Assembly: GCA_012512595.1 (NCBI GenBank)
Contig: JAAZDW010000005.1
Span: 1-62,690 of the forward strand
DNA from: Erysipelothrix sp.
GTDB lineage: Bacteria > Bacillota_I > Bacilli_A > Erysipelotrichales > Erysipelotrichaceae
Length of the DNA: 62,690 nt
Direction of reading: 5' to 3'
The translations under genes were made by a program, and so were the position numbers. This document shows, piece after piece, positions 1-62,690 of the stretch (position 1 is its first letter; each line of letters starts with the position of its first letter). The notes beneath the pieces were generated by a model, which did no database searches, was not told the DNA's origin, and saw only the letters and a program-made list of their open reading frames with translations.

Positions 1-174
1 AAAGCTTTAAATATTTCTAAAACAATGTTTAAAGAATATGAAAACAAAATTAGATTAACTTTATATAAAAGTAAACCAGTATATGTAATTGTAAATAAGG
101 ACTTTGATGTTTTTATAGATTTTTATGACTTAGAAGAAGTATTTAGATATAGAAAAGGGATAGCAAATGACTGA
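1..174 (+). CDS. C-terminal fragment of an unidentified protein (gene enters from the left)
   Basis: An open frame runs from base 1 to a TGA stop at 172-174, giving about 57 residues of a protein whose start lies outside the window. The visible part is rich in Lys, Tyr, Phe and Asp, with a strand-like stretch KPVYVIVNKDFDVFIDF followed by a charged helix. I do not recognise the family. Its stop lies inside the dnaD start region (8-base overlap), so it is probably co-transcribed with dnaD. The end shows TGA used as a stop. Confidence 0.55.
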   Translation, partial: KALNISKTMFKEYENKIRLTLYKSKPVYVIVNKDFDVFIDFYDLEEVFRYRKGIAND

Positions 175-664
175 TTTAATTAATAAAATATATTTTGACA
201 AAATAAGATGGATTTTAGCTCATTTAAAAGAGCTGGATGTTAGCTCTGATGAGATTGTGGTGATTCTTGCAATCGTTGTTTTAAACGAAGAAAAATTAGA
301 AGTAAATATTGAATCGATCGCTAATTTAACCCCACTTACAAGTAAACAAGTAGATGATGCCATTACCTTACTAGCTGCAAAGCGCTATTTAGAAATTAAA
401 GTTTGTGCTGGTGAAGTGAGTTTTTCAATTGATCAAATTTTTGAGCTAAAAAAACAAGTCAATAATGATGTAGTAGATCTCTTTAAAATCTTTGAAGAAG
501 AGTTTTCGAGATTATTAACTCAAAATGAATTGGTTAGATTAAACGAGTGGATTAGTGAATATGACCGTGATGTGATTATTGAATCATTACGAAATGCTTC
601 AATCATGCAAAAGTTAAATTTCAACTATATTAACCGGATTTTAGAAAATAGTAAAAATGAATAG
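167..664 (+). CDS. dnaD: DnaD-family replication initiation protein
   Basis: 165 residues. The N-terminal ~85 residues look like a winged-helix oligomerisation domain and the C-terminal part (about 100-162) matches the DnaD/DnaB_2 helical domain, ending in the typical NFNYINRILEN-type motif. DnaD acts with DnaB and DnaI in Firmicutes to load the replicative helicase at oriC and restart forks. The protein is shorter than the Bacillus one (about 230) and lacks its long C-terminal tail. Start ATG 167 follows AAGGGATAG. It overlaps the upstream gene and the downstream nth; dnaD-nth is a conserved Bacillus gene pair, which supports the call. Confidence 0.85.
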   Translation: MTDLINKIYFDKIRWILAHLKELDVSSDEIVVILAIVVLNEEKLEVNIESIANLTPLTSKQVDDAITLLAAKRYLEIKVCAGEVSFSIDQIFELKKQVNNDVVDLFKIFEEEFSRLLTQNELVRLNEWISEYDRDVIIESLRNASIMQKLNFNYINRILENSKNE

Positions 665-1295
665 AAGTGTTAGAATCTTAAATACAATTGAAGAAATGTT
701 TCCAAATGCAAAAACTGAGTTATATTATAATAATGTTTTTGAACTAGCAATTGCGGTTATCCTTTCAGCTCAAACAACAGATGTTGCGGTTAACAAACTT
801 ACGCCAGTTTTGTTTGAAGAGTATCCAGATGCTAAAGCTTTAGCAAAGGCAAATCATAAAGATGTTGAAGCAATCTTAAAATCAATTGGCTTATATCGAA
901 ACAAAGCTAAAAATATTATTGAATTTTCAAATCAAATTGTTAATGACTTCAATAATCAAGTCCCTAATACAAAAAAAGAGTTAATTACTCTAGCTGGGGT
1001 TGGAGTAAAGACGGCCAATGTAATCTTATCAGAATACTTTAAGCTACCAGCGATTGCGGTTGACACCCATGTCGAGAGGGTCACTAAGCGGTTAAAGATC
1101 GTCAGAGAGTCTTATAGTGTCCTTCAAACAGAAAAGCGCTTAGAACGGGCGCTGCCAAGAGAACGCTGGTCCCAAGCCCATCATTCATTTATTTTATTTG
1201 GGCGCTACCACTGTACTGCGCGTAGTCCTAAGTGTGATGTTTGTCCACTAACGGCAGATTGTAAATACTATACTCAAAACGTTAAAAATAAATAG
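657..1295 (+). CDS. nth: Endonuclease III (DNA glycosylase/AP lyase)
   Basis: 212 residues, full family length. It removes oxidised pyrimidines and nicks AP sites in base excision repair. The helix-hairpin-helix motif LAGVGVKTAN carries the catalytic Lys, and the catalytic Asp is in AVDTHVERV. The C-terminal cluster loop CTARSPKCDVCPLTADC has the C-x6-C-x2-C-x5-C spacing of a [4Fe-4S] site. Start ATG 657 lies inside the dnaD end (8-base overlap), implying translational coupling. A hairpin terminator follows directly. Confidence 0.95.
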   Translation: MNRSVRILNTIEEMFPNAKTELYYNNVFELAIAVILSAQTTDVAVNKLTPVLFEEYPDAKALAKANHKDVEAILKSIGLYRNKAKNIIEFSNQIVNDFNNQVPNTKKELITLAGVGVKTANVILSEYFKLPAIAVDTHVERVTKRLKIVRESYSVLQTEKRLERALPRERWSQAHHSFILFGRYHCTARSPKCDVCPLTADCKYYTQNVKNK

Positions 1296-1302
1296 CCAAA
1301 AG

Positions 1303-1332
1303 AAAAGCAGATCATGTTGTGATCTGCTTTTT
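1303..1332. terminator. Bidirectional terminator between nth and ponA
   Basis: Perfect 12-bp stem (1303-1314 with 1320-1331), 5-base loop, A-run on one side and T-run on the other, so it can end nth on the plus strand and ponA on the minus strand. Confidence 0.9.
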
Positions 1333-1341
1333 AAGTACTTA

Positions 1342-4300
1342 TTAATTTGTGAAAGCCTTGATAGAATTTATTTTAATCGTGACATCACTACCGGGTAAGT
1401 ATACTTGATTAGAATCATTTATATTATACTTAGTAACCGGTTTATCATCCTCCGCATCATCATTGTCTTTAATGTTTAAGCCAAGATTTTTGGCCCAATT
1501 TTCAAAGTCTTTATATGTGCCGGTCGGAAGTTTAAGTTGGGTATAAAAGGAAATCTTAATTTCCATTTCCTTTAGTTTTTCAATCTGGACATCCTTGTTC
1601 ATAATACTGCTTCCATTATGTCTAACATCTGCGACCTTTCCAACTAATGTAGGATCAAACGTAAGGGTTGGGATGCCAACTGTCCAAAGATTTTTATTTA
1701 ATCCTTGAGCAATAATGAAGTTATCAATCTCAGCTTGAGTAGTAAAATTTGGAATAACTATCTTTTCATCAATTTTTGGATTATCGAGGTTTACACATGT
1801 TTCAACACCATTTTGAACACTATTTCCATAATATCCACAAACTTTGATTGTCTTATCATTTGGAATTGTAAAGTCTTTGGCAAATGAGTTTGCATCACTT
1901 CTGACTTCCTCTAGCTTTTGTCCATCGACATAAATCGTAGCCTTGTATTGGACCGGTCCAAAGATCCAAGAAGGATGAAATAGTCTTGTACCAGTGGCCT
2001 TAATTGAACCTAGTGATATATCGTAGGTTGGGCCTTTAATTGCTCCATCTTCAGGATATTCTGTCCAGCCTAGACTTATAGTTTTATTTTTTCCAGCAAC
2101 TTTAATGTCGGCCACAAAACTTTCTACTGTTTCAACATCAATTGAAGCTTTGTCTAAGTCGACCAAATTCAAATTCTTTTTAGCAATTTCGCCAGTAGTT
2201 ATATATTTTGCATCAATACCCTCAATTGGATTTGCATAAGGGAAGGTACTTAATACATGATTGAAGCTTGTAACACCAGATGGTCTTTCTACATTACCTG
2301 GGTTTGGTTTATCTTTATGAATTGTGGTTAAAAGACGGTGGTTTACTTTGCCTAGTGGGTTATAAGAATACTTAGGTGAAGTCCACCAGTTTTCTTTACC
2401 TGCTTCAGCCTTATCCCAGCCCATCCAAACAGCGCTTGTATAACCTTTAGATGATGCCATCATCCACTGGTCTTTACCGGCTCCAACTGGAACTCCATAT
2501 TGGACTGCTGAATCTCCATAGTCACTAATTCCTGTTTTTGCATAAACTTTATAAGGACGACCACCTAAGTTTTCCATACGGTTGATTGTACCTGAACTGA
2601 CGTTATTTTCTTCTAATACCGAAACTAAGTATGCTGCTTCTTCTGAAAGCACCCGTGTTTTTGGATAATCAAATTCATCTTTAATGATTTTTTTATCAGC
2701 TGTTTCAACATATCTAACTGTATGTGGTTTTGTATAAAAGCCACCATTCATCATAACGGCTTGGGCTCCAAAGAGTTCAGCTGGTGAAATTTGGAAACTT
2801 GAACCACCAATTGCAAATTGCGTATTATAGTTATCGCGGGTAACTTGAGTAAAGCCTAAGTTATCGTGTAAGTAATCAGCAACACCTGAGCGACCAATAA
2901 CGCCTTCAGCAGCCAAAACAGCATTGTAAGCAGGAATATTAATTGATTGTGCAACTGCCGCTTTTAGAGTCATTTCTCCACGGTAGCGACGGTCCCAGTT
3001 AGCCAAAACTTTATCGGTTCCAGCATACATTAATGGTCTATCTTCAACAACATGACTAGTTGACCAGCCTAAGTGTTCAAAGGCAAGCGCATAAGCGACT
3101 AACGGCTTTGTTACTGAACCTGGCTGTTTAAACATTCTTGTTGCGCGGTTTCGACCTTTAACAACTTGACTGTCGCGGCCACCACCTAAGGCAATTAAAG
3201 CCCCAGTTTCGTTTTCTCCAATAGCGATTGCGGACTGCATATTTTCATCAGGATAAGTAAATCCTTCTTCATTTTGAATTGAAGCTATATCTAGTTGAAC
3301 AACCGGATCCATATTTGTATAAATAGTTAGAGGAGTTGCGACAATGTCAATTCCTAAGACGTCATAGATTTCATCAATAACAGCATTTACATAATCTATA
3401 TAAGGATTATCAGTTGTCGATAAAGACTTACTGCTTTCATCGGTTAACTGATTTTCAATTTTAATTGCATTTGCTAAAGCTTCTTCTTCATCATCGATGT
3501 AGCCATGATAGTTCATTAAATATAAAACATCAGCACGACGTTCATAGGCTTCATCTAAGTTGTAAATTGGACTAAAAGCATTTGGACGGTTAACAAGTCC
3601 GGCTAAAAGTGCACTTTCACTTATGTTTAATTGTCCAGCTGATTTATTAAAGAAATACTGAGCAGCACTTTCAAGGCCTCTTGTATTTCCAGCTCCATAG
3701 TTAATTTTATTAACATAGTATTCTAAAATTTGGTGTTTTGGAACTACTTTTTCAACTTCTAAAGAAAGATTAATTTCTTGAACTTTTCTTTCTACTTGTT
3801 TGTCAGCACTTAAGTGTGACGTTTTAATTAACTGCATTGTTACAGTTGATCCACCTTGAGAAAAACCACCGGCGGAAATATTTTCGATAATTGCCTTACT
3901 AAAACGTGGAATATCAAATCCATTGTGTTTAAAAAAGCGCGAATCTTCAATTGAGACAAAGGCGTCAACAATACTTTGTGACATCCCATTATAATCAATG
4001 TCTTCATATGAGGCTCCACCTTCACCAGTTTCTTCATTCCAAGTGTACATGGCTAAGTCAAAAAATTGGTTGTCATCTTTATCTAAAATTATGGTTGAGG
4101 TTTCGTTTTTTAAGCTTGCAAGGTCTAAATCTGGAGTACCTACTGAAAGTTTCATCCAAATATAACCAGCGGCTCCAAAACCAACAAACATCAAAAACAC
4201 TAACATTAAAAGAAAAATATTGAACTTACCTAAACCAGATAAGCGTTTCTTCTTTTTCTTTTTGGCCATATTGTCATCACCATTTCCATTATTTTGAACT

Positions 4301-4503
4301 TCTAAAACCCGAATAATTTCTGCTTCGGCAGCTTTAATGTTATTAAGACCTTCATCAATTAATTCTTCGTCACTTAAATTAATCGTTTCCTCTAAATTTG
4401 TATCTAGCTTATTTACAAAAGGGATGTTAAGTGTTTCATCACTATCACCATCATTTGTCTTAAAAATTTTGGTTTCGTCCAAATTGTTTTTATCGTCTGT
4501 CAT
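1342..4503 (-). CDS. ponA: Class A penicillin-binding protein (PBP1A type)
   Basis: About 1053 residues. Order: a long charged cytoplasmic N-terminus (~90 residues) ending in a Lys-rich stretch, one membrane anchor, a GT51 transglycosylase domain with the catalytic Glu in SIEDSRFFKHNGFD (~residue 186), and a transpeptidase domain with SVTK (~463), SIN in AVAQSINIPAY and KTG in VYAKTGISD. A ~300-residue extracellular tail has segments that look like degenerate PASTA repeats. It polymerises and cross-links peptidoglycan outside the membrane. ATG 4503 sits 7-8 bases from AGAGAG; GTG 4512, overlapping the recU TGA, is an alternative. The recU-ponA pair is conserved in Bacillus. Confidence 0.93.
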   Translation of the reverse strand: MTDDKNNLDETKIFKTNDGDSDETLNIPFVNKLDTNLEETINLSDEELIDEGLNNIKAAEAEIIRVLEVQNNGNGDDNMAKKKKKKRLSGLGKFNIFLLMLVFLMFVGFGAAGYIWMKLSVGTPDLDLASLKNETSTIILDKDDNQFFDLAMYTWNEETGEGGASYEDIDYNGMSQSIVDAFVSIEDSRFFKHNGFDIPRFSKAIIENISAGGFSQGGSTVTMQLIKTSHLSADKQVERKVQEINLSLEVEKVVPKHQILEYYVNKINYGAGNTRGLESAAQYFFNKSAGQLNISESALLAGLVNRPNAFSPIYNLDEAYERRADVLYLMNYHGYIDDEEEALANAIKIENQLTDESSKSLSTTDNPYIDYVNAVIDEIYDVLGIDIVATPLTIYTNMDPVVQLDIASIQNEEGFTYPDENMQSAIAIGENETGALIALGGGRDSQVVKGRNRATRMFKQPGSVTKPLVAYALAFEHLGWSTSHVVEDRPLMYAGTDKVLANWDRRYRGEMTLKAAVAQSINIPAYNAVLAAEGVIGRSGVADYLHDNLGFTQVTRDNYNTQFAIGGSSFQISPAELFGAQAVMMNGGFYTKPHTVRYVETADKKIIKDEFDYPKTRVLSEEAAYLVSVLEENNVSSGTINRMENLGGRPYKVYAKTGISDYGDSAVQYGVPVGAGKDQWMMASSKGYTSAVWMGWDKAEAGKENWWTSPKYSYNPLGKVNHRLLTTIHKDKPNPGNVERPSGVTSFNHVLSTFPYANPIEGIDAKYITTGEIAKKNLNLVDLDKASIDVETVESFVADIKVAGKNKTISLGWTEYPEDGAIKGPTYDISLGSIKATGTRLFHPSWIFGPVQYKATIYVDGQKLEEVRSDANSFAKDFTIPNDKTIKVCGYYGNSVQNGVETCVNLDNPKIDEKIVIPNFTTQAEIDNFIIAQGLNKNLWTVGIPTLTFDPTLVGKVADVRHNGSSIMNKDVQIEKLKEMEIKISFYTQLKLPTGTYKDFENWAKNLGLNIKDNDDAEDDKPVTKYNINDSNQVYLPGSDVTIKINSIKAFTN

Positions 4504-4508
4504 TTTAT

Positions 4509-5087
4509 TCACTCTCTTTCAAAATATAGCTGATCAATTATTTTCAAGTAATCGACCGGTGGTGTTAAAGAAAAAGGTATTAAATAAGCATTTTCTTTAA
4601 ACCATGTATAAGGAATAGATCTTCTTGTTTTATAATAAAGATTTATTAAATCTTGCGCTATGACATAATATGTTTCATCATAAGCATTAAACCTTATTAT
4701 AACAAAAGCAATTCCTTGTTGATTAATAACTTTTTGTAAGTGGACAATCTGATGGTCATGGATGGATGAAAAGGGGAATGAGGTTTTTGAATTTGTCTGT
4801 TTTGCTTCAAAGTCAAGGGCTCGGCCTTTATATACACCATTGTAATCAGTTGTACTTGCAGTTACATAATAAGCCTTTGTAATTTTTGCCAAACTTCGAT
4901 TTGGATAAGAAACATCCACAACTTTAATTGGCACCGGCTTTTTATGGACCACGGCAAGATCTAAATCTAAGTAATAGTTATTTGTAGTGTTAAGATCATC
5001 TTCAAGGGCAATCCCTCGATTAGATGAAGAAGCCACATTTAACTGTTGTTTAAACTTTTTCTTTTGTCCATTAGGATATTTTATCAT
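4509..5087 (-). CDS. recU: Holliday junction resolvase RecU
   Basis: 192 residues, normal length. It cuts four-way DNA junctions in recombination and segregation. The N-terminal SSNRGIALEDDLN region and the nuclease core GRALDFEAKQTNSKTSF (Asp, Glu and Lys of the restriction-enzyme-like fold) are conserved, followed by HDHQIVHLQKVINQQGIAF. ATG 5087 follows GGTGAG at good spacing. The gene ends within the start region of ponA, and the two share the minus-strand promoter near 5103-5108. Confidence 0.93.
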   Translation of the reverse strand: MIKYPNGQKKKFKQQLNVASSSNRGIALEDDLNTTNNYYLDLDLAVVHKKPVPIKVVDVSYPNRSLAKITKAYYVTASTTDYNGVYKGRALDFEAKQTNSKTSFPFSSIHDHQIVHLQKVINQQGIAFVIIRFNAYDETYYVIAQDLINLYYKTRRSIPYTWFKENAYLIPFSLTPPVDYLKIIDQLYFERE

Positions 5088-5102
5088 AATCTCACCATTG
5101 AT

Positions 5103-5108
5103 ATTATA
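5103..5108 (-). promoter_or_regulatory. -10 box of the recU-ponA promoter
   Basis: ATTATA on the plus strand reads TATAAT on the minus strand, 16 bases upstream of the recU start. No convincing -35 box is visible. Confidence 0.5.
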
Positions 5109-5203
5109 ACTAAAATTGAGTAATTTTGCTATAAAGTTAATGACTTAAGTATTATAACAGATATAAACCGGCTTTTATCATTTATAATCAGCTAGATTTA
5201 TTG

Positions 5204-5255
5204 TATAATTAAATAGATTTAAGCCTAAAGCTAAAGACTTTGAGATTCTAGGCTT
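5204..5255 (+). promoter_or_regulatory. Promoter-like -10 box followed by a hairpin upstream of gpsB
   Basis: TATAAT at 5204-5209 is preceded 17 bases earlier by a weak TTTATA (5181-5186). About 12 bases downstream is an inverted repeat, AAGCCTA (5221-5227) with TAGGCTT (5249-5255), with a small inner AAAG/CTTT pair. It could be the start of a structured leader. A second, closer TATAAT lies at 5296-5301, so the role of the first is uncertain. Confidence 0.35.
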
Positions 5256-5272
5256 CTTTATGAGTTCAGGCG

Positions 5273-5301
5273 TTTAAAAATCTTGGTTATTCTGTTATAA
5301 T
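5273..5301 (+). promoter_or_regulatory. Probable gpsB-rnpB promoter
   Basis: TATAAT at 5296-5301 with TTTAAA at 5273-5278, spacing 17. The -35 is weak and the -10 perfect. It lies about 50 bases before the gpsB start. Confidence 0.5.
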
Positions 5302-5353
5302 AGATGTGGTTTAAAAGGATATATAGTAATAGTAATTTTAAAGGGGCGGTCAT

Positions 5354-5665
5354 GTGAAAGATATATTGAAGTTAAGTGCAGAGAAAATATATGAAAAAGA
5401 ATTTTCTGTTGAATTTAAGGGCTATTCTCCAAAAGAAATTGATAGCTTTTTAGACACTGTAATAAAAGACTATCAAATAATCGATGAAATTACAGATGAA
5501 ATAATCAAAGATAACCGACGTTTAAAATATGAAGTTGCGACTTTAGAAGCTGAGATTATTGAATTAAAAGCAATGCTTAAAGTAAATGATCGTAAACCAG
5601 AAGTTAGCAATATAGATATTTTAAGACGTTTAGCAAGACTTGAAGAAATAATATTAAATAAGTAA
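5354..5665 (+). CDS. gpsB: GpsB/DivIVA-type cell division protein
   Basis: 103 residues. The N-terminal DivIVA-like membrane-binding domain is clear (KEFSVEFKGYSPKEIDSFLD), followed by a coiled coil (~35-75) and a short C-terminal helix with an RRLARLEEIILNK-type motif. GpsB brings PBP1 and division proteins together during septation and elongation, which fits the ponA gene close by. Start is GTG 5354 after AAAGGGGCGG; the ATG two bases earlier is out of frame. Its last codons and TAA stop form part of the RNase P RNA P1 helix. Confidence 0.9.
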   Translation: MKDILKLSAEKIYEKEFSVEFKGYSPKEIDSFLDTVIKDYQIIDEITDEIIKDNRRLKYEVATLEAEIIELKAMLKVNDRKPEVSNIDILRRLARLEEIILNK

Positions 5666-6013
5666 TGACATTCGGACAATCGCTGGGAAACTAGAGGAAA
5701 GTCCATGCTCGCACGCTCTGAGATGAGTGTAGTGTTTATGTAAGACGAAAAAATAAGTCTTAGCAGTGCAAACTGACGGCGGAAGAATCCTAAGGCGCAA
5801 GCTATGGAGTATTCTATAAAAGTGCCATAGAGACGATATTTAGAGGAAACTTTAAATGTGGAACGAGGTAAACCCCATAAGCGAGAAACCCAAATATTGG
5901 TAGGGGAATTTGACATAGCGAACTCAAGCTAATGTTAGAACATAATTCATTATGTAGAGAAATGATTGTCACCGCAAGGTACAGAACATGGCTTACAGAA
6001 TGTCATTACTTAT
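5658..6013 (+). ncRNA. rnpB: RNase P RNA (Bacillus-like layout)
   Basis: The ribozyme subunit of RNase P, which matures tRNA 5' ends. Diagnostic conserved blocks appear in order: CTAGAGGAAAGTCCATGCTC (P4 5' strand and following), ACTGACGGC, AAAGTGCCATAGAGACGA, GGAACGAGGTAAACCCC, GCGAGAAACCCAAAT, and the closing ACAGAACATGGCTTACAGAA. The ends pair as a perfect 16-bp P1 helix (5658-5673 with 5998-6013). Order and wording resemble the B. subtilis (type B) RNA, and the gpsB-rnpB adjacency is also as in Bacillus. Exact mature ends are inferred from the helix. Confidence 0.95.
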
Positions 6014-6041
6014 TATTTAAATTGTTTCGTTTGGAGGTATT

Positions 6042-6968
6042 ATGAAAGAAATAGGAATGTTTCTAAAAGAAAATAGAATCAAACAAGCATTAACAATCAA
6101 AGATATTGCAGATAAAACTAAAATGAACATAAATATTATTAAAAATATTGAGGCAGGCAATGTCTCATATTTTGAGAATGATTTAACTTATTTGCGCTAT
6201 TATGTAAGATCATATTCAAATGCGGTTAATGTTGACTTTGACTCACTTGAAAAAGAGTTAGACAAAGCTTCTATCGACTATACTCAAAGTATGGCTATTT
6301 TAGAAAAAGAAAAAATGAAAACATTAAATGAAAACATTAAAGTTAAAAGACAACAATTTTCACAACCACCAAGTAAAGGTGGATTTAGAAAAACGAGAGG
6401 TAGTGTCGATTGGACTTTAGTTTCATTAATAACGATTGTGGCCCTAATCGCGGGGTTTTTGATTTATTCAATCGCAATTAATCTGGTTAATAAAGATAAT
6501 CCAACTGATGTACCACCAGTTATTGATAATCCTGTTGATAAGCCTGATGATGAAAAAGATCCAATTGAAGAACAACCGATCATTGCGGATTTAAAAATAA
6601 CGAAAGAAGATCCAAATACCTATTTAATCACAAATTGGCAACAACAAAAAGACTTTAATATCAAGACGGTTTTTGTTGTTAATACTTGGACCCAAATTCA
6701 AGTTAACGATCAAGTTGTTAATATTCCACAAGACAATAATTTAAGTAAAACTTTTGCGCCAGGCGAAGAATTAGTGCTTAAGGACAAATATACTTTAAAT
6801 GAAGTCGAACAAGAATTTAAAGCAGGCGATGTTATTAGCATTAGATATGGCATAATGCGCGGCAATAAATTTGTGATAAACAACGAGGATTATCAACTCG
6901 ATGCAAGTATTGCCGATGTGAGTGGACCAACAAGTGTAATCTTCAAATTAGATCAGGAAGTGGAATAG
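6042..6968 (+). CDS. rodZ: RodZ-like helix-turn-helix membrane protein
   Basis: 308 residues. The N-terminal HTH_25 domain (LKENRIKQALTIKDIADKTK) is followed by a basic linker, one transmembrane segment (~127-150), an acidic Pro-rich spacer (PVIDNPVDKPDDEKDP) and an extracytoplasmic beta domain (DUF4115-like). RodZ links MreB to the elongation machinery in rod-shaped cells. ATG 6042 follows TTGGAGG at ideal spacing. Position directly before pgsA matches Bacillus ymfM-pgsA. The MreB partner is outside the window. Confidence 0.88.
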   Translation: MKEIGMFLKENRIKQALTIKDIADKTKMNINIIKNIEAGNVSYFENDLTYLRYYVRSYSNAVNVDFDSLEKELDKASIDYTQSMAILEKEKMKTLNENIKVKRQQFSQPPSKGGFRKTRGSVDWTLVSLITIVALIAGFLIYSIAINLVNKDNPTDVPPVIDNPVDKPDDEKDPIEEQPIIADLKITKEDPNTYLITNWQQQKDFNIKTVFVVNTWTQIQVNDQVVNIPQDNNLSKTFAPGEELVLKDKYTLNEVEQEFKAGDVISIRYGIMRGNKFVINNEDYQLDASIADVSGPTSVIFKLDQEVE

Positions 6969-7561
6969 TGAATACACCTAATAAATTATCTATCTTTAGA
7001 ATTGCCTTAGTTCCATTAATTGTTTTAGTAGTAATATTTCCTTATGCGCATTTCGGAATTTTAATGCCTACATATCCAATTAGAAATGTTTTTCTACCAC
7101 TAAAAAACTTAATTGCCTTATTTTTATTTGCATTGGCATCATTTACTGATTTTTTAGATGGCTATTTAGCTCGCAAAAATAATCAAATTACAACTTTCGG
7201 AAAATTTTTAGACCCGATTGCGGATAAGATTTTAGTAAACACAATGTTTATTTTACTCGCATATCAAGGGATTGTCCCAATTGTTGCGGTGTTGTTAATG
7301 ATTTGGCGTGACACGATGGTTGATGGAATCAGAATGATGGCATCAGCAAAGGGTGAAACAATTTCAGCCGGAATCTTAGGGAAAATAAAGACAGTTGTTC
7401 AAATTATTGCAATTGGGCTTTTGCTTTTAAACAATATCCCCTTTGAGTTTTGGAGGCTTCCAGTTGCTGACTTACTTGTTTGGTTTTCAACCTTTGTAAG
7501 TTTGCTTAGTGGTTATGCCTATTTTGTTGGGGCTAAAGAAATTATTTTCGAGACAAAATAA
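6968..7561 (+). CDS. pgsA: CDP-diacylglycerol-glycerol-3-phosphate phosphatidyltransferase
   Basis: 197 residues, several hydrophobic membrane segments. It makes phosphatidylglycerophosphate, the first committed step to phosphatidylglycerol, in the membrane. The CDP-alcohol phosphotransferase signature D-G-x2-A-R-x8-G-x3-D-x3-D is complete in the stretch from FLDGYLARKNN to KFLDPIADK. GTG 6968 uses the last G of the rodZ TAG stop, and the stop overlaps the cinA ATG by one base, so rodZ, pgsA and cinA are tightly coupled. Confidence 0.93.
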   Translation: MNTPNKLSIFRIALVPLIVLVVIFPYAHFGILMPTYPIRNVFLPLKNLIALFLFALASFTDFLDGYLARKNNQITTFGKFLDPIADKILVNTMFILLAYQGIVPIVAVLLMIWRDTMVDGIRMMASAKGETISAGILGKIKTVVQIIAIGLLLLNNIPFEFWRLPVADLLVWFSTFVSLLSGYAYFVGAKEIIFETK

Positions 7562-8028
7562 TGAAACAACTAATAAACATTTTAAAAAAAGAAAACTTAA
7601 GTATTGCTAGTATCGAAAGTTTAACTGGCGGTTTATTTGCCAGTGAGCTAGTAAAAGTTGCCGGCGCTTCAGAGGTTTTTTTAGGAAGTATTGTTAGTTA
7701 TGCTAATAGTGTAAAGAAAGATCTTTTAAATATAGACCAAACAACAATTGATAAATATGGAGTTGTTAGTGAAGAGATTGCGGTTTTGATGGCAAATAAT
7801 GGTAGTCAACTTTTAAAGAGCGATGTCACACTTGCTTTTACCGGAAATGCTGGACCAGCTACTTTAGAAAATAAAGGCTTAGGTCTAGTATTTACTTGTA
7901 TAAAAATTAAAGATAAAAATTATACTTATACCGATAAACTACTTGGTAGTCGTAATCAAATAAGAAAAGAAGTTATTAATTTAGCTAAGACTAGATTAAT
8001 CGAATTATTAAAAGAGAAGGGTGAGTAA
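7561..8028 (+). CDS. cinA: CinA C-terminal (PncC-type amidase) domain protein
   Basis: 155 residues, only the C-terminal domain of full-length CinA (about 415 residues); the N-terminal MoaB-like nucleotide-binding domain is absent. The motif [14 protein letters not shown] and the later FTGNAGPA match the nicotinamide-nucleotide amidohydrolase fold, which deamidates NMN to NaMN. Stand-alone versions are common. It starts one base into the pgsA stop and ends two bases before recA, the classic cinA-recA arrangement. Confidence 0.85.
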
Positions 8029-8030
8029 TA

Positions 8031-9035
8031 ATGGCTAGAGATGAAAAGCTATTAGATGATACGCTAAAACAGATTCAAAAACAATTTGGAAAAGGCGCAG
8101 TAATGAAACTTGGAGAAAGAGCTAACGTTAATGTTGACGTAATTAGCAGTGGCTCTTTATTAATTGATCAAGCACTAGGAGTAGGGGGCTATCCAAAGGG
8201 ACGTATTATTGAAATCTTTGGTCCTGAATCTTCGGGAAAAACAACCTTAGCCTTACATGCAATTGCTGAATGTCAAAAAAAGGGTGGCCGAGCTGCCTTT
8301 ATCGATGCTGAACATGCCGTCGATCCACAGTATGCAAGAGCCTTAGGTGTTAACATAGATGAGTTGATTCTTTCACAACCAGACAGTGGTGAGCAAGCCT
8401 TAGAAATCGCTGATATGTTAGTCCGTAGTCAGGCAATTGACTTAGTTGTTATTGACTCAGTTGCAGCTTTAGTTCCACAGGCAGAATTAGATGGTGAAAT
8501 GTCGGATGCAAATGTTGGGATGCAAGCGAGAATGATGTCAAAGGCAATGCGTAAAATGGCTGGAATTATGAATCGTTCAGAGTGTACAGTTATTTTTATA
8601 AATCAATTAAGAGAAAAAATTGGAATAATGTTTGGAAACCCTGAAACTACATCAGGCGGAAGAGCGCTTAAATTTTATTCTTCAGTCCGAGTTGATATAA
8701 GACGTGGGGAAGCTATAAAAGAAGGCAAAGACATTATCGGAAATAAAACTAGAGTTAGAATTGTAAAGAATAAAGTTGCGCCACCATTCAAACTTGCGGA
8801 AGTTGAAATAAGATATGGTGAGGGAGTCTCAAGAGTTGGAGAAGTTATTGACTTAGGTGTTGAATATGACATCATTGATAAAGCTGGTTCTTGGTATTCT
8901 TATGGTGATGACAAGATTGGTCAAGGTCGTGAAGCAGTAAGAACATATTTAAATAGTAATACAGATATATATGAAGAGATTCACGCAAAAATTAAAGAAA
9001 AATTAACAGCACCAATCGAAGTTGAAGAAATTTAA
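8031..9035 (+). CDS. recA: RecA recombinase
   Basis: 334 residues, normal length. ATP-dependent strand exchange and SOS co-protease. Walker [10 protein letters not shown] (~66-74), Walker B-type [10 protein letters not shown], and loop L2 region [19 protein letters not shown] are all present, as is the C-terminal acidic end. The ATG follows GGGTGAGTAATA and lies two bases after cinA. A terminator follows the stop directly, so it closes the rodZ-pgsA-cinA-recA operon. Confidence 0.98.
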
Positions 9036-9060
9036 GAGCAAATATATTTGCTCTTTTTTT
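9036..9060 (+). terminator. recA terminator
   Basis: Self-complementary GAGCAAATATATTTGCTC (9036-9053) followed by a run of T, starting at the base after the recA stop. Confidence 0.9.
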
Positions 9061-9078
9061 AAAAAGGATGATAAATTA

Positions 9079-10149
9079 ATGAAACGCGAAGATATAAAAA
9101 TACATGCAATAAATTATGAAGAAGATATATTAGATAACATTGATGAGGCAGTTTTAAATATTAGTGAAGAAATCCACCTGATGCCAGATACACATATTGG
9201 TCTTTCGGTACCAATTGGCTTTGTTGGAAGATTTAAGGAAAACAAAATTATTCCAAATGCGATTGGAGTCGATATTGGTTGTGGGATGAGTTTTATTGAT
9301 ATTCCTAAAGATGTTTCTTTAGAGTACAATAAATTATATAATGTAATTGTAAAAAACATTCCGACCGGTTTTAAGATTCACAACAAAAACTCAAAACATG
9401 TTTACAAGTGGGACAGGTTAAATCAGTTACGTTTTAATTATTCACAAAAAGAAATGCACCGTTTTCAACATGCAATTGGAACCTTAGGTGGCGGCAACCA
9501 CTTTATTGAACTTAATGAATTTAAAGAAGTCAATCGTTTAGTTGTTCATAGTGGTTCTAGAAATTTAGGAAATCAGATCGCAAGATATTATCAAAGGATC
9601 GCAAATAAAAGTGAAGGTCAATACTTAAGTGATAAAAACTACGATGACTATCTCAATGATATGCAAATCGCAATGGACTATGCTCGTTTGAGCCGTAAAA
9701 GAATGATTGAAATCATTGTCAATGAATACTTTAATTATGCGGTCCCTTTTGAATTTGAAATTGAGAGTGTCCACCATAATTACTTTGATACCAAAACAAA
9801 CATTGTTTATAAAGGCGCAATTGATGCCAGTTTAAATAAACGCGTAATTATTCCGATTAATATGCGTGATGGAACGATTATAGGTTATGGAAAAGGCAAT
9901 CCTGACTGGATGTGTGCCGCCCCCCATGGGGCCGGTCGCATCTTATCTAGAACAGCAGCTAAAAAAACATTGACCTTAGATAATATGATTCATGAAATGC
10001 GGGGAATATTTTCAAGAACACTCTCACATCGAACCCTTGATGAACATCCGGATGCTTATCGCGATATTGATGAAATATTAGAAGTTATATCTGAAACAGT
10101 AAGTGATGTGGAAGTTGGAAAAGTTTTATTCAATTTTAAAGGAGATTAA
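9079..10149 (+). CDS. rtcB: RtcB-family RNA ligase
   Basis: 356 residues; shorter than E. coli RtcB (408). The family joins 2',3'-cyclic or 3'-phosphate RNA ends to 5'-OH ends using Mn2+ and GTP. Seen: NAIGVDIGCGM (Asp and Cys metal ligands), TLGGGNHFIEL, HSGSRNLGN, and APHGAGRILSR around residue 282 with the His that is guanylylated in the family. ATG 9079 follows AAAAAGGATG; an upstream in-frame extension runs through the recA terminator and is unlikely. No archease or RtcA gene is nearby. The stop is one base before the nucleoside hydrolase ATG. Confidence 0.9.
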   Translation: MKREDIKIHAINYEEDILDNIDEAVLNISEEIHLMPDTHIGLSVPIGFVGRFKENKIIPNAIGVDIGCGMSFIDIPKDVSLEYNKLYNVIVKNIPTGFKIHNKNSKHVYKWDRLNQLRFNYSQKEMHRFQHAIGTLGGGNHFIELNEFKEVNRLVVHSGSRNLGNQIARYYQRIANKSEGQYLSDKNYDDYLNDMQIAMDYARLSRKRMIEIIVNEYFNYAVPFEFEIESVHHNYFDTKTNIVYKGAIDASLNKRVIIPINMRDGTIIGYGKGNPDWMCAAPHGAGRILSRTAAKKTLTLDNMIHEMRGIFSRTLSHRTLDEHPDAYRDIDEILEVISETVSDVEVGKVLFNFKGD

Positions 10150-10150
10150 A

Positions 10151-11068
10151 ATGGAAAAAGAGATAGTAGTAATTGACTGTGATCCAGGTATTGATGATGC
10201 CTATGCGCTTTTATATGCCCTAGCAGACAAAAATTTAGATGTTAGGTTAGTATCAACTGTTTCAGGTAATGTAAATGTCGATGTAAATACTAAAAACGCG
10301 CAAAGAATTGTGAAAATGGCAAATAAAAATATTCCAATTGTCAAAGGTGCGACAAGACCTTTAGTCAAAGCAGCGCACTATGCAGAACATGTTCATGGTA
10401 AAAATGGGATGAATAACTACATTTATAAAAATGATGAGATGGCAGAGCTTTTAGAGATATCAGTTTTAAAGGCCTACTACCAAGTGATTTCCAAAGCAGA
10501 AAAGCCAGTGATTATTGCCGCAATTGGTCCTTTAACCAACATCGCAAAACTTCTGTTGACCTATCCAGACATTAAAAATAAAATTAAATACTTAACAATT
10601 ATGGGTGGTGGTTTAAAAGGTGGTAATACAACGATTGCGGCTGAGTTTAATTTTTATGCTGACCCTGAAGCTGCAAAAATTGTTTTAGAATCAGGGCTGC
10701 CAATAATAATGGCCGGTTTAGATGTAACTGAAAAAACCATCGTTAGCCAAAAATTATTAGAAGATCTAAAAGCTTTAAATCCAATTGGCGAGTTTTTATA
10801 TGACATCTTAGATCCTAAATCTTCTTATATGCAGATTGATAAAGGCTCCTTACATGATGTTGTAGCTTTAATGGCAATTAATAACTTAGATATCTTTAGT
10901 TTTGAAAACTTAGATGTTTATGTCGAAACTAATGAAGGTTTGACGCGCGGTATGAGTGTGGCTGATCGGCGAATGAATAGTAAAAATGGTAAAGTCAAAG
11001 TCTTAGTAGACGTCGATATTAAGCGCTTTAATCAAGAACTAATTAATAAAATTAAAAGCTACAAATAA
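10151..11068 (+). CDS. Inosine/uridine-preferring nucleoside hydrolase
   Basis: 305 residues. Hydrolyses ribonucleosides to base plus ribose in the cytoplasm. The Ca2+ site DCDPGIDDAYAL is at residues 8-19, with HGKNGMNN, EFNFYADPEAA and the late KGSLHDVVAL His. The specific base cannot be told from sequence. ATG 10151 follows AAAGGAGATT, one base after rtcB. The ribokinase gene 13 bases downstream would phosphorylate the released ribose, so the pair forms a short salvage path. Confidence 0.92.
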   Translation: MEKEIVVIDCDPGIDDAYALLYALADKNLDVRLVSTVSGNVNVDVNTKNAQRIVKMANKNIPIVKGATRPLVKAAHYAEHVHGKNGMNNYIYKNDEMAELLEISVLKAYYQVISKAEKPVIIAAIGPLTNIAKLLLTYPDIKNKIKYLTIMGGGLKGGNTTIAAEFNFYADPEAAKIVLESGLPIIMAGLDVTEKTIVSQKLLEDLKALNPIGEFLYDILDPKSSYMQIDKGSLHDVVALMAINNLDIFSFENLDVYVETNEGLTRGMSVADRRMNSKNGKVKVLVDVDIKRFNQELINKIKSYK

Positions 11069-11081
11069 GTGGGGTGAAATT

Positions 11082-11969
11082 ATGCAAAAGATTTTAGTTA
11101 TCGGCAGTATTAATGTAGATTTTGTCGTGAGTAGTAAAGTTAGGCCAAAGATTGGTGAAACAGTCATTGGAGAAAAATTGACGGTTACTTATGGTGGAAA
11201 AGGGGCTAATCAAGCTATCGCTGCGGCAAGGCTAAAAGCTAGTGTTTCAATGATTGGAAAAGTTGGAGTTGATTTTATAGCTAACGATGTCTTAGAAAAT
11301 TTAAACAAAAACAATGTTGATATTTCAAATGTTGAAAGTATTAAACAAAGTGAGACAGGAAGTGCTCATATAACTTTAAGTGATGGTGACAATTCAATTA
11401 TTGTAATTCCAGGGGCCAATAACTGTTTTGAAAAAAACTTTATTGAGAAATTTAGCCAAGTTATTTTACAACATGACTTTGTTATTGTTCAAAACGAAAT
11501 TCCAGCCTTTATTGTGGAACAAGTACTAGACTTTTGTTATATAAATAATATAGATACTATTTACAATCCAGCCCCATTTAGAGAAATTGCCCTAGATACA
11601 TTATTAAAGGCAAAATATATAACTCCAAATGAACATGAAGCGATCAGTTTATTGAAAACTAAAAATCTAAAGGAAATTGTTAAGCAATATCCAAATCAAG
11701 TAATTATAACCCTAGGTTCTAAAGGGGCGATGTATTTTGATGGTGAAAAAATTGTAAAAGTAAAGGCGATTAAGACGACGGTGGTTGATACAACTGGGGC
11801 TGGGGACACTTTTAATGGCGCTTTAGCCGTAGCCCTCAGTAAAGACGAACCATTATTTAAAGCAATAAATTTTGCAAATGTAGCAGCTAGCCTTTCAATT
11901 GAAAAATTAGGGGCTCAAGCCGGAATGCCAAGTCTTAGTATGGTAGAAGAAAAATTCAAAAAGCTCTAA
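11082..11969 (+). CDS. rbsK: Ribokinase
   Basis: 295 residues, PfkB family. Phosphorylates D-ribose to ribose 5-phosphate. Signature 1 TYGGKGANQAIAAARL (~36-51) and signature 2 DTTGAGDTFNGAL (~236-248, with the catalytic Asp) are intact, with the N-terminal GSINVDFV typical of ribokinases. It follows the nucleoside hydrolase by 13 bases with RBS GGGGTGA. Other PfkB sugar kinases are possible, but the context favours ribose. Confidence 0.88.
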   Translation: MQKILVIGSINVDFVVSSKVRPKIGETVIGEKLTVTYGGKGANQAIAAARLKASVSMIGKVGVDFIANDVLENLNKNNVDISNVESIKQSETGSAHITLSDGDNSIIVIPGANNCFEKNFIEKFSQVILQHDFVIVQNEIPAFIVEQVLDFCYINNIDTIYNPAPFREIALDTLLKAKYITPNEHEAISLLKTKNLKEIVKQYPNQVIITLGSKGAMYFDGEKIVKVKAIKTTVVDTTGAGDTFNGALAVALSKDEPLFKAINFANVAASLSIEKLGAQAGMPSLSMVEEKFKKL

Positions 11970-12077
11970 GTTTTTTATAAACAATAATAAAATTTTTGGT
12001 ATTTTTAACAAAATCATATCAAAAAAGTGAAAAAACGCTATTAAATATTTCTAAGCTTAGCAATTAAAGATATTTGA

Positions 12078-12106
12078 TTGTTAAATTTAGTAAAATTTAG
12101 TACTAT
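12078..12106 (+). promoter_or_regulatory. Probable rny promoter
   Basis: TTGTTA (12078-12083), 17-base spacer, TACTAT (12101-12106). The predicted transcript would begin near 12113, right at the hairpin described next. Confidence 0.6.
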
Positions 12107-12111
12107 GTATA

Positions 12112-12129
12112 TGGGTAAATAATTACCCA
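12112..12129 (+). promoter_or_regulatory. 5'-terminal hairpin in the rny leader
   Basis: TGGGTAA (12112-12118), loop ATAA, TTACCCA (12123-12129). It ends 8 bases before the AAAAGGAG ribosome site (12134-12141) and would lie at the very 5' end of the mRNA. Confidence 0.6.
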
Positions 12130-12148
12130 ACTAGAAAAGGAGAACGAC

Positions 12149-13708
12149 ATGAATGATATTAAGTCACTCTATCTAGTCTTAACAGGTATTGTTGGTATAT
12201 TAATCGGGTTATTAGTCATGGCACTAATCGTAAGAGCACAAGAGAAAAAAGCTCGCGAAAGTGCTATTGATATAGTTGAAGAAGCCCGTGTGAAAGCTGA
12301 AGAAATAACAAGAGAAGCCAGAGCAGAGGCGAGAAGAGATAGTGCAGAACATCGCGCTCAAGTCGAAAGCGAATTAAGAAGTCGAAGAAATGACCTTGAA
12401 AGTCAAGAAAACATCATGATGACAAGGGAAAAGAATCTTAATGTGCGAGACCAGTCTTTAACAGATAAAGAAAGAAATAACGATCGAAGAAGTAATGAAA
12501 TTACCGATAAAATCCAAAAACTAGATAAACTGGAAGCCGAATTAAATAGTAGGCTAGACAGCCAGATTTTAGAATTGCAAAGAATTTCAAATTTAAGTGA
12601 AGAACAAGCGAAAGCGGAAATTTTAGATCAAGTAAAAGCAGAAATGGAAAACGAAATTATTGGCTTTATGCGAGATCAAGAAGATGAGGCAAAATCAAGA
12701 TCACAAGAAGTCGCTAGAAATATTATAGGCTTAGCGATACAAGGGAGCGCCCAAGAGGAAGCTCAAGATCGAACGGTTTCAGTTGTATCACTTCCAAGTG
12801 AGGAAATGAAGGGTAGGATTATTGGTCGTGAAGGTAGAAATATCCGCGCGATTGAAAAAGCTACTGGCGTTGATTTAATAATTGACGATACACCTGAAGT
12901 TATTACTGTTTCATGTTTTGACCCAATTAGGCGAGAAGTGGCGAAAATGTCCCTTGAACACCTAATTAAAGATGGAAGAATTCAACCAAGCAGAATTGAA
13001 GAAGTTGTCTACAAAATGCAAAAAGAGCTAGATGATAAAATTATGAAGGTTGGAGAAGACGCAGTCTTTAAACTTGGTGTTGGCAAAATGGACCGTGAGT
13101 TAATTAAACTTGTTGGTAAGTTACGCTATCGCTATAGTTATGGACAAAATGCTTTAGACCACAGTCTTGAAGTAGCGCACATTGCCGGTGTTATGGCAGC
13201 TGAACTTGGTTTAAACCAAAGCTTAGCTAAACGTGCTGGACTATTACATGATATTGGAAAAGCCTTAGACTTTGAAATGGAAGGTACACATATTGAACTT
13301 GGTTATAAAGTTGCTAAAAAGCATGGCGAAGATGAAGTTGTATTAAACTCAATTCAATCTCACCATGGAGATGTTGAAGCAACTCACATCATTTCAAACC
13401 TTGTTGAAGCAGCTGACACTTTAAGTGCTGCCAGACCGGGAGCGCGTTATGAATCATTTGAAAATTATATTAGAAGACTTGAAGATTTAGAAAAAATTGG
13501 CGACTCATTTAAAGGTGTTAAAAAATCATATGCAATTCAAGCCGGTAGAGAAATTAGAGTTATCGCAATCCCAGATCAGTTAGATGATAATGGATGCTAC
13601 CGAGTTGCACGTGAAATAAAAGAACGCATTGAAAGTGAGCTAACTTATCCAGGCCAAGTAAAAGTAACAGTAATTAGAGAAACAAGAGCTAGCGCAACTG
13701 CTAAGTAG
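12149..13708 (+). CDS. rny: Ribonuclease Y
   Basis: 519 residues, normal length. Membrane-anchored endoribonuclease that starts mRNA decay in Firmicutes. N-terminal transmembrane helix (~5-28), long charged coiled coil (~30-195), KH domain (GRIIGREGRNIRAIEKATG, ~220-238) and HD domain (HSLEVAHIAG and AGLLHDIGKALD). ATG 12149 has AAAAGGAG upstream. ymdB begins at the base after its stop, the conserved rny-ymdB pair. Confidence 0.97.
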   Translation: MNDIKSLYLVLTGIVGILIGLLVMALIVRAQEKKARESAIDIVEEARVKAEEITREARAEARRDSAEHRAQVESELRSRRNDLESQENIMMTREKNLNVRDQSLTDKERNNDRRSNEITDKIQKLDKLEAELNSRLDSQILELQRISNLSEEQAKAEILDQVKAEMENEIIGFMRDQEDEAKSRSQEVARNIIGLAIQGSAQEEAQDRTVSVVSLPSEEMKGRIIGREGRNIRAIEKATGVDLIIDDTPEVITVSCFDPIRREVAKMSLEHLIKDGRIQPSRIEEVVYKMQKELDDKIMKVGEDAVFKLGVGKMDRELIKLVGKLRYRYSYGQNALDHSLEVAHIAGVMAAELGLNQSLAKRAGLLHDIGKALDFEMEGTHIELGYKVAKKHGEDEVVLNSIQSHHGDVEATHIISNLVEAADTLSAARPGARYESFENYIRRLEDLEKIGDSFKGVKKSYAIQAGREIRVIAIPDQLDDNGCYRVAREIKERIESELTYPGQVKVTVIRETRASATAK

Positions 13709-14473
13709 ATGAAAATACTATTTGTAGGAGATATTGTTTCAAGACCTGGTCGAAGGGTTTTAGAAAAACATTTAAAAAGCCTTCAAAAAAAACATGATAT
13801 TGATTTTACAATTGTAAATGCTGAAAATGCAGCCCACGGCAAAGGCTTAACACCAAAAATATTTAATCAAATTATTGGTTTTGGAGCTGATGTTATTACC
13901 TTGGGCAATCATGCTTATGCTAAAGAAGAAATCTTTGAAATTATTAATGATGAAAAGATTGTCAGACCAATTAATCTGACTACATCAAAAATGGGTAAAG
14001 GTTATCGTTTGTTTAAAGTATTAGACAAAACAATTCTTGTCGGCAATGTTTGTGGAGAAGCATTTATGCATAATGTTGACCCTGATCCATTTATTGCGAG
14101 TTTAGAATTTGTAAACGCAAAGGCCGATATTAAGATTATGGATTTACATGGCGAAGCAACAGCTGAAAAAGTAGCTTACATGCATTACTTTAAAAACGAT
14201 TTTACTGCGATTTTAGGCACCCATACCCATGTCCAGACAGCTGATGAAGACATCTTTAATGGCTGTGCTTATATAAGTGATGTTGGCATGAGTGGACCTT
14301 ATGAGAGTGTTATCGGGCGCGATATTGACGAAGTTATATCAAGATTTGTTGGTAATGAACAAACATACTATACAGTTTCAAAAAATGAAGCGGTCTTGTG
14401 TGCAGTAGTAATTGAAATTGATGAAAAGACAAATCGTGCTAGTAAAATAGAACGGATTCAGATTAGACCATAA
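13709..14473 (+). CDS. ymdB: YmdB-family phosphodiesterase
   Basis: 254 residues. Calcineurin-like metallophosphoesterase that in Bacillus hydrolyses 2',3'-cyclic nucleotides and affects biofilm and motility decisions. Motifs in order: FVGDIVSRPGRR, VNAENAAHGKGLTPKI, LGNHAYAKEE, DLHGEATAEK, GTHTHVQTADE. Its ATG abuts the rny TAG with no spacer; the ribosome site must lie inside the end of rny. Functional link: RNase Y generates RNA fragments and YmdB acts on cyclic nucleotides. Confidence 0.93.
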   Translation: MKILFVGDIVSRPGRRVLEKHLKSLQKKHDIDFTIVNAENAAHGKGLTPKIFNQIIGFGADVITLGNHAYAKEEIFEIINDEKIVRPINLTTSKMGKGYRLFKVLDKTILVGNVCGEAFMHNVDPDPFIASLEFVNAKADIKIMDLHGEATAEKVAYMHYFKNDFTAILGTHTHVQTADEDIFNGCAYISDVGMSGPYESVIGRDIDEVISRFVGNEQTYYTVSKNEAVLCAVVIEIDEKTNRASKIERIQIRP

Positions 14474-14476
14474 ATA

Positions 14477-14505
14477 TTGATTTATCCTTTAATTGTTGTT
14501 ATAAT
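14477..14505 (+). promoter_or_regulatory. miaB leader promoter
   Basis: TTGATT (14477-14482), 17-base spacer, TATAAT (14500-14505). It begins just after the ymdB stop. A dyad brackets the -10: CCTTTAATTGTTG (14486-14498) with CAACAA (14513-14518) and TTAAAGG (14523-14529), separated by a 4-base bulge; it could be an operator. Confidence 0.75.
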
Positions 14506-14511
14506 TGTTAA

Positions 14512-14623
14512 GCAACAAGAATTTAAAGGCTAGATACAACAATACTTTAATGTATTAGATAGATATTAAAAAAATGATGTAAATCATTAAAAATATTTAA
14601 GCCAAGCTTTTGCTTGGCTTTTT
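14512..14623 (+). ncRNA. Structured miaB leader ending in a terminator (attenuator or small RNA candidate)
   Basis: From the predicted start near 14512 the leader holds AATAC/GTATT (14541-14556), then AATGAT-GTAA-ATCATT (14573-14588), a 6-bp stem capped by a GNRA-type tetraloop. It ends with a strong intrinsic terminator AAGCCAAGC/GCTTGGCTT plus T-run (14599-14623). The terminator stops only 3-4 bases before the AAAAGGAG of miaB. No known riboswitch consensus was recognised. It may be a transcription attenuator or a separate ~110-nt RNA. Confidence 0.5.
14599..14623 (+). terminator. Intrinsic terminator immediately upstream of the miaB RBS
   Basis: 9-bp perfect stem (14599-14607 with 14612-14620), TTTT loop, and T-run to 14623. 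Confidence 0.9.
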
Positions 14624-14636
14624 AAAAGGAGTAAGT

Positions 14637-16073
14637 ATGGAAAAAAAATATCAAATGCCCAATTTAAAGGATGCGCGTTTACGAACTGATAATCCGGTTG
14701 ATATCAAAGAGAATCTTTTCAAAATTCCAAAAGCAGTGGAAAATATTGGCTTTGGAAAAAACTTCTACCTTAGAACTTATGGCTGTCAAGCAAATGAGCG
14801 CGATGGTGAAGTTATGCTAGGAATTTTTAAACAACTTGGTTATACTCAAGTCTTTGATACAGAAGAAGCAGATGTCATTCTTTTAAATACATGCGCAATC
14901 AGAGAAGGAGCTGAAGATAAGGTCTTTGGCGAACTTGGCTCACTAAAGCGTTTAAAACGCGAAAATCCTGATTTGATTTTAGGTTTATGTGGTTGTATGG
15001 CTCAAGAAGAATATGTGGTCAATCGAATCTTAGAAAAATATCAACATGTTGACTTGGTCTTTGGAACCCACAATATTCACCGCTTACCGCAATTATTGGG
15101 GCAAGCAATCTTTTCAAAGGAAAAGGTTATTGAAGTCTTTTCAGAAGAAGGCCATGTTATCGAAAATTTACCATCAAGTCGAGTGGGTCACCATAAGGCG
15201 TGGGTTAATATTATTTATGGTTGTGACAAGTTTTGTTCATACTGTATTGTCCCATATACCCGTGGTAAGGAACGTTCGCGTATGATGAGTGATGTTTTAA
15301 ATGAAATTGATGAAGTCATTGAAGCGGGCTATAAAGAAGTTACCTTACTTGGCCAAAATGTCAATGCTTATGGAAAAGACTTAGAAGATGGCACATCTTT
15401 TGCCAAGCTTTTACAAGCTGTCGCTGACAAAAATATTGCTAGAATTAGATTTACAACTTCACATCCATGGGACTTTAGTGAAGAGATGATTGAAGTTATC
15501 GCCAGCAACTCAAATGTTATGCCCTCATTTCACCTACCAGTTCAATCTGGAAATGATAAGATCTTAAGAATGATGGGCCGACGTTATACTGTCGATTCCT
15601 ATAAAGAAATTTATAATAAATTAAAAACGCGAATTCCAAATTGTTCATTTACTACGGATATAATAGTTGGATTTCCAAATGAGACACAAGCGCAATTTCA
15701 AGAAACATTAGACTTGTATGAATACTGTAAATTTGACTTAGCTTACACCTTTGTTTATTCTCCAAGAAAAGGCACCCCAGCTGCAAAGTTTGAAGACAAT
15801 ATATCTGATGAAGTAAAATCACAGCGGCTACAAGAGTTAAATCTTTTAGTCGGTAAGTATGCTCAAGAGAATAATGCTAAATACTTAAACAAAGTAGTCA
15901 AAGTTTTAGTAGATGGACCTAGTAAAAGAAACAAAGATATTTATAGTGGCTATAGTGAAACTAACAAACTTGTTAACTTTACGCCAATGAAGGCAAAAGT
16001 TGGTGACATCGTTAAAGTTTTAATAACTGAAACGAAATCCTATTCTTTAAATGGAATTGAAAAAGAGGACTAA
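14637..16073 (+). CDS. miaB: tRNA-2-methylthio-N6-dimethylallyladenosine synthase MiaB
   Basis: 479 residues. Radical-SAM enzyme adding the 2-methylthio group to i6A37 of tRNA. N-terminal cluster cysteines in TYGCQANERD, LLNTCAIREG and GLCGCMAQEE; radical SAM motif GCDKFCSYCIVPYTRGKERS; C-terminal TRAM region (~410-475). ATG 14637 follows AAAAGGAGTAAGT; the longer in-frame TTG start at 14610 falls in the terminator loop and is rejected. The stop codon lies in the loop of the next terminator. A second methylthiotransferase (mtaB) lies at 59 kb. Confidence 0.96.
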   Translation: MEKKYQMPNLKDARLRTDNPVDIKENLFKIPKAVENIGFGKNFYLRTYGCQANERDGEVMLGIFKQLGYTQVFDTEEADVILLNTCAIREGAEDKVFGELGSLKRLKRENPDLILGLCGCMAQEEYVVNRILEKYQHVDLVFGTHNIHRLPQLLGQAIFSKEKVIEVFSEEGHVIENLPSSRVGHHKAWVNIIYGCDKFCSYCIVPYTRGKERSRMMSDVLNEIDEVIEAGYKEVTLLGQNVNAYGKDLEDGTSFAKLLQAVADKNIARIRFTTSHPWDFSEEMIEVIASNSNVMPSFHLPVQSGNDKILRMMGRRYTVDSYKEIYNKLKTRIPNCSFTTDIIVGFPNETQAQFQETLDLYEYCKFDLAYTFVYSPRKGTPAAKFEDNISDEVKSQRLQELNLLVGKYAQENNAKYLNKVVKVLVDGPSKRNKDIYSGYSETNKLVNFTPMKAKVGDIVKVLITETKSYSLNGIEKED

Positions 16074-16086
16074 AGTCCTTTTTTCT
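16061..16086 (+). terminator. miaB terminator overlapping its stop codon
   Basis: AGGAC-TAAA-GTCCT with flanking A and T runs. The TAA stop (16071-16073) is in the loop. Confidence 0.8.
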
Positions 16087-16101
16087 TTTGGTTATAAGCC
16101 C

Positions 16102-16129
16102 TTGGTTTTAGGCTTGCATATGTTATAAT
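16102..16129 (+). promoter_or_regulatory. Promoter of the RNase J gene
   Basis: TTGGTT (16102-16107), 16-base spacer, extended -10 TGTTATAAT (TATAAT 16124-16129). A short dyad AAGCC/GGCTT (16096-16100, 16111-16115) straddles the -35. Confidence 0.7.
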
Positions 16130-16233
16130 GTTTAAGACAGATTATTGAGACAAAAACATATAATTTAAAACTTAAGCAAAGTAATGTGTTAAAAAATAAT
16201 AAAATAGAAATAGATAATTATGGAGGAATTCAA

Positions 16234-17880
16234 ATGGATAATATTAAGATTTTTTCGCTTGGAGGACAAGACGAAGATGGAAGGAATATGTATGTTGTCG
16301 AAAACAACGACGAGATATTTTTAATTGATGCAGGATCAAAGGAAGCCGGGACAGGACAATTAGGTGTTGAGAAGATTATCCCTGACTTTACTTTTATTAA
16401 GCAAAACAGAAAAAGAGTAAAAGCCTTATTTATAACGCATGCTCATGATGATGCAATTGGTAGTTTAACGCACCTTTTAGAAGAAGTGAGAGTACCAATT
16501 TATACAACAGCCCTAACTGCTGAAATTATTAAACCAATGTTAGAGAAAAAGAATATTAAAAACGTTGAAATAAATATCATTAAAAGATCAGATGAATTTA
16601 GAGTTGGGAAAACTAGAATTAGAACTTTTGCAATGACAAATTCTGTCCCTGATGCCTTTGGTTTAGCTATCAGCACAAAGTCTGGAAACATTGTTTATAC
16701 AAGTGAGTTTATAATTGACTATGACATCGGCTTACATGCCTTTGCATCGGACATTGTTGAATTAGCTGAAATTGGTAAGGAAAAAACATTTGCCTTATTA
16801 ACTGAATCAGTCGGTTCAAGTCGGGAAGGCTACACAGCACCAAAACATAAAATTTCACATGTCTTAGAAAGTCATATTGATCAAGCACCAGCAAGAATAG
16901 TTATTACTTCATATGCTCAAAACATTTATCGAGTAATTGAACTGGCTGAATTATGTCAACGCAATCATAAGAAATTGTTTTTTCATGACAAAAATATGTT
17001 AGAAATGATGCATACTTTAAAACGCTTAGACTACTATCATATGCCAGAAGAGGTTGTCGCAACTCTAGATGATGTTAATGATAATGAAACGATCGTTTTA
17101 GTTACTGGTGATGGTTCAGAAGTGTTTAATAAAATGTTTGCGATAACTTCAGGTGAAGATAATCGTTTATCACTTAAAAAAGATGATACCGTTATTATTG
17201 CTTCACCAATTGTAGCTGGGGTTGAAGTTGAAGCAATTCAACTTGAAAATGAATTATACAAAGATGACCATATGGTTATTACAATTGATAAAGATGAACT
17301 TTTAGCAATGCATGCATCCCAAGAAGACTTAAAGATGATGTTGTATTTATTTAAACCAAGATACTATATTCCAGTAAAAGGTAACTATCGTCATTTAGCT
17401 GGTAATGCTGACTTAGCAATGGGACTTGGATATACGGCTGATCGCATTGTTATTTTAGACAATGGTCAAGTAGCGACCTTTGAAAAGAATCGTTTAAAGA
17501 GTGCTTCAAATATGGTCTCAGCTGAAGATGTTATGGTTGATGGTACTGATAGCCTAGAAGAAGGAAGTCTAGTCCTTAAAGACCGTGAAACACTATCAAC
17601 AGATGGTGTAATTATCATTGGTGTCTTAATTGACCATAAAACAAAAGAAATTATCGGTGGACCAGATATTCAATCGCGTGGGCTAATTTATGTAAGAGAT
17701 GCAAATCATATATTAAAAGAAGTAAGCAAGATTATGGTTGACACTTTAAATCAAGCAGTAAAAGACAATCGCTATACTAATATTGACGTAAGAACTGAAG
17801 TTAGATCTAAGGCTGGCCGTTATGTTTCTAAAGAAACCGGCAAACGTCCAATGATTTTACCGTCAATCATCGAAATATAA
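16234..17880 (+). CDS. rnjB: RNase J2-like metallo-beta-lactamase/beta-CASP protein with degenerate active site
   Basis: 548 residues, full RNase J architecture (beta-lactamase, beta-CASP ~200-330, C-terminal RNase J domain with GPDIQSRGLIYV). The metal site is damaged: HxHxDH reads HAHDDA at 69-74, the His of HSIPD is Asn136, the Asp of GDF is Glu158, and the first His of HVSGH is Leu356 (H360 kept). RNase J2 of Bacillus is also degenerate and lies near spoIIIE, as here, so this is probably the J2 partner of an active RNase J1 encoded elsewhere. ATG 16234 follows GGAGGAATT. Confidence 0.88.
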   Translation: MDNIKIFSLGGQDEDGRNMYVVENNDEIFLIDAGSKEAGTGQLGVEKIIPDFTFIKQNRKRVKALFITHAHDDAIGSLTHLLEEVRVPIYTTALTAEIIKPMLEKKNIKNVEINIIKRSDEFRVGKTRIRTFAMTNSVPDAFGLAISTKSGNIVYTSEFIIDYDIGLHAFASDIVELAEIGKEKTFALLTESVGSSREGYTAPKHKISHVLESHIDQAPARIVITSYAQNIYRVIELAELCQRNHKKLFFHDKNMLEMMHTLKRLDYYHMPEEVVATLDDVNDNETIVLVTGDGSEVFNKMFAITSGEDNRLSLKKDDTVIIASPIVAGVEVEAIQLENELYKDDHMVITIDKDELLAMHASQEDLKMMLYLFKPRYYIPVKGNYRHLAGNADLAMGLGYTADRIVILDNGQVATFEKNRLKSASNMVSAEDVMVDGTDSLEEGSLVLKDRETLSTDGVIIIGVLIDHKTKEIIGGPDIQSRGLIYVRDANHILKEVSKIMVDTLNQAVKDNRYTNIDVRTEVRSKAGRYVSKETGKRPMILPSIIEI

Positions 17881-17896
17881 AAAGTAGGGGGATTTG

Positions 17897-20050
17897 ATGG
17901 CAAAAAAATCAAAAGATAAACAATCACATCGGCTAGAGATAAGTATCGCTAGCCTTATTGTTATAGCTATAACAATTATAGCTTTTTTTAAGTTGGGCAT
18001 AGTTGGAATCTTAATTGATAAATCATTTAGATTTTTATTTGGTGAATACCACTTTGTAACTTATCTACTTTTAATCTTAACTAGTTTAATGGTCCTTTTA
18101 GCCTATGGAAAAATAAAATTGTCAAAACCAAACATTCTTGGTTATTCAATTTTGTTTTTAGGCTTTTTACTGTTTTCAGCTTTAGTTAATAATCATGACT
18201 ATGTTGGTGGCAAAGCAATTAGTTTCTTTTTCGCCAACAGTACCAACATCTTTAACTATCGGATGAATGCTAGTGGTGGGATGCTAGGGATTTTAGTTTA
18301 TGGTTTTTTTACAATGCTATTTGACTATGTTGGCACAATAATTGTTTTATTGATTATTGTTTTAATTGGAATCTTATTAACCGTTGACATTAGAAAATGG
18401 ATTGATAAACTTAATGCTTCAATTGAAGCCTCAAAACTTAAAAGAAAGAAAAAAGTTGCAAAAAAGAAACACCAAGATGAATATCAAATTGGTGATGAAT
18501 ACTTAGCTGAACATAATAAAACTGAGGTAGTTAAAGCTAAAAAAAGTGCATTTATAACGCTTAAGGATGACCCAAAGGGCATTGATCAAATTACCTTACC
18601 CTTAGATGAAGATAAAGTCGTTACAAGCAAAGGCTATAAATTGCCAAGATTAACATTATTAGACACCCAAGTTGTAAGTCAGATTTCTTCTAAAAATAAA
18701 AATGCAGCTGAAGTCAAAGGAAAAAAACTTGTCGAAGTTTTAAGTGAATTTAACATTACAGCAGAACTTGTTGACACCCATATTGGACCTTCTGTAACAA
18801 AATTTGAATTAAGGCCAGACTCATCAGTTAAGGTAAGTCGCATTAGTGCGATTCAAGATAACATTAAAATGGAGTTAGCGGCAAAAAATATTCGGATTGA
18901 AGCACCAATTCCAGGTAAGAATACCGTTGGAGTTGAAATTCCAAACATTGAAAACACAACTGTAAAACTTTATGAACTCTTAAGAGGGATGCCTCAAGAA
19001 TATGTTGATAATCCACTTCTGTTTGCCTTAGGTAAAGACTTGATGGGAAATACCCAGTACTGTGATTTAACAAAAATGCCCCATCTATTAATTGCGGGCG
19101 CAACCGGAGCTGGAAAATCAGTCGCGATGAATGCGATTATTACAACAATTTTAATTAGGACTACACCCGATCAAGTTAGGTTACTTTTAATTGACCCTAA
19201 AAAGGTTGAGTTTACAAGTTTTAGTCATGTGCCACACTTGTTAACTGATATTATATCAGAGCCACAAAAGGCCAACAATGCCTTAGCCAAGGTAGTTGAG
19301 ATAATGGATGATCGCTATCGGGCCTTTGCTGAAATAGGTGTTAAAAATATTACCGCTTATAATGAATATAAAATCGTTAACCCGGATGAAGACTTAAAAA
19401 GCTTAGAATTAATAGTAGTTATTATTGATGAATTAGCTGACTTAATGATCGTTGCCGGAAAAGAAGTTGAACAGAGTATTCAAAGAATCACGCAACTCGC
19501 AAGAGCGGCTGGTATTCATTTAATTGTAGCAACCCAAAGACCATCGACCGATGTTATTACCGGAATTATCAAGGCAAATATTCCATCAAGAATCTCTTTT
19601 GCTGTATCCAGTGGAATTGACTCAAGGACGATTCTTGATGCAGTTGGTGCCGAAAGACTTTTAGGTAATGGGGACATGTTGTACTATCCTGTTACATATT
19701 CAGCCCCATCAAGACTTCAAGGTGTTTATGTATCTGATGATGAGGTCAGTCGCATCGCAGAATTTGTAAGTAAACAGCCAAGTCCAGATCATTTAGACGT
19801 TTTTGAAAACCTAGATGAAGAAGAAAACACTTCTCTAATGCCAATGGCTTTTGATGATCCTTTATATGAAGATGTTAAGCAGTTTGTTGTAAAAGAGAAA
19901 AAAGCGAGTACCTCTTTAATCCAAAGAAGTTTTGGAATAGGTTATAACCGAGCGGCTAGAATTATTGATGCCTTAGAGGCAAAAGATGTAATTGGACCTA
20001 TGCAAGGTAGTAAACCACGTGATGTCTACTTAGATGAAGAAGATTTATAA
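17897..20050 (+). CDS. ftsK: DNA translocase FtsK/SpoIIIE
   Basis: 717 residues. Pumps chromosomal DNA across the septum. Four or so transmembrane helices in residues ~15-175, a charged linker, the alpha/beta motor with Walker A GATGAGKSVAMN (~400) and Walker B VVIIDELADLM, and a C-terminal winged-helix gamma domain (SLIQRSFGIGYNRAARIID) that reads orientation sequences. ATG 17897 follows AGGGGGA; a TTG three bases upstream is too close to that site. It follows the RNase J gene by 16 bases and shares its transcript. Confidence 0.96.
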   Translation: MAKKSKDKQSHRLEISIASLIVIAITIIAFFKLGIVGILIDKSFRFLFGEYHFVTYLLLILTSLMVLLAYGKIKLSKPNILGYSILFLGFLLFSALVNNHDYVGGKAISFFFANSTNIFNYRMNASGGMLGILVYGFFTMLFDYVGTIIVLLIIVLIGILLTVDIRKWIDKLNASIEASKLKRKKKVAKKKHQDEYQIGDEYLAEHNKTEVVKAKKSAFITLKDDPKGIDQITLPLDEDKVVTSKGYKLPRLTLLDTQVVSQISSKNKNAAEVKGKKLVEVLSEFNITAELVDTHIGPSVTKFELRPDSSVKVSRISAIQDNIKMELAAKNIRIEAPIPGKNTVGVEIPNIENTTVKLYELLRGMPQEYVDNPLLFALGKDLMGNTQYCDLTKMPHLLIAGATGAGKSVAMNAIITTILIRTTPDQVRLLLIDPKKVEFTSFSHVPHLLTDIISEPQKANNALAKVVEIMDDRYRAFAEIGVKNITAYNEYKIVNPDEDLKSLELIVVIIDELADLMIVAGKEVEQSIQRITQLARAAGIHLIVATQRPSTDVITGIIKANIPSRISFAVSSGIDSRTILDAVGAERLLGNGDMLYYPVTYSAPSRLQGVYVSDDEVSRIAEFVSKQPSPDHLDVFENLDEEENTSLMPMAFDDPLYEDVKQFVVKEKKASTSLIQRSFGIGYNRAARIIDALEAKDVIGPMQGSKPRDVYLDEEDL

Positions 20051-20064
20051 TAATATTAGATAAG

Positions 20065-20094
20065 ATAACTACATTAAATTGTAGTTATTTTTTT
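20065..20094 (+). terminator. ftsK terminator
   Basis: 9-bp stem ATAACTACA (20065-20073) with TGTAGTTAT (20080-20088), then a T-run. Confidence 0.9.
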
Positions 20095-20111
20095 AAATAT
20101 TAATAAAATAG

Positions 20112-20145
20112 AGCTTTAAAGGTTGGTCTTGGCCACTTTAAAGCT
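20112..20145 (+). repeat. 10-bp inverted repeat upstream of nupN
   Basis: AGCTTTAAAG (20112-20121) and CTTTAAAGCT (20136-20145). Each arm contains the 8-bp palindrome CTTTAAAG, and the two copies start 22 bases apart, about two helix turns. No T-run follows, so it is not an ordinary terminator. It abuts the cre-like site. Confidence 0.65.
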
Positions 20146-20158
20146 GTAAGCGATTTCA
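20145..20158 (+). promoter_or_regulatory. cre-like site (CcpA operator)
   Basis: TGTAAGCGATTTCA matches the Firmicutes cre consensus TGWAANCGNTNWCA at every defined position. It lies about 60 bases before the -35 box of the nupN promoter, a distance more typical of CcpA activation than of blocking. CcpA itself is not in the window. Confidence 0.6.
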
Positions 20159-20217
20159 ATTGTTAAAAATAAAACTTCTGAATTAGCAGAAATGTGTTAG
20201 TTCTGTGAACGTTTTGT

Positions 20218-20246
20218 TTGACAAAGACTGAGAATCAAGGTAGTAT
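20218..20246 (+). promoter_or_regulatory. Strong nupN promoter
   Basis: TTGACA (20218-20223), 17-base spacer, TAGTAT (20241-20246). The perfect -35 fits the high expression expected for a binding lipoprotein. Confidence 0.8.
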
Positions 20247-20286
20247 TTATGTATAGGGAAACCTAGAAAGATGGAGGAAAAAAATA

Positions 20287-21372
20287 ATGAAAAAAACATT
20301 TAAGTTATTATTCGCGACATTATTAGCTGTTGCGTTACTTGTAGCTTGTGGAGGCACAGGAAACGGAGACACTAATGGTGACGATGAAACTAAATTTAAA
20401 GTTGTAGCTGTATTTGACTCAGGTGGACAAGATGATAAATCATTTAACCAATCTACTTGGGAAGGTATCCAAAGATTTTTAAAAGATAACAATCTAAGTG
20501 ATGCCCATGCAGTTAACTTGAGCTCAAAAGATGACGGTAGTGACTATGTATCAAATTTAGATAGAGCAGCTACTGAAGGTGCTGACATGGTTATTGCAAT
20601 CGGATTCTTATTTGAAAATGCATTAGCTGAAGTAGCCCCAAAACATCCTGACGTTCACTTCTTATTTATAGATGGTATTATTCCAGATGTTGCTAATATT
20701 CACAGTACATCATTTGCTGAGCATGAAGGTTCATACTTAGTAGGATATGTTGCTGGTGAAAGAGCAAAAGCAGACGGATCTAACCGTGTTGGATTTGTTG
20801 GCGGATTCCCAGGACCAGTTATTGGTAGATTCCAAGCTGGATTTGAACAAGGTGTTTGGGCAGCAAACCCTGATGCAGTAATTGATGTTCAATATGCAAT
20901 GAGCTTTGATGACACAGCAATGGGTTCATCATTAGCAACTAAACTTTATGATGCAGGATCAAATATTGTATTCCATGCAGCTGGTAACGTTGGAAATGGT
21001 GTTATTAGTGAAGCTTTAAACCGTGAAAACGTGTGGGTAATTGGTGTAGATAGAGACCAATACTTAGATGGTATGGATGAAAAAGATCACTCAGTAGTTC
21101 TTACTTCAATGCTTAAGCGTGTAGACGTTGCAGCTTATGACTTCATTAAAGAATACTTTGAAAATGATGGAAAAGTATCAACTGAATTATATACATTCAA
21201 TATGAAAAACGAAGGTATTACAGCTGAAACAACTGAAGATAGAAACTTAACATCTGAAGAAATCGCAACAATTAAAGATTTGGAAGAAAAAATTAAAGCT
21301 GGAACAATTACAGTTACAGAAGATCCAGTAATTCCTGATCAAACTGCTTGGAAATTGTCAGACGTAGAATAA
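20287..21372 (+). CDS. nupN: BMP-family nucleoside-binding lipoprotein
   Basis: 361 residues. Substrate-binding lipoprotein of a nucleoside ABC importer, anchored outside the membrane. Signal peptide with lipobox LVAC (Cys ~20), then a Gly/Asn/Asp linker. BMP/PnrA motifs: VFDSGGQDDKSFNQSTWEG, DMVIAIGFLFENALAEVA, VGFVGGFPGPVIGRFQAGFE, VIGVDRDQY. ATG 20287 follows GATGGAGG. The ATPase and two permeases follow after a terminator, the order of Bacillus nupNOPQ (guanosine uptake); exact substrate is not determined. Confidence 0.92.
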   Translation: MKKTFKLLFATLLAVALLVACGGTGNGDTNGDDETKFKVVAVFDSGGQDDKSFNQSTWEGIQRFLKDNNLSDAHAVNLSSKDDGSDYVSNLDRAATEGADMVIAIGFLFENALAEVAPKHPDVHFLFIDGIIPDVANIHSTSFAEHEGSYLVGYVAGERAKADGSNRVGFVGGFPGPVIGRFQAGFEQGVWAANPDAVIDVQYAMSFDDTAMGSSLATKLYDAGSNIVFHAAGNVGNGVISEALNRENVWVIGVDRDQYLDGMDEKDHSVVLTSMLKRVDVAAYDFIKEYFENDGKVSTELYTFNMKNEGITAETTEDRNLTSEEIATIKDLEEKIKAGTITVTEDPVIPDQTAWKLSDVE

Positions 21373-21458
21373 TAATTTTCTAAAATTATGGAGGAGAAAT
21401 TCGAAGTTTCACGACTCCAGTAAATCGTAAGATTTATTTAGTAACGTAGTTATTAATA

Positions 21459-21490
21459 AAAGGCTTCTTGTTTTTACAAGAAGCCTTTCT
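21459..21490 (+). terminator. Terminator between nupN and nupO
   Basis: 12-bp stem AAAGGCTTCTTG (21459-21470) with CAAGAAGCCTTT (21477-21488), then T-rich DNA. It would keep most transcripts to the lipoprotein. Confidence 0.92.
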
Positions 21491-21516
21491 TTATATATTA
21501 GGACCTTTTAAAATTA

Positions 21517-21525
21517 TGATATAAT
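21517..21525 (+). promoter_or_regulatory. Extended -10 promoter for nupOPQ
   Basis: TGATATAAT (TATAAT 21520-21525) with the TG extension, about 37 bases before the nupO start. No good -35. Confidence 0.6.
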
Positions 21526-21561
21526 AAATACAATGAAGTAAAGAGGGAAGGGGTTGAATTT

Positions 21562-23094
21562 ATGACTTATGAAGTTGAAATGCTTAATATAACTAAGGAG
21601 TTTCCTGGTATTAAGGCTAATGACAATGTTAGTTTAAGAGTAAAAAAGGGAAGCATTCATGCACTATTAGGTGAAAATGGGGCAGGTAAATCAACATTAA
21701 TGTCAATTCTTTTTGGTTTATATAAAGCAGATTCGGGAGTCATTAAAGTAAGAGGAAAAGAAGTCACAATCAATGATCCAAATGATGCAGCAGACTTAGG
21801 AATTGGTATGGTTCACCAACACTTTAAATTAGTTGATGATTTCACAGTAACTCAAAACATTATTTTGGGTAGTGAACCAACGACAAAGATGCGGACAATT
21901 AACTACAAGGAAGTTAATAAAGAGATTAAAAAAATATCTAACGATTACAAGTTAGCGGTTGATCCAACAGCTAAAATCCAGGATATCTCGGTTGGGGCCC
22001 AACAACGAGTAGAAATACTTAAAATGCTTTATCGAGATGCTGAAATTTTAATATTTGATGAGCCTACGGCAGTACTAACACCACAAGAGATTGAAGAATT
22101 AATCGCAACCATGCGTGAGTTAGTAGATAGTGGTAAAACGATTTTGTTAATTACACATAAGCTAAAAGAAATAATGCAAGTTGCCGATGAATGTAGTATT
22201 TTAAGAAGAGGAAAATATGTTGGCACGGTCAATGTTAGTGAGACAAGTGAGAGAGAGCTTGCCGAACTAATGGTTGGTCGGGAAGTCGATTTTAATGTAT
22301 ATAAACCTGATAAAGAAGCTGGAAAGCCAGTCTTAGAAATAGAGCATTTAAATGTTATGAGCAATCGTGGTTTAAAAGCTGTTAAGGACTTAAGCTTAAC
22401 CGTTCATGCCGGTGAAATCCTTGGCATCGCTGGAATTGATGGTAATGGTCAGGATGAGTTTATTTATGCCTTATCTGGTTTAACAAACATTGAGTCAGGT
22501 ACAATAAAATTAAATGGTGAAGAAATATCAAAACTTGATATTCGCACAAGAACTGATCGTGGCTTGGGCCATATTCCATCAGACCGTCACCGCCATGGAC
22601 TTATTTTAGATTTCTTTTTAGAAGAAAACTTTATTATCCATGATTATAACAAAAGAAGTTTTAGCCATTATGGAATTCTTGATTTTCCTAAAATAACAAG
22701 TCATGCAGTTGAACTAATTGATGAATTTGACGTTAGAGTTGGGGCAGGTCCAAAGACTTTAACCCGTTCAATGTCAGGGGGAAACCAGCAAAAAGCAATT
22801 ATTGCACGTGAGTTATATAAATCTCCAGACTGCTTACTAGTTGTCCAGCCAACAAGAGGCTTGGATGTCGGGGCAATCGAATATATTCATTCAAGAATTA
22901 TTGAAGAGAGAAATAATGGAAAAGCAATCCTACTTGTTTCATTTGAATTAGATGAAATAATGGCTATGTCAGATAGAATCGCCGTCATTAGTGGTGGAGA
23001 AATAACGGGAATTGTAAAACCACAAGATACTAATGAAAATGATTTAGGGTTAATGATGACTGGAGTATTTATGGAGGAGTTAGGCAATGATTAG
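21562..23094 (+). CDS. nupO: Nucleoside ABC transporter ATP-binding protein (two ATPase domains)
   Basis: 510 residues with two fused ABC domains, as in sugar (RbsA) and nucleoside importers. Domain 1: Walker A LLGENGAGKSTLM, signature SVGAQQRVEI, Walker B LIFDEPTAVL. Domain 2: GIAGIDGNGQDEF in place of a classical Walker A, signature SMSGGNQQKAII, and VVQPTRGLDVG. Domain 2 is catalytically degenerate, usual for the family. It powers uptake through NupP/NupQ. ATG 21562 follows GAAGGGGTTG. It overlaps nupP by 8 bases. Confidence 0.94.
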   Translation: MTYEVEMLNITKEFPGIKANDNVSLRVKKGSIHALLGENGAGKSTLMSILFGLYKADSGVIKVRGKEVTINDPNDAADLGIGMVHQHFKLVDDFTVTQNIILGSEPTTKMRTINYKEVNKEIKKISNDYKLAVDPTAKIQDISVGAQQRVEILKMLYRDAEILIFDEPTAVLTPQEIEELIATMRELVDSGKTILLITHKLKEIMQVADECSILRRGKYVGTVNVSETSERELAELMVGREVDFNVYKPDKEAGKPVLEIEHLNVMSNRGLKAVKDLSLTVHAGEILGIAGIDGNGQDEFIYALSGLTNIESGTIKLNGEEISKLDIRTRTDRGLGHIPSDRHRHGLILDFFLEENFIIHDYNKRSFSHYGILDFPKITSHAVELIDEFDVRVGAGPKTLTRSMSGGNQQKAIIARELYKSPDCLLVVQPTRGLDVGAIEYIHSRIIEERNNGKAILLVSFELDEIMAMSDRIAVISGGEITGIVKPQDTNENDLGLMMTGVFMEELGND

Positions 23095-24190
23095 TGAAAA
23101 ACACAAATCTTTAGTACCGTTTTTAGCTATTTTAGCTGGAGTATTAATCGGTTGTATTTTATTAATTCTAACTAATAAAAACCCGATTATACTTTTCCAA
23201 GAATTATTAAAAGGCTTAATTGGCTTTGATATGGCACGTGGTAAAATAATTCAACTACGCTATATTGGAGAGCTACTTGTAGCAACAATGCCAATGGTCT
23301 TAACAGGTTTAGCAGTTGCCTTTGCTTATCGTACCGGTTTATTTAATATTGGGGCTGAAGGCCAGGTAATTATGGGAAGCTTACTTACCTTGTTTGTAGC
23401 AACTCAAATAAAACTACCGACTTTATTACATATACCTTTAGCACTTGTTGCAGGAGCGATAGGTGGTGCCTTATGGGGCTTAATTCCAGGACTATTAAAA
23501 GCCTACTTTAATATTTTAGAAGTAGTTGTAGGGATTATGCTCAACTATGTTGCCCTTTATGTCAGTAATTATTTTGTTGTAAATATGGAAGGTTATAAAA
23601 ACTTAACCTCACCTAATGTTTTACAAACAGCATCATTAAGAGTTCCATGGTTAAGTAAACTATTTGGTGGCTCAAGAATGCACTTAGGTATTTTTGTAGT
23701 TATTTTAGCAGTAATTGCCTATTGGTTTATTATTGAAAAAACTACATATGGTTACAATTTACGCGCCACTGGTCACAATAAAGATGGATCTGAATATGCA
23801 GGATTAAAAGTAAACCGTAATATTGTTTCTTCAATGATGATTTCCGGAGCTTTTGCTGGACTTGCGGGTTCAATGTTAACACTTGGAACCTTTGGAAATG
23901 TATTAACTCTAACAAGTTTTGGAAACGTTGGCTATGACGGAATTGCCGTTGCCTTAGTTGGTAACTTAACTGGCCTTGGTGTTGCCTTAGCTGGTCTCTT
24001 ATTTGGACTTTTAGGAGTTACAAAACCAATGCTTCAAATGCGTGGAATTCCAGAAGAAATTGGTAGTATTATTGCAGCTTTAATTGTCTTTTTCGTAGCT
24101 TCTCAAAAAATGTTACCAATGATAATTAATTGGTATAATCGGCGTAAAGAACAAAAACTTGTAGTTGAAACAAAAGGGGGCGATTCTTAA
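23087..24190 (+). CDS. nupP: Nucleoside ABC transporter permease 1
   Basis: 367 residues, about 8-10 membrane helices, BPD_transp_2 family. Characteristic permease segments FRTG-like AYRTGLFNIGAEGQVIMGSL and GYDGIAVALVGNLTGLGVAL. The cytoplasmic C-terminus is basic. It forms the channel with NupQ. The start lies inside nupO, preceded by GGAGGAGTTAGGCA, and its stop shares a base with the nupQ ATG (TAATG). Confidence 0.93.
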   Translation: MISEKHKSLVPFLAILAGVLIGCILLILTNKNPIILFQELLKGLIGFDMARGKIIQLRYIGELLVATMPMVLTGLAVAFAYRTGLFNIGAEGQVIMGSLLTLFVATQIKLPTLLHIPLALVAGAIGGALWGLIPGLLKAYFNILEVVVGIMLNYVALYVSNYFVVNMEGYKNLTSPNVLQTASLRVPWLSKLFGGSRMHLGIFVVILAVIAYWFIIEKTTYGYNLRATGHNKDGSEYAGLKVNRNIVSSMMISGAFAGLAGSMLTLGTFGNVLTLTSFGNVGYDGIAVALVGNLTGLGVALAGLLFGLLGVTKPMLQMRGIPEEIGSIIAALIVFFVASQKMLPMIINWYNRRKEQKLVVETKGGDS

Positions 24191-25149
24191 TGGAATGGAT
24201 TTTACTAATTGAACAAATGATTCCACAAATGTTAATGATTGCTGCACCAATAATGATTGCAGGACTTGGTGGAATAATGTCAGAGAGATCTGGAATAGTT
24301 AATATTGCCCTTGAAGGTATAATGTTATTTGGTGCTTTTGCAGCTGGTGCCATCGTAATTTTATTTGAAAGCTTTGGCTGGTTTAGTCAAGCACCTTGGT
24401 TATCATTAATAGTTGCGGCAATTGCAGGTGGGATATTTTCTTTAATCTTAGCAGTTTCAACAATTACGTTTAGCGCAGACCACACGATTGCGGGTACTGC
24501 TGTTAACTTAATTGCAGCTGGTATTACAATATATTTTACCCAAATAATCTTTAACCAACAACGAACAGTAGCTTATAAAAGGGGATTTAGAAAAATGGTC
24601 GTCCCATATTTAAGTGAAATTCCCCTCATCGGTGGATTCTTTAGGGGAGTTTATCCAACCATTTTTGTAGCGGTGTTATTAGTGTTATTTATTTGGTTTG
24701 TTTTATTCAAAACTCCATTTGGACTAAGACTAAGATCTTGTGGAGAAAATCCACATGCCTCAGCATCAATGGGAATAGACGTAATTAAAACACGTTACCT
24801 TGCAGTTTTTATTTCAGGACTGCTTGCAGGATTAGCTGGCGGCATGATTGTTTTAACAGTTGATACTCAGTTTACGATAAGTTCAATTCACGGGCTTGGC
24901 TTTATATCTGTAGCTGCCGTTATCTTTGGTAAATGGAATCCATTTGGATTACTTGGTGCCTCATTATTCTTTGGACTATCGCAAACAATTGGTATTTATG
25001 CCAACCGAATTCCTTTAATTCAAAGTTTGCCTACCCAACTATTTTCAGCCTTGCCGTATGCTTTAACCGTTATTGCCTTACTTGTATTTAGTGGCAAGAG
25101 TGTTGGACCAAAAGCAGCTGGTGAAATTTATGATGTTAGTAAACGTTAA
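24190..25149 (+). CDS. nupQ: Nucleoside ABC transporter permease 2
   Basis: 319 residues, about 8 membrane helices, BPD_transp_2 family. Conserved SERSGIVNIALEGIMLFGAF near the N-terminus and RSCGENPHASASMGID in the cytoplasmic coupling region, as in guanosine/simple nucleoside permeases. It pairs with NupP. GGGGGCG precedes the ATG. A composite terminator follows. Confidence 0.94.
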   Translation: MEWILLIEQMIPQMLMIAAPIMIAGLGGIMSERSGIVNIALEGIMLFGAFAAGAIVILFESFGWFSQAPWLSLIVAAIAGGIFSLILAVSTITFSADHTIAGTAVNLIAAGITIYFTQIIFNQQRTVAYKRGFRKMVVPYLSEIPLIGGFFRGVYPTIFVAVLLVLFIWFVLFKTPFGLRLRSCGENPHASASMGIDVIKTRYLAVFISGLLAGLAGGMIVLTVDTQFTISSIHGLGFISVAAVIFGKWNPFGLLGASLFFGLSQTIGIYANRIPLIQSLPTQLFSALPYALTVIALLVFSGKSVGPKAAGEIYDVSKR

Positions 25150-25170
25150 ATAATATTTAAGATCAAATAA

Positions 25171-25214
25171 AAAAGGATGTGGCCTGATAATAATTTATCA
25201 ATTCACATCCTTTT
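25171..25214. terminator. Two-tier bidirectional terminator
   Basis: Outer stem AAAAGGATGTG (25171-25181) with CACATCCTTTT (25204-25214). Inside its loop is a second stem TGATAA/TTATCA (25185-25200). It serves nupQ (+) and the NifU-like gene (-). Confidence 0.88.
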
Positions 25215-25243
25215 ATTATATTTAATTCTTTACAATATTAAGA

Positions 25244-25486
25244 TTACCAGTTAGAAGTATCTAGTTTTACTTCATTAACGCCAGCAACTTCTTCCATAAG
25301 TAATGATTGAATACCATAGAAAACAGTTTGATCAACCGCGGCACAGCCAACACATGCACCAAGCATCTTAACTGTTACTACACCATTATCTTCATCAAAT
25401 CCAACAAATTCAACATCCCCACCATCGCGGTTGATGTAAGGACGGATCTTTTCAATAGTTTGCTTTATTTCATTTATTTTTTCCAT
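25244..25486 (-). CDS. NifU C-terminal domain Fe-S scaffold protein
   Basis: 80 residues, the single NifU C-terminal domain (NfuA/YutM type). It carries and delivers Fe-S clusters. The CxxC cluster site is in GACVGCAAVD (~47-56), preceded by RPYINRDGGDVEFVGF. ATG 25486 follows AGGAGTGG; a longer upstream frame has no ribosome site. Downstream Fe-S users in this window include miaB, mtaB, nth and queH. It follows the DUF212 gene by 13 bases. Confidence 0.9.
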   Translation of the reverse strand: MEKINEIKQTIEKIRPYINRDGGDVEFVGFDEDNGVVTVKMLGACVGCAAVDQTVFYGIQSLLMEEVAGVNEVKLDTSNW

Positions 25487-25499
25487 ATTACCACTCCTA

Positions 25500-25964
25500 T
25501 TAATATTTAAACACAAAGTATGACAAACCTGCAATCAATAAGCCCAAAAGGGCCCCAGAGAACACTTCAAACCATTTATGACCCAAAATTTCTTTAATTC
25601 GCATATCATATATTGGATCATCAAGGTCTTGTATATATGATTCAGAGGCTTTTAAATCAGTAATTAGTTTTCTTGTAAGTTGAATATTTTTACCCGCATA
25701 ATATCTGACGTTTGCCGCATCATACATTGTGATAAAAGCAAAGACGACGGTTACGGCAAAAATTGTCGAAGAAAAATCTTCTAAAAGCCCAACTGATAAA
25801 ACTAATGATGTAACCATACTACTATGTGAACTTGGAAGTCCACCACTATCAAACAAAAGTCTTAAATTCCACTTTTTATGTAATAGATAAAATAGGATCG
25901 GCTTAAGTACTTGAGTAATAGCCATTGCAGCCATCGAGACCCAAATCGGATATAATTGTCTCAT
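25500..25964 (-). CDS. yuiD: DUF212 family membrane protein (divergent PAP2-related)
   Basis: 154 residues with about 4 hydrophobic segments. The GGLPSSHSSMVTSL motif and the later YDAANVRYYAGK are typical of the DUF212/YuiD family, described as related to acid phosphatase and vanadium haloperoxidase folds. Its substrate is unknown. ATG 25964 follows GAGGTGG. It is upstream of and probably co-transcribed with the NifU-like gene, although no functional link is evident. Confidence 0.85.
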   Translation of the reverse strand: MRQLYPIWVSMAAMAITQVLKPILFYLLHKKWNLRLLFDSGGLPSSHSSMVTSLVLSVGLLEDFSSTIFAVTVVFAFITMYDAANVRYYAGKNIQLTRKLITDLKASESYIQDLDDPIYDMRIKEILGHKWFEVFSGALLGLLIAGLSYFVFKY

Positions 25965-25981
25965 TTTCCACCTCTTTTATT

Positions 25982-25990
25982 ATTATAACA
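25982..25990 (-). promoter_or_regulatory. Extended -10 promoter of the DUF212-NifU pair
   Basis: On the minus strand TGTTATAAT, ending 17 bases before the start codon. Confidence 0.6.
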
Positions 25991-26049
25991 TATTTGAATC
26001 CTCATTAATTGATTTACTATAGTTTTTGCTTAAAAATACTAAGTAAAGA

Positions 26050-26058
26050 TGTTATAAT
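26050..26058 (+). promoter_or_regulatory. Extended -10 promoter of the S1 protein-pgi operon
   Basis: TGTTATAAT with TATAAT at 26053-26058. Transcription would begin near 26065. Confidence 0.65.
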
Positions 26059-26081
26059 ATTAAATGATTGGGGATGATTCT

Positions 26082-26441
26082 TTGAACTATAAAATTAATG
26101 ATATTGTTGATGTTACAGTTACTGGAATTCAACCTTATGGTGTGTTTGTAAAACTTGATGATACCGTTAGCGGTCTTTTGCATATTTCAGAAATATCGAG
26201 TGGCTTTGTTGCGGATATAAGTGACTATGTAAATGTAAACTCTATTATTAAAGTTAAAATAATAGATATTATTGATCCTTTTAAAGTCAGAGTTTCACTG
26301 AAAGCCTTAGAGAAGGTTAGTGGCAGAAAAAGACGGAGAATACCAATTCGGCAATTGCCAGAATTTGAATTAGGTTTTAGCACTTTAGAAGAAAAACTAG
26401 AAATATGGATAAAACAATTGGAGGAAGAAGATGTACATTAA
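26082..26441 (+). CDS. cvfD: S1-domain RNA-binding protein (YugI/CvfD type)
   Basis: 119 residues. One S1 OB-fold at residues ~4-75 (VTVTGIQPYGVFVKLDDTVSGLLHIS begins it) and a basic C-terminal tail with GRKRRR. The GSP13/CvfD family binds ribosomes or mRNA and modulates expression. Start TTG 26082 is chosen because GGGGA lies 7-8 bases upstream. The in-frame ATG at 26064 would sit at or before the predicted transcription start. It overlaps pgi by 11 bases; a yugI-pgi neighbourhood is also known in Bacillus. Confidence 0.85.
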   Translation: MNYKINDIVDVTVTGIQPYGVFVKLDDTVSGLLHISEISSGFVADISDYVNVNSIIKVKIIDIIDPFKVRVSLKALEKVSGRKRRRIPIRQLPEFELGFSTLEEKLEIWIKQLEEEDVH

Positions 26442-27705
26442 TTTTGATGAGAAAAAAGGCTATTTGAGTTCTAAAATATTAGAATACCAAGAAGTTGTCG
26501 ATAGTGCTCATGAGGCTCTACATGCAAAAACCGGCAAAGGTAATGATTTTTTAGGTTGGATTGATTGGCCAGAAAAATATGATAAAGAAGAGTTTGTTGA
26601 AATATTAAAACATGCAAAAAAAGTTAAGGCAGATGCAGATGTCTTAGTTGTTTGTGGAATTGGCGGATCTTATTTAGGTGCTCGAGCAGCTATTGAAATG
26701 ATAAATGGCTTATATCCTAAAGGTCAAGTAGAAATAATGTATCTTGGCAATACCCTATCTTCAACCTACATTGTGCAAGCCTTAGATTATCTTGCTGACA
26801 AAAACTTTTATGTAAATGTAATTTCAAAAAGTGGTCAAACTACAGAAACAGCAATGGCATTTAGATTATTAAAGCAATTGTTAAAAAGTAAACACCAAGA
26901 AAACTATAAAGATTATATCATCGCAACAACTGATCCTAAAAATGGAACACTAAGAGCTGAAGTGAATGATGTTGGTTATAAGTCATTTTCAATACCAGCT
27001 GATATTGGTGGTCGTTTTTCAGTAACGACAGCCGTTGGACTCTTTCCTTTAGCTGTAGCTGGAATTAGTATTGAAGAAGTAATGCGGGGAGCCCTAACAG
27101 CATATAAAGAATTAGACAATCCCGATTTAAATGTAAATCCAGCTTATCAATATGCGGTAGCTAGAAGAATTATGGAAAAACAAGGCAAGTCTGTTGAAAT
27201 GTTAGTTAGCTATGAATTTCAAATGACAATGTTTGCTGAATGGTGGAAACAACTTTTTGGTGAATCAGAAGGAAAAGAAGGGCGTGGGATTTTACCGACC
27301 AGTGTTAACTTTTCAACTGACCTTCATTCAATGGGACAATTTATCCAAGAAGGCAGCAAAAATCTTTTTGAAACTTTAATAGCGGTAGAAGAGCCAATGG
27401 AAGATATGATTTTTCCAATTGATGAAGAAGATAAAGATAATATGAATTATCTAAGTGGTAAATCACTAGACTATGTTAATACACAAGCAAGACTTGGAAC
27501 TTTAGCCGCCCACTATGATGAAGGTAGTGTTCCAAATTTGATTATTACCATACCCGACACTAGCGCTTATACTTTTGGTTATTTAACTTATTTTTTCTTT
27601 AAGTCAATTGCCATGTCGGCCTATTTAATTAATGTAAATCCATTTAACCAACCAGGGGTTGAAGTTTATAAGCGTAACATGTTTAAATTGTTAGGCAAAA
27701 TTTAA
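26431..27705 (+). CDS. pgi: Glucose-6-phosphate isomerase
   Basis: 424 residues, slightly shorter than the Bacillus enzyme. Interconverts glucose 6-phosphate and fructose 6-phosphate in glycolysis. Seen: VVCGIGGSYLGARAAIE, SKSGQTTETA, the family signature DIGGRFSVTTAVGLFPLA, LFGESEGKEGRG and the C-terminal catalytic Lys in GVEVYKRNMFKL. ATG 26431 follows TTGGAGGAAG inside the S1 gene. Confidence 0.97.
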   Translation: MYINFDEKKGYLSSKILEYQEVVDSAHEALHAKTGKGNDFLGWIDWPEKYDKEEFVEILKHAKKVKADADVLVVCGIGGSYLGARAAIEMINGLYPKGQVEIMYLGNTLSSTYIVQALDYLADKNFYVNVISKSGQTTETAMAFRLLKQLLKSKHQENYKDYIIATTDPKNGTLRAEVNDVGYKSFSIPADIGGRFSVTTAVGLFPLAVAGISIEEVMRGALTAYKELDNPDLNVNPAYQYAVARRIMEKQGKSVEMLVSYEFQMTMFAEWWKQLFGESEGKEGRGILPTSVNFSTDLHSMGQFIQEGSKNLFETLIAVEEPMEDMIFPIDEEDKDNMNYLSGKSLDYVNTQARLGTLAAHYDEGSVPNLIITIPDTSAYTFGYLTYFFFKSIAMSAYLINVNPFNQPGVEVYKRNMFKLLGKI

Positions 27706-27716
27706 TTAAGATATTT

Positions 27717-27742
27717 AAAAAGGCAGAATGATCTGCCTTTTT
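27717..27742. terminator. Bidirectional terminator between pgi and apbE
   Basis: AAAAAGGCAGA (27717-27727) with TCTGCCTTTTT (27732-27742), 4-base loop. Confidence 0.92.
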
Positions 27743-27758
27743 AAGTGTTTTATTAAAC

Positions 27759-28865
27759 TTATTTTTTATAAATATTTGCTTCAATAACTTCATTGTAGTA
27801 AATATATTTACCATCTACTACCATATATTTATAGTCTTCGTTTTCTTGTTTTTCATCAAAGATCCAAACTAGACCTAAGTCTTCGATATTAAGTTTTTGA
27901 GTAAATTCTTTTGCCTCATCCAAAGTTGTCATTGAATAGGCTGTCGATAATATATCAGCAACTGTCGAATTTTTGGTCGTAATTGTTATTGACCTTGAAA
28001 TCCTTGCTGGCTGTAAGGTTTTTGAATCAATTAAGTGATGTTGGTGGTTACCATCTTCATCGACAAAATATCTTTCATAGTCACCTGAAGTAACGACAGA
28101 CATTGAGTCAGCAAAAGCTAAAGAAAGCACCGAACTATCATTAATACGGTCAGGATTTGTAACGCCAACAACCCAGGGGACATTATCTAACTTACTTCCT
28201 ATTGTTTTAACATTACCACCACCATTAACAACTCCATTGGTTATTCCCTTATCAATTAGTGATTGGGCAACTTTTTCAACGGCATAGCCCTTGGCTATTG
28301 CACCAACATCTAAAGCTGCTCGAGCATCTGTTAAATAAACAGTTGATGCTTTTTCATTAATTTCAACAAAGTCCCAGCCTACAAATTCATATGCTTGTTG
28401 CAATACTGCTTGTGAGGGAGAAATCCCGGGTTTATTTTGTTGGTTTAAAACAATTCCCTCTTCACGGGCTTGGTGCCATATTTCTAATACGGGCCCTAAG
28501 GTTGGATTAAATTTTTCTAAAGTTATATCACTGTATTTTTTTGACTCTAGTAATAAATCAATGATCGCAGCATCGACAACCACCGGTTCGATACCAGCCA
28601 TATCATTAATAGTTTTAATATTATTTACACCTTCATATGTATTATAAATATCATAAAATTTATGCATAATCCTAATTTCAACTTTCATCTCTTCAAATAG
28701 TTTATCAAAAGTTTCTTGTGAGTCAGTAAATGCAATTAAGGTAAAAGGGGTATTAAATCCTACATCAAAGGTAGTTTCTTTAAATTGGGTTAATTTATTA
28801 TTATTACAGCCACTCAATGATAGTAAAACTACTAAAATTAAAAAGCTTAAAATCTTATTTTTCAT
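27759..28865 (-). CDS. apbE: FAD:protein FMN transferase lipoprotein
   Basis: 368 residues. Attaches FMN covalently to Thr of extracytoplasmic flavoproteins. Signal peptide with lipobox LSGC (Cys ~20). Conserved ALDVGAIAKGYAVEKVA, VVNGGGNVKTIG, TSGDYERYFVDED and HHLIDSKTLQPAR are all present, so it should be active. No obvious flavoprotein target (RnfG, NqrC, FMN_bind) lies in the window. ATG 28865 follows AGGTGAT. Confidence 0.93.
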   Translation of the reverse strand: MKNKILSFLILVVLLSLSGCNNNKLTQFKETTFDVGFNTPFTLIAFTDSQETFDKLFEEMKVEIRIMHKFYDIYNTYEGVNNIKTINDMAGIEPVVVDAAIIDLLLESKKYSDITLEKFNPTLGPVLEIWHQAREEGIVLNQQNKPGISPSQAVLQQAYEFVGWDFVEINEKASTVYLTDARAALDVGAIAKGYAVEKVAQSLIDKGITNGVVNGGGNVKTIGSKLDNVPWVVGVTNPDRINDSSVLSLAFADSMSVVTSGDYERYFVDEDGNHQHHLIDSKTLQPARISRSITITTKNSTVADILSTAYSMTTLDEAKEFTQKLNIEDLGLVWIFDEKQENEDYKYMVVDGKYIYYNEVIEANIYKK

Positions 28866-28879
28866 CTAATCACCTGATT

Positions 28880-28888
28880 TATTATAAC
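28880..28888 (-). promoter_or_regulatory. Extended -10 promoter of apbE
   Basis: Minus-strand TGTTATAAT, 14 bases before the start codon. Confidence 0.6.
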
Positions 28889-28932
28889 ATAAATTTATAA
28901 GCGCACATTACATTTATATATAAGTCATTTGA

Positions 28933-28961
28933 TTGAATTAAAGTGGGGGCTTTAGTATAAT
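28933..28961 (+). promoter_or_regulatory. pduL promoter
   Basis: TTGAAT (28933-28938), 17-base spacer, TATAAT (28956-28961). Confidence 0.75.
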
Positions 28962-28985
28962 AGTTAAGGATAAGAGGTGTATTTG

Positions 28986-29561
28986 ATGGAAAATAAAATA
29001 TTAGTAGAAATTTCAGCAAGACATGTACACTTGTCAGATGCTGATTTAGAGGTATTGTTTGGAAAAGGACATAAACTTCACAATTTAAAAGAATTATCAC
29101 AACCTGGTCAATTTGCTACAGAAGAAAGAGTTTCTGTTAAAGGCCCAAAGGGGCAAATGGATCGTGTTATTGTTTTAGGCCCAACTAGACCTGAAACTCA
29201 AGTTGAACTTTCGGCAACCGATGCCAGAAGCTTAGGTATAAATACTGAAATTAGAATGTCAGGCGATACTAAAGGTACAGCCGGGGCAACTCTAATTGGA
29301 CCAGCTGGTAGTGTTGATTTGGATCATGGAGTCATTATTGCTAAAAGGCACATTCATGTTACTCCAGATGAAGCAAAAGGCTATGGTATTGAAGATGGAG
29401 AAACAGTCTCATTAAAAATTGATACAGACCAACGTTCACTTATCTTTGGTGATGTAGTTGTAAGAGTTAATGAAAACTTTAGTGCTGCTGTGCATATTGA
29501 TACTGATGAAGGAAATGCAGCAAGCATTCCAGGCTCTACTATGGGGACTATCATTAAATAA
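28986..29561 (+). CDS. pduL: PduL-type phosphate acyltransferase
   Basis: 191 residues. Transfers acyl groups between CoA and phosphate (acetyl- or propanoyl-phosphate), linked to substrate-level ATP synthesis through acetate kinase. Two related halves carry the metal-site His motifs: ISARHVHLSDADL near the start and IIAKRHIHVTPDEA at ~118. There is no N-terminal microcompartment-targeting extension and no shell genes nearby, so it probably acts free in the cytosol as a Pta replacement. ATG 28986 follows AGAGGTG by 6 bases. Confidence 0.88.
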   Translation: MENKILVEISARHVHLSDADLEVLFGKGHKLHNLKELSQPGQFATEERVSVKGPKGQMDRVIVLGPTRPETQVELSATDARSLGINTEIRMSGDTKGTAGATLIGPAGSVDLDHGVIIAKRHIHVTPDEAKGYGIEDGETVSLKIDTDQRSLIFGDVVVRVNENFSAAVHIDTDEGNAASIPGSTMGTIIK

Positions 29562-29583
29562 CAACTAAACAAATATCGATTAC

Positions 29584-29618
29584 AAAGAATGACTAGCTTT
29601 CTATTCATTCTTTTTTTT
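29584..29618 (+). terminator. pduL terminator
   Basis: AAAGAATGA (29584-29592) with TCATTCTTT (29605-29613), followed by a T-run. Confidence 0.8.
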
Positions 29619-29637
29619 AACATCCATAAAGATATTT

Positions 29638-29646
29638 TGGTATAAT
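29638..29646 (+). promoter_or_regulatory. Extended -10 promoter of dagK
   Basis: TGGTATAAT with TATAAT 29641-29646; no clear -35. Confidence 0.55.
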
Positions 29647-29708
29647 TGAATATAGTAATATATATACAATTAATAGGTATTGTAATTTAATTTGAAAAGG
29701 GAGATTAT

Positions 29709-30620
29709 ATGCAACAACTGCGCCATGTATTTATAATAAATCCAATCTCAGGACAAAGGGACTCTAAAAGACTTATTCCTTGGATTGAAGAATATTTTGA
29801 GAATGAAGATGATTATGAAATTTTTGTAACTGAATATCCAGGTCATGCAACTGAATTGGCCAATCGCTTTAGTGTTAGAGACCATGTCTGTATTTACTGT
29901 GTTGGTGGTGATGGAACTGCCTTTGAGGTATTAAATGGTTTAGCTGATGGAGTCACAATGGCACTAATTCCAAATGGTACTGGTAATGACTTTCATCGAT
30001 CTATTTATAAACACAAATATGATTTAAAGGAAATGTTGGTCAAAACAATTGAAGGGCAAATTTATAATATCGACTTTGGTGTAGCTAATGAGCACCGTTT
30101 TTTAAATATGTTTACAGTTGGTTTTGATGCTTACATTAATAAAGTTACAGTTCAATATAAAGATAGTAAAGTAATTCCAAACTCGCTGGCCTATGTGGCA
30201 GGAGTATTTAAGGGATTGAAAGATTTAAGTAAGTTTAATTTAAGGTTTAAATATAATGGCGAAGATATTGTCCAAGATGCAATCGTATTTGCGGTTATGA
30301 ATGGTCAATACTATGGCGGGGGCTTTAATCCAGCACCAGAGGCAAGTTTAACTGATGGTCTATTTGATGTTTTACTAATTGAGCCGGTTACTAGAGTTAC
30401 CTTACTTAGATTGATAGGTAAGTATGCCAAAGGCCGCTACAAAGAGCTTAAACAAGTCCAAAGTTTTAAATTAAGAAGTTTTGAATTAAAAGCAGATAAA
30501 AAAATGGTTTACACATGTGATGGTGAAATCTTTGAAGATGACTATTTTGTTATCACCATGATGGAAAAGCGTTTGCCATTTAAAATGCCAAAAGGAAGTG
30601 TGTACGATGATAGCAATTGA
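29709..30620 (+). CDS. dagK: Diacylglycerol kinase (DgkB/YerQ type)
   Basis: 303 residues. Soluble lipid kinase returning diacylglycerol to phosphatidic acid for phospholipid synthesis. Conserved INPISGQRDSKR, the ATP-site VGGDGTAFEVLNGL, IPNGTGNDFHRS and the C-terminal TCDGEIFEDD. In Firmicutes this recycles DAG made during lipoteichoic acid synthesis. ATG 29709 follows AAAAGGGAGA. The stop is TGA (30618-30620), overlapping the epimerase-like gene by 14 bases. Confidence 0.9.
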   Translation: MQQLRHVFIINPISGQRDSKRLIPWIEEYFENEDDYEIFVTEYPGHATELANRFSVRDHVCIYCVGGDGTAFEVLNGLADGVTMALIPNGTGNDFHRSIYKHKYDLKEMLVKTIEGQIYNIDFGVANEHRFLNMFTVGFDAYINKVTVQYKDSKVIPNSLAYVAGVFKGLKDLSKFNLRFKYNGEDIVQDAIVFAVMNGQYYGGGFNPAPEASLTDGLFDVLLIEPVTRVTLLRLIGKYAKGRYKELKQVQSFKLRSFELKADKKMVYTCDGEIFEDDYFVITMMEKRLPFKMPKGSVYDDSN

Positions 30621-31449
30621 AAATAATAATTATATTGTAGAACTTAATTTACTTGGTGGCCAAATCGCAAGCTTTAAAGATAAAATGTTAGGGCTTGAAT
30701 ATATGTGGGATGCTGATAAGGAGTATTGGGGATATAGTAGTCCAACCTTATTTCCAGTCATTGGCTCATCCCATGATAATCAATACCACTTTAATGGCCA
30801 AACGACATCAATGCCAAACCACGGCATTTTAAGAAATGCTGAATTCGATATTTTAAAAAATGATAAAGTTGAAACTGTTTTAAAACTATCAGCCAATTCA
30901 GAGACACTTAAACAATATCCATTTTATTTTAAAATGTTGATAACTTATACCTTAGAAAACAATAAGTTATTAATTCAATATGAAATTTTCAATGAAGGGG
31001 TCATTGACATGCCTTTTAACTTTGGTTTGCATCCAGCTTTTAACTGTCCAATTGATCCAAGTAAAAACTTTGACGACTATCGTTTAGAGTTTTCTAGTCC
31101 GACAAAGCTTTTGGGTTGTGGTCCAATGGTTAATGAAGGCTTAGTCTCACATATTAATTTAAAAAGAGACTTATTTGAAACTTTTCCAACTTTTATCTAC
31201 CACAATGTCAATAGTGCTTATCTAAGTCTAACTGATGGAAACCATGGTGTAAAAGTTAGTTTAACCGGTTTTCCAATCACCGCTGTTTGGACACCAAATG
31301 ATAAAAAGGCAAACTTTGTCTGTCTTGAACCCTGGCTAGGGCTTAGTAAAAAAACCGATAAAGATTTAGCATTTGAAAAAAGAGATTCAATTATGACGAT
31401 TAAACCAGGAAAAAAACGCTTATTTACTTATACAATTACTGTTTATTAA
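30607..31449 (+). CDS. Aldose 1-epimerase family protein (LacX-like)
   Basis: 280 residues. Galactose-mutarotase-like beta-sandwich fold; the LacX branch is of uncertain substrate (probably hexose phosphates or free sugar anomers). Seen: LGGQIASFKDK, SSPTLFPVIGS, MPNHGILRN with the conserved His, FNFGLHPAFNCP with the catalytic-type His, and VCLEPWLGL with the Glu. ATG 30607 follows AGGAAGTG; a GTG nine bases upstream overlaps that site. Confidence 0.83.
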   Translation: MIAIENNNYIVELNLLGGQIASFKDKMLGLEYMWDADKEYWGYSSPTLFPVIGSSHDNQYHFNGQTTSMPNHGILRNAEFDILKNDKVETVLKLSANSETLKQYPFYFKMLITYTLENNKLLIQYEIFNEGVIDMPFNFGLHPAFNCPIDPSKNFDDYRLEFSSPTKLLGCGPMVNEGLVSHINLKRDLFETFPTFIYHNVNSAYLSLTDGNHGVKVSLTGFPITAVWTPNDKKANFVCLEPWLGLSKKTDKDLAFEKRDSIMTIKPGKKRLFTYTITVY

Positions 31450-31450
31450 T

Positions 31451-31478
31451 TTGATAAGATACTTAGAAGAGTTATAAT
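31451..31478 (+). promoter_or_regulatory. nagB promoter
   Basis: TTGATA (31451-31456), 16-base spacer, TATAAT (31473-31478); a GGAGG ribosome site follows at 31488. Confidence 0.75.
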
Positions 31479-31498
31479 ATATTATATGGAGGAAGATT

Positions 31499-32230
31499 AT
31501 GAAAATTATTAGAGTAAAAGATTACCAAGCAATGAGTGAGGCCGCTGCAAAGATTATTAGTGAAGCCGTAAGAGAAAACCCACAAATTAACTTAGGGTTG
31601 GCAACTGGTGGCAGCCCAGTTAAAATGTATAAACTGTTAGTCGCAGATCACCAAGCAAATAAAACTGTTTACAAAGATGTAAAAAGTTTTAATTTGGATG
31701 AATACTTAGGCTTGCCACAGGGACATCCACAAACCTACCATACATTTATGCATGAAAACTTATTTAATCATATTGATATTAAAGAGGAAAACATCTTTGT
31801 ACCAGATGGGGATACTAAAGATCCAAAGGCGACCGCCGCTCAATATGAAGAACTGTTAGAAAAAAATCAAATTGACTTACAACTTTTAGGTATTGGCACT
31901 AATGGCCATATTGGCTTTAATGAACCAGGCTCAAGTTTTCAAGGCAAAACGGCAGTTGTTGACTTAACCCCAGAAACAATCACCGCAAATGCTAGATATT
32001 TTGAAGGAAACCAAGACTTAGTTCCAACAGAAGCGATATCAATGGGTATCGGCTCGATAATGCGCGCTAAAAAGATTTTACTAATTGCCTCAGGGGCAAA
32101 TAAGGCAAAAGTAATTAAAGGCTTAGTAGAAGGTGCAATAACTGAGAGTCTACCAGCGAGTGTTTTACAAAATCATCCAGATGTAACCCTAGTAATTGAT
32201 GAAGCAGCTGCAAGTCTTTTAAGTAAATAG
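31499..32230 (+). CDS. nagB: Glucosamine-6-phosphate deaminase
   Basis: 243 residues. Converts glucosamine 6-phosphate to fructose 6-phosphate and ammonia, feeding amino sugars into glycolysis. Motifs: LGLATGGSPVKMYK, SFNLDEYLGLPQGHPQTYH (catalytic Asp), GIGTNGHIGFNEPGSSF with the active-site His nearby. Length is as in Gram-positive NagB, without the allosteric C-terminal segment of E. coli. NagA is not in the window. ATG 31499 follows ATGGAGGAAG. Confidence 0.95.
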   Translation: MKIIRVKDYQAMSEAAAKIISEAVRENPQINLGLATGGSPVKMYKLLVADHQANKTVYKDVKSFNLDEYLGLPQGHPQTYHTFMHENLFNHIDIKEENIFVPDGDTKDPKATAAQYEELLEKNQIDLQLLGIGTNGHIGFNEPGSSFQGKTAVVDLTPETITANARYFEGNQDLVPTEAISMGIGSIMRAKKILLIASGANKAKVIKGLVEGAITESLPASVLQNHPDVTLVIDEAAASLLSK

Positions 32231-32258
32231 GCATTAATAATGAAATAAAATTATTAAA

Positions 32259-32267
32259 TGATACAAT
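32259..32267 (+). promoter_or_regulatory. Possible trxA promoter
   Basis: TGATACAAT with TACAAT at 32262-32267; no clear -35. Confidence 0.45.
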
Positions 32268-32299
32268 AGTACTACTGAATAAATAGGAGGAAATTATAA

Positions 32300-32611
32300 A
32301 TGGTAAAAATTGTAGATTCAAAAAGTTTTGACGAAGCAGTCAAAGAAGGCGTAGTTTTAGTAGACTTTTATGCAGATTGGTGTGGACCTTGTAAAATGTT
32401 AGCTCCAGTATTGGATGAGTTAGCTGAAGATTTAGCTGGAAAAGCAACAGTTATTAAAGTAAATGTTGACTCAGAAAATGCCCTAGCTGCAAAATATGGA
32501 GTTCAAAGCATCCCATCATTAAAAGTATTTAAAGATGGAGTAGTTGTTGACGAAACAATGGGCTTTCAACCAAAACAAAAATTAGCAGAACTTGTAAACA
32601 AGTCTCTGTAA
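32300..32611 (+). CDS. trxA: Thioredoxin
   Basis: 103 residues. Cytoplasmic dithiol reductase. Active site ADWCGPCKMLAP (Cys ~31 and 34), the buried Asp in LVDFYADW, the cis-Pro in VQSIPSLKVFKDG. A monocistronic unit: promoter-like box before it, terminator after. ATG 32300 follows TAGGAGGAAA. Thioredoxin reductase is not in the window. Confidence 0.97.
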   Translation: MVKIVDSKSFDEAVKEGVVLVDFYADWCGPCKMLAPVLDELAEDLAGKATVIKVNVDSENALAAKYGVQSIPSLKVFKDGVVVDETMGFQPKQKLAELVNKSL

Positions 32612-32631
32612 TAAATTTAAAACTTAAAACT

Positions 32632-32660
32632 AGACAGCCTTTTTACAAGGTTGTCTTTTA
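32632..32660 (+). terminator. trxA terminator
   Basis: AGACAGCCTT (32632-32641) with AAGGTTGTCT (32647-32656), one G-U pair, then T-rich. Confidence 0.85.
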
Positions 32661-32662
32661 AT

Positions 32663-32691
32663 TTGTAATTAAAGATTAAATGCATTAAAAT
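32663..32691 (+). promoter_or_regulatory. Promoter of the PAP2-tgt operon
   Basis: TTGTAA (32663-32668), 17-base spacer, TAAAAT (32686-32691). Confidence 0.6.
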
Positions 32692-32707
32692 AATAAGAGG
32701 TGATGGT

Positions 32708-34490
<1,783 letters not shown>

Positions 34491-35513
34491 ATGCAAAAAC
34501 ATGATTTTTATTTTGACTTGCCAGAAGAGTTAATTGCTCAAGTACCAATTGAAAATAGAAGTGCTTCAAAGTTAATGGTAATCGACAAAGAAAAACAAAC
34601 GATTAAGTCAACGGTTTTTACAAAAATAAAAGATCTTTTACAAAAAGGTGATGTTTTAGTTTTAAATGATACCAAAGTAATCTTAGCCAGACTTTTTGGA
34701 ATTAAAGAGGGTACTGGAGCTAAAATTGAAATATTACTTTTAAAAGAAATTAAAAAAGACAGGTGGCAAGCCCTTGTTGGAAATGCTAAGGCGGTTAAGT
34801 TAGATAGCGTTGTAAATATTAGTGATAAGATATGGGCCAAGTGTGTTGAAGTATTAGAAAATGGGCTTAGAGTCTTTGAATTAAGCTATCAAGGCAATTT
34901 TTATGAAGTCTTAGATACAGTTGGCAATATTCCTTTACCACCTTATATTCATGCAAAGTTACAGGACAATGATCGCTATCAAACCGTTTATGCAAAAAAT
35001 AGTGGTAGTGCCGCAGCCCCAACGGCGGGCTTGCACTTTACAAAGGATCTAATCAAAGAGGTTGAAGAAATGGGCGTAATTGTAAAATATATTACTTTAC
35101 ATGTTGGCTTAGGGACTTTTATGCCGGTTAAAGTAGATGATATTTTAGATCATAATATGCATAGTGAACAGTATATAATTACAAAAGATACTGCAAAAGC
35201 ACTTAATTTAGCCAAGGCTAATGGTAATAAAATCATTGCGGTTGGGAGTACTTCAGTTAGAACTTTAGAGAGTAACTTTAAAAAGTTTAACCAATTTCAA
35301 GCTGAAGTCGCTAGTACTAATATTTTTATTTATCCTGGAATTGAATTACAGGCAATTGATGCGATGATCACAAACTTTCACTTACCAGAGTCAACCTTAA
35401 TAATGTTAGTTAGTGCCTTTTGTGGCTATGATTTGACAATGCGCGCTTATCAAGAAGCAGTCGCACAAAAATATCGATTTTTCTCATTTGGAGATGTGAT
35501 GTGGATATCATGA
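34491..35513 (+). CDS. queA: S-adenosylmethionine:tRNA ribosyltransferase-isomerase
   Basis: 340 residues. Transfers and isomerises the ribosyl part of SAM to preQ1-tRNA to give epoxyqueuosine. Family hallmarks: FYFDLPEELIAQVPIENRSASKL-type N-terminus, GDVLVLNDTKVILARL, NSGSAAAPTAGLHFT and MITNFHLPESTLIMLVSAF. It abuts tgt and overlaps queH, so the three act in one pathway. Stop is TGA. Confidence 0.97.
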   Translation: MQKHDFYFDLPEELIAQVPIENRSASKLMVIDKEKQTIKSTVFTKIKDLLQKGDVLVLNDTKVILARLFGIKEGTGAKIEILLLKEIKKDRWQALVGNAKAVKLDSVVNISDKIWAKCVEVLENGLRVFELSYQGNFYEVLDTVGNIPLPPYIHAKLQDNDRYQTVYAKNSGSAAAPTAGLHFTKDLIKEVEEMGVIVKYITLHVGLGTFMPVKVDDILDHNMHSEQYIITKDTAKALNLAKANGNKIIAVGSTSVRTLESNFKKFNQFQAEVASTNIFIYPGIELQAIDAMITNFHLPESTLIMLVSAFCGYDLTMRAYQEAVAQKYRFFSFGDVMWIS

Positions 35514-36166
35514 AAAATAAAAACTTTTATTTAAATTTATCAAAACAAGAAATTGCCAAGATTAAGCAAACAAACAAAAGACCAAGCTTACTCTTGCATT
35601 CTTGTTGTGCACCATGTAACAGTTATGTGATGATTGCCTTAAGTGAGCACTTTGACTTAACCTTACTTTATAATAATTCAAATATATATCCAAAGACAGA
35701 ATATGATATTAGACTAAATGAACTGTTAGATTATACAAAGGATGTAAACAAAAAATATAATTTAAATGTTAAAGTCTTAGATAGCGACTACAATAGTGCC
35801 AGCTTTCATAAAAAGTTGAGTCAACACAATGACCATAGAGAGGGCGGAGAGCGCTGTAAAAAATGTTTTGAGTTAAGAATGGATGAAGCTTACAAAGCCG
35901 CCTTAAAACACAGCTTTGACTACTTTACTACAGTAATGACTATATCCCGCCATAAAAATTCAATTGTTTTAAATGAAATTGGTGAAGATCTAAATAAAAA
36001 ATACAATTCCGACATTTATTTTTTCTCAGATTTTAAAAAAGAAGAAGGACAGTTAAAGAGTAAAGCGATTATTGATGAATATGATATGTATAAACAAGAA
36101 TACTGTGGTTGTGCATTTTCATATAAAGATTACTTAGATAGGAAGCAAAAAGATGGAAAAAAATAA
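35501..36166 (+). CDS. queH: Epoxyqueuosine reductase QueH
   Basis: 221 residues, DUF208 family. Reduces epoxyqueuosine to queuosine in tRNA, the non-homologous replacement of QueG. The Cys motifs are present: LLHSCCAPCNSYV, ERCKKCFELRM and QEYCGCAFSYKD, the last after the conserved KKEEGQLKSKAI. GTG 35501 has GGAG 7 bases upstream inside queA; ATG 35510 (overlapping the queA TGA) is an alternative. With tgt and queA this covers only the last three steps from preQ1, so preQ1 is either imported or made elsewhere. Confidence 0.93.
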   Translation: MDIMKNKNFYLNLSKQEIAKIKQTNKRPSLLLHSCCAPCNSYVMIALSEHFDLTLLYNNSNIYPKTEYDIRLNELLDYTKDVNKKYNLNVKVLDSDYNSASFHKKLSQHNDHREGGERCKKCFELRMDEAYKAALKHSFDYFTTVMTISRHKNSIVLNEIGEDLNKKYNSDIYFFSDFKKEEGQLKSKAIIDEYDMYKQEYCGCAFSYKDYLDRKQKDGKK

Positions 36167-36680
36167 GGCTAAAGCAAGTAAAAACGGTTATCTAGTTAAG
36201 GGTGTTATTGCGACTATGGCCTTTCATCTTGTATATACCTTTGTTTTTGGAATGTTAGTTGGTGGAAAAAATCCTCTAATCTTTTTATATGAAAAGGATT
36301 ATATAATTTGGTATATGATTTTAACGCCTTTAATCTTTTCACTACCTTATGTAATTGCCGGCTATTTAATTGTTTTGGGCATTAATACTTATGAAAAATT
36401 AAAGTCGAAAATACGAAAAATTGCCCTTGTATCATTTAGTGTTATTTTCTTTATTTATGTAGTCAGTTTTGCGATTCAGTTTTTCTTTCCTTACCGGGAT
36501 ATATTTGGTGTTTATATTTTTGTAAATTATCCAGCGGCATCATATTTGATAGTAATGGACTTTATGGAGTATTCACAAAACTTGTTAGTTATACTTAGTG
36601 TCTTGTTTCCAGCCATGATGATTTATGTTGGTGGCAAGATAAGAATCAAAGGTTTAGATCAAGGAGCAATCAATGGATAA
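36153..36680 (+). CDS. Unknown membrane protein A of the queuosine operon
   Basis: 175 residues, not recognised. A basic N-terminus (MEKNKAKASKNGY) is followed by about four hydrophobic helices (~15-37, 50-75, 88-112, 138-160) and a short basic C-terminus. No known transport or enzyme motif is seen. ATG 36153 follows AGGAAG and overlaps queH by 14 bases; it overlaps the next gene by 8. Tight coupling to tgt-queA-queH suggests, but does not show, a role with queuosine precursors. Confidence 0.75.
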   Translation: MEKNKAKASKNGYLVKGVIATMAFHLVYTFVFGMLVGGKNPLIFLYEKDYIIWYMILTPLIFSLPYVIAGYLIVLGINTYEKLKSKIRKIALVSFSVIFFIYVVSFAIQFFFPYRDIFGVYIFVNYPAASYLIVMDFMEYSQNLLVILSVLFPAMMIYVGGKIRIKGLDQGAING

Positions 36681-37029
36681 AATTTTAAGAAGGTATGTTA
36701 TTCCACTAGGAATCTTAATTGTTGGAAGTTTTTTAATTAATTTTTTTAAAAATCTAATTCCAAATGTTATTAATGCTAATGTTTATTATTTATTAGTCGT
36801 CTTAATGCTGTTTGCATTTGGGTTTTCTTTAAATAACCAAAGAAGTCGTTTGAAAAGTTTTTATTGGCGCCACATAATTATTATTTTGTTTTTAGTATTT
36901 ATGTATCTTTATGATACAAATATTTTAGATGTTCAATTATTTAACTGGTTTAGAAAGTATATAATTGCGGATAATATTATAATAAAAATATTTTACGTAT
37001 ACTTTGGCTGGCTCTTTGTTGAGAAATAA
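36673..37029 (+). CDS. Unknown membrane protein B of the queuosine operon
   Basis: 118 residues, not recognised. Three to four hydrophobic helices (~8-27, 37-53, 66-84, 100-115) with short basic loops. ATG 36673 follows AAGGAGC and overlaps the previous gene. The WYL regulator starts 11 bases downstream, so the transcript may continue into it. Confidence 0.7.
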   Translation: MDKILRRYVIPLGILIVGSFLINFFKNLIPNVINANVYYLLVVLMLFAFGFSLNNQRSRLKSFYWRHIIIILFLVFMYLYDTNILDVQLFNWFRKYIIADNIIIKIFYVYFGWLFVEK

Positions 37030-37040
37030 GGAGAGTTTTT

Positions 37041-38003
37041 ATGGGTGACTTGCAACAAACATCAAAGTTAAAATTGAGTTATGAAATTTTAATTTTTTTG
37101 TATTCCAAAAACTACTTTACAAAAGCAGAAGAACTTAGCGAAAAATTTAATTTAAGCAACCGCAGTATTAGAAGAATTATTAGTGACTTACGAGACCTTG
37201 GTTATGATATTATTTCTCAAAGTGGCCAGTATGGCGGTTATAAATTAAATCGTAGTAATATTATCTTGCCTGTAACAATGACAAACTTGCATAAACAAGC
37301 TTGGCTTGATATTGAAACAACAGTCAAAGGCTCTGATCTTGTTAATAAGGATAATGCCCTACAACTATTAGATATTATTGGACTTCAATCCCAACTAAAA
37401 ACTTCAATTGACACCCAAGTTTTTTCAACTAAAAAACTATTAGATAATGTAAAAGCAAAGATTGAAGCAGTATATGAAACCTTAACTTTTGCGATTAACA
37501 ATAAACAACGGGTTGAAATTAAATATAAAAGCTTAAATAAAAAGCCTCAAAAAACTACTTGGCAAGAATTTAGACCTGAGAGTTTCCAAGTCTTTAATGG
37601 GACAATTTATGTAAAAGGTTACTATGACACTACTAGTGAATCATTTAGAACTCTACGTTTAAGTCGTTTTGAAGCGATTAGACTTATAAACAAGAAATAT
37701 AGTTTTAATGATAACTTTAATGAAGATAATGATAATAGTGCCTTTTCAAGATCAATTTATAAATTGTATCACGTAGTTTTAAAAATTGATAAAGGCAACC
37801 ATGATTTAATGGATTTTAAATATGGAGAAAATCAGATTAATCAAGAATTTTTAGATCATTTTATTTTAGAATTTGATTTGGCTGGTGACTTACTAATTAA
37901 AGAGCTAGTTTTTTCAATGGGTGCTTACTGTCGATTACTTGAACCAACTTCAATAAGAGAAGATATTAAAAAAGAATTAAAAGCGATGATTTCAAAATAT
38001 TAA
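37041..38003 (+). CDS. WYL-domain transcriptional regulator
   Basis: 320 residues. N-terminal winged helix (HTH_11 type, LSYEILIFLYSKNYFTKAEELSEKF region, ~12-70), a linker, and a WYL domain (~150-225) where the usual W-Y-L region reads WQEFRPESFQVFNGTIYVKG. A WCX-like C-terminal part follows (~250-320). Such proteins sense ligands, often nucleic acid pieces, and control DNA-damage or defence genes. sbcD starts 24 bases downstream, making SbcCD a likely target. RBS GGAGAG. Confidence 0.88.
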   Translation: MGDLQQTSKLKLSYEILIFLYSKNYFTKAEELSEKFNLSNRSIRRIISDLRDLGYDIISQSGQYGGYKLNRSNIILPVTMTNLHKQAWLDIETTVKGSDLVNKDNALQLLDIIGLQSQLKTSIDTQVFSTKKLLDNVKAKIEAVYETLTFAINNKQRVEIKYKSLNKKPQKTTWQEFRPESFQVFNGTIYVKGYYDTTSESFRTLRLSRFEAIRLINKKYSFNDNFNEDNDNSAFSRSIYKLYHVVLKIDKGNHDLMDFKYGENQINQEFLDHFILEFDLAGDLLIKELVFSMGAYCRLLEPTSIREDIKKELKAMISKY

Positions 38004-38027
38004 GCAGATAATCAGGGAGGGGTTTAA

Positions 38028-39152
38028 ATGCGGATTTTTCATTTAGCAGACTTACACATTGGAAAAATTGTCAATGGTTTTTCAATGATTAAAGAACAAG
38101 AGTACATATTGAACCAAATTATTGGCTTAATTGAAAAACACCAGCCACAAGTAGTGATGATTGCCGGTGATGTATATGACAAAAGAAACCCTAGCAATGA
38201 AGCAGTGGTTTTATTTTCAAGCTTTTTAACTAAATTAACAAATTTTGATTTAGATGTTTTAATTGTTAGTGGAAACCATGACTCAGGAGCTAAACTCCAA
38301 TTTGTCAGTGAAATCTTGCGTAAACAAAGAATTCATATTAGTGGCAGCTTTATTGAAACAATTGATAAAGTCACAATTGATGATGAATTTGGTAAAGTGA
38401 ACTTTTACTTAATGCCCTTTGTTAGACCATCTGATGTCAGAATGTTTATTTTAGAAGTCGACAGTTACCATAGTGCCCTACAATTGGCTATTGCTAATAG
38501 CGATATTGATTATAGCCAAAGAAATATCTTTGTTGGTCACCAGTTTTTTGCTGGCACAACAGTTGAGCAAAGTGATTCAGAAATAGCCTCAGTTGGCGGT
38601 ATTGATATTGTTGGCTACAGTCTACTTGAAGACTTTGATTATGCAGCCTTAGGCCACCTACACAAGGGCCAAAAATTAAAACACGACCATATTCGCTATA
38701 GCGGTTCACCATTAAAATACTCTGACTCTGAAGTTGGCCACCAAAAATCTTTAGTGATGATTGACTTTAAAGAAAAAGCTGACTTAAGTCTAAGTTTATT
38801 AGAACTTTCCCCCAAAACACAAATGCGTAAGATTAAAGGTAGAATTAATGATATCTTAGCTCCAGACTTTGATCTTAATCATACTGATGACTTTGTGCAT
38901 ATCACCTTATTAGATGATGAAGAAATAATTGATGCAATTGGAAAACTGCGCAATAAATATCCTAATTTAATGTCTTTACAATTTGATAATAGACGGACCA
39001 AACATCAAGGTGATATTGATGTTAGAGATGATGTAAGTGAAAGTGATCCAGTTGAACTGTTTAGTGATTTTTTTGTAAGTCAAAATAACCAAACAATGAA
39101 CCAACGCCAAATGGCTTTAGTTAAAAGATTAATGGAAGGGGCGAAAAACTAA
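38028..39152 (+). CDS. sbcD: Nuclease SbcCD subunit D
   Basis: 374 residues. Mre11-type nuclease that cleaves DNA hairpins and blocked ends with SbcC. Metallophosphoesterase motifs in order: LADLHIGK, IAGDVYDKRNPSNE, VSGNHDSG, VGHQFFAG, ALGHLHKGQ. ATG 38028 follows AGGGAGGGG. The stop overlaps the sbcC ATG by one base. Confidence 0.95.
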   Translation: MRIFHLADLHIGKIVNGFSMIKEQEYILNQIIGLIEKHQPQVVMIAGDVYDKRNPSNEAVVLFSSFLTKLTNFDLDVLIVSGNHDSGAKLQFVSEILRKQRIHISGSFIETIDKVTIDDEFGKVNFYLMPFVRPSDVRMFILEVDSYHSALQLAIANSDIDYSQRNIFVGHQFFAGTTVEQSDSEIASVGGIDIVGYSLLEDFDYAALGHLHKGQKLKHDHIRYSGSPLKYSDSEVGHQKSLVMIDFKEKADLSLSLLELSPKTQMRKIKGRINDILAPDFDLNHTDDFVHITLLDDEEIIDAIGKLRNKYPNLMSLQFDNRRTKHQGDIDVRDDVSESDPVELFSDFFVSQNNQTMNQRQMALVKRLMEGAKN

Positions 39153-42040
39153 TGCGACCAATCAAATTAACGATAAGCGCCTTTGGTCCTTTTCCAGATA
39201 AAACGACAATTGATTTTAGTGAAATAAATCAAGGACTGTTTTTGATTAGTGGGGACACCGGCGCTGGTAAAACTACGATATTTGATGCAATTTCCTTTGC
39301 CTTATATGGCGAGCCAAGTGGGATAATGCGAAAAAGTGACATGTTAAGATGTAGTTTTGCAAAAGCTGATACTCCAACTTATGTCGAACTAACCTTTGAA
39401 TACTTAAACCAAGAATACTTTATTAGAAGAAATCCAAGTTACGAGCGTCCAAAAATTTCAGGCGAAGGCTTTACCCAACAAAATCATGATGCCCAATTGA
39501 TGCTTTCTAATGGCGAAGTAATTAGTTCACCAACCTTAGTTGATGCTAAAGTAATTGAAATCTTAAAAATTAATCTAAAGCAATTTTCGCAAATTGTCAT
39601 GATTGCCCAAAATGACTTTTTAAAACTTTTAAAAAGTGGAACCAATGAAAGAAAAGAAATTTTAAGAATGATTTTTTCAACTGAGTTTTACTTATACTTT
39701 GAAAATCAACTTGTAATTGAATTAAAAAGTAAAAAGGTTAATTATGACAAATTAGTAGCCGAATATAAATTTAATGTTGATAAGATTGTCTTAGATGAAG
39801 AAACAACTTTAGAAGACCTTGATAGTTATCACTTAAACCAAGAAGCAATTAATCAGGCCTTAAAAACAATAATTAAAGATGATCTAGAAAAAAGTAAAAG
39901 TATCCTTGAAAAAAATGTGTTTGATATAAAGACTAGTCAAGACTTAAAAAATCAATTAGCCATCGCTCAAACGATTAATGAAAACTTTACAGAACTAAAG
40001 ACTGTCAAAGAAAAGTTAGCTCAATTAGAGAGTCAAAGACCAGAGATGATAGTTAAAGAAGAAAACTTAAAGTTGGCCAAGATTATTCAAAGCGAGATAA
40101 TTACAGTTGACAAGGAAAACCAAAGACTCACAACAAGCCTAAAAGCTATCAATCAATCGTTAATAGAAACAACAAATCAATTAGCCACAAAAAATGCTGC
40201 ATTAATTGAAAGTAGTAAAGACAAGTTAAAGATTGTAGATTATCAAAAAGAAATTGATCAATTGAATAATCAAATATCTATCATTAATAGTCAAATTCCA
40301 AGTTATGATAAACTTTCACAAAACTTACTAACTTATAAAGAAAGCCAAGCAATGATTTATCAAATTGATGATCAATTACTAAAGACTATAATAAATTTAA
40401 ATAATAATTATAAAGAATTAGAAGAAAGACACTTACAAAGATTAAAAACTTATAATGAATTTAAAGCAGAATATTTGGCTTTAAGTGAACGTTATTTAAA
40501 AAGTGAAGAAATATATTTTCAAAGTCAAGCTGCAATTTTAGCTGATTCACTCAAATCAAATCTTCCATGTCCAGTCTGTGGTTCTTTAGAGCACCCAAAT
40601 CCTGCCCAATATACAAGTGAAACCATATCAGAAGCAGATTTTTTGGCTTTAAAAGAGCTTTATGGAAATAGGCATAAAGAATTTGAAGTTTTAAGTCAAA
40701 CAAATGTTGATAGCCAACAAGCGTTAAATAAACAAAAGATAACTTTAGACCAAAGTATTGTAAGTTTTTTTGAGACACAAGTTGATTTAGAATTTATCTT
40801 ACAGACAAAGGCAATCAATGATAAAAACTTACAAGCAGTTACTACTTCTGATAGTCTGATTAATCAAGACTTTATAGAACTTTTAGCATTAAAGAAAAGT
40901 TTAAATAAAAAACTTTCTGAAACAAAGACGATTATTACAGGTCTTAAATCAGACTTAGTATTTAAAGATTTGGAAAGTGCTAATAAGGAAGTGAAAAGAT
41001 TAAAAGCAAAGGTTTTAGAACATTTAAGTTTAATTGAAAAGATAACTAAAGATCACAACACCATAATTTCTGATCTTGCGAGTTTAAAAGCCTTAGAGAG
41101 TGAACGTAGCCAAAGTTTAATAAGTTTAGATCAAGAAGCAAAAGTGGTTGAAAATAAATTTAATGATTTGATAGCTAAGTATTTTGATTCAAAAGCACAA
41201 TATGAAAGTAATAAGCAATATGTTAACAAGATTGAAGACTTAGAAAAAGAGTTGGTTAATTACAATCAAGAGATTATTGTTAATTCAAAACTTATAGAGC
41301 GATTAAAAGTTTTATTGAAAGATAAAAATCCGGTTGATTTAAAAGGCTTAAATGAAAAAATAACTAGTATTGATATAATCATCAAACAAGCCCAAGAAAA
41401 AATTAACTTTTTAGATAATCGCTATAGTAGAAATAACGAAATCTTGACTGAGATAAAGAAACTTGGATTAAAATTACTACAGGCTGAAGAAGATTATGCC
41501 GATGTTAAGCAATTATCAGATACAGCACGTGGGCAAATTGTTGGTAAACCAAGAATTCAATTTGAGACATATGCGCAAATGGCCTACTTTAATCAAATTT
41601 TGTTTTTTGCTAATAAGCGTTTAGCAATGATGAGTAATAATCAATATGAACTGGTTAGACGCAAAGAATCTTCGATGTCGGGCCAAAGTGGCCTTGATAT
41701 TGATGTTTTTGACCACCACCATGGTAAAACAAGACCAGTTGCATCTTTATCAGGGGGCGAAAGTTTTAATGCCTCGCTAGCTTTAGCCTTGGGTTTGTCC
41801 GATGTTATCCAACATGTAAGTGGGGGAATTCAAATTGATGCCCTGTTTATTGATGAAGGCTTTGGCAGCTTAAGTGATAACCATTTAGATGCGGCGATTG
41901 ATACTTTATCGCAAATTGCTGATAATAATCGTATGATCGGGGTTATTTCGCATGTCAAAGAATTAAAGGATCGAATTGATCAACAAATTCACATAAGCAA
42001 AGACCGTAGTGGTAGTAGTGTTAAAATAATAACACAATAA
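39152..42040 (+). CDS. sbcC: Nuclease SbcCD subunit C
   Basis: 962 residues. Rad50-like ATPase. Walker A SGDTGAGKTTIFDAISFALYG region near residue 35, two long coiled coils (~180-450 and 500-790) around a zinc hook CPVC (~473-476), then the ABC signature SLSGGESFNASLALALG and Walker B ALFIDEGFGSLSD. It is complete and slightly shorter than E. coli SbcC (1048). It opens and clamps DNA for SbcD. Confidence 0.96.
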   Translation: MRPIKLTISAFGPFPDKTTIDFSEINQGLFLISGDTGAGKTTIFDAISFALYGEPSGIMRKSDMLRCSFAKADTPTYVELTFEYLNQEYFIRRNPSYERPKISGEGFTQQNHDAQLMLSNGEVISSPTLVDAKVIEILKINLKQFSQIVMIAQNDFLKLLKSGTNERKEILRMIFSTEFYLYFENQLVIELKSKKVNYDKLVAEYKFNVDKIVLDEETTLEDLDSYHLNQEAINQALKTIIKDDLEKSKSILEKNVFDIKTSQDLKNQLAIAQTINENFTELKTVKEKLAQLESQRPEMIVKEENLKLAKIIQSEIITVDKENQRLTTSLKAINQSLIETTNQLATKNAALIESSKDKLKIVDYQKEIDQLNNQISIINSQIPSYDKLSQNLLTYKESQAMIYQIDDQLLKTIINLNNNYKELEERHLQRLKTYNEFKAEYLALSERYLKSEEIYFQSQAAILADSLKSNLPCPVCGSLEHPNPAQYTSETISEADFLALKELYGNRHKEFEVLSQTNVDSQQALNKQKITLDQSIVSFFETQVDLEFILQTKAINDKNLQAVTTSDSLINQDFIELLALKKSLNKKLSETKTIITGLKSDLVFKDLESANKEVKRLKAKVLEHLSLIEKITKDHNTIISDLASLKALESERSQSLISLDQEAKVVENKFNDLIAKYFDSKAQYESNKQYVNKIEDLEKELVNYNQEIIVNSKLIERLKVLLKDKNPVDLKGLNEKITSIDIIIKQAQEKINFLDNRYSRNNEILTEIKKLGLKLLQAEEDYADVKQLSDTARGQIVGKPRIQFETYAQMAYFNQILFFANKRLAMMSNNQYELVRRKESSMSGQSGLDIDVFDHHHGKTRPVASLSGGESFNASLALALGLSDVIQHVSGGIQIDALFIDEGFGSLSDNHLDAAIDTLSQIADNNRMIGVISHVKELKDRIDQQIHISKDRSGSSVKIITQ

Positions 42041-42103
42041 AACCAATGAGGACAATAAATGACCTAGTTGTGGTTTATGATGTAATCACAAGGAGGAAGA
42101 CAA

Positions 42104-42373
42104 ATGAAAACAAACAAAGTAATGAGCGTCTTTGACGGTAATCAAATGCAAAAATATTTTCTTTTATTAACAAAGCAAGCTGAGGAAGCTGCTTATCAAG
42201 CAATGGTGGAATCAACGGATTTAGATATTGAATTAAATGACTTTCTTCAAGAAATTAAACAAATGCCACTATTAAAACAAATGATTCAAGATATGTTGTT
42301 AGTTTCAATAAGTAATGTTGACTGGAATCAAACACTTAAGACAGTTTTAGATAAAAATCAAAGACTAATCTAA
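42104..42373 (+). CDS. Small unknown acidic protein
   Basis: 89 residues, not recognised. Predicted fully helical, with several acidic patches (VESTDLDIELNDFLQEI) and many Gln/Met; no membrane segment or cysteine. ATG 42104 follows a perfect AAGGAGGAAG. In the 63-base gap after sbcC, an AAACCA/TGGTTT dyad (42040-42045, 42071-42076) encloses a smaller AGG/CCT pair. A terminator follows. Strong ribosome site and terminator argue that it is real. Confidence 0.65.
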   Translation: MKTNKVMSVFDGNQMQKYFLLLTKQAEEAAYQAMVESTDLDIELNDFLQEIKQMPLLKQMIQDMLLVSISNVDWNQTLKTVLDKNQRLI

Positions 42374-42382
42374 ACAAGATAA

Positions 42383-42430
42383 AAAGGAGTGACTAAGTTT
42401 ACCAAATAAGGTAAATATAATCACTCCTTT
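42383..42430. terminator. Two-tier bidirectional terminator
   Basis: Outer stem AAAGGAGTGA (42383-42392) with TCACTCCTTT (42421-42430); inner stem TTTACC (42398-42403) with GGTAAA (42410-42415). Confidence 0.88.
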
Positions 42431-42444
42431 ACTTTTTATTATCT

Positions 42445-42828
42445 TTAATCATTTTCATACTCATGACTTTCAATATATTTGACAACCCCGGCAATGTCAG
42501 TTGAAATTGAATTAAGTCGCATTTTTAAATCGGCAAAGGTATTGGTTGCTAATTTGTGTCGATATTTGATTACATCAGAATTATCATCATCACACTTTAT
42601 AACAAATACTTCATAACAGCCAAAGGCAAGTTTATCAGCTATTATTGTATTTAAATGTGAAATGCGGTGGTCAAACACTTCATTATAGCGAAGATTTGAA
42701 CGATTTACCTTTTCAATTGGATATAAAGTCTCAGTTATGACAAAATGACCATTACGATAGGAACTGCGCATGTGGACTAAAGTTAAGTTTATGCGTCTTT
42801 TTAAGTTTTCTTGTGAATATTCATTCAT
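42445..42828 (-). CDS. Small unknown soluble protein
   Basis: 127 residues, not recognised. Contains a basic N-terminal part (KRRINLTLVHMRSSYRNGHF) and a strand-rich centre (CYEVFVIKCDDD). No transmembrane segment. Start ATG 42828 is chosen since GAGGG lies 5 bases upstream; ATG 42846 would be before the predicted transcription start. The upstream minus promoter (42850-42878) is close to consensus, so the gene is probably expressed. Confidence 0.65.
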   Translation of the reverse strand: MNEYSQENLKRRINLTLVHMRSSYRNGHFVITETLYPIEKVNRSNLRYNEVFDHRISHLNTIIADKLAFGCYEVFVIKCDDDNSDVIKYRHKLATNTFADLKMRLNSISTDIAGVVKYIESHEYEND

Positions 42829-42849
42829 AACATCCCTCTTCCCCATAAA

Positions 42850-42878
42850 ATTATACCTTTAATCAGGCTTTTATTCAA
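42850..42878 (-). promoter_or_regulatory. Promoter of the small unknown gene at 42.4-42.8 kb
   Basis: On the minus strand TTGAAT (42878-42873), 17-base spacer, TATAAT (42855-42850). Confidence 0.75.
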
Positions 42879-42886
42879 TGAATAAA
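42870..42886 (+). promoter_or_regulatory. Palindrome in the divergent promoter region
   Basis: TTTATTCA-A-TGAATAAA, 8-bp arms around one base, covering the -35 of the minus promoter and lying upstream of the plus-strand U32 gene. Possible operator. Confidence 0.4.
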
Positions 42887-42943
42887 GAAAATATCTGATT
42901 ATGTGTTATTATTATATATGCAAGTTAGATAGGAAGTTTTAAG

Positions 42944-43813
42944 ATGGAATTAATTACAACATTTAAAGAAGATATAAGTGAAATAGGTAAATATAAAAGT
43001 GTCGTAGTAGCTATTAAGCATTTCTCAGTTGGCCAAGACCATATATATTCACCTAGTGAAATAGAAAGCATGATTAAACAAGGAAAGAATCAAGTTAGGA
43101 TCTACATCTTATTAAATAAGATGATTTTTGATGAAGATGTCGATTTACTTAAAAAGATTTTGCTTTGGTTAAAAAAAATAGCTGTAGCTGGTATTTACTT
43201 CTCTGATATGGCTGTTTTTATGTTAGCTAAACAATTAGAGATGCAAGATTTATTAATTTATGCCCCAGGTATGACGATTGTAAATAGCAAAGATGTCAAA
43301 GAATACTTAGCTTTAGGTATTGCAGGGGTTGAACTTGCTAATGAAATAACTTTAAGAGAAAAAATTGAAATAGCTAAAAATAATCCAAATAAAGTTGGGA
43401 TTGTCATTAGTGGTTATATGCTAATGTCTTATAGTAAAAGAAAAGCCTTAAGTAATTACTTTAGGGAAACTGATAAAAGCGTCAATTTAAAAGACAATTA
43501 TAATTTAAGGCTAAAGGAAGCGACACGCAATGGTTTAATGCCGGTTTATGAAGACAGCCATGGTACTTATATTTATAGTGACTATATTTTAGATAGTTTT
43601 GAGTTTATAAGTGATTTGATGCGGGTTGATTTTAAATATTTTAGAATCGATGGAATCTTTTTAACCAAAGCAATGATTAATGAGTTCTATAGCGCCTATA
43701 CTAAGGCAATATCTGGAATAAAGGATGATTATCAGACAATTATTCAAAGTAAATATCCACAATTAAACTTTGACAACATTTTTTACACAACAGAAACAAG
43801 TGAGGTCAAATAA
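42944..43813 (+). CDS. trhP1: U32 peptidase family protein, small subunit (YrrN/TrhP1-like)
   Basis: 289 residues, TIM-barrel U32 fold. In Bacillus the paired proteins YrrN and YrrO are needed for 5-hydroxyuridine at tRNA position 34. This shorter partner lacks the Cys-rich motif found in the second gene. Recognisable: GIYFSDMAVFMLAKQ, YAPGMTIVNSKDV, ALGIAGVELANEITL. ATG 42944 follows TAGGAAG. It overlaps the next gene by one base (TAATG). Assignment rests on family type plus pairing. Confidence 0.78.
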   Translation: MELITTFKEDISEIGKYKSVVVAIKHFSVGQDHIYSPSEIESMIKQGKNQVRIYILLNKMIFDEDVDLLKKILLWLKKIAVAGIYFSDMAVFMLAKQLEMQDLLIYAPGMTIVNSKDVKEYLALGIAGVELANEITLREKIEIAKNNPNKVGIVISGYMLMSYSKRKALSNYFRETDKSVNLKDNYNLRLKEATRNGLMPVYEDSHGTYIYSDYILDSFEFISDLMRVDFKYFRIDGIFLTKAMINEFYSAYTKAISGIKDDYQTIIQSKYPQLNFDNIFYTTETSEVK

Positions 43814-45003
43814 TGGAAAAAATTGAACTATTAGCGCCCGCGGGAGACTTAGAAAGACTTAAAATTGCGGTCATGTATGGAGCTGATGCTGTCTTTATTG
43901 GTGGCAAGCGATTTTCCTTAAGAAGTCGGGCTTCAAATTTTGAAGTTGAGGATATTGAACAAGGGGTTATATTTGCCAAAAAATATGGGGCAAAAATTCA
44001 TGTGACAGTTAACATGCTACCTCATGATGATGACTTAGAAGGCTTACAAGAGTATATTAGAGATTTAGATAGAGTTGGTGTTTATGCGGTTATTTGTGCC
44101 TCACTCTATATTGCTAAAAAGGTTGTCGCAATGAAGACAAACTTAGAAGTTCATCTCAGCACTCAACAATCTTCACTTAATACCTTAACAACTGATTTTT
44201 ATAAAGAATTAGGAATAGAACGAGTCGTTTTAGGTCGTGAGTTATCGATAAAACAAATTGAAACAATAAGTAGTAATGCAGAAATTGAAATTGAAGCCTT
44301 TATTCATGGGGGCATGTGTTCAAATTATTCTGGCCGTTGTACCTTGAGTAACTATATGACCTTTAGAGATGCTAATCGTGGTGGTTGTGCCCAGTCTTGT
44401 CGTTGGAAGTATCATGTCTTAGAAAATGAAAAAGTCATTTCCGATGCAGATGTCTTATTTTCAATGAGTTCTAAAGACTTAATGGCGGCCCAATATCTTC
44501 CCCAACTAATCAAAGCTAATGTTGCAAGCCTAAAAATTGAAGGTCGAATGAAGTCCTTGTATTATATTGCAACGGTAGTTAGAGGTTATCGTCATTTAAT
44601 TGATGGCTTTTATCAAGATCCAAGTCAGCTTGACATTGAATATTATATTGATGAAATCACGCGGGCTGAAAACAGACCAGTTGATACTGGCTTTTATGAG
44701 AAGAATCCAGATGAAAGTGGCCACTTATATAGTCAAAAATCTGAAAATGTAACCCATGACTTTTTAGGTCGAGTATTAAAAGTTGATGGTAATAAAGCCT
44801 TAATTCAAGTAAGAAACAAATTTGAAGAAAATGATGTTCTAGAATTTTTTGGCCCACAACAAAAAACATTTAAGTTAGATTTTAAGTCGGCTTATAATGA
44901 AAAAAAGGCTTTGATGCAAAATATTTGTAATGTCCCAATGGAAGAAGTTTGGATCGACTTACCATTTATAGTAGAAGAAAATTATCTTATCCGAAAAGGT
45001 TAA
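43813..45003 (+). CDS. trhP2: U32 peptidase family protein, large subunit (YrrO/TrhP2-like)
   Basis: 396 residues. U32 hallmark ELLAPAGDLERLKIAVMYGADAVF-type N-terminus, VHLSTQQSSLN, and the cysteine region FIHGGMCSNYSGRCTLSN ... GGCAQSCRW (~155-195) expected to bind an Fe-S cluster. It is thought to use prephenate for tRNA ho5U formation rather than act as a protease. Translation is coupled to the preceding partner. Full family length. Confidence 0.87.
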   Translation: MEKIELLAPAGDLERLKIAVMYGADAVFIGGKRFSLRSRASNFEVEDIEQGVIFAKKYGAKIHVTVNMLPHDDDLEGLQEYIRDLDRVGVYAVICASLYIAKKVVAMKTNLEVHLSTQQSSLNTLTTDFYKELGIERVVLGRELSIKQIETISSNAEIEIEAFIHGGMCSNYSGRCTLSNYMTFRDANRGGCAQSCRWKYHVLENEKVISDADVLFSMSSKDLMAAQYLPQLIKANVASLKIEGRMKSLYYIATVVRGYRHLIDGFYQDPSQLDIEYYIDEITRAENRPVDTGFYEKNPDESGHLYSQKSENVTHDFLGRVLKVDGNKALIQVRNKFEENDVLEFFGPQQKTFKLDFKSAYNEKKALMQNICNVPMEEVWIDLPFIVEENYLIRKG

Positions 45004-45038
45004 GATTTAGTATATAATAAGTTAGATAAGGTGATAAA

Positions 45039-45764
45039 GTGGAATATATAGTTGAAGGAACCCTTTCGGCCAAGGCCGTAATTGAGGCAAAGCGCAGACC
45101 TGTAAATAAAGTTTTAATTAATAAGGCTAAAAAAAGCCGTGATATAGATTACTTAGTTAGAATCGCAAGGTCTAACAAAATTGAAGTTGTTTTTGTCGAT
45201 GAAAGTGAAATTGACTTACATGTAGAAGGTAAGACCCATGGTGGAGTAATCGGTTTTGTTGGAGAGCGAAGTTATCAAAGTTTAGAAGACCTATTAAAGA
45301 CAAACAACCCTTTTATAGCGATTTTAGAGGGGATTGAAGATCCATTTAACTTTGGCTATTGTTTGCGTAGTTTATATGCAGCCGGCTGTGATGGGGTTAT
45401 TGTTACTAAGCGTAATTGGACAAGTGTTGTTGACATTGTCACAAAAAGTAGTGCTGGAGCCAGTGAATTTATCAATGTTTATGAAAGTGAAGACTTACCT
45501 GAAACAATAAGGCAATTAAAAGATCATGGATTAACCATTTATGGTGCTAATCGCAAAGAAGCAGTCAGTCTTTATAAGACAAAGTTTACAGACAAACTAG
45601 TCATCGCCATTGGCGGTGAAAAACGTGGTCTTTCAAGTAAGGTTGCTAGTTTGTGTGACCACAATATTTACATACCTTATGCCAATGACTTTAGAAATGC
45701 GATTAATGGTAGTAGTGCAACCGCAATTATTAGTTTTGAAATATTTAGACAAAGAGGGGCTTAA
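45039..45764 (+). CDS. TrmH/SpoU-family RNA 2'-O-methyltransferase
   Basis: 241 residues. N-terminal substrate-binding domain (~1-75) and SPOUT domain. Motif 1 ILEGIEDPFNFGYCLRSLYAAGCDGVI differs from the usual DPxNxGA form but keeps the Asn; motif 2 AIGGEKRGLS; motif 3 FRNAINGSSATAIISFE. RlmB-like, but the exact rRNA or tRNA target is not clear. GTG 45039 follows AAGGTGAT; TATAAT at 45013-45018 may be its promoter. It leads a likely operon with the deacetylase and nadE. Confidence 0.85.
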   Translation: MEYIVEGTLSAKAVIEAKRRPVNKVLINKAKKSRDIDYLVRIARSNKIEVVFVDESEIDLHVEGKTHGGVIGFVGERSYQSLEDLLKTNNPFIAILEGIEDPFNFGYCLRSLYAAGCDGVIVTKRNWTSVVDIVTKSSAGASEFINVYESEDLPETIRQLKDHGLTIYGANRKEAVSLYKTKFTDKLVIAIGGEKRGLSSKVASLCDHNIYIPYANDFRNAINGSSATAIISFEIFRQRGA

Positions 45765-45765
45765 A

Positions 45766-47121
45766 ATGAATAAAAGATTTGTAAAACCAGAAAAGCATAA
45801 TAGAAGGGCAAAAAAACCTGCCTTAATCCTTGCGATATTACTTTTAATAATAACGGTGTTTTTTACTGTAAATTTAATTAGTAAAGGCTTTAATGGCAAA
45901 GAAGACTTAGCGTATAAAAACAATAAGGTTTTTATATACAAAGAGCATAAAAACATTGAGTTTGATATTGCCTATACAAATGATAAAAGTTTAAACAAGG
46001 CTTTAGAAAAAAATGTAGAAAGTATTTTTAATGCTAATAGTGAAATCTTTTTAAATAAAGATAAAAAAATTAGTGTTAAGCTATCTTTGAACAATGATAA
46101 AAATTTAGCTTCATGGCTTTTTATCGAAGAAACAGATAATTTCTCAGAAGTATATGGCAGTTTAGTTTTTAATACTAAAAATGATGAAGTAATTACTTAT
46201 GAAAAGATCTTGGGTGAAGATTTAAAGGGCTTGTCGATGTTAGTAAGAGAATCTTTAGCAAAAGAAGAAGGCTTATTATATAATCGCAATACTTACACTA
46301 AAACTGTTCCCGAACCAGATAATTTTAAATATATTATGTTAGATAAAGATAAATTTTCGATTTTGTTTAAACGTGATACTTTTGATTTAGATAAAGTCTT
46401 TGAAGCCAAACTTGATTATGAGGCTGTTATGCCTTATCTATCAGATCAATTTCTTAAGTTTTTTGACAAAGATTATATAAAACCGGATATTGCTAATGTT
46501 AGATACATTGATCCACACAAACCAATGGTAGCGATGACTTTTGATGATGGACCTAACTATCCAAAAACAGTTGAATTAGGTGAACACTTTGCAAAACATA
46601 ATGCCCGTGTTACATATTTTGTTTTAGGCTCAAGAATGGATGCCGACTCTGAGACTGTTTTAGATATGCATAATTTAGGTCATGAAATTGCCAATCATTC
46701 ATATGACCATCAAAACTACAATAAAATTGACGATGCTGAATTAAAACGCCAAACAACTGATGTTTCAGATAAAATCAAGGCTTTAACGAAACAAGAAGTT
46801 GTCTTAATTCGTCCACCTTTTGGTTCTAGTAATGAAAGTGTTAGGGCAAAAATTGAAAGTCCGCTAATTTTGTGGAGAGTTGACCCCTTAGACTGGAAGT
46901 TTAGAGACAGTGCTGTCGTTTATGAAAACATAAAAAATGATATTTATGATGGGGCAATTATTTTGTCACATGACTTATATCAAACTACTGTTGATGCATC
47001 CAAAAAAGTATTGGATAACTTTTCTAATCAATATCAATTTTTGACAGTATCGGAAATGTTTGCATATAAAGGTGTACCACTAAACAATGGAGAATTATAT
47101 TTTGAAGCGAAAGGAAGATAG
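45766..47121 (+). CDS. pgdA: Polysaccharide (peptidoglycan GlcNAc) deacetylase, PgdA-like
   Basis: 451 residues. N-terminal membrane anchor (~22-42), a middle domain (~55-240) like that of pneumococcal PgdA, and a NodB domain (~250-440). The five catalytic motifs are intact: AMTFDDGPNYP, NHSYDHQNY, RPPFGSSN, WRVDPLDW, ILSHDLYQT. It would deacetylate peptidoglycan outside the membrane, giving lysozyme resistance. ATG 45766 follows AGAGGGGC, one base after the methyltransferase stop. Confidence 0.88.
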   Translation: MNKRFVKPEKHNRRAKKPALILAILLLIITVFFTVNLISKGFNGKEDLAYKNNKVFIYKEHKNIEFDIAYTNDKSLNKALEKNVESIFNANSEIFLNKDKKISVKLSLNNDKNLASWLFIEETDNFSEVYGSLVFNTKNDEVITYEKILGEDLKGLSMLVRESLAKEEGLLYNRNTYTKTVPEPDNFKYIMLDKDKFSILFKRDTFDLDKVFEAKLDYEAVMPYLSDQFLKFFDKDYIKPDIANVRYIDPHKPMVAMTFDDGPNYPKTVELGEHFAKHNARVTYFVLGSRMDADSETVLDMHNLGHEIANHSYDHQNYNKIDDAELKRQTTDVSDKIKALTKQEVVLIRPPFGSSNESVRAKIESPLILWRVDPLDWKFRDSAVVYENIKNDIYDGAIILSHDLYQTTVDASKKVLDNFSNQYQFLTVSEMFAYKGVPLNNGELYFEAKGR

Positions 47122-47123
47122 AT

Positions 47124-48770
47124 TTGAAAATAACGGTCGGACAATTTAATGTAAAATCTAAAGCTGTTAAGCACAACTTTTTACAGATGCAAAAACAAAT
47201 CATTTTAGCCAAAGATCAAGGTTATGATTTAATTGTTTTTGGGGAGTATGCCATGACTGGCTATGCCTGTGGCGACTTATTTAAAAATTTTGACTTTATA
47301 AAAGAGGTTGAAGATTATCAAAATCAAATTAAGGATTTAGCAAAAGGTATTAAAGTTATTTTTGGAGGACTAGTACTACAAAAAAACCATCTTTACAATG
47401 CGGCTATTTTATATAGTGAAGACAAAGTGCATTATTCCTTTAAATCTAATTTAAACAAACGTGAATTCTCTGAACAAGATTACTTTATTAGTGGAGATAA
47501 CAAAGTCGTAAGTGTCAAACAAAAAAATCTGTTACTAACCTTTTCAAGTGACTTAAAAACACTTTCTGATCAAGACTATGACCTTTTAGTTGTATTAGAT
47601 AGTAGTGCAGCAAATAATCTTAGTAAAGTAGATGTAGTTCAAGATGTTGTTTATGCAAATACAGTTGGTGTTAGTGGTGTTTGTAAAGTTGTTTGGATTA
47701 ATGGTGGCAATAGCTATCTTAAACAAAATAATCAATACTATACTTTTAAAGATCCTTTAGCTGTAGGTATTATTGAAGATAAGGGTCAAATTCAAAGTAT
47801 TTCTAAATTACAGGCCTTAGCTTATGGGATCAAAATTTGGAGTGATCAAACCTTTGGTGAAAATAAAAAATGGATAGTGGGTAGCTCTGGAGGCCTTGAT
47901 AGTGCGGTTACAACAGCTCTACTAGCGATTGCCTTAGGTAGTGAAAATGTGATTACTTACAATCTTGCTAGCAAGTATAATAAAGAAATTACGATTAATA
48001 ATGCTAAAAGTATTGCAAGTAAACTAAAAGTTAGACATCTAGAAGGTTCTATTCAAAGTTTAGTTGATCAAGCTTTTACTACCTTAAATAATTTTGGTTA
48101 CAGTGAAATATCAGAATTTAACCAAGAAAATATTCAAGCTCGAACACGTGGTCACTTACTGTCAGCATTTTCAGCCTTAGAAGATGGCGTAATTTCTAAC
48201 AATGGAAACAAGCTAGAAATCACCTTAGGCTATGCAACCTTATATGGTGATACAATTGGAGCCCTCTCTTTAATTGGAGATTTAAATAAAGTTGAGGTTT
48301 TTGAGTTAGCTTTTGAAATTAATAATTATTTTGACCAAGAAATTATTCCGAAAAATTTACTTCCACAAATAAAAGATTACAATATTGTCTGGGAGATAGC
48401 TCCATCAGCTGAACTAAAGGCCGACCAGCTAGATCCTATGAAGTGGTTTTACCATGACTTATTATTAGATATGCTTTTATTAAAGTCATATGAAGAAATC
48501 TTAGCTATTTACTTAGAAAATCAATTTGCAGATTTAGAAATCGGCAAGTGGTTAAAGTTTTATGATTTAGAAATAGGCGAAAACTTTATGAGTGATTTCA
48601 ATTGGTTTACTAAGACAATGCAAATAAATCATTTTAAAAGGTTACAAATGCCGCCAGTCTTAGCTTTTGGTAACCATGTCTTAGGCCAAGATTACAAGGA
48701 AAGCCCAAATTTACTACCAAAGTCAAAGCAGTTTTTACACCTTGAAGCAGAAATTATTAAAAAATATTAA
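47124..48770 (+). CDS. nadE: NAD+ synthetase with degenerate glutaminase domain
   Basis: 548 residues: nitrilase-type glutaminase domain (~1-220) and NAD synthetase domain (~235-548). In the glutaminase triad Glu41 (FGEYAMTGY) and Lys107 (SFKSNL) are kept, but the nucleophilic Cys of the usual ICED motif is Ser141 (TFSSD). The synthetase domain looks active: VGSSGGLDSAV, NIQARTRGHLLSAF, GYATLYGDTIGALSLIGDLNK. It amidates nicotinic acid adenine dinucleotide, perhaps with free ammonia only. TTG 47124 follows AAGGAAG. It converges with pncB. Confidence 0.9.
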   Translation: MKITVGQFNVKSKAVKHNFLQMQKQIILAKDQGYDLIVFGEYAMTGYACGDLFKNFDFIKEVEDYQNQIKDLAKGIKVIFGGLVLQKNHLYNAAILYSEDKVHYSFKSNLNKREFSEQDYFISGDNKVVSVKQKNLLLTFSSDLKTLSDQDYDLLVVLDSSAANNLSKVDVVQDVVYANTVGVSGVCKVVWINGGNSYLKQNNQYYTFKDPLAVGIIEDKGQIQSISKLQALAYGIKIWSDQTFGENKKWIVGSSGGLDSAVTTALLAIALGSENVITYNLASKYNKEITINNAKSIASKLKVRHLEGSIQSLVDQAFTTLNNFGYSEISEFNQENIQARTRGHLLSAFSALEDGVISNNGNKLEITLGYATLYGDTIGALSLIGDLNKVEVFELAFEINNYFDQEIIPKNLLPQIKDYNIVWEIAPSAELKADQLDPMKWFYHDLLLDMLLLKSYEEILAIYLENQFADLEIGKWLKFYDLEIGENFMSDFNWFTKTMQINHFKRLQMPPVLAFGNHVLGQDYKESPNLLPKSKQFLHLEAEIIKKY

Positions 48771-48776
48771 CGTAAT

Positions 48777-48804
48777 AAAAAGCTAGAATTAATTCTAGCT
48801 TTTT
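48777..48804. terminator. Bidirectional terminator between nadE and pncB
   Basis: A 28-base perfect palindrome with core AGCTAGAATTAATTCTAGCT (48781-48800), A-run before and T-run after. Confidence 0.93.
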
Positions 48805-48810
48805 GATTGC

Positions 48811-50262
48811 TTATAATCTTTTTGCCATGGCTCTTTTTTCTGCGATTAGCTTATTTTTTAAATCAAATAATTCTTGGGATAAGTCAACAAAGTATAAGTG
48901 GGCTTGATTTAATCTTTTAACTTCAGGCCAGAGTGTTTGCATTTGTTGCTGGTGATAGGTTTTTACTTCTTCGAGGGTTGGAACCTTATACACAAGTTTA
49001 CCATTTGAAAAAATTGGTACTTGTAACTCTTTATAGTAGTAGTTAGTTAAAATCTTTCTTTTCCATGGTTCAGTTGGACTAAAGATTTCATATTCATCCG
49101 CATCTATTGTTTCATGGTGTAAGGCGATTAAATCAGCTACGGCTTTATCGGTGTCTTTATCATAAAAGCGATAAAGTCTTTTAAAGCCAGGATTAGTAAT
49201 CTTTTCAATGGTGTCACTCAACTTGATAGTTGGCACAACAACGCCATCTTGCATTGAGGCTACAACCTTATAAACACCACCCATAACTGGATGTGATCTT
49301 GAAGTGATTAATCTTTCACCAATTCCAAAGACATCAATTGGTGCTCCTTGTAATAAAAGATCGGTAATTGTAAATTCATCTAAGGAGTTACTAGCGATGA
49401 TTTGGGTATCAGTTAAGCCTGCTTTATCTAACATGATTCGAGCTTGTTTTGATAAGTAGGCTAAGTCACCACTATCTAATCTTATTCCTTTTAATCGATA
49501 GCCTTTGGGAATTAAATATTCTTGGGCAACTTTGATTGCGTTGGGTACTCCTGATTTTAGAGTGTCATAAGTATCAACCAAGAAAACACAGTCTTCTGGA
49601 TGTACTTTAGCAAAGGCCATAAAGGCTGCATATTCATCATCATAAATTTGAATATAACTATGGGCCATTGTACCGGCAACTGGAACCCCATATCTAATGC
49701 CAGCCTCGGTACAAGCAGTGGCATCAAAGCCAGCTAAATAAGCAGCTCTTGCACCTTCAATTGAAGCATCTGCTCCATGGGCACGACGGGTTCCAAATTC
49801 TAAATAAGACTTACTGCTATCGACTTGAACCATTCGACTAGCCTTTGTGGCAATTAGTGATGAAAAGTTAACACTTTGTAAAAGAAAGGATTCAATTAAT
49901 TGGGCCTCAATTAAATTTCCAATTATTGTAACAACTGGTTCATTTGCAAAAACTGGGGTTCCTTCTTTAACGGCATAAACACTTAACTTTAAATCAATGT
50001 TTCTCAAATAATCAATAAAGTCATCATCATATTGTCCAGTATTTTTTAAATACTCTAATTGGTCTTCATCGAATTTAAAATTTTGGATAAAATCAATAAA
50101 CTTGTGTAAACCATTAAAAACATAGTATCCACCTGAATCAGGAATAGTTCTTATAAAAACGTCGAAATATCCAATTATGTCTTGCTTATTTTCTTTAAAA
50201 TAGGCATAAGCCATTGAAAACTCATAAAAATCTGTTACTAAAACTTGTGATGCATTAGTCAT
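48811..50262 (-). CDS. pncB: Nicotinate phosphoribosyltransferase
   Basis: 483 residues, Firmicutes type. Makes nicotinate mononucleotide from nicotinic acid and PRPP, the entry step of NAD salvage that NadE ends. Seen: VTDFYEFSMAYAYF, SGGYYVFNGL, YLEFGTRRAHG with the phosphate-binding Arg, VPVAGTMAHSY with the catalytic-type His, IRLDSGDLAYLS and VFGIGERLITS. ATG 50262 is 7 bases from GGAG; a GTG two codons upstream overlaps that site. TATAAT on the minus strand at 50282-50287 is its likely -10. Confidence 0.95.
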   Translation of the reverse strand: MTNASQVLVTDFYEFSMAYAYFKENKQDIIGYFDVFIRTIPDSGGYYVFNGLHKFIDFIQNFKFDEDQLEYLKNTGQYDDDFIDYLRNIDLKLSVYAVKEGTPVFANEPVVTIIGNLIEAQLIESFLLQSVNFSSLIATKASRMVQVDSSKSYLEFGTRRAHGADASIEGARAAYLAGFDATACTEAGIRYGVPVAGTMAHSYIQIYDDEYAAFMAFAKVHPEDCVFLVDTYDTLKSGVPNAIKVAQEYLIPKGYRLKGIRLDSGDLAYLSKQARIMLDKAGLTDTQIIASNSLDEFTITDLLLQGAPIDVFGIGERLITSRSHPVMGGVYKVVASMQDGVVVPTIKLSDTIEKITNPGFKRLYRFYDKDTDKAVADLIALHHETIDADEYEIFSPTEPWKRKILTNYYYKELQVPIFSNGKLVYKVPTLEEVKTYHQQQMQTLWPEVKRLNQAHLYFVDLSQELFDLKNKLIAEKRAMAKRL

Positions 50263-50315
50263 AAACACACTCCTTTCATCTATTATACAACATATTAATA
50301 ATTGGCTTCATTTTT

Positions 50316-50344
50316 TATACATTTTTATTGCAATAGGTTATAAT
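50316..50344 (+). promoter_or_regulatory. Promoter of the M16 gene pair
   Basis: TATACA (50316-50321), 17-base spacer, TATAAT (50339-50344). Confidence 0.55.
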
Positions 50345-50367
50345 TAACTCTAGAGAGAAGGTATATA

Positions 50368-51585
50368 ATGAGTAGAATCAGTATAATTTCAACAAAAAAG
50401 TTTAAAGATGTTGTCATTACTCTTAGATTTGCAAATCAAGACCAAAGTAAAAAAACCCAAAGAGCACTTTTAGCCTTGATGTTAAGTGATCGGAGTGCTA
50501 AATATAATAGTAAAGTAAAAATGAATCAAAAATTAGATAATATGTTTGGGGCAACTTTAACAAGTTCAGTCCATGACTATGGCCAAGCCCATGTTTTAGA
50601 TCTTTCTTTAGGCGTTTTAAATGAGAAGTTTGTAAAGGCTGACTTATTTGAAGATCAAATTCAATTGTTGCAAGAATTAGTCTACCATCCATTATTAACT
50701 AAAGAAGTTTTTAATGAAGCTGTGCAAGTCTTAAAAGATATGTTGTTACGTGAGAGTGATAATCTAAGTTCTTATACTAGTAAACAAGCCTTAAGATTGG
50801 CTGGAGAAGGTTTTCCACTAGCTTATGATCGAATTGGAAATTTAAAAGCTTTAGAAACAATTACTTTAGAGGATGTCCAACAAGAAATGAAAAGTTTACT
50901 AAAAAATGATGTTTTAAACATTATCGTTGTTGGTGATGTTAATAAAGAAAAAACAACATCTTTATTAAATGCGACATTCACTAATAACAATATCCATGAC
51001 AGTTTTAAAAGTTCTTATTTACTAACCTCAAATGAAGTTAAAAACAAAGTTGAAAAACGCGAAACTCAACAAGCCTATATGACAATTGTTTATGATACAA
51101 ATACCCTTAATTATGGTAAAGAATATTGGGTATTACAAATTATGTCAATGATCTTAGGTGGACTGCCAAATAGCTTTTTGTTTCAAGAAGTAAGAGAAAA
51201 GCGCAGTCTTTGTTATACAATAAGAGCTAGTGTTAGAGGCTATGATGGGGTGATGTTTATAAGTTCAGGTGTACGTCTTGACAGTGTTGACCAAGCTGTT
51301 GACTTAAGTTTACTTCAAGTCGATCGTATAATTGCCAGTGAATTTACAGATGAGCTATTAGAGTCAGCTAAGAGTATGTTAGTAGATAGTATTTACAGGA
51401 CTGATGACTCTAATCGCCGAATGATCGACAGCCAATATCGTAAAATAATTTTAGATGAAGATGTTGATACAAATGAAATTATTGAAATGGTCAACCAAGT
51501 TAGTCGCAAGGAAGTTATTAAAGTAGCTAAAAGATTAAAACTGAATACAATTTATAAATTAGTTGGAAAGGATTTACATGCATAA
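50368..51585 (+). CDS. ymfF: M16-family protein without zinc motif (YmfF-like)
   Basis: 405 residues. Two-lobed M16 fold, but HxxEH is absent from the N-terminal lobe (region around LDNMFGATLTSSVHDYGQAH), so it is a non-catalytic partner. The second lobe has VREKRSLCYTIRASVRGYDG, typical of M16 proteins. It probably pairs with the active YmfH-like protein encoded next, as in Bacillus. ATG 50368; the weak AGAGAAGG site is 9-10 bases upstream. It overlaps the next gene by 8 bases. Confidence 0.86.
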   Translation: MSRISIISTKKFKDVVITLRFANQDQSKKTQRALLALMLSDRSAKYNSKVKMNQKLDNMFGATLTSSVHDYGQAHVLDLSLGVLNEKFVKADLFEDQIQLLQELVYHPLLTKEVFNEAVQVLKDMLLRESDNLSSYTSKQALRLAGEGFPLAYDRIGNLKALETITLEDVQQEMKSLLKNDVLNIIVVGDVNKEKTTSLLNATFTNNNIHDSFKSSYLLTSNEVKNKVEKRETQQAYMTIVYDTNTLNYGKEYWVLQIMSMILGGLPNSFLFQEVREKRSLCYTIRASVRGYDGVMFISSGVRLDSVDQAVDLSLLQVDRIIASEFTDELLESAKSMLVDSIYRTDDSNRRMIDSQYRKIILDEDVDTNEIIEMVNQVSRKEVIKVAKRLKLNTIYKLVGKDLHA

Positions 51586-52864
51586 AATAGAAAATAAAGA
51601 CTATCAAGAAGTATATTATAAAAAAGTTTTGGATAATGGTTTAAATGTAATTTTATTTTATAAACCTAATTTTCATAATAATTTCTTTTCACTAATGACA
51701 CCTTATGGTGCGGGAGATTATAAACAAAAAGATGACCAAGGTAATGTTTATCACTTACCACCAGGGGTTGCCCACTTTTTAGAACATCGAATGTTTGATT
51801 ATAAGGGAATCGATGTCATGGAGAAATTAACAAGTCTTGGTGCTAGTAGTAATGCCTCTACAAGTTATGATATGACTCAATACTATTTTGGAACGACTAA
51901 AAATGATTTTAAAAAACCTTTAAAATTACTTTTGGACTTTGTCTTTGATTTAACCATTCCACCAGAAACGGTTGAAAAAGAAAAAGGGATTATCATTGAA
52001 GAGTTAATGATGTATGAAAATATGCCAGATTTTAAACTATATTTTAATGCACTTAAAGGCTTATATAAGTATTTGCCATATAACCAAGACTTAGGCGGAA
52101 GTGTAGAATCGGTTACTAATACAACCTTAGAAGACTTAGAGTTGGCTTATAAGTTAAACTATCACCCAAGTCAAATGTTTTTAGTAGGTACAGTTAATAG
52201 CCAAGTAGAAGAAACATTTGCTTTTATTGAAGATCATTTCAAAGATAAAGACTTTCCTTTTTTTGTAAAACTAAAGCGTGACTTTGAAGATGAACCTGCA
52301 ACAGTTGCGCTAAAATATGCGGAAACTTACATGGATATAAATATGGCCAAGGTTTCTGTTGGTTATAAGTTTGTCCATCCTTATACTAAACAGCGTGATA
52401 TTGATAAAGCTGAATGGCTTTTAAAAATCTTTTTTGAACAACTTTTTTCATCAGTCAATGATAACTACCAAACATGGTTAGATGATAAAGTAATCAATGA
52501 CTACTTTGATATTGATATAAGCTTAGATCCAAAGATTGGTCATTTTATTGCCAGTGGTGAAAATGATCAGGTCAAAGAATTTAGCGAATTTGTCGAAGAT
52601 GTTGTCAAAAATTACAATAACCATATTAGTGAAGAAAAATTTGAACAAATAAAAAACAAGTATATTGGTAAAGCGATTTTGGCCTTTGAACAACCAAGTA
52701 CAATGGCGCTAATTTATGGCAGAAATATAGTGACCGGTTCAGACTTATTTGAAGGTTTAGAAGATTTAAAAGCTTTGAAATATACGCAAATGCAAACCTT
52801 TGTAGAAAGTCTTGACTTACTCTCAAATAAGTCAGTTTATGTTATCAAGGCAAATAACAAGTAA
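51578..52864 (+). CDS. ymfH: M16-family zinc protease (YmfH-like)
   Basis: 428 residues. The zinc-binding HxxEH is present in VAHFLEHRMFDYKG (~residues 68-72), with the third ligand Glu in EKEKGIIIEELMMYEN. Substrate unknown; such pairs cut small peptides. ATG 51578 follows GGAAAGGA within the end of the previous gene. In Bacillus the ymfF-ymfH pair sits just upstream of the rodZ-pgsA region, but here it is about 45 kb away. Confidence 0.88.
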   Translation: MHKIENKDYQEVYYKKVLDNGLNVILFYKPNFHNNFFSLMTPYGAGDYKQKDDQGNVYHLPPGVAHFLEHRMFDYKGIDVMEKLTSLGASSNASTSYDMTQYYFGTTKNDFKKPLKLLLDFVFDLTIPPETVEKEKGIIIEELMMYENMPDFKLYFNALKGLYKYLPYNQDLGGSVESVTNTTLEDLELAYKLNYHPSQMFLVGTVNSQVEETFAFIEDHFKDKDFPFFVKLKRDFEDEPATVALKYAETYMDINMAKVSVGYKFVHPYTKQRDIDKAEWLLKIFFEQLFSSVNDNYQTWLDDKVINDYFDIDISLDPKIGHFIASGENDQVKEFSEFVEDVVKNYNNHISEEKFEQIKNKYIGKAILAFEQPSTMALIYGRNIVTGSDLFEGLEDLKALKYTQMQTFVESLDLLSNKSVYVIKANNK

Positions 52865-52895
52865 TTTTTATAAGTCCCACAAGTGCTCAGCTTCC

Positions 52896-52924
52896 TTGTC
52901 ATTGCATATTTTAAGTGTTATTAT
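52896..52924 (+). promoter_or_regulatory. Promoter of the SSB-like gene
   Basis: TTGTCA (52896-52901), 17-base spacer, TATTAT (52919-52924) with an upstream TG. Confidence 0.75.
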
Positions 52925-52949
52925 TTATTTAACAAGGGGGGAGATTTTT

Positions 52950-53234
52950 TTGTCAACAAAAATGGTCTTATTGGGAAAAGTAAAAGTTTTACCAGTTGAA
53001 GAAATTTTTAATGGAAAACAAGAGTCTAAGTTAGTTGTCGATGTTAGAAGAAATTTTCAAAATTCAAATGGTGATTATGAGAGTGATGTAATGTCAGTCT
53101 TTTTATGGAGGGGTATTGCCGAGTACATTAAAGATGTCTTAAAGATTGGCGAAGATATTCATATTATCGGACGCTATGAGGTTCATGATGGTAGGATTAT
53201 CCTGTTTGGCGAACAAGTTGATTTGATTAGATAA
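52950..53234 (+). CDS. Short SSB-like OB-fold protein
   Basis: 94 residues, only an OB-fold domain (MVLLGKVKVLPVEEIFNGKQ ... WRGIAEYIKDVLKIGEDIHIIGRYEVHDGRIILFGEQVDLIR in outline). The pattern W-x-G-x-A-E...L-x-x-G-x-x-x-x-I-x-G-R resembles the second half of bacterial SSB. The acidic C-terminal protein-interaction tip of SSB is missing. TTG 52950 has GGGGGGAG 6 bases upstream; the ATG at 52962 has no good site. It has its own promoter and terminator. Probably a secondary SSB paralogue rather than the essential one. Confidence 0.7.
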   Translation: MSTKMVLLGKVKVLPVEEIFNGKQESKLVVDVRRNFQNSNGDYESDVMSVFLWRGIAEYIKDVLKIGEDIHIIGRYEVHDGRIILFGEQVDLIR

Positions 53235-53238
53235 AACT

Positions 53239-53274
53239 AAGACTAAAACATTTAAATATGTTTAGTCTTTTTTT
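53239..53274 (+). terminator. Terminator of the SSB-like gene
   Basis: AAGACTAAA (53239-53247) with TTTAGTCTT (53261-53269), then a T-run. Confidence 0.88.
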
Positions 53275-53282
53275 AGATACTT

Positions 53283-53330
53283 TGACTTTAAACCAAGGCA
53301 TAAAAGCTTTGCATCAGTAGTTTAAAGTCA
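53283..53330 (+). promoter_or_regulatory. Dyad element upstream of thyA
   Basis: 11-bp perfect inverted repeat TGACTTTAAAC (53283-53293) and GTTTAAAGTCA (53320-53330). The 26-base interior can form a second stem AAGGC/GCTTT, leaving a one-sided 9-base stretch GCATCAGTA. The right arm covers the likely -35 of the thyA promoter. It may be an operator or a small structured RNA. Confidence 0.5.
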
Positions 53331-53337
53331 TGTTTTA

Positions 53338-53346
53338 TGTTAAAAT
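53338..53346 (+). promoter_or_regulatory. Possible thyA -10 (extended)
   Basis: TGTTAAAAT with TAAAAT at 53341-53346. The -35 region (53318-53323) is poor. Confidence 0.4.
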
Positions 53347-53368
53347 ATACCCACAAGGAAGTGATTAC

Positions 53369-54241
53369 ATGAAGCAATACTTAGAGCTAGCACAAACAGT
53401 CTTAGACAAGGGTGAAGACCGCCTTGATCGAACCGGGGTTGGAACAAGATCAATCTTTGGCTATCAAAGTCGCTATGACCTTACTGAGGGCTTTCCACTA
53501 TTAACTACTAAAAAAGTTCATATAAAGTCGGTATTCCATGAGTTATTATGGTTTGTAAGTGGCTCAACTAATATTAGACCACTAGTTTTAAACAACGTTA
53601 GAATTTGGAATGAATGGCCTTATAAAAAATATACAAAACATCAAGATTATCAAAATGAAACCTTACAACAATATGTTGATAAAATCGCAGCTGACCAAGA
53701 TTTTGCAAACAAGCATGGAGACTTAGGTCCGGTTTATGGTCAACAATGGCGTAATTTTAATGGGTCAGACCAATTACTAGATTTAATAACTGGGCTCAAA
53801 GAAAATCCATTTTCAAGAAGACATGTTATAAGTGCTTGGAATCCAAGTTTAATCGCAGAGATGGCGCTTCCACCATGTCATGTATTTTTCCAATTTTATG
53901 TTTCAGCTGATAAAAAATATTTATCATGTCAATTATATCAGCGCAGTGCCGATATCTTTTTAGGTGTTCCTTTTAATATTGCATCTTATGCGCTTTTATT
54001 AGAAATGGTGGCCCATGTTACAGGCTACATAGCTAAGGACTTTGTCCATACTTTGGGTGATGCCCATATTTATTCAAATCACTTTAACCAAGTCAAAACC
54101 CAATTAAAAAGAGAGCCAAGAGCTTTGCCAAAATTAAAAATTAAGCGTGATGTCAATGATATCTTAGACTTTAAATTTGAAGACTTTGAGATAGTTGACT
54201 ATAATCCACATCCAGCTATTAAAGGCAAGGTGGCCGTTTAA
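53369..54241 (+). CDS. thyA: Thymidylate synthase
   Basis: 290 residues. Methylates dUMP to dTMP using methylene-tetrahydrofolate. Seen: [19 protein letters not shown], the catalytic Cys in [31 protein letters not shown] and [15 protein letters not shown] 53369 follows AAGGAAGTGA; the longer frame from 53330 includes the promoter region and is rejected. Its stop overlaps the folA ATG (TAATG), the usual coupling since DHFR regenerates the folate it consumes. Confidence 0.97.
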
Positions 54242-54717
54242 TGTTTAAAATAATTGTGGCTTTAGATAGTGACCTTGCCATTGGCTACCAGGGTTGGATG
54301 CCATGGGATTTACCAGAAGATCTTCAACACTTTAAAGATACAACCGATGGTTCCAATCTTTTAATGGGAAGCACTACTTTTATGGGATTAAAAAGACCCC
54401 TACCAAATCGAAAAACTTATGTTGTATCCTCAAAGCCAGTGGCTGAGAGTGAAAATGTTGTTTGGGTTTCTGACTTAACAACTTTTATCAATAAACATAA
54501 AAATAGTGATACTGATATTTTTGTTTGTGGTGGAGCTAGTATTTATAAACAACTCTTACCTTATACTAAAGAAATGATTATTTCCTTAGTTAATGGAAAA
54601 CATAAAAGTGATACTTTATTTCCAAGTTTTGAAGCAGAACTCTTTGATAAACAACTTATAAAAACATATGTAGATTTTAAGGTTTTTAGATATATAAGAA
54701 AAGGGGAAATCGCATGA
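54241..54717 (+). CDS. folA: Dihydrofolate reductase
   Basis: 158 residues. Reduces dihydrofolate with NADPH. Core pattern IGYQGWMPWDLPEDLQHFKD (with the substrate-binding acidic residue after LP), LLMGSTTFMGLKRPLPNRK and FVCGGASIYKQLLPY. ATG 54241 shares bases with the thyA stop; its TGA overlaps the pdp ATG by 4 bases. Confidence 0.95.
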   Translation: MFKIIVALDSDLAIGYQGWMPWDLPEDLQHFKDTTDGSNLLMGSTTFMGLKRPLPNRKTYVVSSKPVAESENVVWVSDLTTFINKHKNSDTDIFVCGGASIYKQLLPYTKEMIISLVNGKHKSDTLFPSFEAELFDKQLIKTYVDFKVFRYIRKGEIA

Positions 54718-56012
54718 GAATAATTGATATTATTGAAAAAAAGAAAGATGGCTTACAACTTTCAGCTAAGGAAATTGAATATTGGATCAATGGGATTATG
54801 GATAAGTCAATTCCTGATTATCAAACAAGTGCCTTGTTGATGGCAATCGTTTTAAAAGGCATGACAGTTGAAGAAACATCAAATTTAACCATGTCAATGT
54901 TAAACAGTGGTAATATAATTGATCTATCGTCAGTAAAGGGAATTGTGGTTGATAAACACTCAACCGGTGGCGTTGGAGACAAGTCTACCCTAGTTTTAGG
55001 ACCCTTAGCCGCTGCTTGTGGTGCTAAGGTTGCAAAGATGTCAGGACGTGGTTTAGGCCACACTGGTGGCACCTTAGACAAACTTGAATCAATTCCAGGC
55101 TACAATTTTAATTTAAGTAAAGAAAACTTTATTAAACAAGTCAATGAGATTGGGTTAGCGATTATTGGCCAAACTGATCAAACGGTTCCGGCAGATAAAA
55201 CAATCTATGCACTACGGGATGTGACCGCTACGGTTCAATCTCTACCTTTAGTTGCGGCCAGTGTTATGTCTAAAAAAATCGCTTCAGGAGCTGATACAAT
55301 TTTATTAGATGTAAAATATGGTGAAGGTGCCTTTATGGAAACTAAAAAAGATGCCGAATTATTAGCTAAAACAATGATTGATATTGGCGAACACTTAAAC
55401 AAAAATGTTCGAGCAATGATCACTGATATGAACCAACCTTTAGGTTATGCGATTGGTAATGCCTTAGAAATAAAAGAAGCAATTGACTCACTCAAGGGCC
55501 ATGGTCCAAAAGACTTAGAAATTTTATGTTATAACAGTGCAGCCATTATGCTAATACAAGCAAACCTTTATTCTGATATGGAATCAGCCCTAAAAGCTGT
55601 CCAAGGTGCGGTTGATGATGGTAGTGCCATTAAAAAGTTTGCGGAAATGATTAAAGCTCAAGGTGGAAACGCAGAAGTAGTTAATGATGCAAGTTTACTA
55701 CCACAAGCAAAACACATAACCGTCATTAAAAGTGAAGGATCAGGCTATATTGAAGATATAATGGCGCACCAACTTGGTGTTTTAGCGATGCAACTTGGAG
55801 CTGGCCGCAGTAAGGCTGAAGATGATGTAAATCCAGCCGTTGGCTTAGTTTTAAAACATAAAGTTGGCGAAAGTATAAAAAAAGGCGAGCCTATAGTCGA
55901 TGTTTACCATGATAATGAATTAAACTTAGAATGGTTAGAAAAATTACGAACAAGTTTTAAAATAAGTCAAAATCCAGTAAAAGTTGAACCAATAATTTAT
56001 AAAATATTGTAA
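54714..56012 (+). CDS. pdp: Pyrimidine-nucleoside phosphorylase
   Basis: 432 residues. Phosphorolysis of thymidine, deoxyuridine and uridine to base plus (deoxy)ribose 1-phosphate. Signature KHSTGGVGDKSTLVLGPLAA and SGRGLGHTGGTLDKLE are conserved. The C-terminal domain (~345-432) has the usual Gly-rich lipoyl-like fold. With DeoC (62 kb) it feeds deoxyribose into central metabolism once a phosphopentomutase acts; that gene is not here. AAGGGGA precedes the overlapping ATG. Confidence 0.95.
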   Translation: MRIIDIIEKKKDGLQLSAKEIEYWINGIMDKSIPDYQTSALLMAIVLKGMTVEETSNLTMSMLNSGNIIDLSSVKGIVVDKHSTGGVGDKSTLVLGPLAAACGAKVAKMSGRGLGHTGGTLDKLESIPGYNFNLSKENFIKQVNEIGLAIIGQTDQTVPADKTIYALRDVTATVQSLPLVAASVMSKKIASGADTILLDVKYGEGAFMETKKDAELLAKTMIDIGEHLNKNVRAMITDMNQPLGYAIGNALEIKEAIDSLKGHGPKDLEILCYNSAAIMLIQANLYSDMESALKAVQGAVDDGSAIKKFAEMIKAQGGNAEVVNDASLLPQAKHITVIKSEGSGYIEDIMAHQLGVLAMQLGAGRSKAEDDVNPAVGLVLKHKVGESIKKGEPIVDVYHDNELNLEWLEKLRTSFKISQNPVKVEPIIYKIL

Positions 56013-56025
56013 AGTAGGAAAATAA

Positions 56026-56760
56026 ATGGCATTTGAAGTACAAATTAATCAGTTTGAGGGACCACTTGATTTAATGTTACATCTAATCCGACAGCAAGAG
56101 TTAGACTTGTTTGACTTAGATATTTTAGAGTTGGTTGATCAATATATCGCTTATATTAATGCGGCAAAAGAAATTCACTTAGAAATAGCAAGTGAATATT
56201 TAACGATGCTTGCAACTTTAATTGAATATAAAAGTAAAAAGTTATTGCCAAAAGATAAAAGTGAACTTGATGATGACTATGAAGAAGATCCTCATGATAT
56301 TTTAGTTAAAAGATTATTGGAATATCAACAATTTAAAGAAGTCAGCAAGGCTTTAGAACAGCGTTATGAAGATCGTAATAAACAATTTACAACATCCTTA
56401 GAACCAGTTGCCGAAGTTTGGTTAAAAGATGTTGAAATAAAAGATCTCCAAGGCAATGTTTCTGACTTACTAAAGGCAATGAATAAGCTTATGCAAAGAG
56501 TTTCTTTAGATAATCCTTTTCAAAGTAAAATAACGCATAAAGAAGTTTCAGTAGATGAAAGAATAATTAGTATTCGAAGTCGTTTTAATAATAGTGTTGG
56601 GTCATTTAGCTTTAGTGATGTTGTGAGTGATTCAAGTGATATGCATGTCTTTGTTGTAACCTTTTTGGCCATCTTAGATATGATTAGATTAAACCTTTTG
56701 ACTTTTGTAATAGATGACGAAAGTGAAATTTGGCTTAAATGGAGTGAATTAAATGGATAA
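56026..56760 (+). CDS. scpA: Segregation and condensation protein A
   Basis: 244 residues. Kleisin subunit bridging SMC heads. N-terminal QFEGPLDLMLHLIRQQELD (~8-26) and EYLTMLATLIEYKSKKLLP are diagnostic, followed by an acidic linker and a C-terminal winged helix. It overlaps scpB by 8 bases. SMC itself is outside the window. Confidence 0.96.
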   Translation: MAFEVQINQFEGPLDLMLHLIRQQELDLFDLDILELVDQYIAYINAAKEIHLEIASEYLTMLATLIEYKSKKLLPKDKSELDDDYEEDPHDILVKRLLEYQQFKEVSKALEQRYEDRNKQFTTSLEPVAEVWLKDVEIKDLQGNVSDLLKAMNKLMQRVSLDNPFQSKITHKEVSVDERIISIRSRFNNSVGSFSFSDVVSDSSDMHVFVVTFLAILDMIRLNLLTFVIDDESEIWLKWSELNG

Positions 56761-57298
56761 AAATAGAAAGTTTAGTATTTTAGAAGGTTTGATATTTATG
56801 GTAGGTGATGAAGGGGTTACGCTAGAAAATCTGGTTAGCATCATAGAAATACCAAAAGAAGAAGTTTTAGAGTCTTTAAATGAAATTAGGGATAGTTATC
56901 TCAGTAATCGCCATGGAATCGAATTAGTAAATTATGGAGGACTTTATAAGTTTATTTCCAAAGTTGAAATTCATGACTATGCTAAAAAATTATTTACAAT
57001 TACAAAACAAAATACTCTTTCACCATCAGCTTTGGAAACTTTAGCCATCATTGCCTATAAACAGCCAATTACCAGAGTTGAAATTGAAGAAATTCGTGGT
57101 GTTGGAAGTGATACAATGTTAAGAAGACTTGCATCTAGAAATCTAATTCAAGAAGTTGGTCGAGCGCAAGCCCCAGGGTTACCAATTTTATATGGGGTAA
57201 CAAGTGATTTTTTAGATATATTTAAATTATTAAGTGTTGATGAGCTTCCAGACTTACCAGAATATAGTGGCCAGATGGAGATGGATTTATATGATTAA
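56753..57298 (+). CDS. scpB: Segregation and condensation protein B
   Basis: 181 residues, two winged-helix domains. Conserved LSPSALETLAIIAYKQPITRVEIEEIRGV and LGRxxxPGRP-like EVGRAQAPGLPILYGVT. Binds ScpA in the SMC condensin complex. ATG 56753 lies in the end of scpA after TGGAGTG. It overlaps rluB by 8 bases. Confidence 0.96.
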   Translation: MDKNRKFSILEGLIFMVGDEGVTLENLVSIIEIPKEEVLESLNEIRDSYLSNRHGIELVNYGGLYKFISKVEIHDYAKKLFTITKQNTLSPSALETLAIIAYKQPITRVEIEEIRGVGSDTMLRRLASRNLIQEVGRAQAPGLPILYGVTSDFLDIFKLLSVDELPDLPEYSGQMEMDLYD

Positions 57299-58028
57299 AT
57301 TAGAAAGACTTCAAAAAGTTATTGCACAAAGTGGCTATACTTCAAGACGCAAAGCTGAACAGTTAATTGTCGATAAAAGAGTTAAAGTCAACAATCAAAT
57401 TGTTAGCGAACTTGGAAGTCAAGTTGGTCCTGATGATATTATTTTAATTGATGATAAAGAAATTGTTGCTGAAAGTAAAGTTTATTATATGATTAATAAA
57501 CCAAAAGATGTTTTATGCTCAGTAAGTGATGACCGCGGGCGCAAAGTCGTTGTTGACTTAATCAAAGAAGAAAAAAGAATTTATCCAGTTGGAAGATTAG
57601 ACTTTGATACAACCGGCCTTTTAATGCTTACAAATGATGGTGACTTTACAAATGCAATGATTCATCCATCCTTTGAAATTAATAAAACTTATCAAGTTGT
57701 TGTTGATAAGTTTATAACTGATACGATGCGATTTAAGCTTGAAAGGGGAGTTCTTTTAGACGGTGAAAAGACATTACCGGCAAAACTTGTGGTTGATCAC
57801 TTCGATAAAAAAAAGCAATATAGTCAGGTAACTATAACCATTCGTGAAGGAAAAAATCGTCAAGTTAAAAGAATGTTTGAAGCAATTGGTTGTAAAGTAA
57901 TTAGCCTACACCGTAGTAAGGTTGCCTTTATGACTTTAGAAGGTTTAGCTATTGGTCAATATCGAAAGATGCTGCCAAGTGAAATAAGTCGTTTAATACA
58001 ATTAGCAAAGTCTGGAGATAGAAAATGA
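57291..58028 (+). CDS. rluB: 23S rRNA pseudouridine synthase (RluB family)
   Basis: 245 residues. N-terminal S4 domain (LQKVIAQSGYTSRRKAEQLI, ~4-60) and RsuA/RluB catalytic domain with the active Asp in VGRLDFDTTGLLMLTNDG. Isomerises a uridine of 23S rRNA (2605 in E. coli numbering). ATG 57291 follows TGGAGATGG; the longer frame inside scpB is rejected. scpA-scpB-rluB is a common Firmicutes cluster. It overlaps the next gene by 4 bases. Confidence 0.94.
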   Translation: MIKLERLQKVIAQSGYTSRRKAEQLIVDKRVKVNNQIVSELGSQVGPDDIILIDDKEIVAESKVYYMINKPKDVLCSVSDDRGRKVVVDLIKEEKRIYPVGRLDFDTTGLLMLTNDGDFTNAMIHPSFEINKTYQVVVDKFITDTMRFKLERGVLLDGEKTLPAKLVVDHFDKKKQYSQVTITIREGKNRQVKRMFEAIGCKVISLHRSKVAFMTLEGLAIGQYRKMLPSEISRLIQLAKSGDRK

Positions 58029-58420
58029 AAGATAAAATAAAACGTTTTTTAAGAAATTCCCATGGTATGGATCGCTTGTCGCAACACTTGTACTACCTTT
58101 CGATTGTCTTTTTTGTAATATCACTTTTTACAAAAAGCAATATTTTAAGGATTCTTTCCTTAATTGGATTGTTTATTAGTTTATTTAGAAGTTTGTCACA
58201 AAAACATTTCAAAAGAACTAAGGAAGACTTATTGTATACAAAATATTATAATAAAGTTGTCGCTAGAGTCAAAGTTTTTTGGTTAAATATTAAACATTTT
58301 AAGACACATAAGTATGTTGTTTGTAAGAGTTGTAACCAACAGTTAAGAATTCCTAAAAAACAAGGTAAGGTAATCGTTACTTGTTCAAGGTGTCGCAATA
58401 AATTTGAAGTAAAGTCTTAA
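58025..58420 (+). CDS. Small membrane protein with C-terminal zinc ribbon
   Basis: 131 residues. Two hydrophobic helices (~22-38 and 42-57), a basic middle part, then a zinc ribbon: CKSC near residue 98 and CSRC near residue 120 (two CxxC knuckles). No enzyme motif. Similar membrane/zinc-ribbon proteins occur next to scpB-rluB in other Firmicutes, of unknown role. Its ATG overlaps the rluB stop (ATGA). Confidence 0.75.
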   Translation: MKDKIKRFLRNSHGMDRLSQHLYYLSIVFFVISLFTKSNILRILSLIGLFISLFRSLSQKHFKRTKEDLLYTKYYNKVVARVKVFWLNIKHFKTHKYVVCKSCNQQLRIPKKQGKVIVTCSRCRNKFEVKS

Positions 58421-58444
58421 AAGACTAAAGAATAGGGTTGAATT

Positions 58445-59194
58445 ATGCTTAAATTATCTAAATTACTAAATAAATATAACAAACAATATTTATACAAAGA
58501 AAAAACAAATGTTTGGCAGTTTCGTCGCTACGAAAAAGAATTATCTCGCCAGGATTTGTTTTTTAAGATTAAAAATGATGAAGACTTTATAAGGTTTGAA
58601 GTAATCCGCACTAGTTATGATAATATGCGAGAGATTCAAAATAAATTTTTTGACTTAAAGGCTGAGTTTGGAGAAGTATGGGATGTTATTAGTTATCAAG
58701 AAAAACACTTTTTACTCTATCAAAAACTAGCCCCTTTTATGGATAGCTTAAAACACTTTATTTACCAAGATAAAAGATACTTTGTGGCCTTTTTTGATGA
58801 TCTTATTAATGCTTACTATGATCATGATATGTTAATGTTTGAAAATGATGCTTATCGCAAATACTTATATGACTTTAACAAGATTGTCATTGACCCAAGC
58901 AAATTTGGAATTTTACCAGTTAAATCAGGTTTTAGTCAAGTTGATTTTATTGTAGGTGATGATGATAATTATGTTTTATATAGTAGTTTAGTTAATCGCT
59001 TTTATAAGGACAATAATGCAGGTATTAGTTTTGGAATTTCTAAACCCTTAAATGAAGAACAAGTCCACACAATTGCCAGTTTTATTTATAATAATGAAAA
59101 AGAAGCTTTAGTTGATTATTTAATCTTTAACCAATTAGGAAGTAAAAGGCTATTAAAGCGCTTGAAACGCGTTAAAAGGAAGTTGATAAAATGA
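58445..59194 (+). CDS. Unknown soluble protein between rluB and mtaB
   Basis: 249 residues, not recognised. Rich in Phe, Tyr, Asp and Lys, mixed alpha/beta, with no signal peptide or membrane segment, and a very basic C-terminal tail (KRLLKRLKRVKRKLIK) that could bind nucleic acid or membrane phosphate. The sole feature of note is repeated aromatic-acidic patches (FFDDLINAYYDHDML). ATG 58445 is preceded by a weak AGGGTTGA. It overlaps mtaB by 4 bases. Confidence 0.7.
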   Translation: MLKLSKLLNKYNKQYLYKEKTNVWQFRRYEKELSRQDLFFKIKNDEDFIRFEVIRTSYDNMREIQNKFFDLKAEFGEVWDVISYQEKHFLLYQKLAPFMDSLKHFIYQDKRYFVAFFDDLINAYYDHDMLMFENDAYRKYLYDFNKIVIDPSKFGILPVKSGFSQVDFIVGDDDNYVLYSSLVNRFYKDNNAGISFGISKPLNEEQVHTIASFIYNNEKEALVDYLIFNQLGSKRLLKRLKRVKRKLIK

Positions 59195-60480
59195 AATTTT
59201 CAGTTATTACTTTAGGCTGTAAGGTTAATGCCTTTGAGTCTGAAAGTTATATTCAAACTTTAATCAACGCAGGTTATATTTATGTTGATAGTAAAGAAGC
59301 TGCGGATATATATATTGTTAATTCATGTGCAGTCACTAATATGGCTGCCAATAAAACCAGGCAGCGAATTAATCAAGCCCATCGAAATAATCCCAATGCA
59401 CTAATAGTAGTGGTTGGCTGTTATGCCCAGGTTGAGACAGATAAATTATTAGAAAATGAAAAGATTGACCTTTTAGTTGGTAGTAATCGTAAAGGTGAAC
59501 TATTACCCTTAATTGAGCAAGTTTTAAAAGGTAAGTCAATCGTTGCGGTTGATAAAGATCAACGTAACTTTGACTATGAAGACTTAGGAGTCAGTTCTTT
59601 TTCAAACCAACACCGTGCTTTTTTAAAAGTGCAAGATGGTTGTGACCAATTTTGTTCTTACTGTATAATTCCTTTTGCAAGAGGCAAAGAGCGCTCGCAA
59701 GAATTAACTAAGGTAATTGAAAACGCTCAATACTTAGTTAGAACAGGCCATAAAGAAATTGTCTTATCAGGAATTCATACTGGCCGCTATGGCAGTAATA
59801 TTAATAGTAGTCTTAAAGAATTAATGGAGACAATATTAAACCAAGTAACCAATTTAGAAAGATTGCGAATCTCTTCAATTGAAATCCTTGAAGTTAGTGA
59901 TGAAATTATTGATTTAGCTAAATCAAATCATAAGATCGCCAATCACTGGCATATTCCACTTCAATCAGGCACAGATAAAACTCTCAAGGCCATGAACCGT
60001 CGTTATACAACTAAAGAATATCAAGAAAAAATCAAACACATTAGAAAACAGTTGCCAAATGTTTCGATTTCGGCTGATGTTATTGTTGGTTTTCCAAATG
60101 AAAGTGAAGCCGATTTTCAAGAAACCTATGATTTTATCAAAAACTTAGGCTTTAGCTTTTTACATGTCTTTCCATATTCACCCAAAACAACAACCGTTGC
60201 CGAAAAACTAGCTAATCAAGTTGACGGTAATGTTAAAAAAGCTCGAGTTAGTAAACTTTTAGCCCTCTCACAAACAATGAAACATGATTATATAAAAACA
60301 TTTATAAATAAGCCAGTTTCAGTTTTAGTTGAAGGAAAAGATAAAGAAGGTTACTATAAGGGCTATACAAGTGAATACTTTGAAGTTAGATTTAAATCAA
60401 AGGCTGATGTAAAAAACAAATTTATCAATGTTATAGTAAATGAAGTAAGAAAGGATATCGCCTATGGAACAGCAAAATAA
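59191..60480 (+). CDS. mtaB: tRNA t6A37 methylthiotransferase MtaB
   Basis: 429 residues. Radical-SAM enzyme adding methylthio to t6A37. N-terminal cysteines in LGCKVNAFES, VNSCAVTNMAAN, VVGCYAQVE; radical SAM motif GCDQFCSYCIIPFARGKERS; TRAM part at the C-terminus. The CKVN-type first motif and CAVTN separate it from MiaB. AAAAGGAAG precedes the ATG, and its end overlaps murE by 17 bases. Confidence 0.93.
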   Translation: MKFSVITLGCKVNAFESESYIQTLINAGYIYVDSKEAADIYIVNSCAVTNMAANKTRQRINQAHRNNPNALIVVVGCYAQVETDKLLENEKIDLLVGSNRKGELLPLIEQVLKGKSIVAVDKDQRNFDYEDLGVSSFSNQHRAFLKVQDGCDQFCSYCIIPFARGKERSQELTKVIENAQYLVRTGHKEIVLSGIHTGRYGSNINSSLKELMETILNQVTNLERLRISSIEILEVSDEIIDLAKSNHKIANHWHIPLQSGTDKTLKAMNRRYTTKEYQEKIKHIRKQLPNVSISADVIVGFPNESEADFQETYDFIKNLGFSFLHVFPYSPKTTTVAEKLANQVDGNVKKARVSKLLALSQTMKHDYIKTFINKPVSVLVEGKDKEGYYKGYTSEYFEVRFKSKADVKNKFINVIVNEVRKDIAYGTAK

Positions 60481-61942
60481 ACCAGTAACATATCTAAATG
60501 AATTATTAAGTGGCCAACCGAAAATTAAAATTGAAGGGCTTTTTACTGATTCTCGAATTAAGCTTGAAAATGGAATGTTTTTCTGTGTAAAAGGTTTAAT
60601 CAATGATGGTCATACTTATGTAACAGATGCCATCGCCAATGGGGCTGTTTGTATTATCCACTCTGATGACTTAACTTTTTATGATAAAAACATTCATTAT
60701 ATTAAAGTCGAAAGTGTTTTAGATACCCTTAATGATATTGGTGCTAAATTTTATAAGTATCCAAGTAAAAATTTAGAAGTTTTTGGCGTTACTGGAACTA
60801 ACGGTAAAACAACTGTCGCCTTTTTATTAAAAAGTGTTTTAAATAGGTATAAAAAAACTGGTTATATTGGAACGATAAATATTCAATATGATGATCAAAA
60901 AATTGAAGCTCTTCACACAACTCCAGATGTCTTGGACTTACAGAAAGTTTTAGCTGATATGCTTAAAGCTGATGTTAGGGCAGTTGCGATAGAAATTTCA
61001 AGCCACAGTCTAGAACAAAAAAGAGTTCAAGCCTTAGAAGTGGACTATGCAATTTTTACAAATTTATCCCATGAACACTTAGACTATCACGGGACTATGG
61101 ATAATTATTTTAATGCTAAGGCAAAACTATTTGAAGGCTTAACAAAAGAGCAAGTGGCCATTATTAATATTGATGATGAATATGGAAAAACTCTACTTGA
61201 AAGAAGTGGAGGAACAAATATTACTTATGGTATTGAAAGCAAAGCTGACTATATGGCAAAAGACATTGACTTTTCAAATCATTTTACAACCTTTAACTTA
61301 ATTATTAAAGAAAACATCTATCCAATTACGACAAACTTAGTTGCTAAGTTCAATATTTATAATCTTTTGGCAGTCATTGCGGCTTTGTGTGAGAGTGGTT
61401 TGGAAATTGAAAAAATCGTTGAATCAGTAAAGACTTTAGATCAAGTCGATGGTCGAGTCGAGCCGATTGTTTTAGGCCAAAATATGCAAATTATTGTTGA
61501 CTATGCCCATACACCAGATGGCTTTGAAAAAATCTTTAAATATGCCGATGAAATCAAAGGCGATAAAAAAATAATTGGAGTCTTTGGCAGTGCTGGTGAG
61601 CGCGATGTTTTAAAACGCCGGATGTTAGGTGAAATCGCAGATAAGTATTGTGATATGATAATCTTAACCGAAGATGATCCACGTAAAGAGTGTGTTACAG
61701 CGATTGCCAATAAAATTGCCGAGGGTATTAGTGGCAATTATGTGATTATTGAAAATCGTTATGATGCGATTTATCAAGCAATTGAACTGGCGAATGAAGA
61801 TGATGTTATCTTGCTTTTAGGCAAAGGCAATGATCAATATATGGCCCGTGTTAATGGCAAAGAGTTTTACTTGGGTGATGTTGAAATATCAAAGAAAATT
61901 GTTCAAGAATATTTAATTGATCAAAAAGAGGAGGAGTATTAA
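60464..61942 (+). CDS. murE: UDP-MurNAc-tripeptide ligase MurE
   Basis: 492 residues. Adds the third amino acid to the peptidoglycan precursor. N-terminal domain with GLFTDSRIKLENGMFFCVKG, ATP loop VTGTNGKTTVAFLL (~109), TNLSHEHLDYHGTMDNYFNAK, and the C-terminal PIVLGQNMQIIVDYAHTPDG. The amino-acid motif is DDPR (in ILTEDDPRKEC) rather than DNPR of the typical meso-DAP enzymes or DNPA/DDPN of the Lys enzymes; the Arg favours DAP. ATG 60464 follows AAAGGAT inside mtaB. Confidence 0.93.
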   Translation: MEQQNKPVTYLNELLSGQPKIKIEGLFTDSRIKLENGMFFCVKGLINDGHTYVTDAIANGAVCIIHSDDLTFYDKNIHYIKVESVLDTLNDIGAKFYKYPSKNLEVFGVTGTNGKTTVAFLLKSVLNRYKKTGYIGTINIQYDDQKIEALHTTPDVLDLQKVLADMLKADVRAVAIEISSHSLEQKRVQALEVDYAIFTNLSHEHLDYHGTMDNYFNAKAKLFEGLTKEQVAIINIDDEYGKTLLERSGGTNITYGIESKADYMAKDIDFSNHFTTFNLIIKENIYPITTNLVAKFNIYNLLAVIAALCESGLEIEKIVESVKTLDQVDGRVEPIVLGQNMQIIVDYAHTPDGFEKIFKYADEIKGDKKIIGVFGSAGERDVLKRRMLGEIADKYCDMIILTEDDPRKECVTAIANKIAEGISGNYVIIENRYDAIYQAIELANEDDVILLLGKGNDQYMARVNGKEFYLGDVEISKKIVQEYLIDQKEEEY

Positions 61943-62577
61943 TGAATAAATATATCGACCATACTTTATTAAAGCCTGAAGCAACAGAGGCCGAGATTAG
62001 TGTCTTATGTAAAGAGGCAATCGACTATGACTTTAAAGCAGTTTGTGTAAATCCAGCTTGGATTACTTTTTGTAAAAACCAGCTAAAAGCTAGTGATGTT
62101 TTAGTTTGTACCGTGGTTGGCTTTCCACTAGGGGCAAATACAACTGAAACAAAAGTTTTTGAAACAAAGGATGCAATTCTTAAAGGTGCTGATGAAATAG
62201 ACATGGTTATTAATATTGGTAAACTAAAAGATCAAGATTATGACTATGTTTTAAATGATATTAAGGCGGTTAGAGCGGCTAGTAAAGATAAAACCCTTAA
62301 GGTTATTATTGAAACAGCTTTATTATCCGATGCCGAAATTAGAAAAGTTTCCAAGCTATGTGTAGAAGCAAAAGCTGACTTTGTAAAAACATCGACTGGC
62401 TTTTCAACAAGTGGAGCTAATATAAGAGTTGTTGAAATCATTAAAAAAACAGTTGGCGATGACGCCCTAATTAAGGCTGCCGGTGGAGTCAGAAGCCAAG
62501 CTGACTTAAAGGCGATGATTGCAGCTGGAGCTAATCGAATTGGTACTTCAAGTGGCACAAAACTAATTGAAAAATAA
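61942..62577 (+). CDS. deoC: Deoxyribose-phosphate aldolase
   Basis: 211 residues. Splits deoxyribose 5-phosphate to acetaldehyde and glyceraldehyde 3-phosphate. Seen: YIDHTLLKPEATE, CVNPAWI, VCTVVGFPLGAN, EIDMVINIGKLK, the Schiff-base Lys in FVKTSTGFS and KAAGGVRSQADLKAMI. GGAGGAG precedes the ATG, whose first base is the last of the murE TAA. It ends the cluster. Confidence 0.97.
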   Translation: MNKYIDHTLLKPEATEAEISVLCKEAIDYDFKAVCVNPAWITFCKNQLKASDVLVCTVVGFPLGANTTETKVFETKDAILKGADEIDMVINIGKLKDQDYDYVLNDIKAVRAASKDKTLKVIIETALLSDAEIRKVSKLCVEAKADFVKTSTGFSTSGANIRVVEIIKKTVGDDALIKAAGGVRSQADLKAMIAAGANRIGTSSGTKLIEK

Positions 62578-62621
62578 TTAATTTTATCTATCAACCAATC
62601 GTTTAATAAGTAATAATCTTC

Positions 62622-62650
62622 TTGATTTATCTAAAATATTTGGTTATAAT
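62622..62650 (+). promoter_or_regulatory. Promoter of a gene beyond the right edge
   Basis: TTGATT (62622-62627), 17-base spacer, TATAAT (62645-62650). No gene start is visible before the window ends. Confidence 0.75.
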
Positions 62651-62663
62651 AGTAAAGAGTTAA

Positions 62664-62682
62664 ATTATAGTAATACTATAAT
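62664..62682 (+). promoter_or_regulatory. Palindrome just after the right-edge promoter
   Basis: ATTATAGTA-A-TACTATAAT, 9-bp arms, located 14 bases downstream of the -10. Operator or 5' hairpin of the next transcript. Confidence 0.45.
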
Positions 62683-62690
62683 CCCAGAAG

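Follow-up and report, generated by a model that had tools for sequence, protein, structure and literature searches.

The analysed window, a stretch of 62,690 nucleotides from an Erysipelothrix sp. assembly (GCA_012512595.1, contig JAAZDW010000005.1), contains an RNase J-type gene whose open reading frame runs from an ATG at 16234 to 17880, with a GGAGG immediately 5' of the ATG. The gene and its neighbours are arranged as follows.

12149..13708, plus strand: rny (RNase Y), upstream neighbour (TIGR03319, 660 bits; conserved order)
13709..14473, plus strand: ymdB-type metallophosphoesterase, upstream neighbour (TIGR00282, 267 bits)
14637..16073, plus strand: miaB, upstream neighbour (TIGR01574, 558 bits)
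16234..17880, plus strand: RNase J2 (rnjB-type) coding sequence, 548 amino acids (open reading frame with ribosome-binding site; TIGR00649, 428.6 bits; J2 side of the tree)
17894..20050, plus strand: ftsK/spoIIIE-type translocase, downstream, marking the J2 locus across families (NF007615, 381 bits, below the model cut-off)

Between recA and rny (9076-11969 of the window) lie genes for an RtcB-family RNA ligase, an inosine-uridine nucleoside hydrolase and a PfkB-type kinase. Promoter-like matches that could represent a separate J2-ftsK promoter were no commoner than in shuffled sequence. The order rny-ymdB-miaB-J2-ftsK was found in many genomes of the query's family, and the J2-ftsK order in ten sampled families (f1, f2, f3, f5, f6, f7, f8, f9, f12 and f13), which agrees with the position of B. 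subtilis rnjB close to spoIIIE. The initial annotation had described this neighbourhood as a compact RNA-decay block; the gene order is as it stated, but the arrangement is the usual one in the family rather than a special one.

The query matched the RNase J family model TIGR00649 over residues 4-546 with 428.6 bits (cut-off 400), and its Pfam domains PF00753, PF22505, PF07521 and PF17770 correspond to the beta-lactamase, beta-CASP, RMMBL and RNase J C-terminal domains. Against the RNase_J1_RnjA model it reached only 423 bits (cut-off 820), which places it outside J1 as that model defines it, and its top sequence match in the PDB was S. epidermidis RNase J2. An AlphaFold2 model built on a 110-sequence alignment had a mean pLDDT of 90.9 and a pTM of 0.78; its best match by E-value was the J1/J2 integrative model 9a5v, and it superimposed on S. 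epidermidis J2 with 1.7-1.8 Å over about 440 residues. The confident model and the structure matches together confirm the RNase J fold of the query.

The seven metal ligands of S. epidermidis J1 (H74, H76, D78, H79, H142, D164 and H390; PMC7864078) served as the reference for the active site, and the query residues aligned to them are H69, H71, D73, A74, N136, E158 and K382. The first three ligands are kept and four are changed (H79 to A74, H142 to N136, D164 to E158 and H390 to K382, J1 numbering first), so that the query lacks the seven-ligand site of a canonical two-metal RNase J and has, at A74, E158 and K382, the loss or change of the second-metal ligands H79, D164 and H390 by which a J2 is recognized. 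Retention of three of the seven ligands is expected of a J2 and not of a canonical RNase J or a J1. The following elements were located by alignment.

16438..16455, plus strand: HxHxDH motif, HAHDDA (residues 69-74), with Ala74 at the H79 place
16636..16653, plus strand: HSIPD-type motif, TNSVPD (residues 135-140), with Asn136 at the H142 place
16702..16719, plus strand: GDF-type motif, SEFIID (residues 157-162), with Glu158 at the D164 place
16798..16815, plus strand: SDS element, TES (residues 190-192)
17107..17124, plus strand: GSQGEP element, GDGSEV (residues 292-297)
17299..17316, plus strand: phosphate loop HTSGH, LLAMH (residues 356-360), the last His being H360
17371..17388, plus strand: PIHGEY motif, PVKGNY, with Lys382 in the place of the seventh ligand H390

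The motif readings given for this protein in the initial annotation (HAHDDA at 69-74, Asn136, Glu158, TES, GDGSEV and LLAMH) were all correct, and so were the ligand losses that it listed; the list was incomplete, having overlooked the replacement of H390 by K382 in PVKGNY. It had also placed the HVSGH element beside the metal-ligand motifs, but experiments in S. epidermidis examined this loop (J1 residues 364-368) for phosphate recognition; among the residues tested there, H368 persists in the query as H360, and H364 and S366 are replaced by L356 and A358. A displacement of ligands that are nevertheless present found no support, as the motifs align without a shift and the AlphaFold2 model is confident in that region.

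To place the query among RNase J proteins, we used a tree of 114 sequences from 20 families of the class together with three solved structures; the tree is unrooted and has no outgroup, because the phylum search returned members of the same class only. In this unrooted tree, J1 (41 rows) formed a single clade with a support of 100, and the query lay on the opposite side with the J2s; S. epidermidis J2 joined next to the J1 branch. The query thus falls outside the J1 clade, and its HxHxDH, HSIPD, GDF and PIHGE motifs are not the intact ones of J1. The tree position and the J2-ftsK gene order bear out the J2-type identity proposed earlier. Named relatives recovered by the protein search belonged to Erysipelotrichaceae and allies, for example Holdemania, Dielma and Solobacterium.

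The proposal of a J1 partner is likewise supported, since both congeners encode an intact J1 (L003 and L004) beside a J2 with 72% identity to the query, and most family members also have an intact J1; two RNase J matches were found in 51 of the 58 family genomes. The second, intact RNase J that was to be sought in the genome was found in both congeners but not in the window's own assembly, which is 66% complete and has the J2 as its single RNase J; the missing J1 is probably an assembly gap. No J1 was found either in three drafts rated 96-98% complete (G016, G069 and G092), in which only the J2 was detected (loci L113, L148 and L189); these could be assembly gaps or real losses of J1. The J2 copy of G092 reads HHEH H N I. 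Two other candidates for J2-only genomes, G031 and G037, were rejected because J1 pieces are present in both, at contig ends in G031. In G018 and G057, rated 98-99% complete, no candidate for RNase J, RNase Y or RNase E/G was found; we do not count these as real losses of RNase J, as the common absence of RNase Y and RNase E/G points to probably unreadable records. In some genomes (G126 and G134 of family f13, loci L219 and L224), a third RNase J accompanies J1 and J2, namely a second J1-side copy that retains every ligand.

We then compared the site across the family and the class. All 37 family J1s have seven of the seven ligands. In the 88 family J2s, the HxHxDH positions are occupied by H (87), H (87), D (88) and then V (79) or A (4), the H142 place by H (45), Q (36) or N (4), the D164 place by E (86) and the H390 place by K (81); Glu is also found at the SDS-element place in 84 of the 88. 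The signature H-H-D-V/A ... E ... K is common to these 88 proteins and to the sister family. Among 80 non-redundant J2s, D73 and H360 never vary, H69 and H71 occur in 79 and E158 in 78, and the J2s have further invariant positions at which S. epidermidis J1 differs, among them H205, E364, N410 and Q480. By parsimony on a 94-row J2 tree, the D164 place changed state 3 times, the H390 place 5 times and the H142 place 8 times; the H142 ligand has been lost repeatedly, also in the subclade of the query's genus, where this place reads M, T, N and N.

Pairwise dN/dS was 0.15-0.19 between the query and the congener J2s, and 0.08 for the J2s and 0.06 for the J1s of the two congeners, with dS near saturation. 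Both congeners show the same A, N, E and K substitutions as the query; this shared set, together with a dN/dS of about 0.1-0.2, shows that they stem from neither chance nor sequencing error. The query, its pocket substituted, evolves under constraint and is not freely decaying. The earlier label "degraded" is therefore misleading, because most of the substitutions belong to an order-wide conserved signature under purifying selection.

The site patterns of J2 differ between the families of the class. In several families, the J2s retain H H D H H D and are substituted at H390 alone, usually by Ile, and the J2s of the TGA-sense (Mollicute-like) families have lost nearly all ligands; the query is intermediate. 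In the TGA-sense families f16 (L213, L214 and L216) and f5 (L201 and L205), the J2 metal site is nearly gone beside an intact J1, as the query's paralogue type also stands beside an intact J1, but their J2s (DKES G N Q; NAYN S D K) are much more eroded than the query, the HxHxDH motif and His142 being gone and, in f16, D164 as well. In f5, positions 164 and 390 still hold an Asp...Lys pair. In family f20 (L215, in G143), almost nothing of the J2 site is left (RGRT S D S); this copy sits on a very long branch, and its genome also encodes an intact J1. In two further J2s (L122 and L130) reading HHDM H Q M, Met at the 390 place is linked with Gln at the 164 place, as though both members of a Glu-Lys pair had disappeared together.

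Published J2s provide the closest comparisons. S. epidermidis J2 (PDB 6k6w) has the same fold as the query and shares the change of H79 to Ala, that of D164 to Glu and the loss of H390; it binds a single Mn via H76, H78, H80, H144 and E166, and is a weak enzyme, cleaving only at a much higher concentration than J1 (PMC7864078). Its ligand row is H H H A H E Q, whereas that of the query is H H D A N E K: S. epidermidis J2 has HGHEHA (His80 for Asp78 of J1), retains His144 and carries Gln instead of H390, and the query has in their stead Asp73 for His80, Asn136 for His144 and Lys382 for the Gln. The phosphate loops also differ (LLAMH in the query, HASSH in S. epidermidis J2). The query thus has one more changed ligand than S. 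epidermidis J2 and is far less altered than the TGA-sense J2s.

In S. aureus, whose J2 is likewise a paralogue with an incomplete HxHxDH motif (HGHEHA there) beside an intact J1, mutation of the J1 active site was nearly equivalent to deletion of J1, whereas mutation of the J2 active site was without effect on growth and deletion of J2 was harmful, and its authors proposed that the active site comes from J1 and that J2 is chiefly structural (PMC3937233). The dispensability of the site in vivo was shown for S. aureus J2 (PMC3937233). For E. faecalis J2, the KD of its binding to J1 is near 74 nM; the weak exonuclease activity of this J2 and pilus regulation both depend on H69 and H71, and its D73A mutant was not reduced in activity (PMC5383250). 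These residues have the same numbers in the query (H69, H71 and D73), and the two proteins are both J2 paralogues; the activity kept by E. faecalis D73A contrasts with the invariance of D73 in the J2s of the query's order. The second-zinc ligands have been reported as non-conserved in J2s (PMC5383250).

We propose that the query is the Erysipelotrichales orthologue of RNase J2 (rnjB), a partner of J1 whose own activity is very weak or absent and which holds at most one metal, with a probability of roughly 0.78. With the full RNase J fold kept, association with RNase J1 appears most likely by analogy with the studied J2s; J1 would provide the catalytic centre of the J1/J2 complex, and J2 would shape, stabilize or direct J1. 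We infer this complex, and the supporting role of J2 in it, from those systems. Inactive and active beta-CASP subunits are also paired in INTS9/INTS11 and CPSF100/CPSF73, where the pairing logic is alike but the setting is eukaryotic and the biology different, so that these serve as an analogy only; the Foldseek matches of the query to them were distant, at about 15-18% identity. The second metal site of the query would be lost, with His79 and His390 gone, Asp164 changed to Glu and Lys at the His390 place. The remaining pocket could hold at most one metal, through H69, H71, D73 and E158, and Lys382 may stand in for the missing one. With at most one metal left, the query's own exonuclease activity should be very weak or absent. 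Neither interaction nor activity data for this order came to light.

The description of the protein as non-catalytic is plausible but unproven, because four of the five Mn ligands of S. epidermidis J2 have equivalents in the query if Asp73 replaces His80. A slow but working one-metal nuclease, in which H69, H71, D73 and E158 hold a metal for weak endo- or exonucleolytic cleavage of substrates of its own, would find precedent in the single Mn and the activity measurable at high concentration of S. epidermidis J2 (PMC7864078) and in the in vivo importance of E. faecalis J2 activity (PMC5383250), and these four residues are among the most conserved of the J2s. We nevertheless consider it unlikely, since the single-Mn ligand His144 is Asn in the query and has undergone repeated replacement in the family, E. 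faecalis D73A stayed active (PMC5383250), so that D73 is not necessarily a ligand, and the Lys in place of H390 would lie close to the second metal. More broadly, the pocket may serve in catalysis or in RNA binding, because E. faecalis J2 needs H69 and H71 (PMC5383250), both of which are conserved in the query.

The strong conservation of the pocket despite the loss of ligands, and the invariance of the phosphate-loop His360, would also suit a conserved non-hydrolytic pocket for RNA binding or 5'-end sensing, in which the substituted residues, including Lys382, bind RNA uncut and direct J1; this appears rather doubtful, as two other loop residues, H364 and S366, are Leu and Ala in the query. 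J2s that lack His79 often carry a basic residue at the 390 place (of the 73 J2s compared across the class, Lys or Arg was found in none of the 25 with His79 and in 35 of the 48 without it), but we rejected a statistical link between the two, because the comparison amounts to about four independent contrasts, is inseparable from shared ancestry and is not significant once ancestry is considered. The same limit applies to a related and tentative reading in which the J2s of this order have the second metal replaced by a positive side chain: Lys382, at the place of His390 and the metal, would pair with Glu158, giving a non-hydrolytic or one-metal RNA-binding pocket that guides or senses substrate for J1. 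That the query is the sole RNase J of the organism, its unusual site working in place of J1, would fit the single RNase J of its own assembly, but is very improbable given the 66% completeness of that assembly and the intact J1 of both congeners. A vestigial, functionless copy in decay is scarcely credible: four of the seven ligands are lost and the H142 place varies in the query's subclade, but the dN/dS of about 0.1-0.2, the full-length open reading frame, the J2-specific invariant residues and the retention across the order speak against it, and conservation and dN/dS rule out random decay or a pseudogene.

The J2 orthologue that we favour adds to a known class, as J2s with incomplete sites have been described and a published study already reports that J2s lack conserved second-metal ligands (PMC5383250). 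In the literature that we examined, no paper paired Erysipelotrich- with RNase J, and we found no account of the H-H-D-V/A ... E ... K signature. Judged from the sequences, the site of the query is a lineage variant, a conserved feature of a whole bacterial order and not random decay. Findings on the J2 active site differ between species, as it is dispensable in S. aureus, needed in E. faecalis, and one-metal and weak in S. epidermidis. This order offers many natural J2s that share a differently substituted site, including a Lys in the place of a metal ligand, as well as lineages that have repeatedly lost a ligand of the remaining metal, and its J2s lend themselves to comparisons of whether J2 requires a metal, RNA binding or J1 binding alone.
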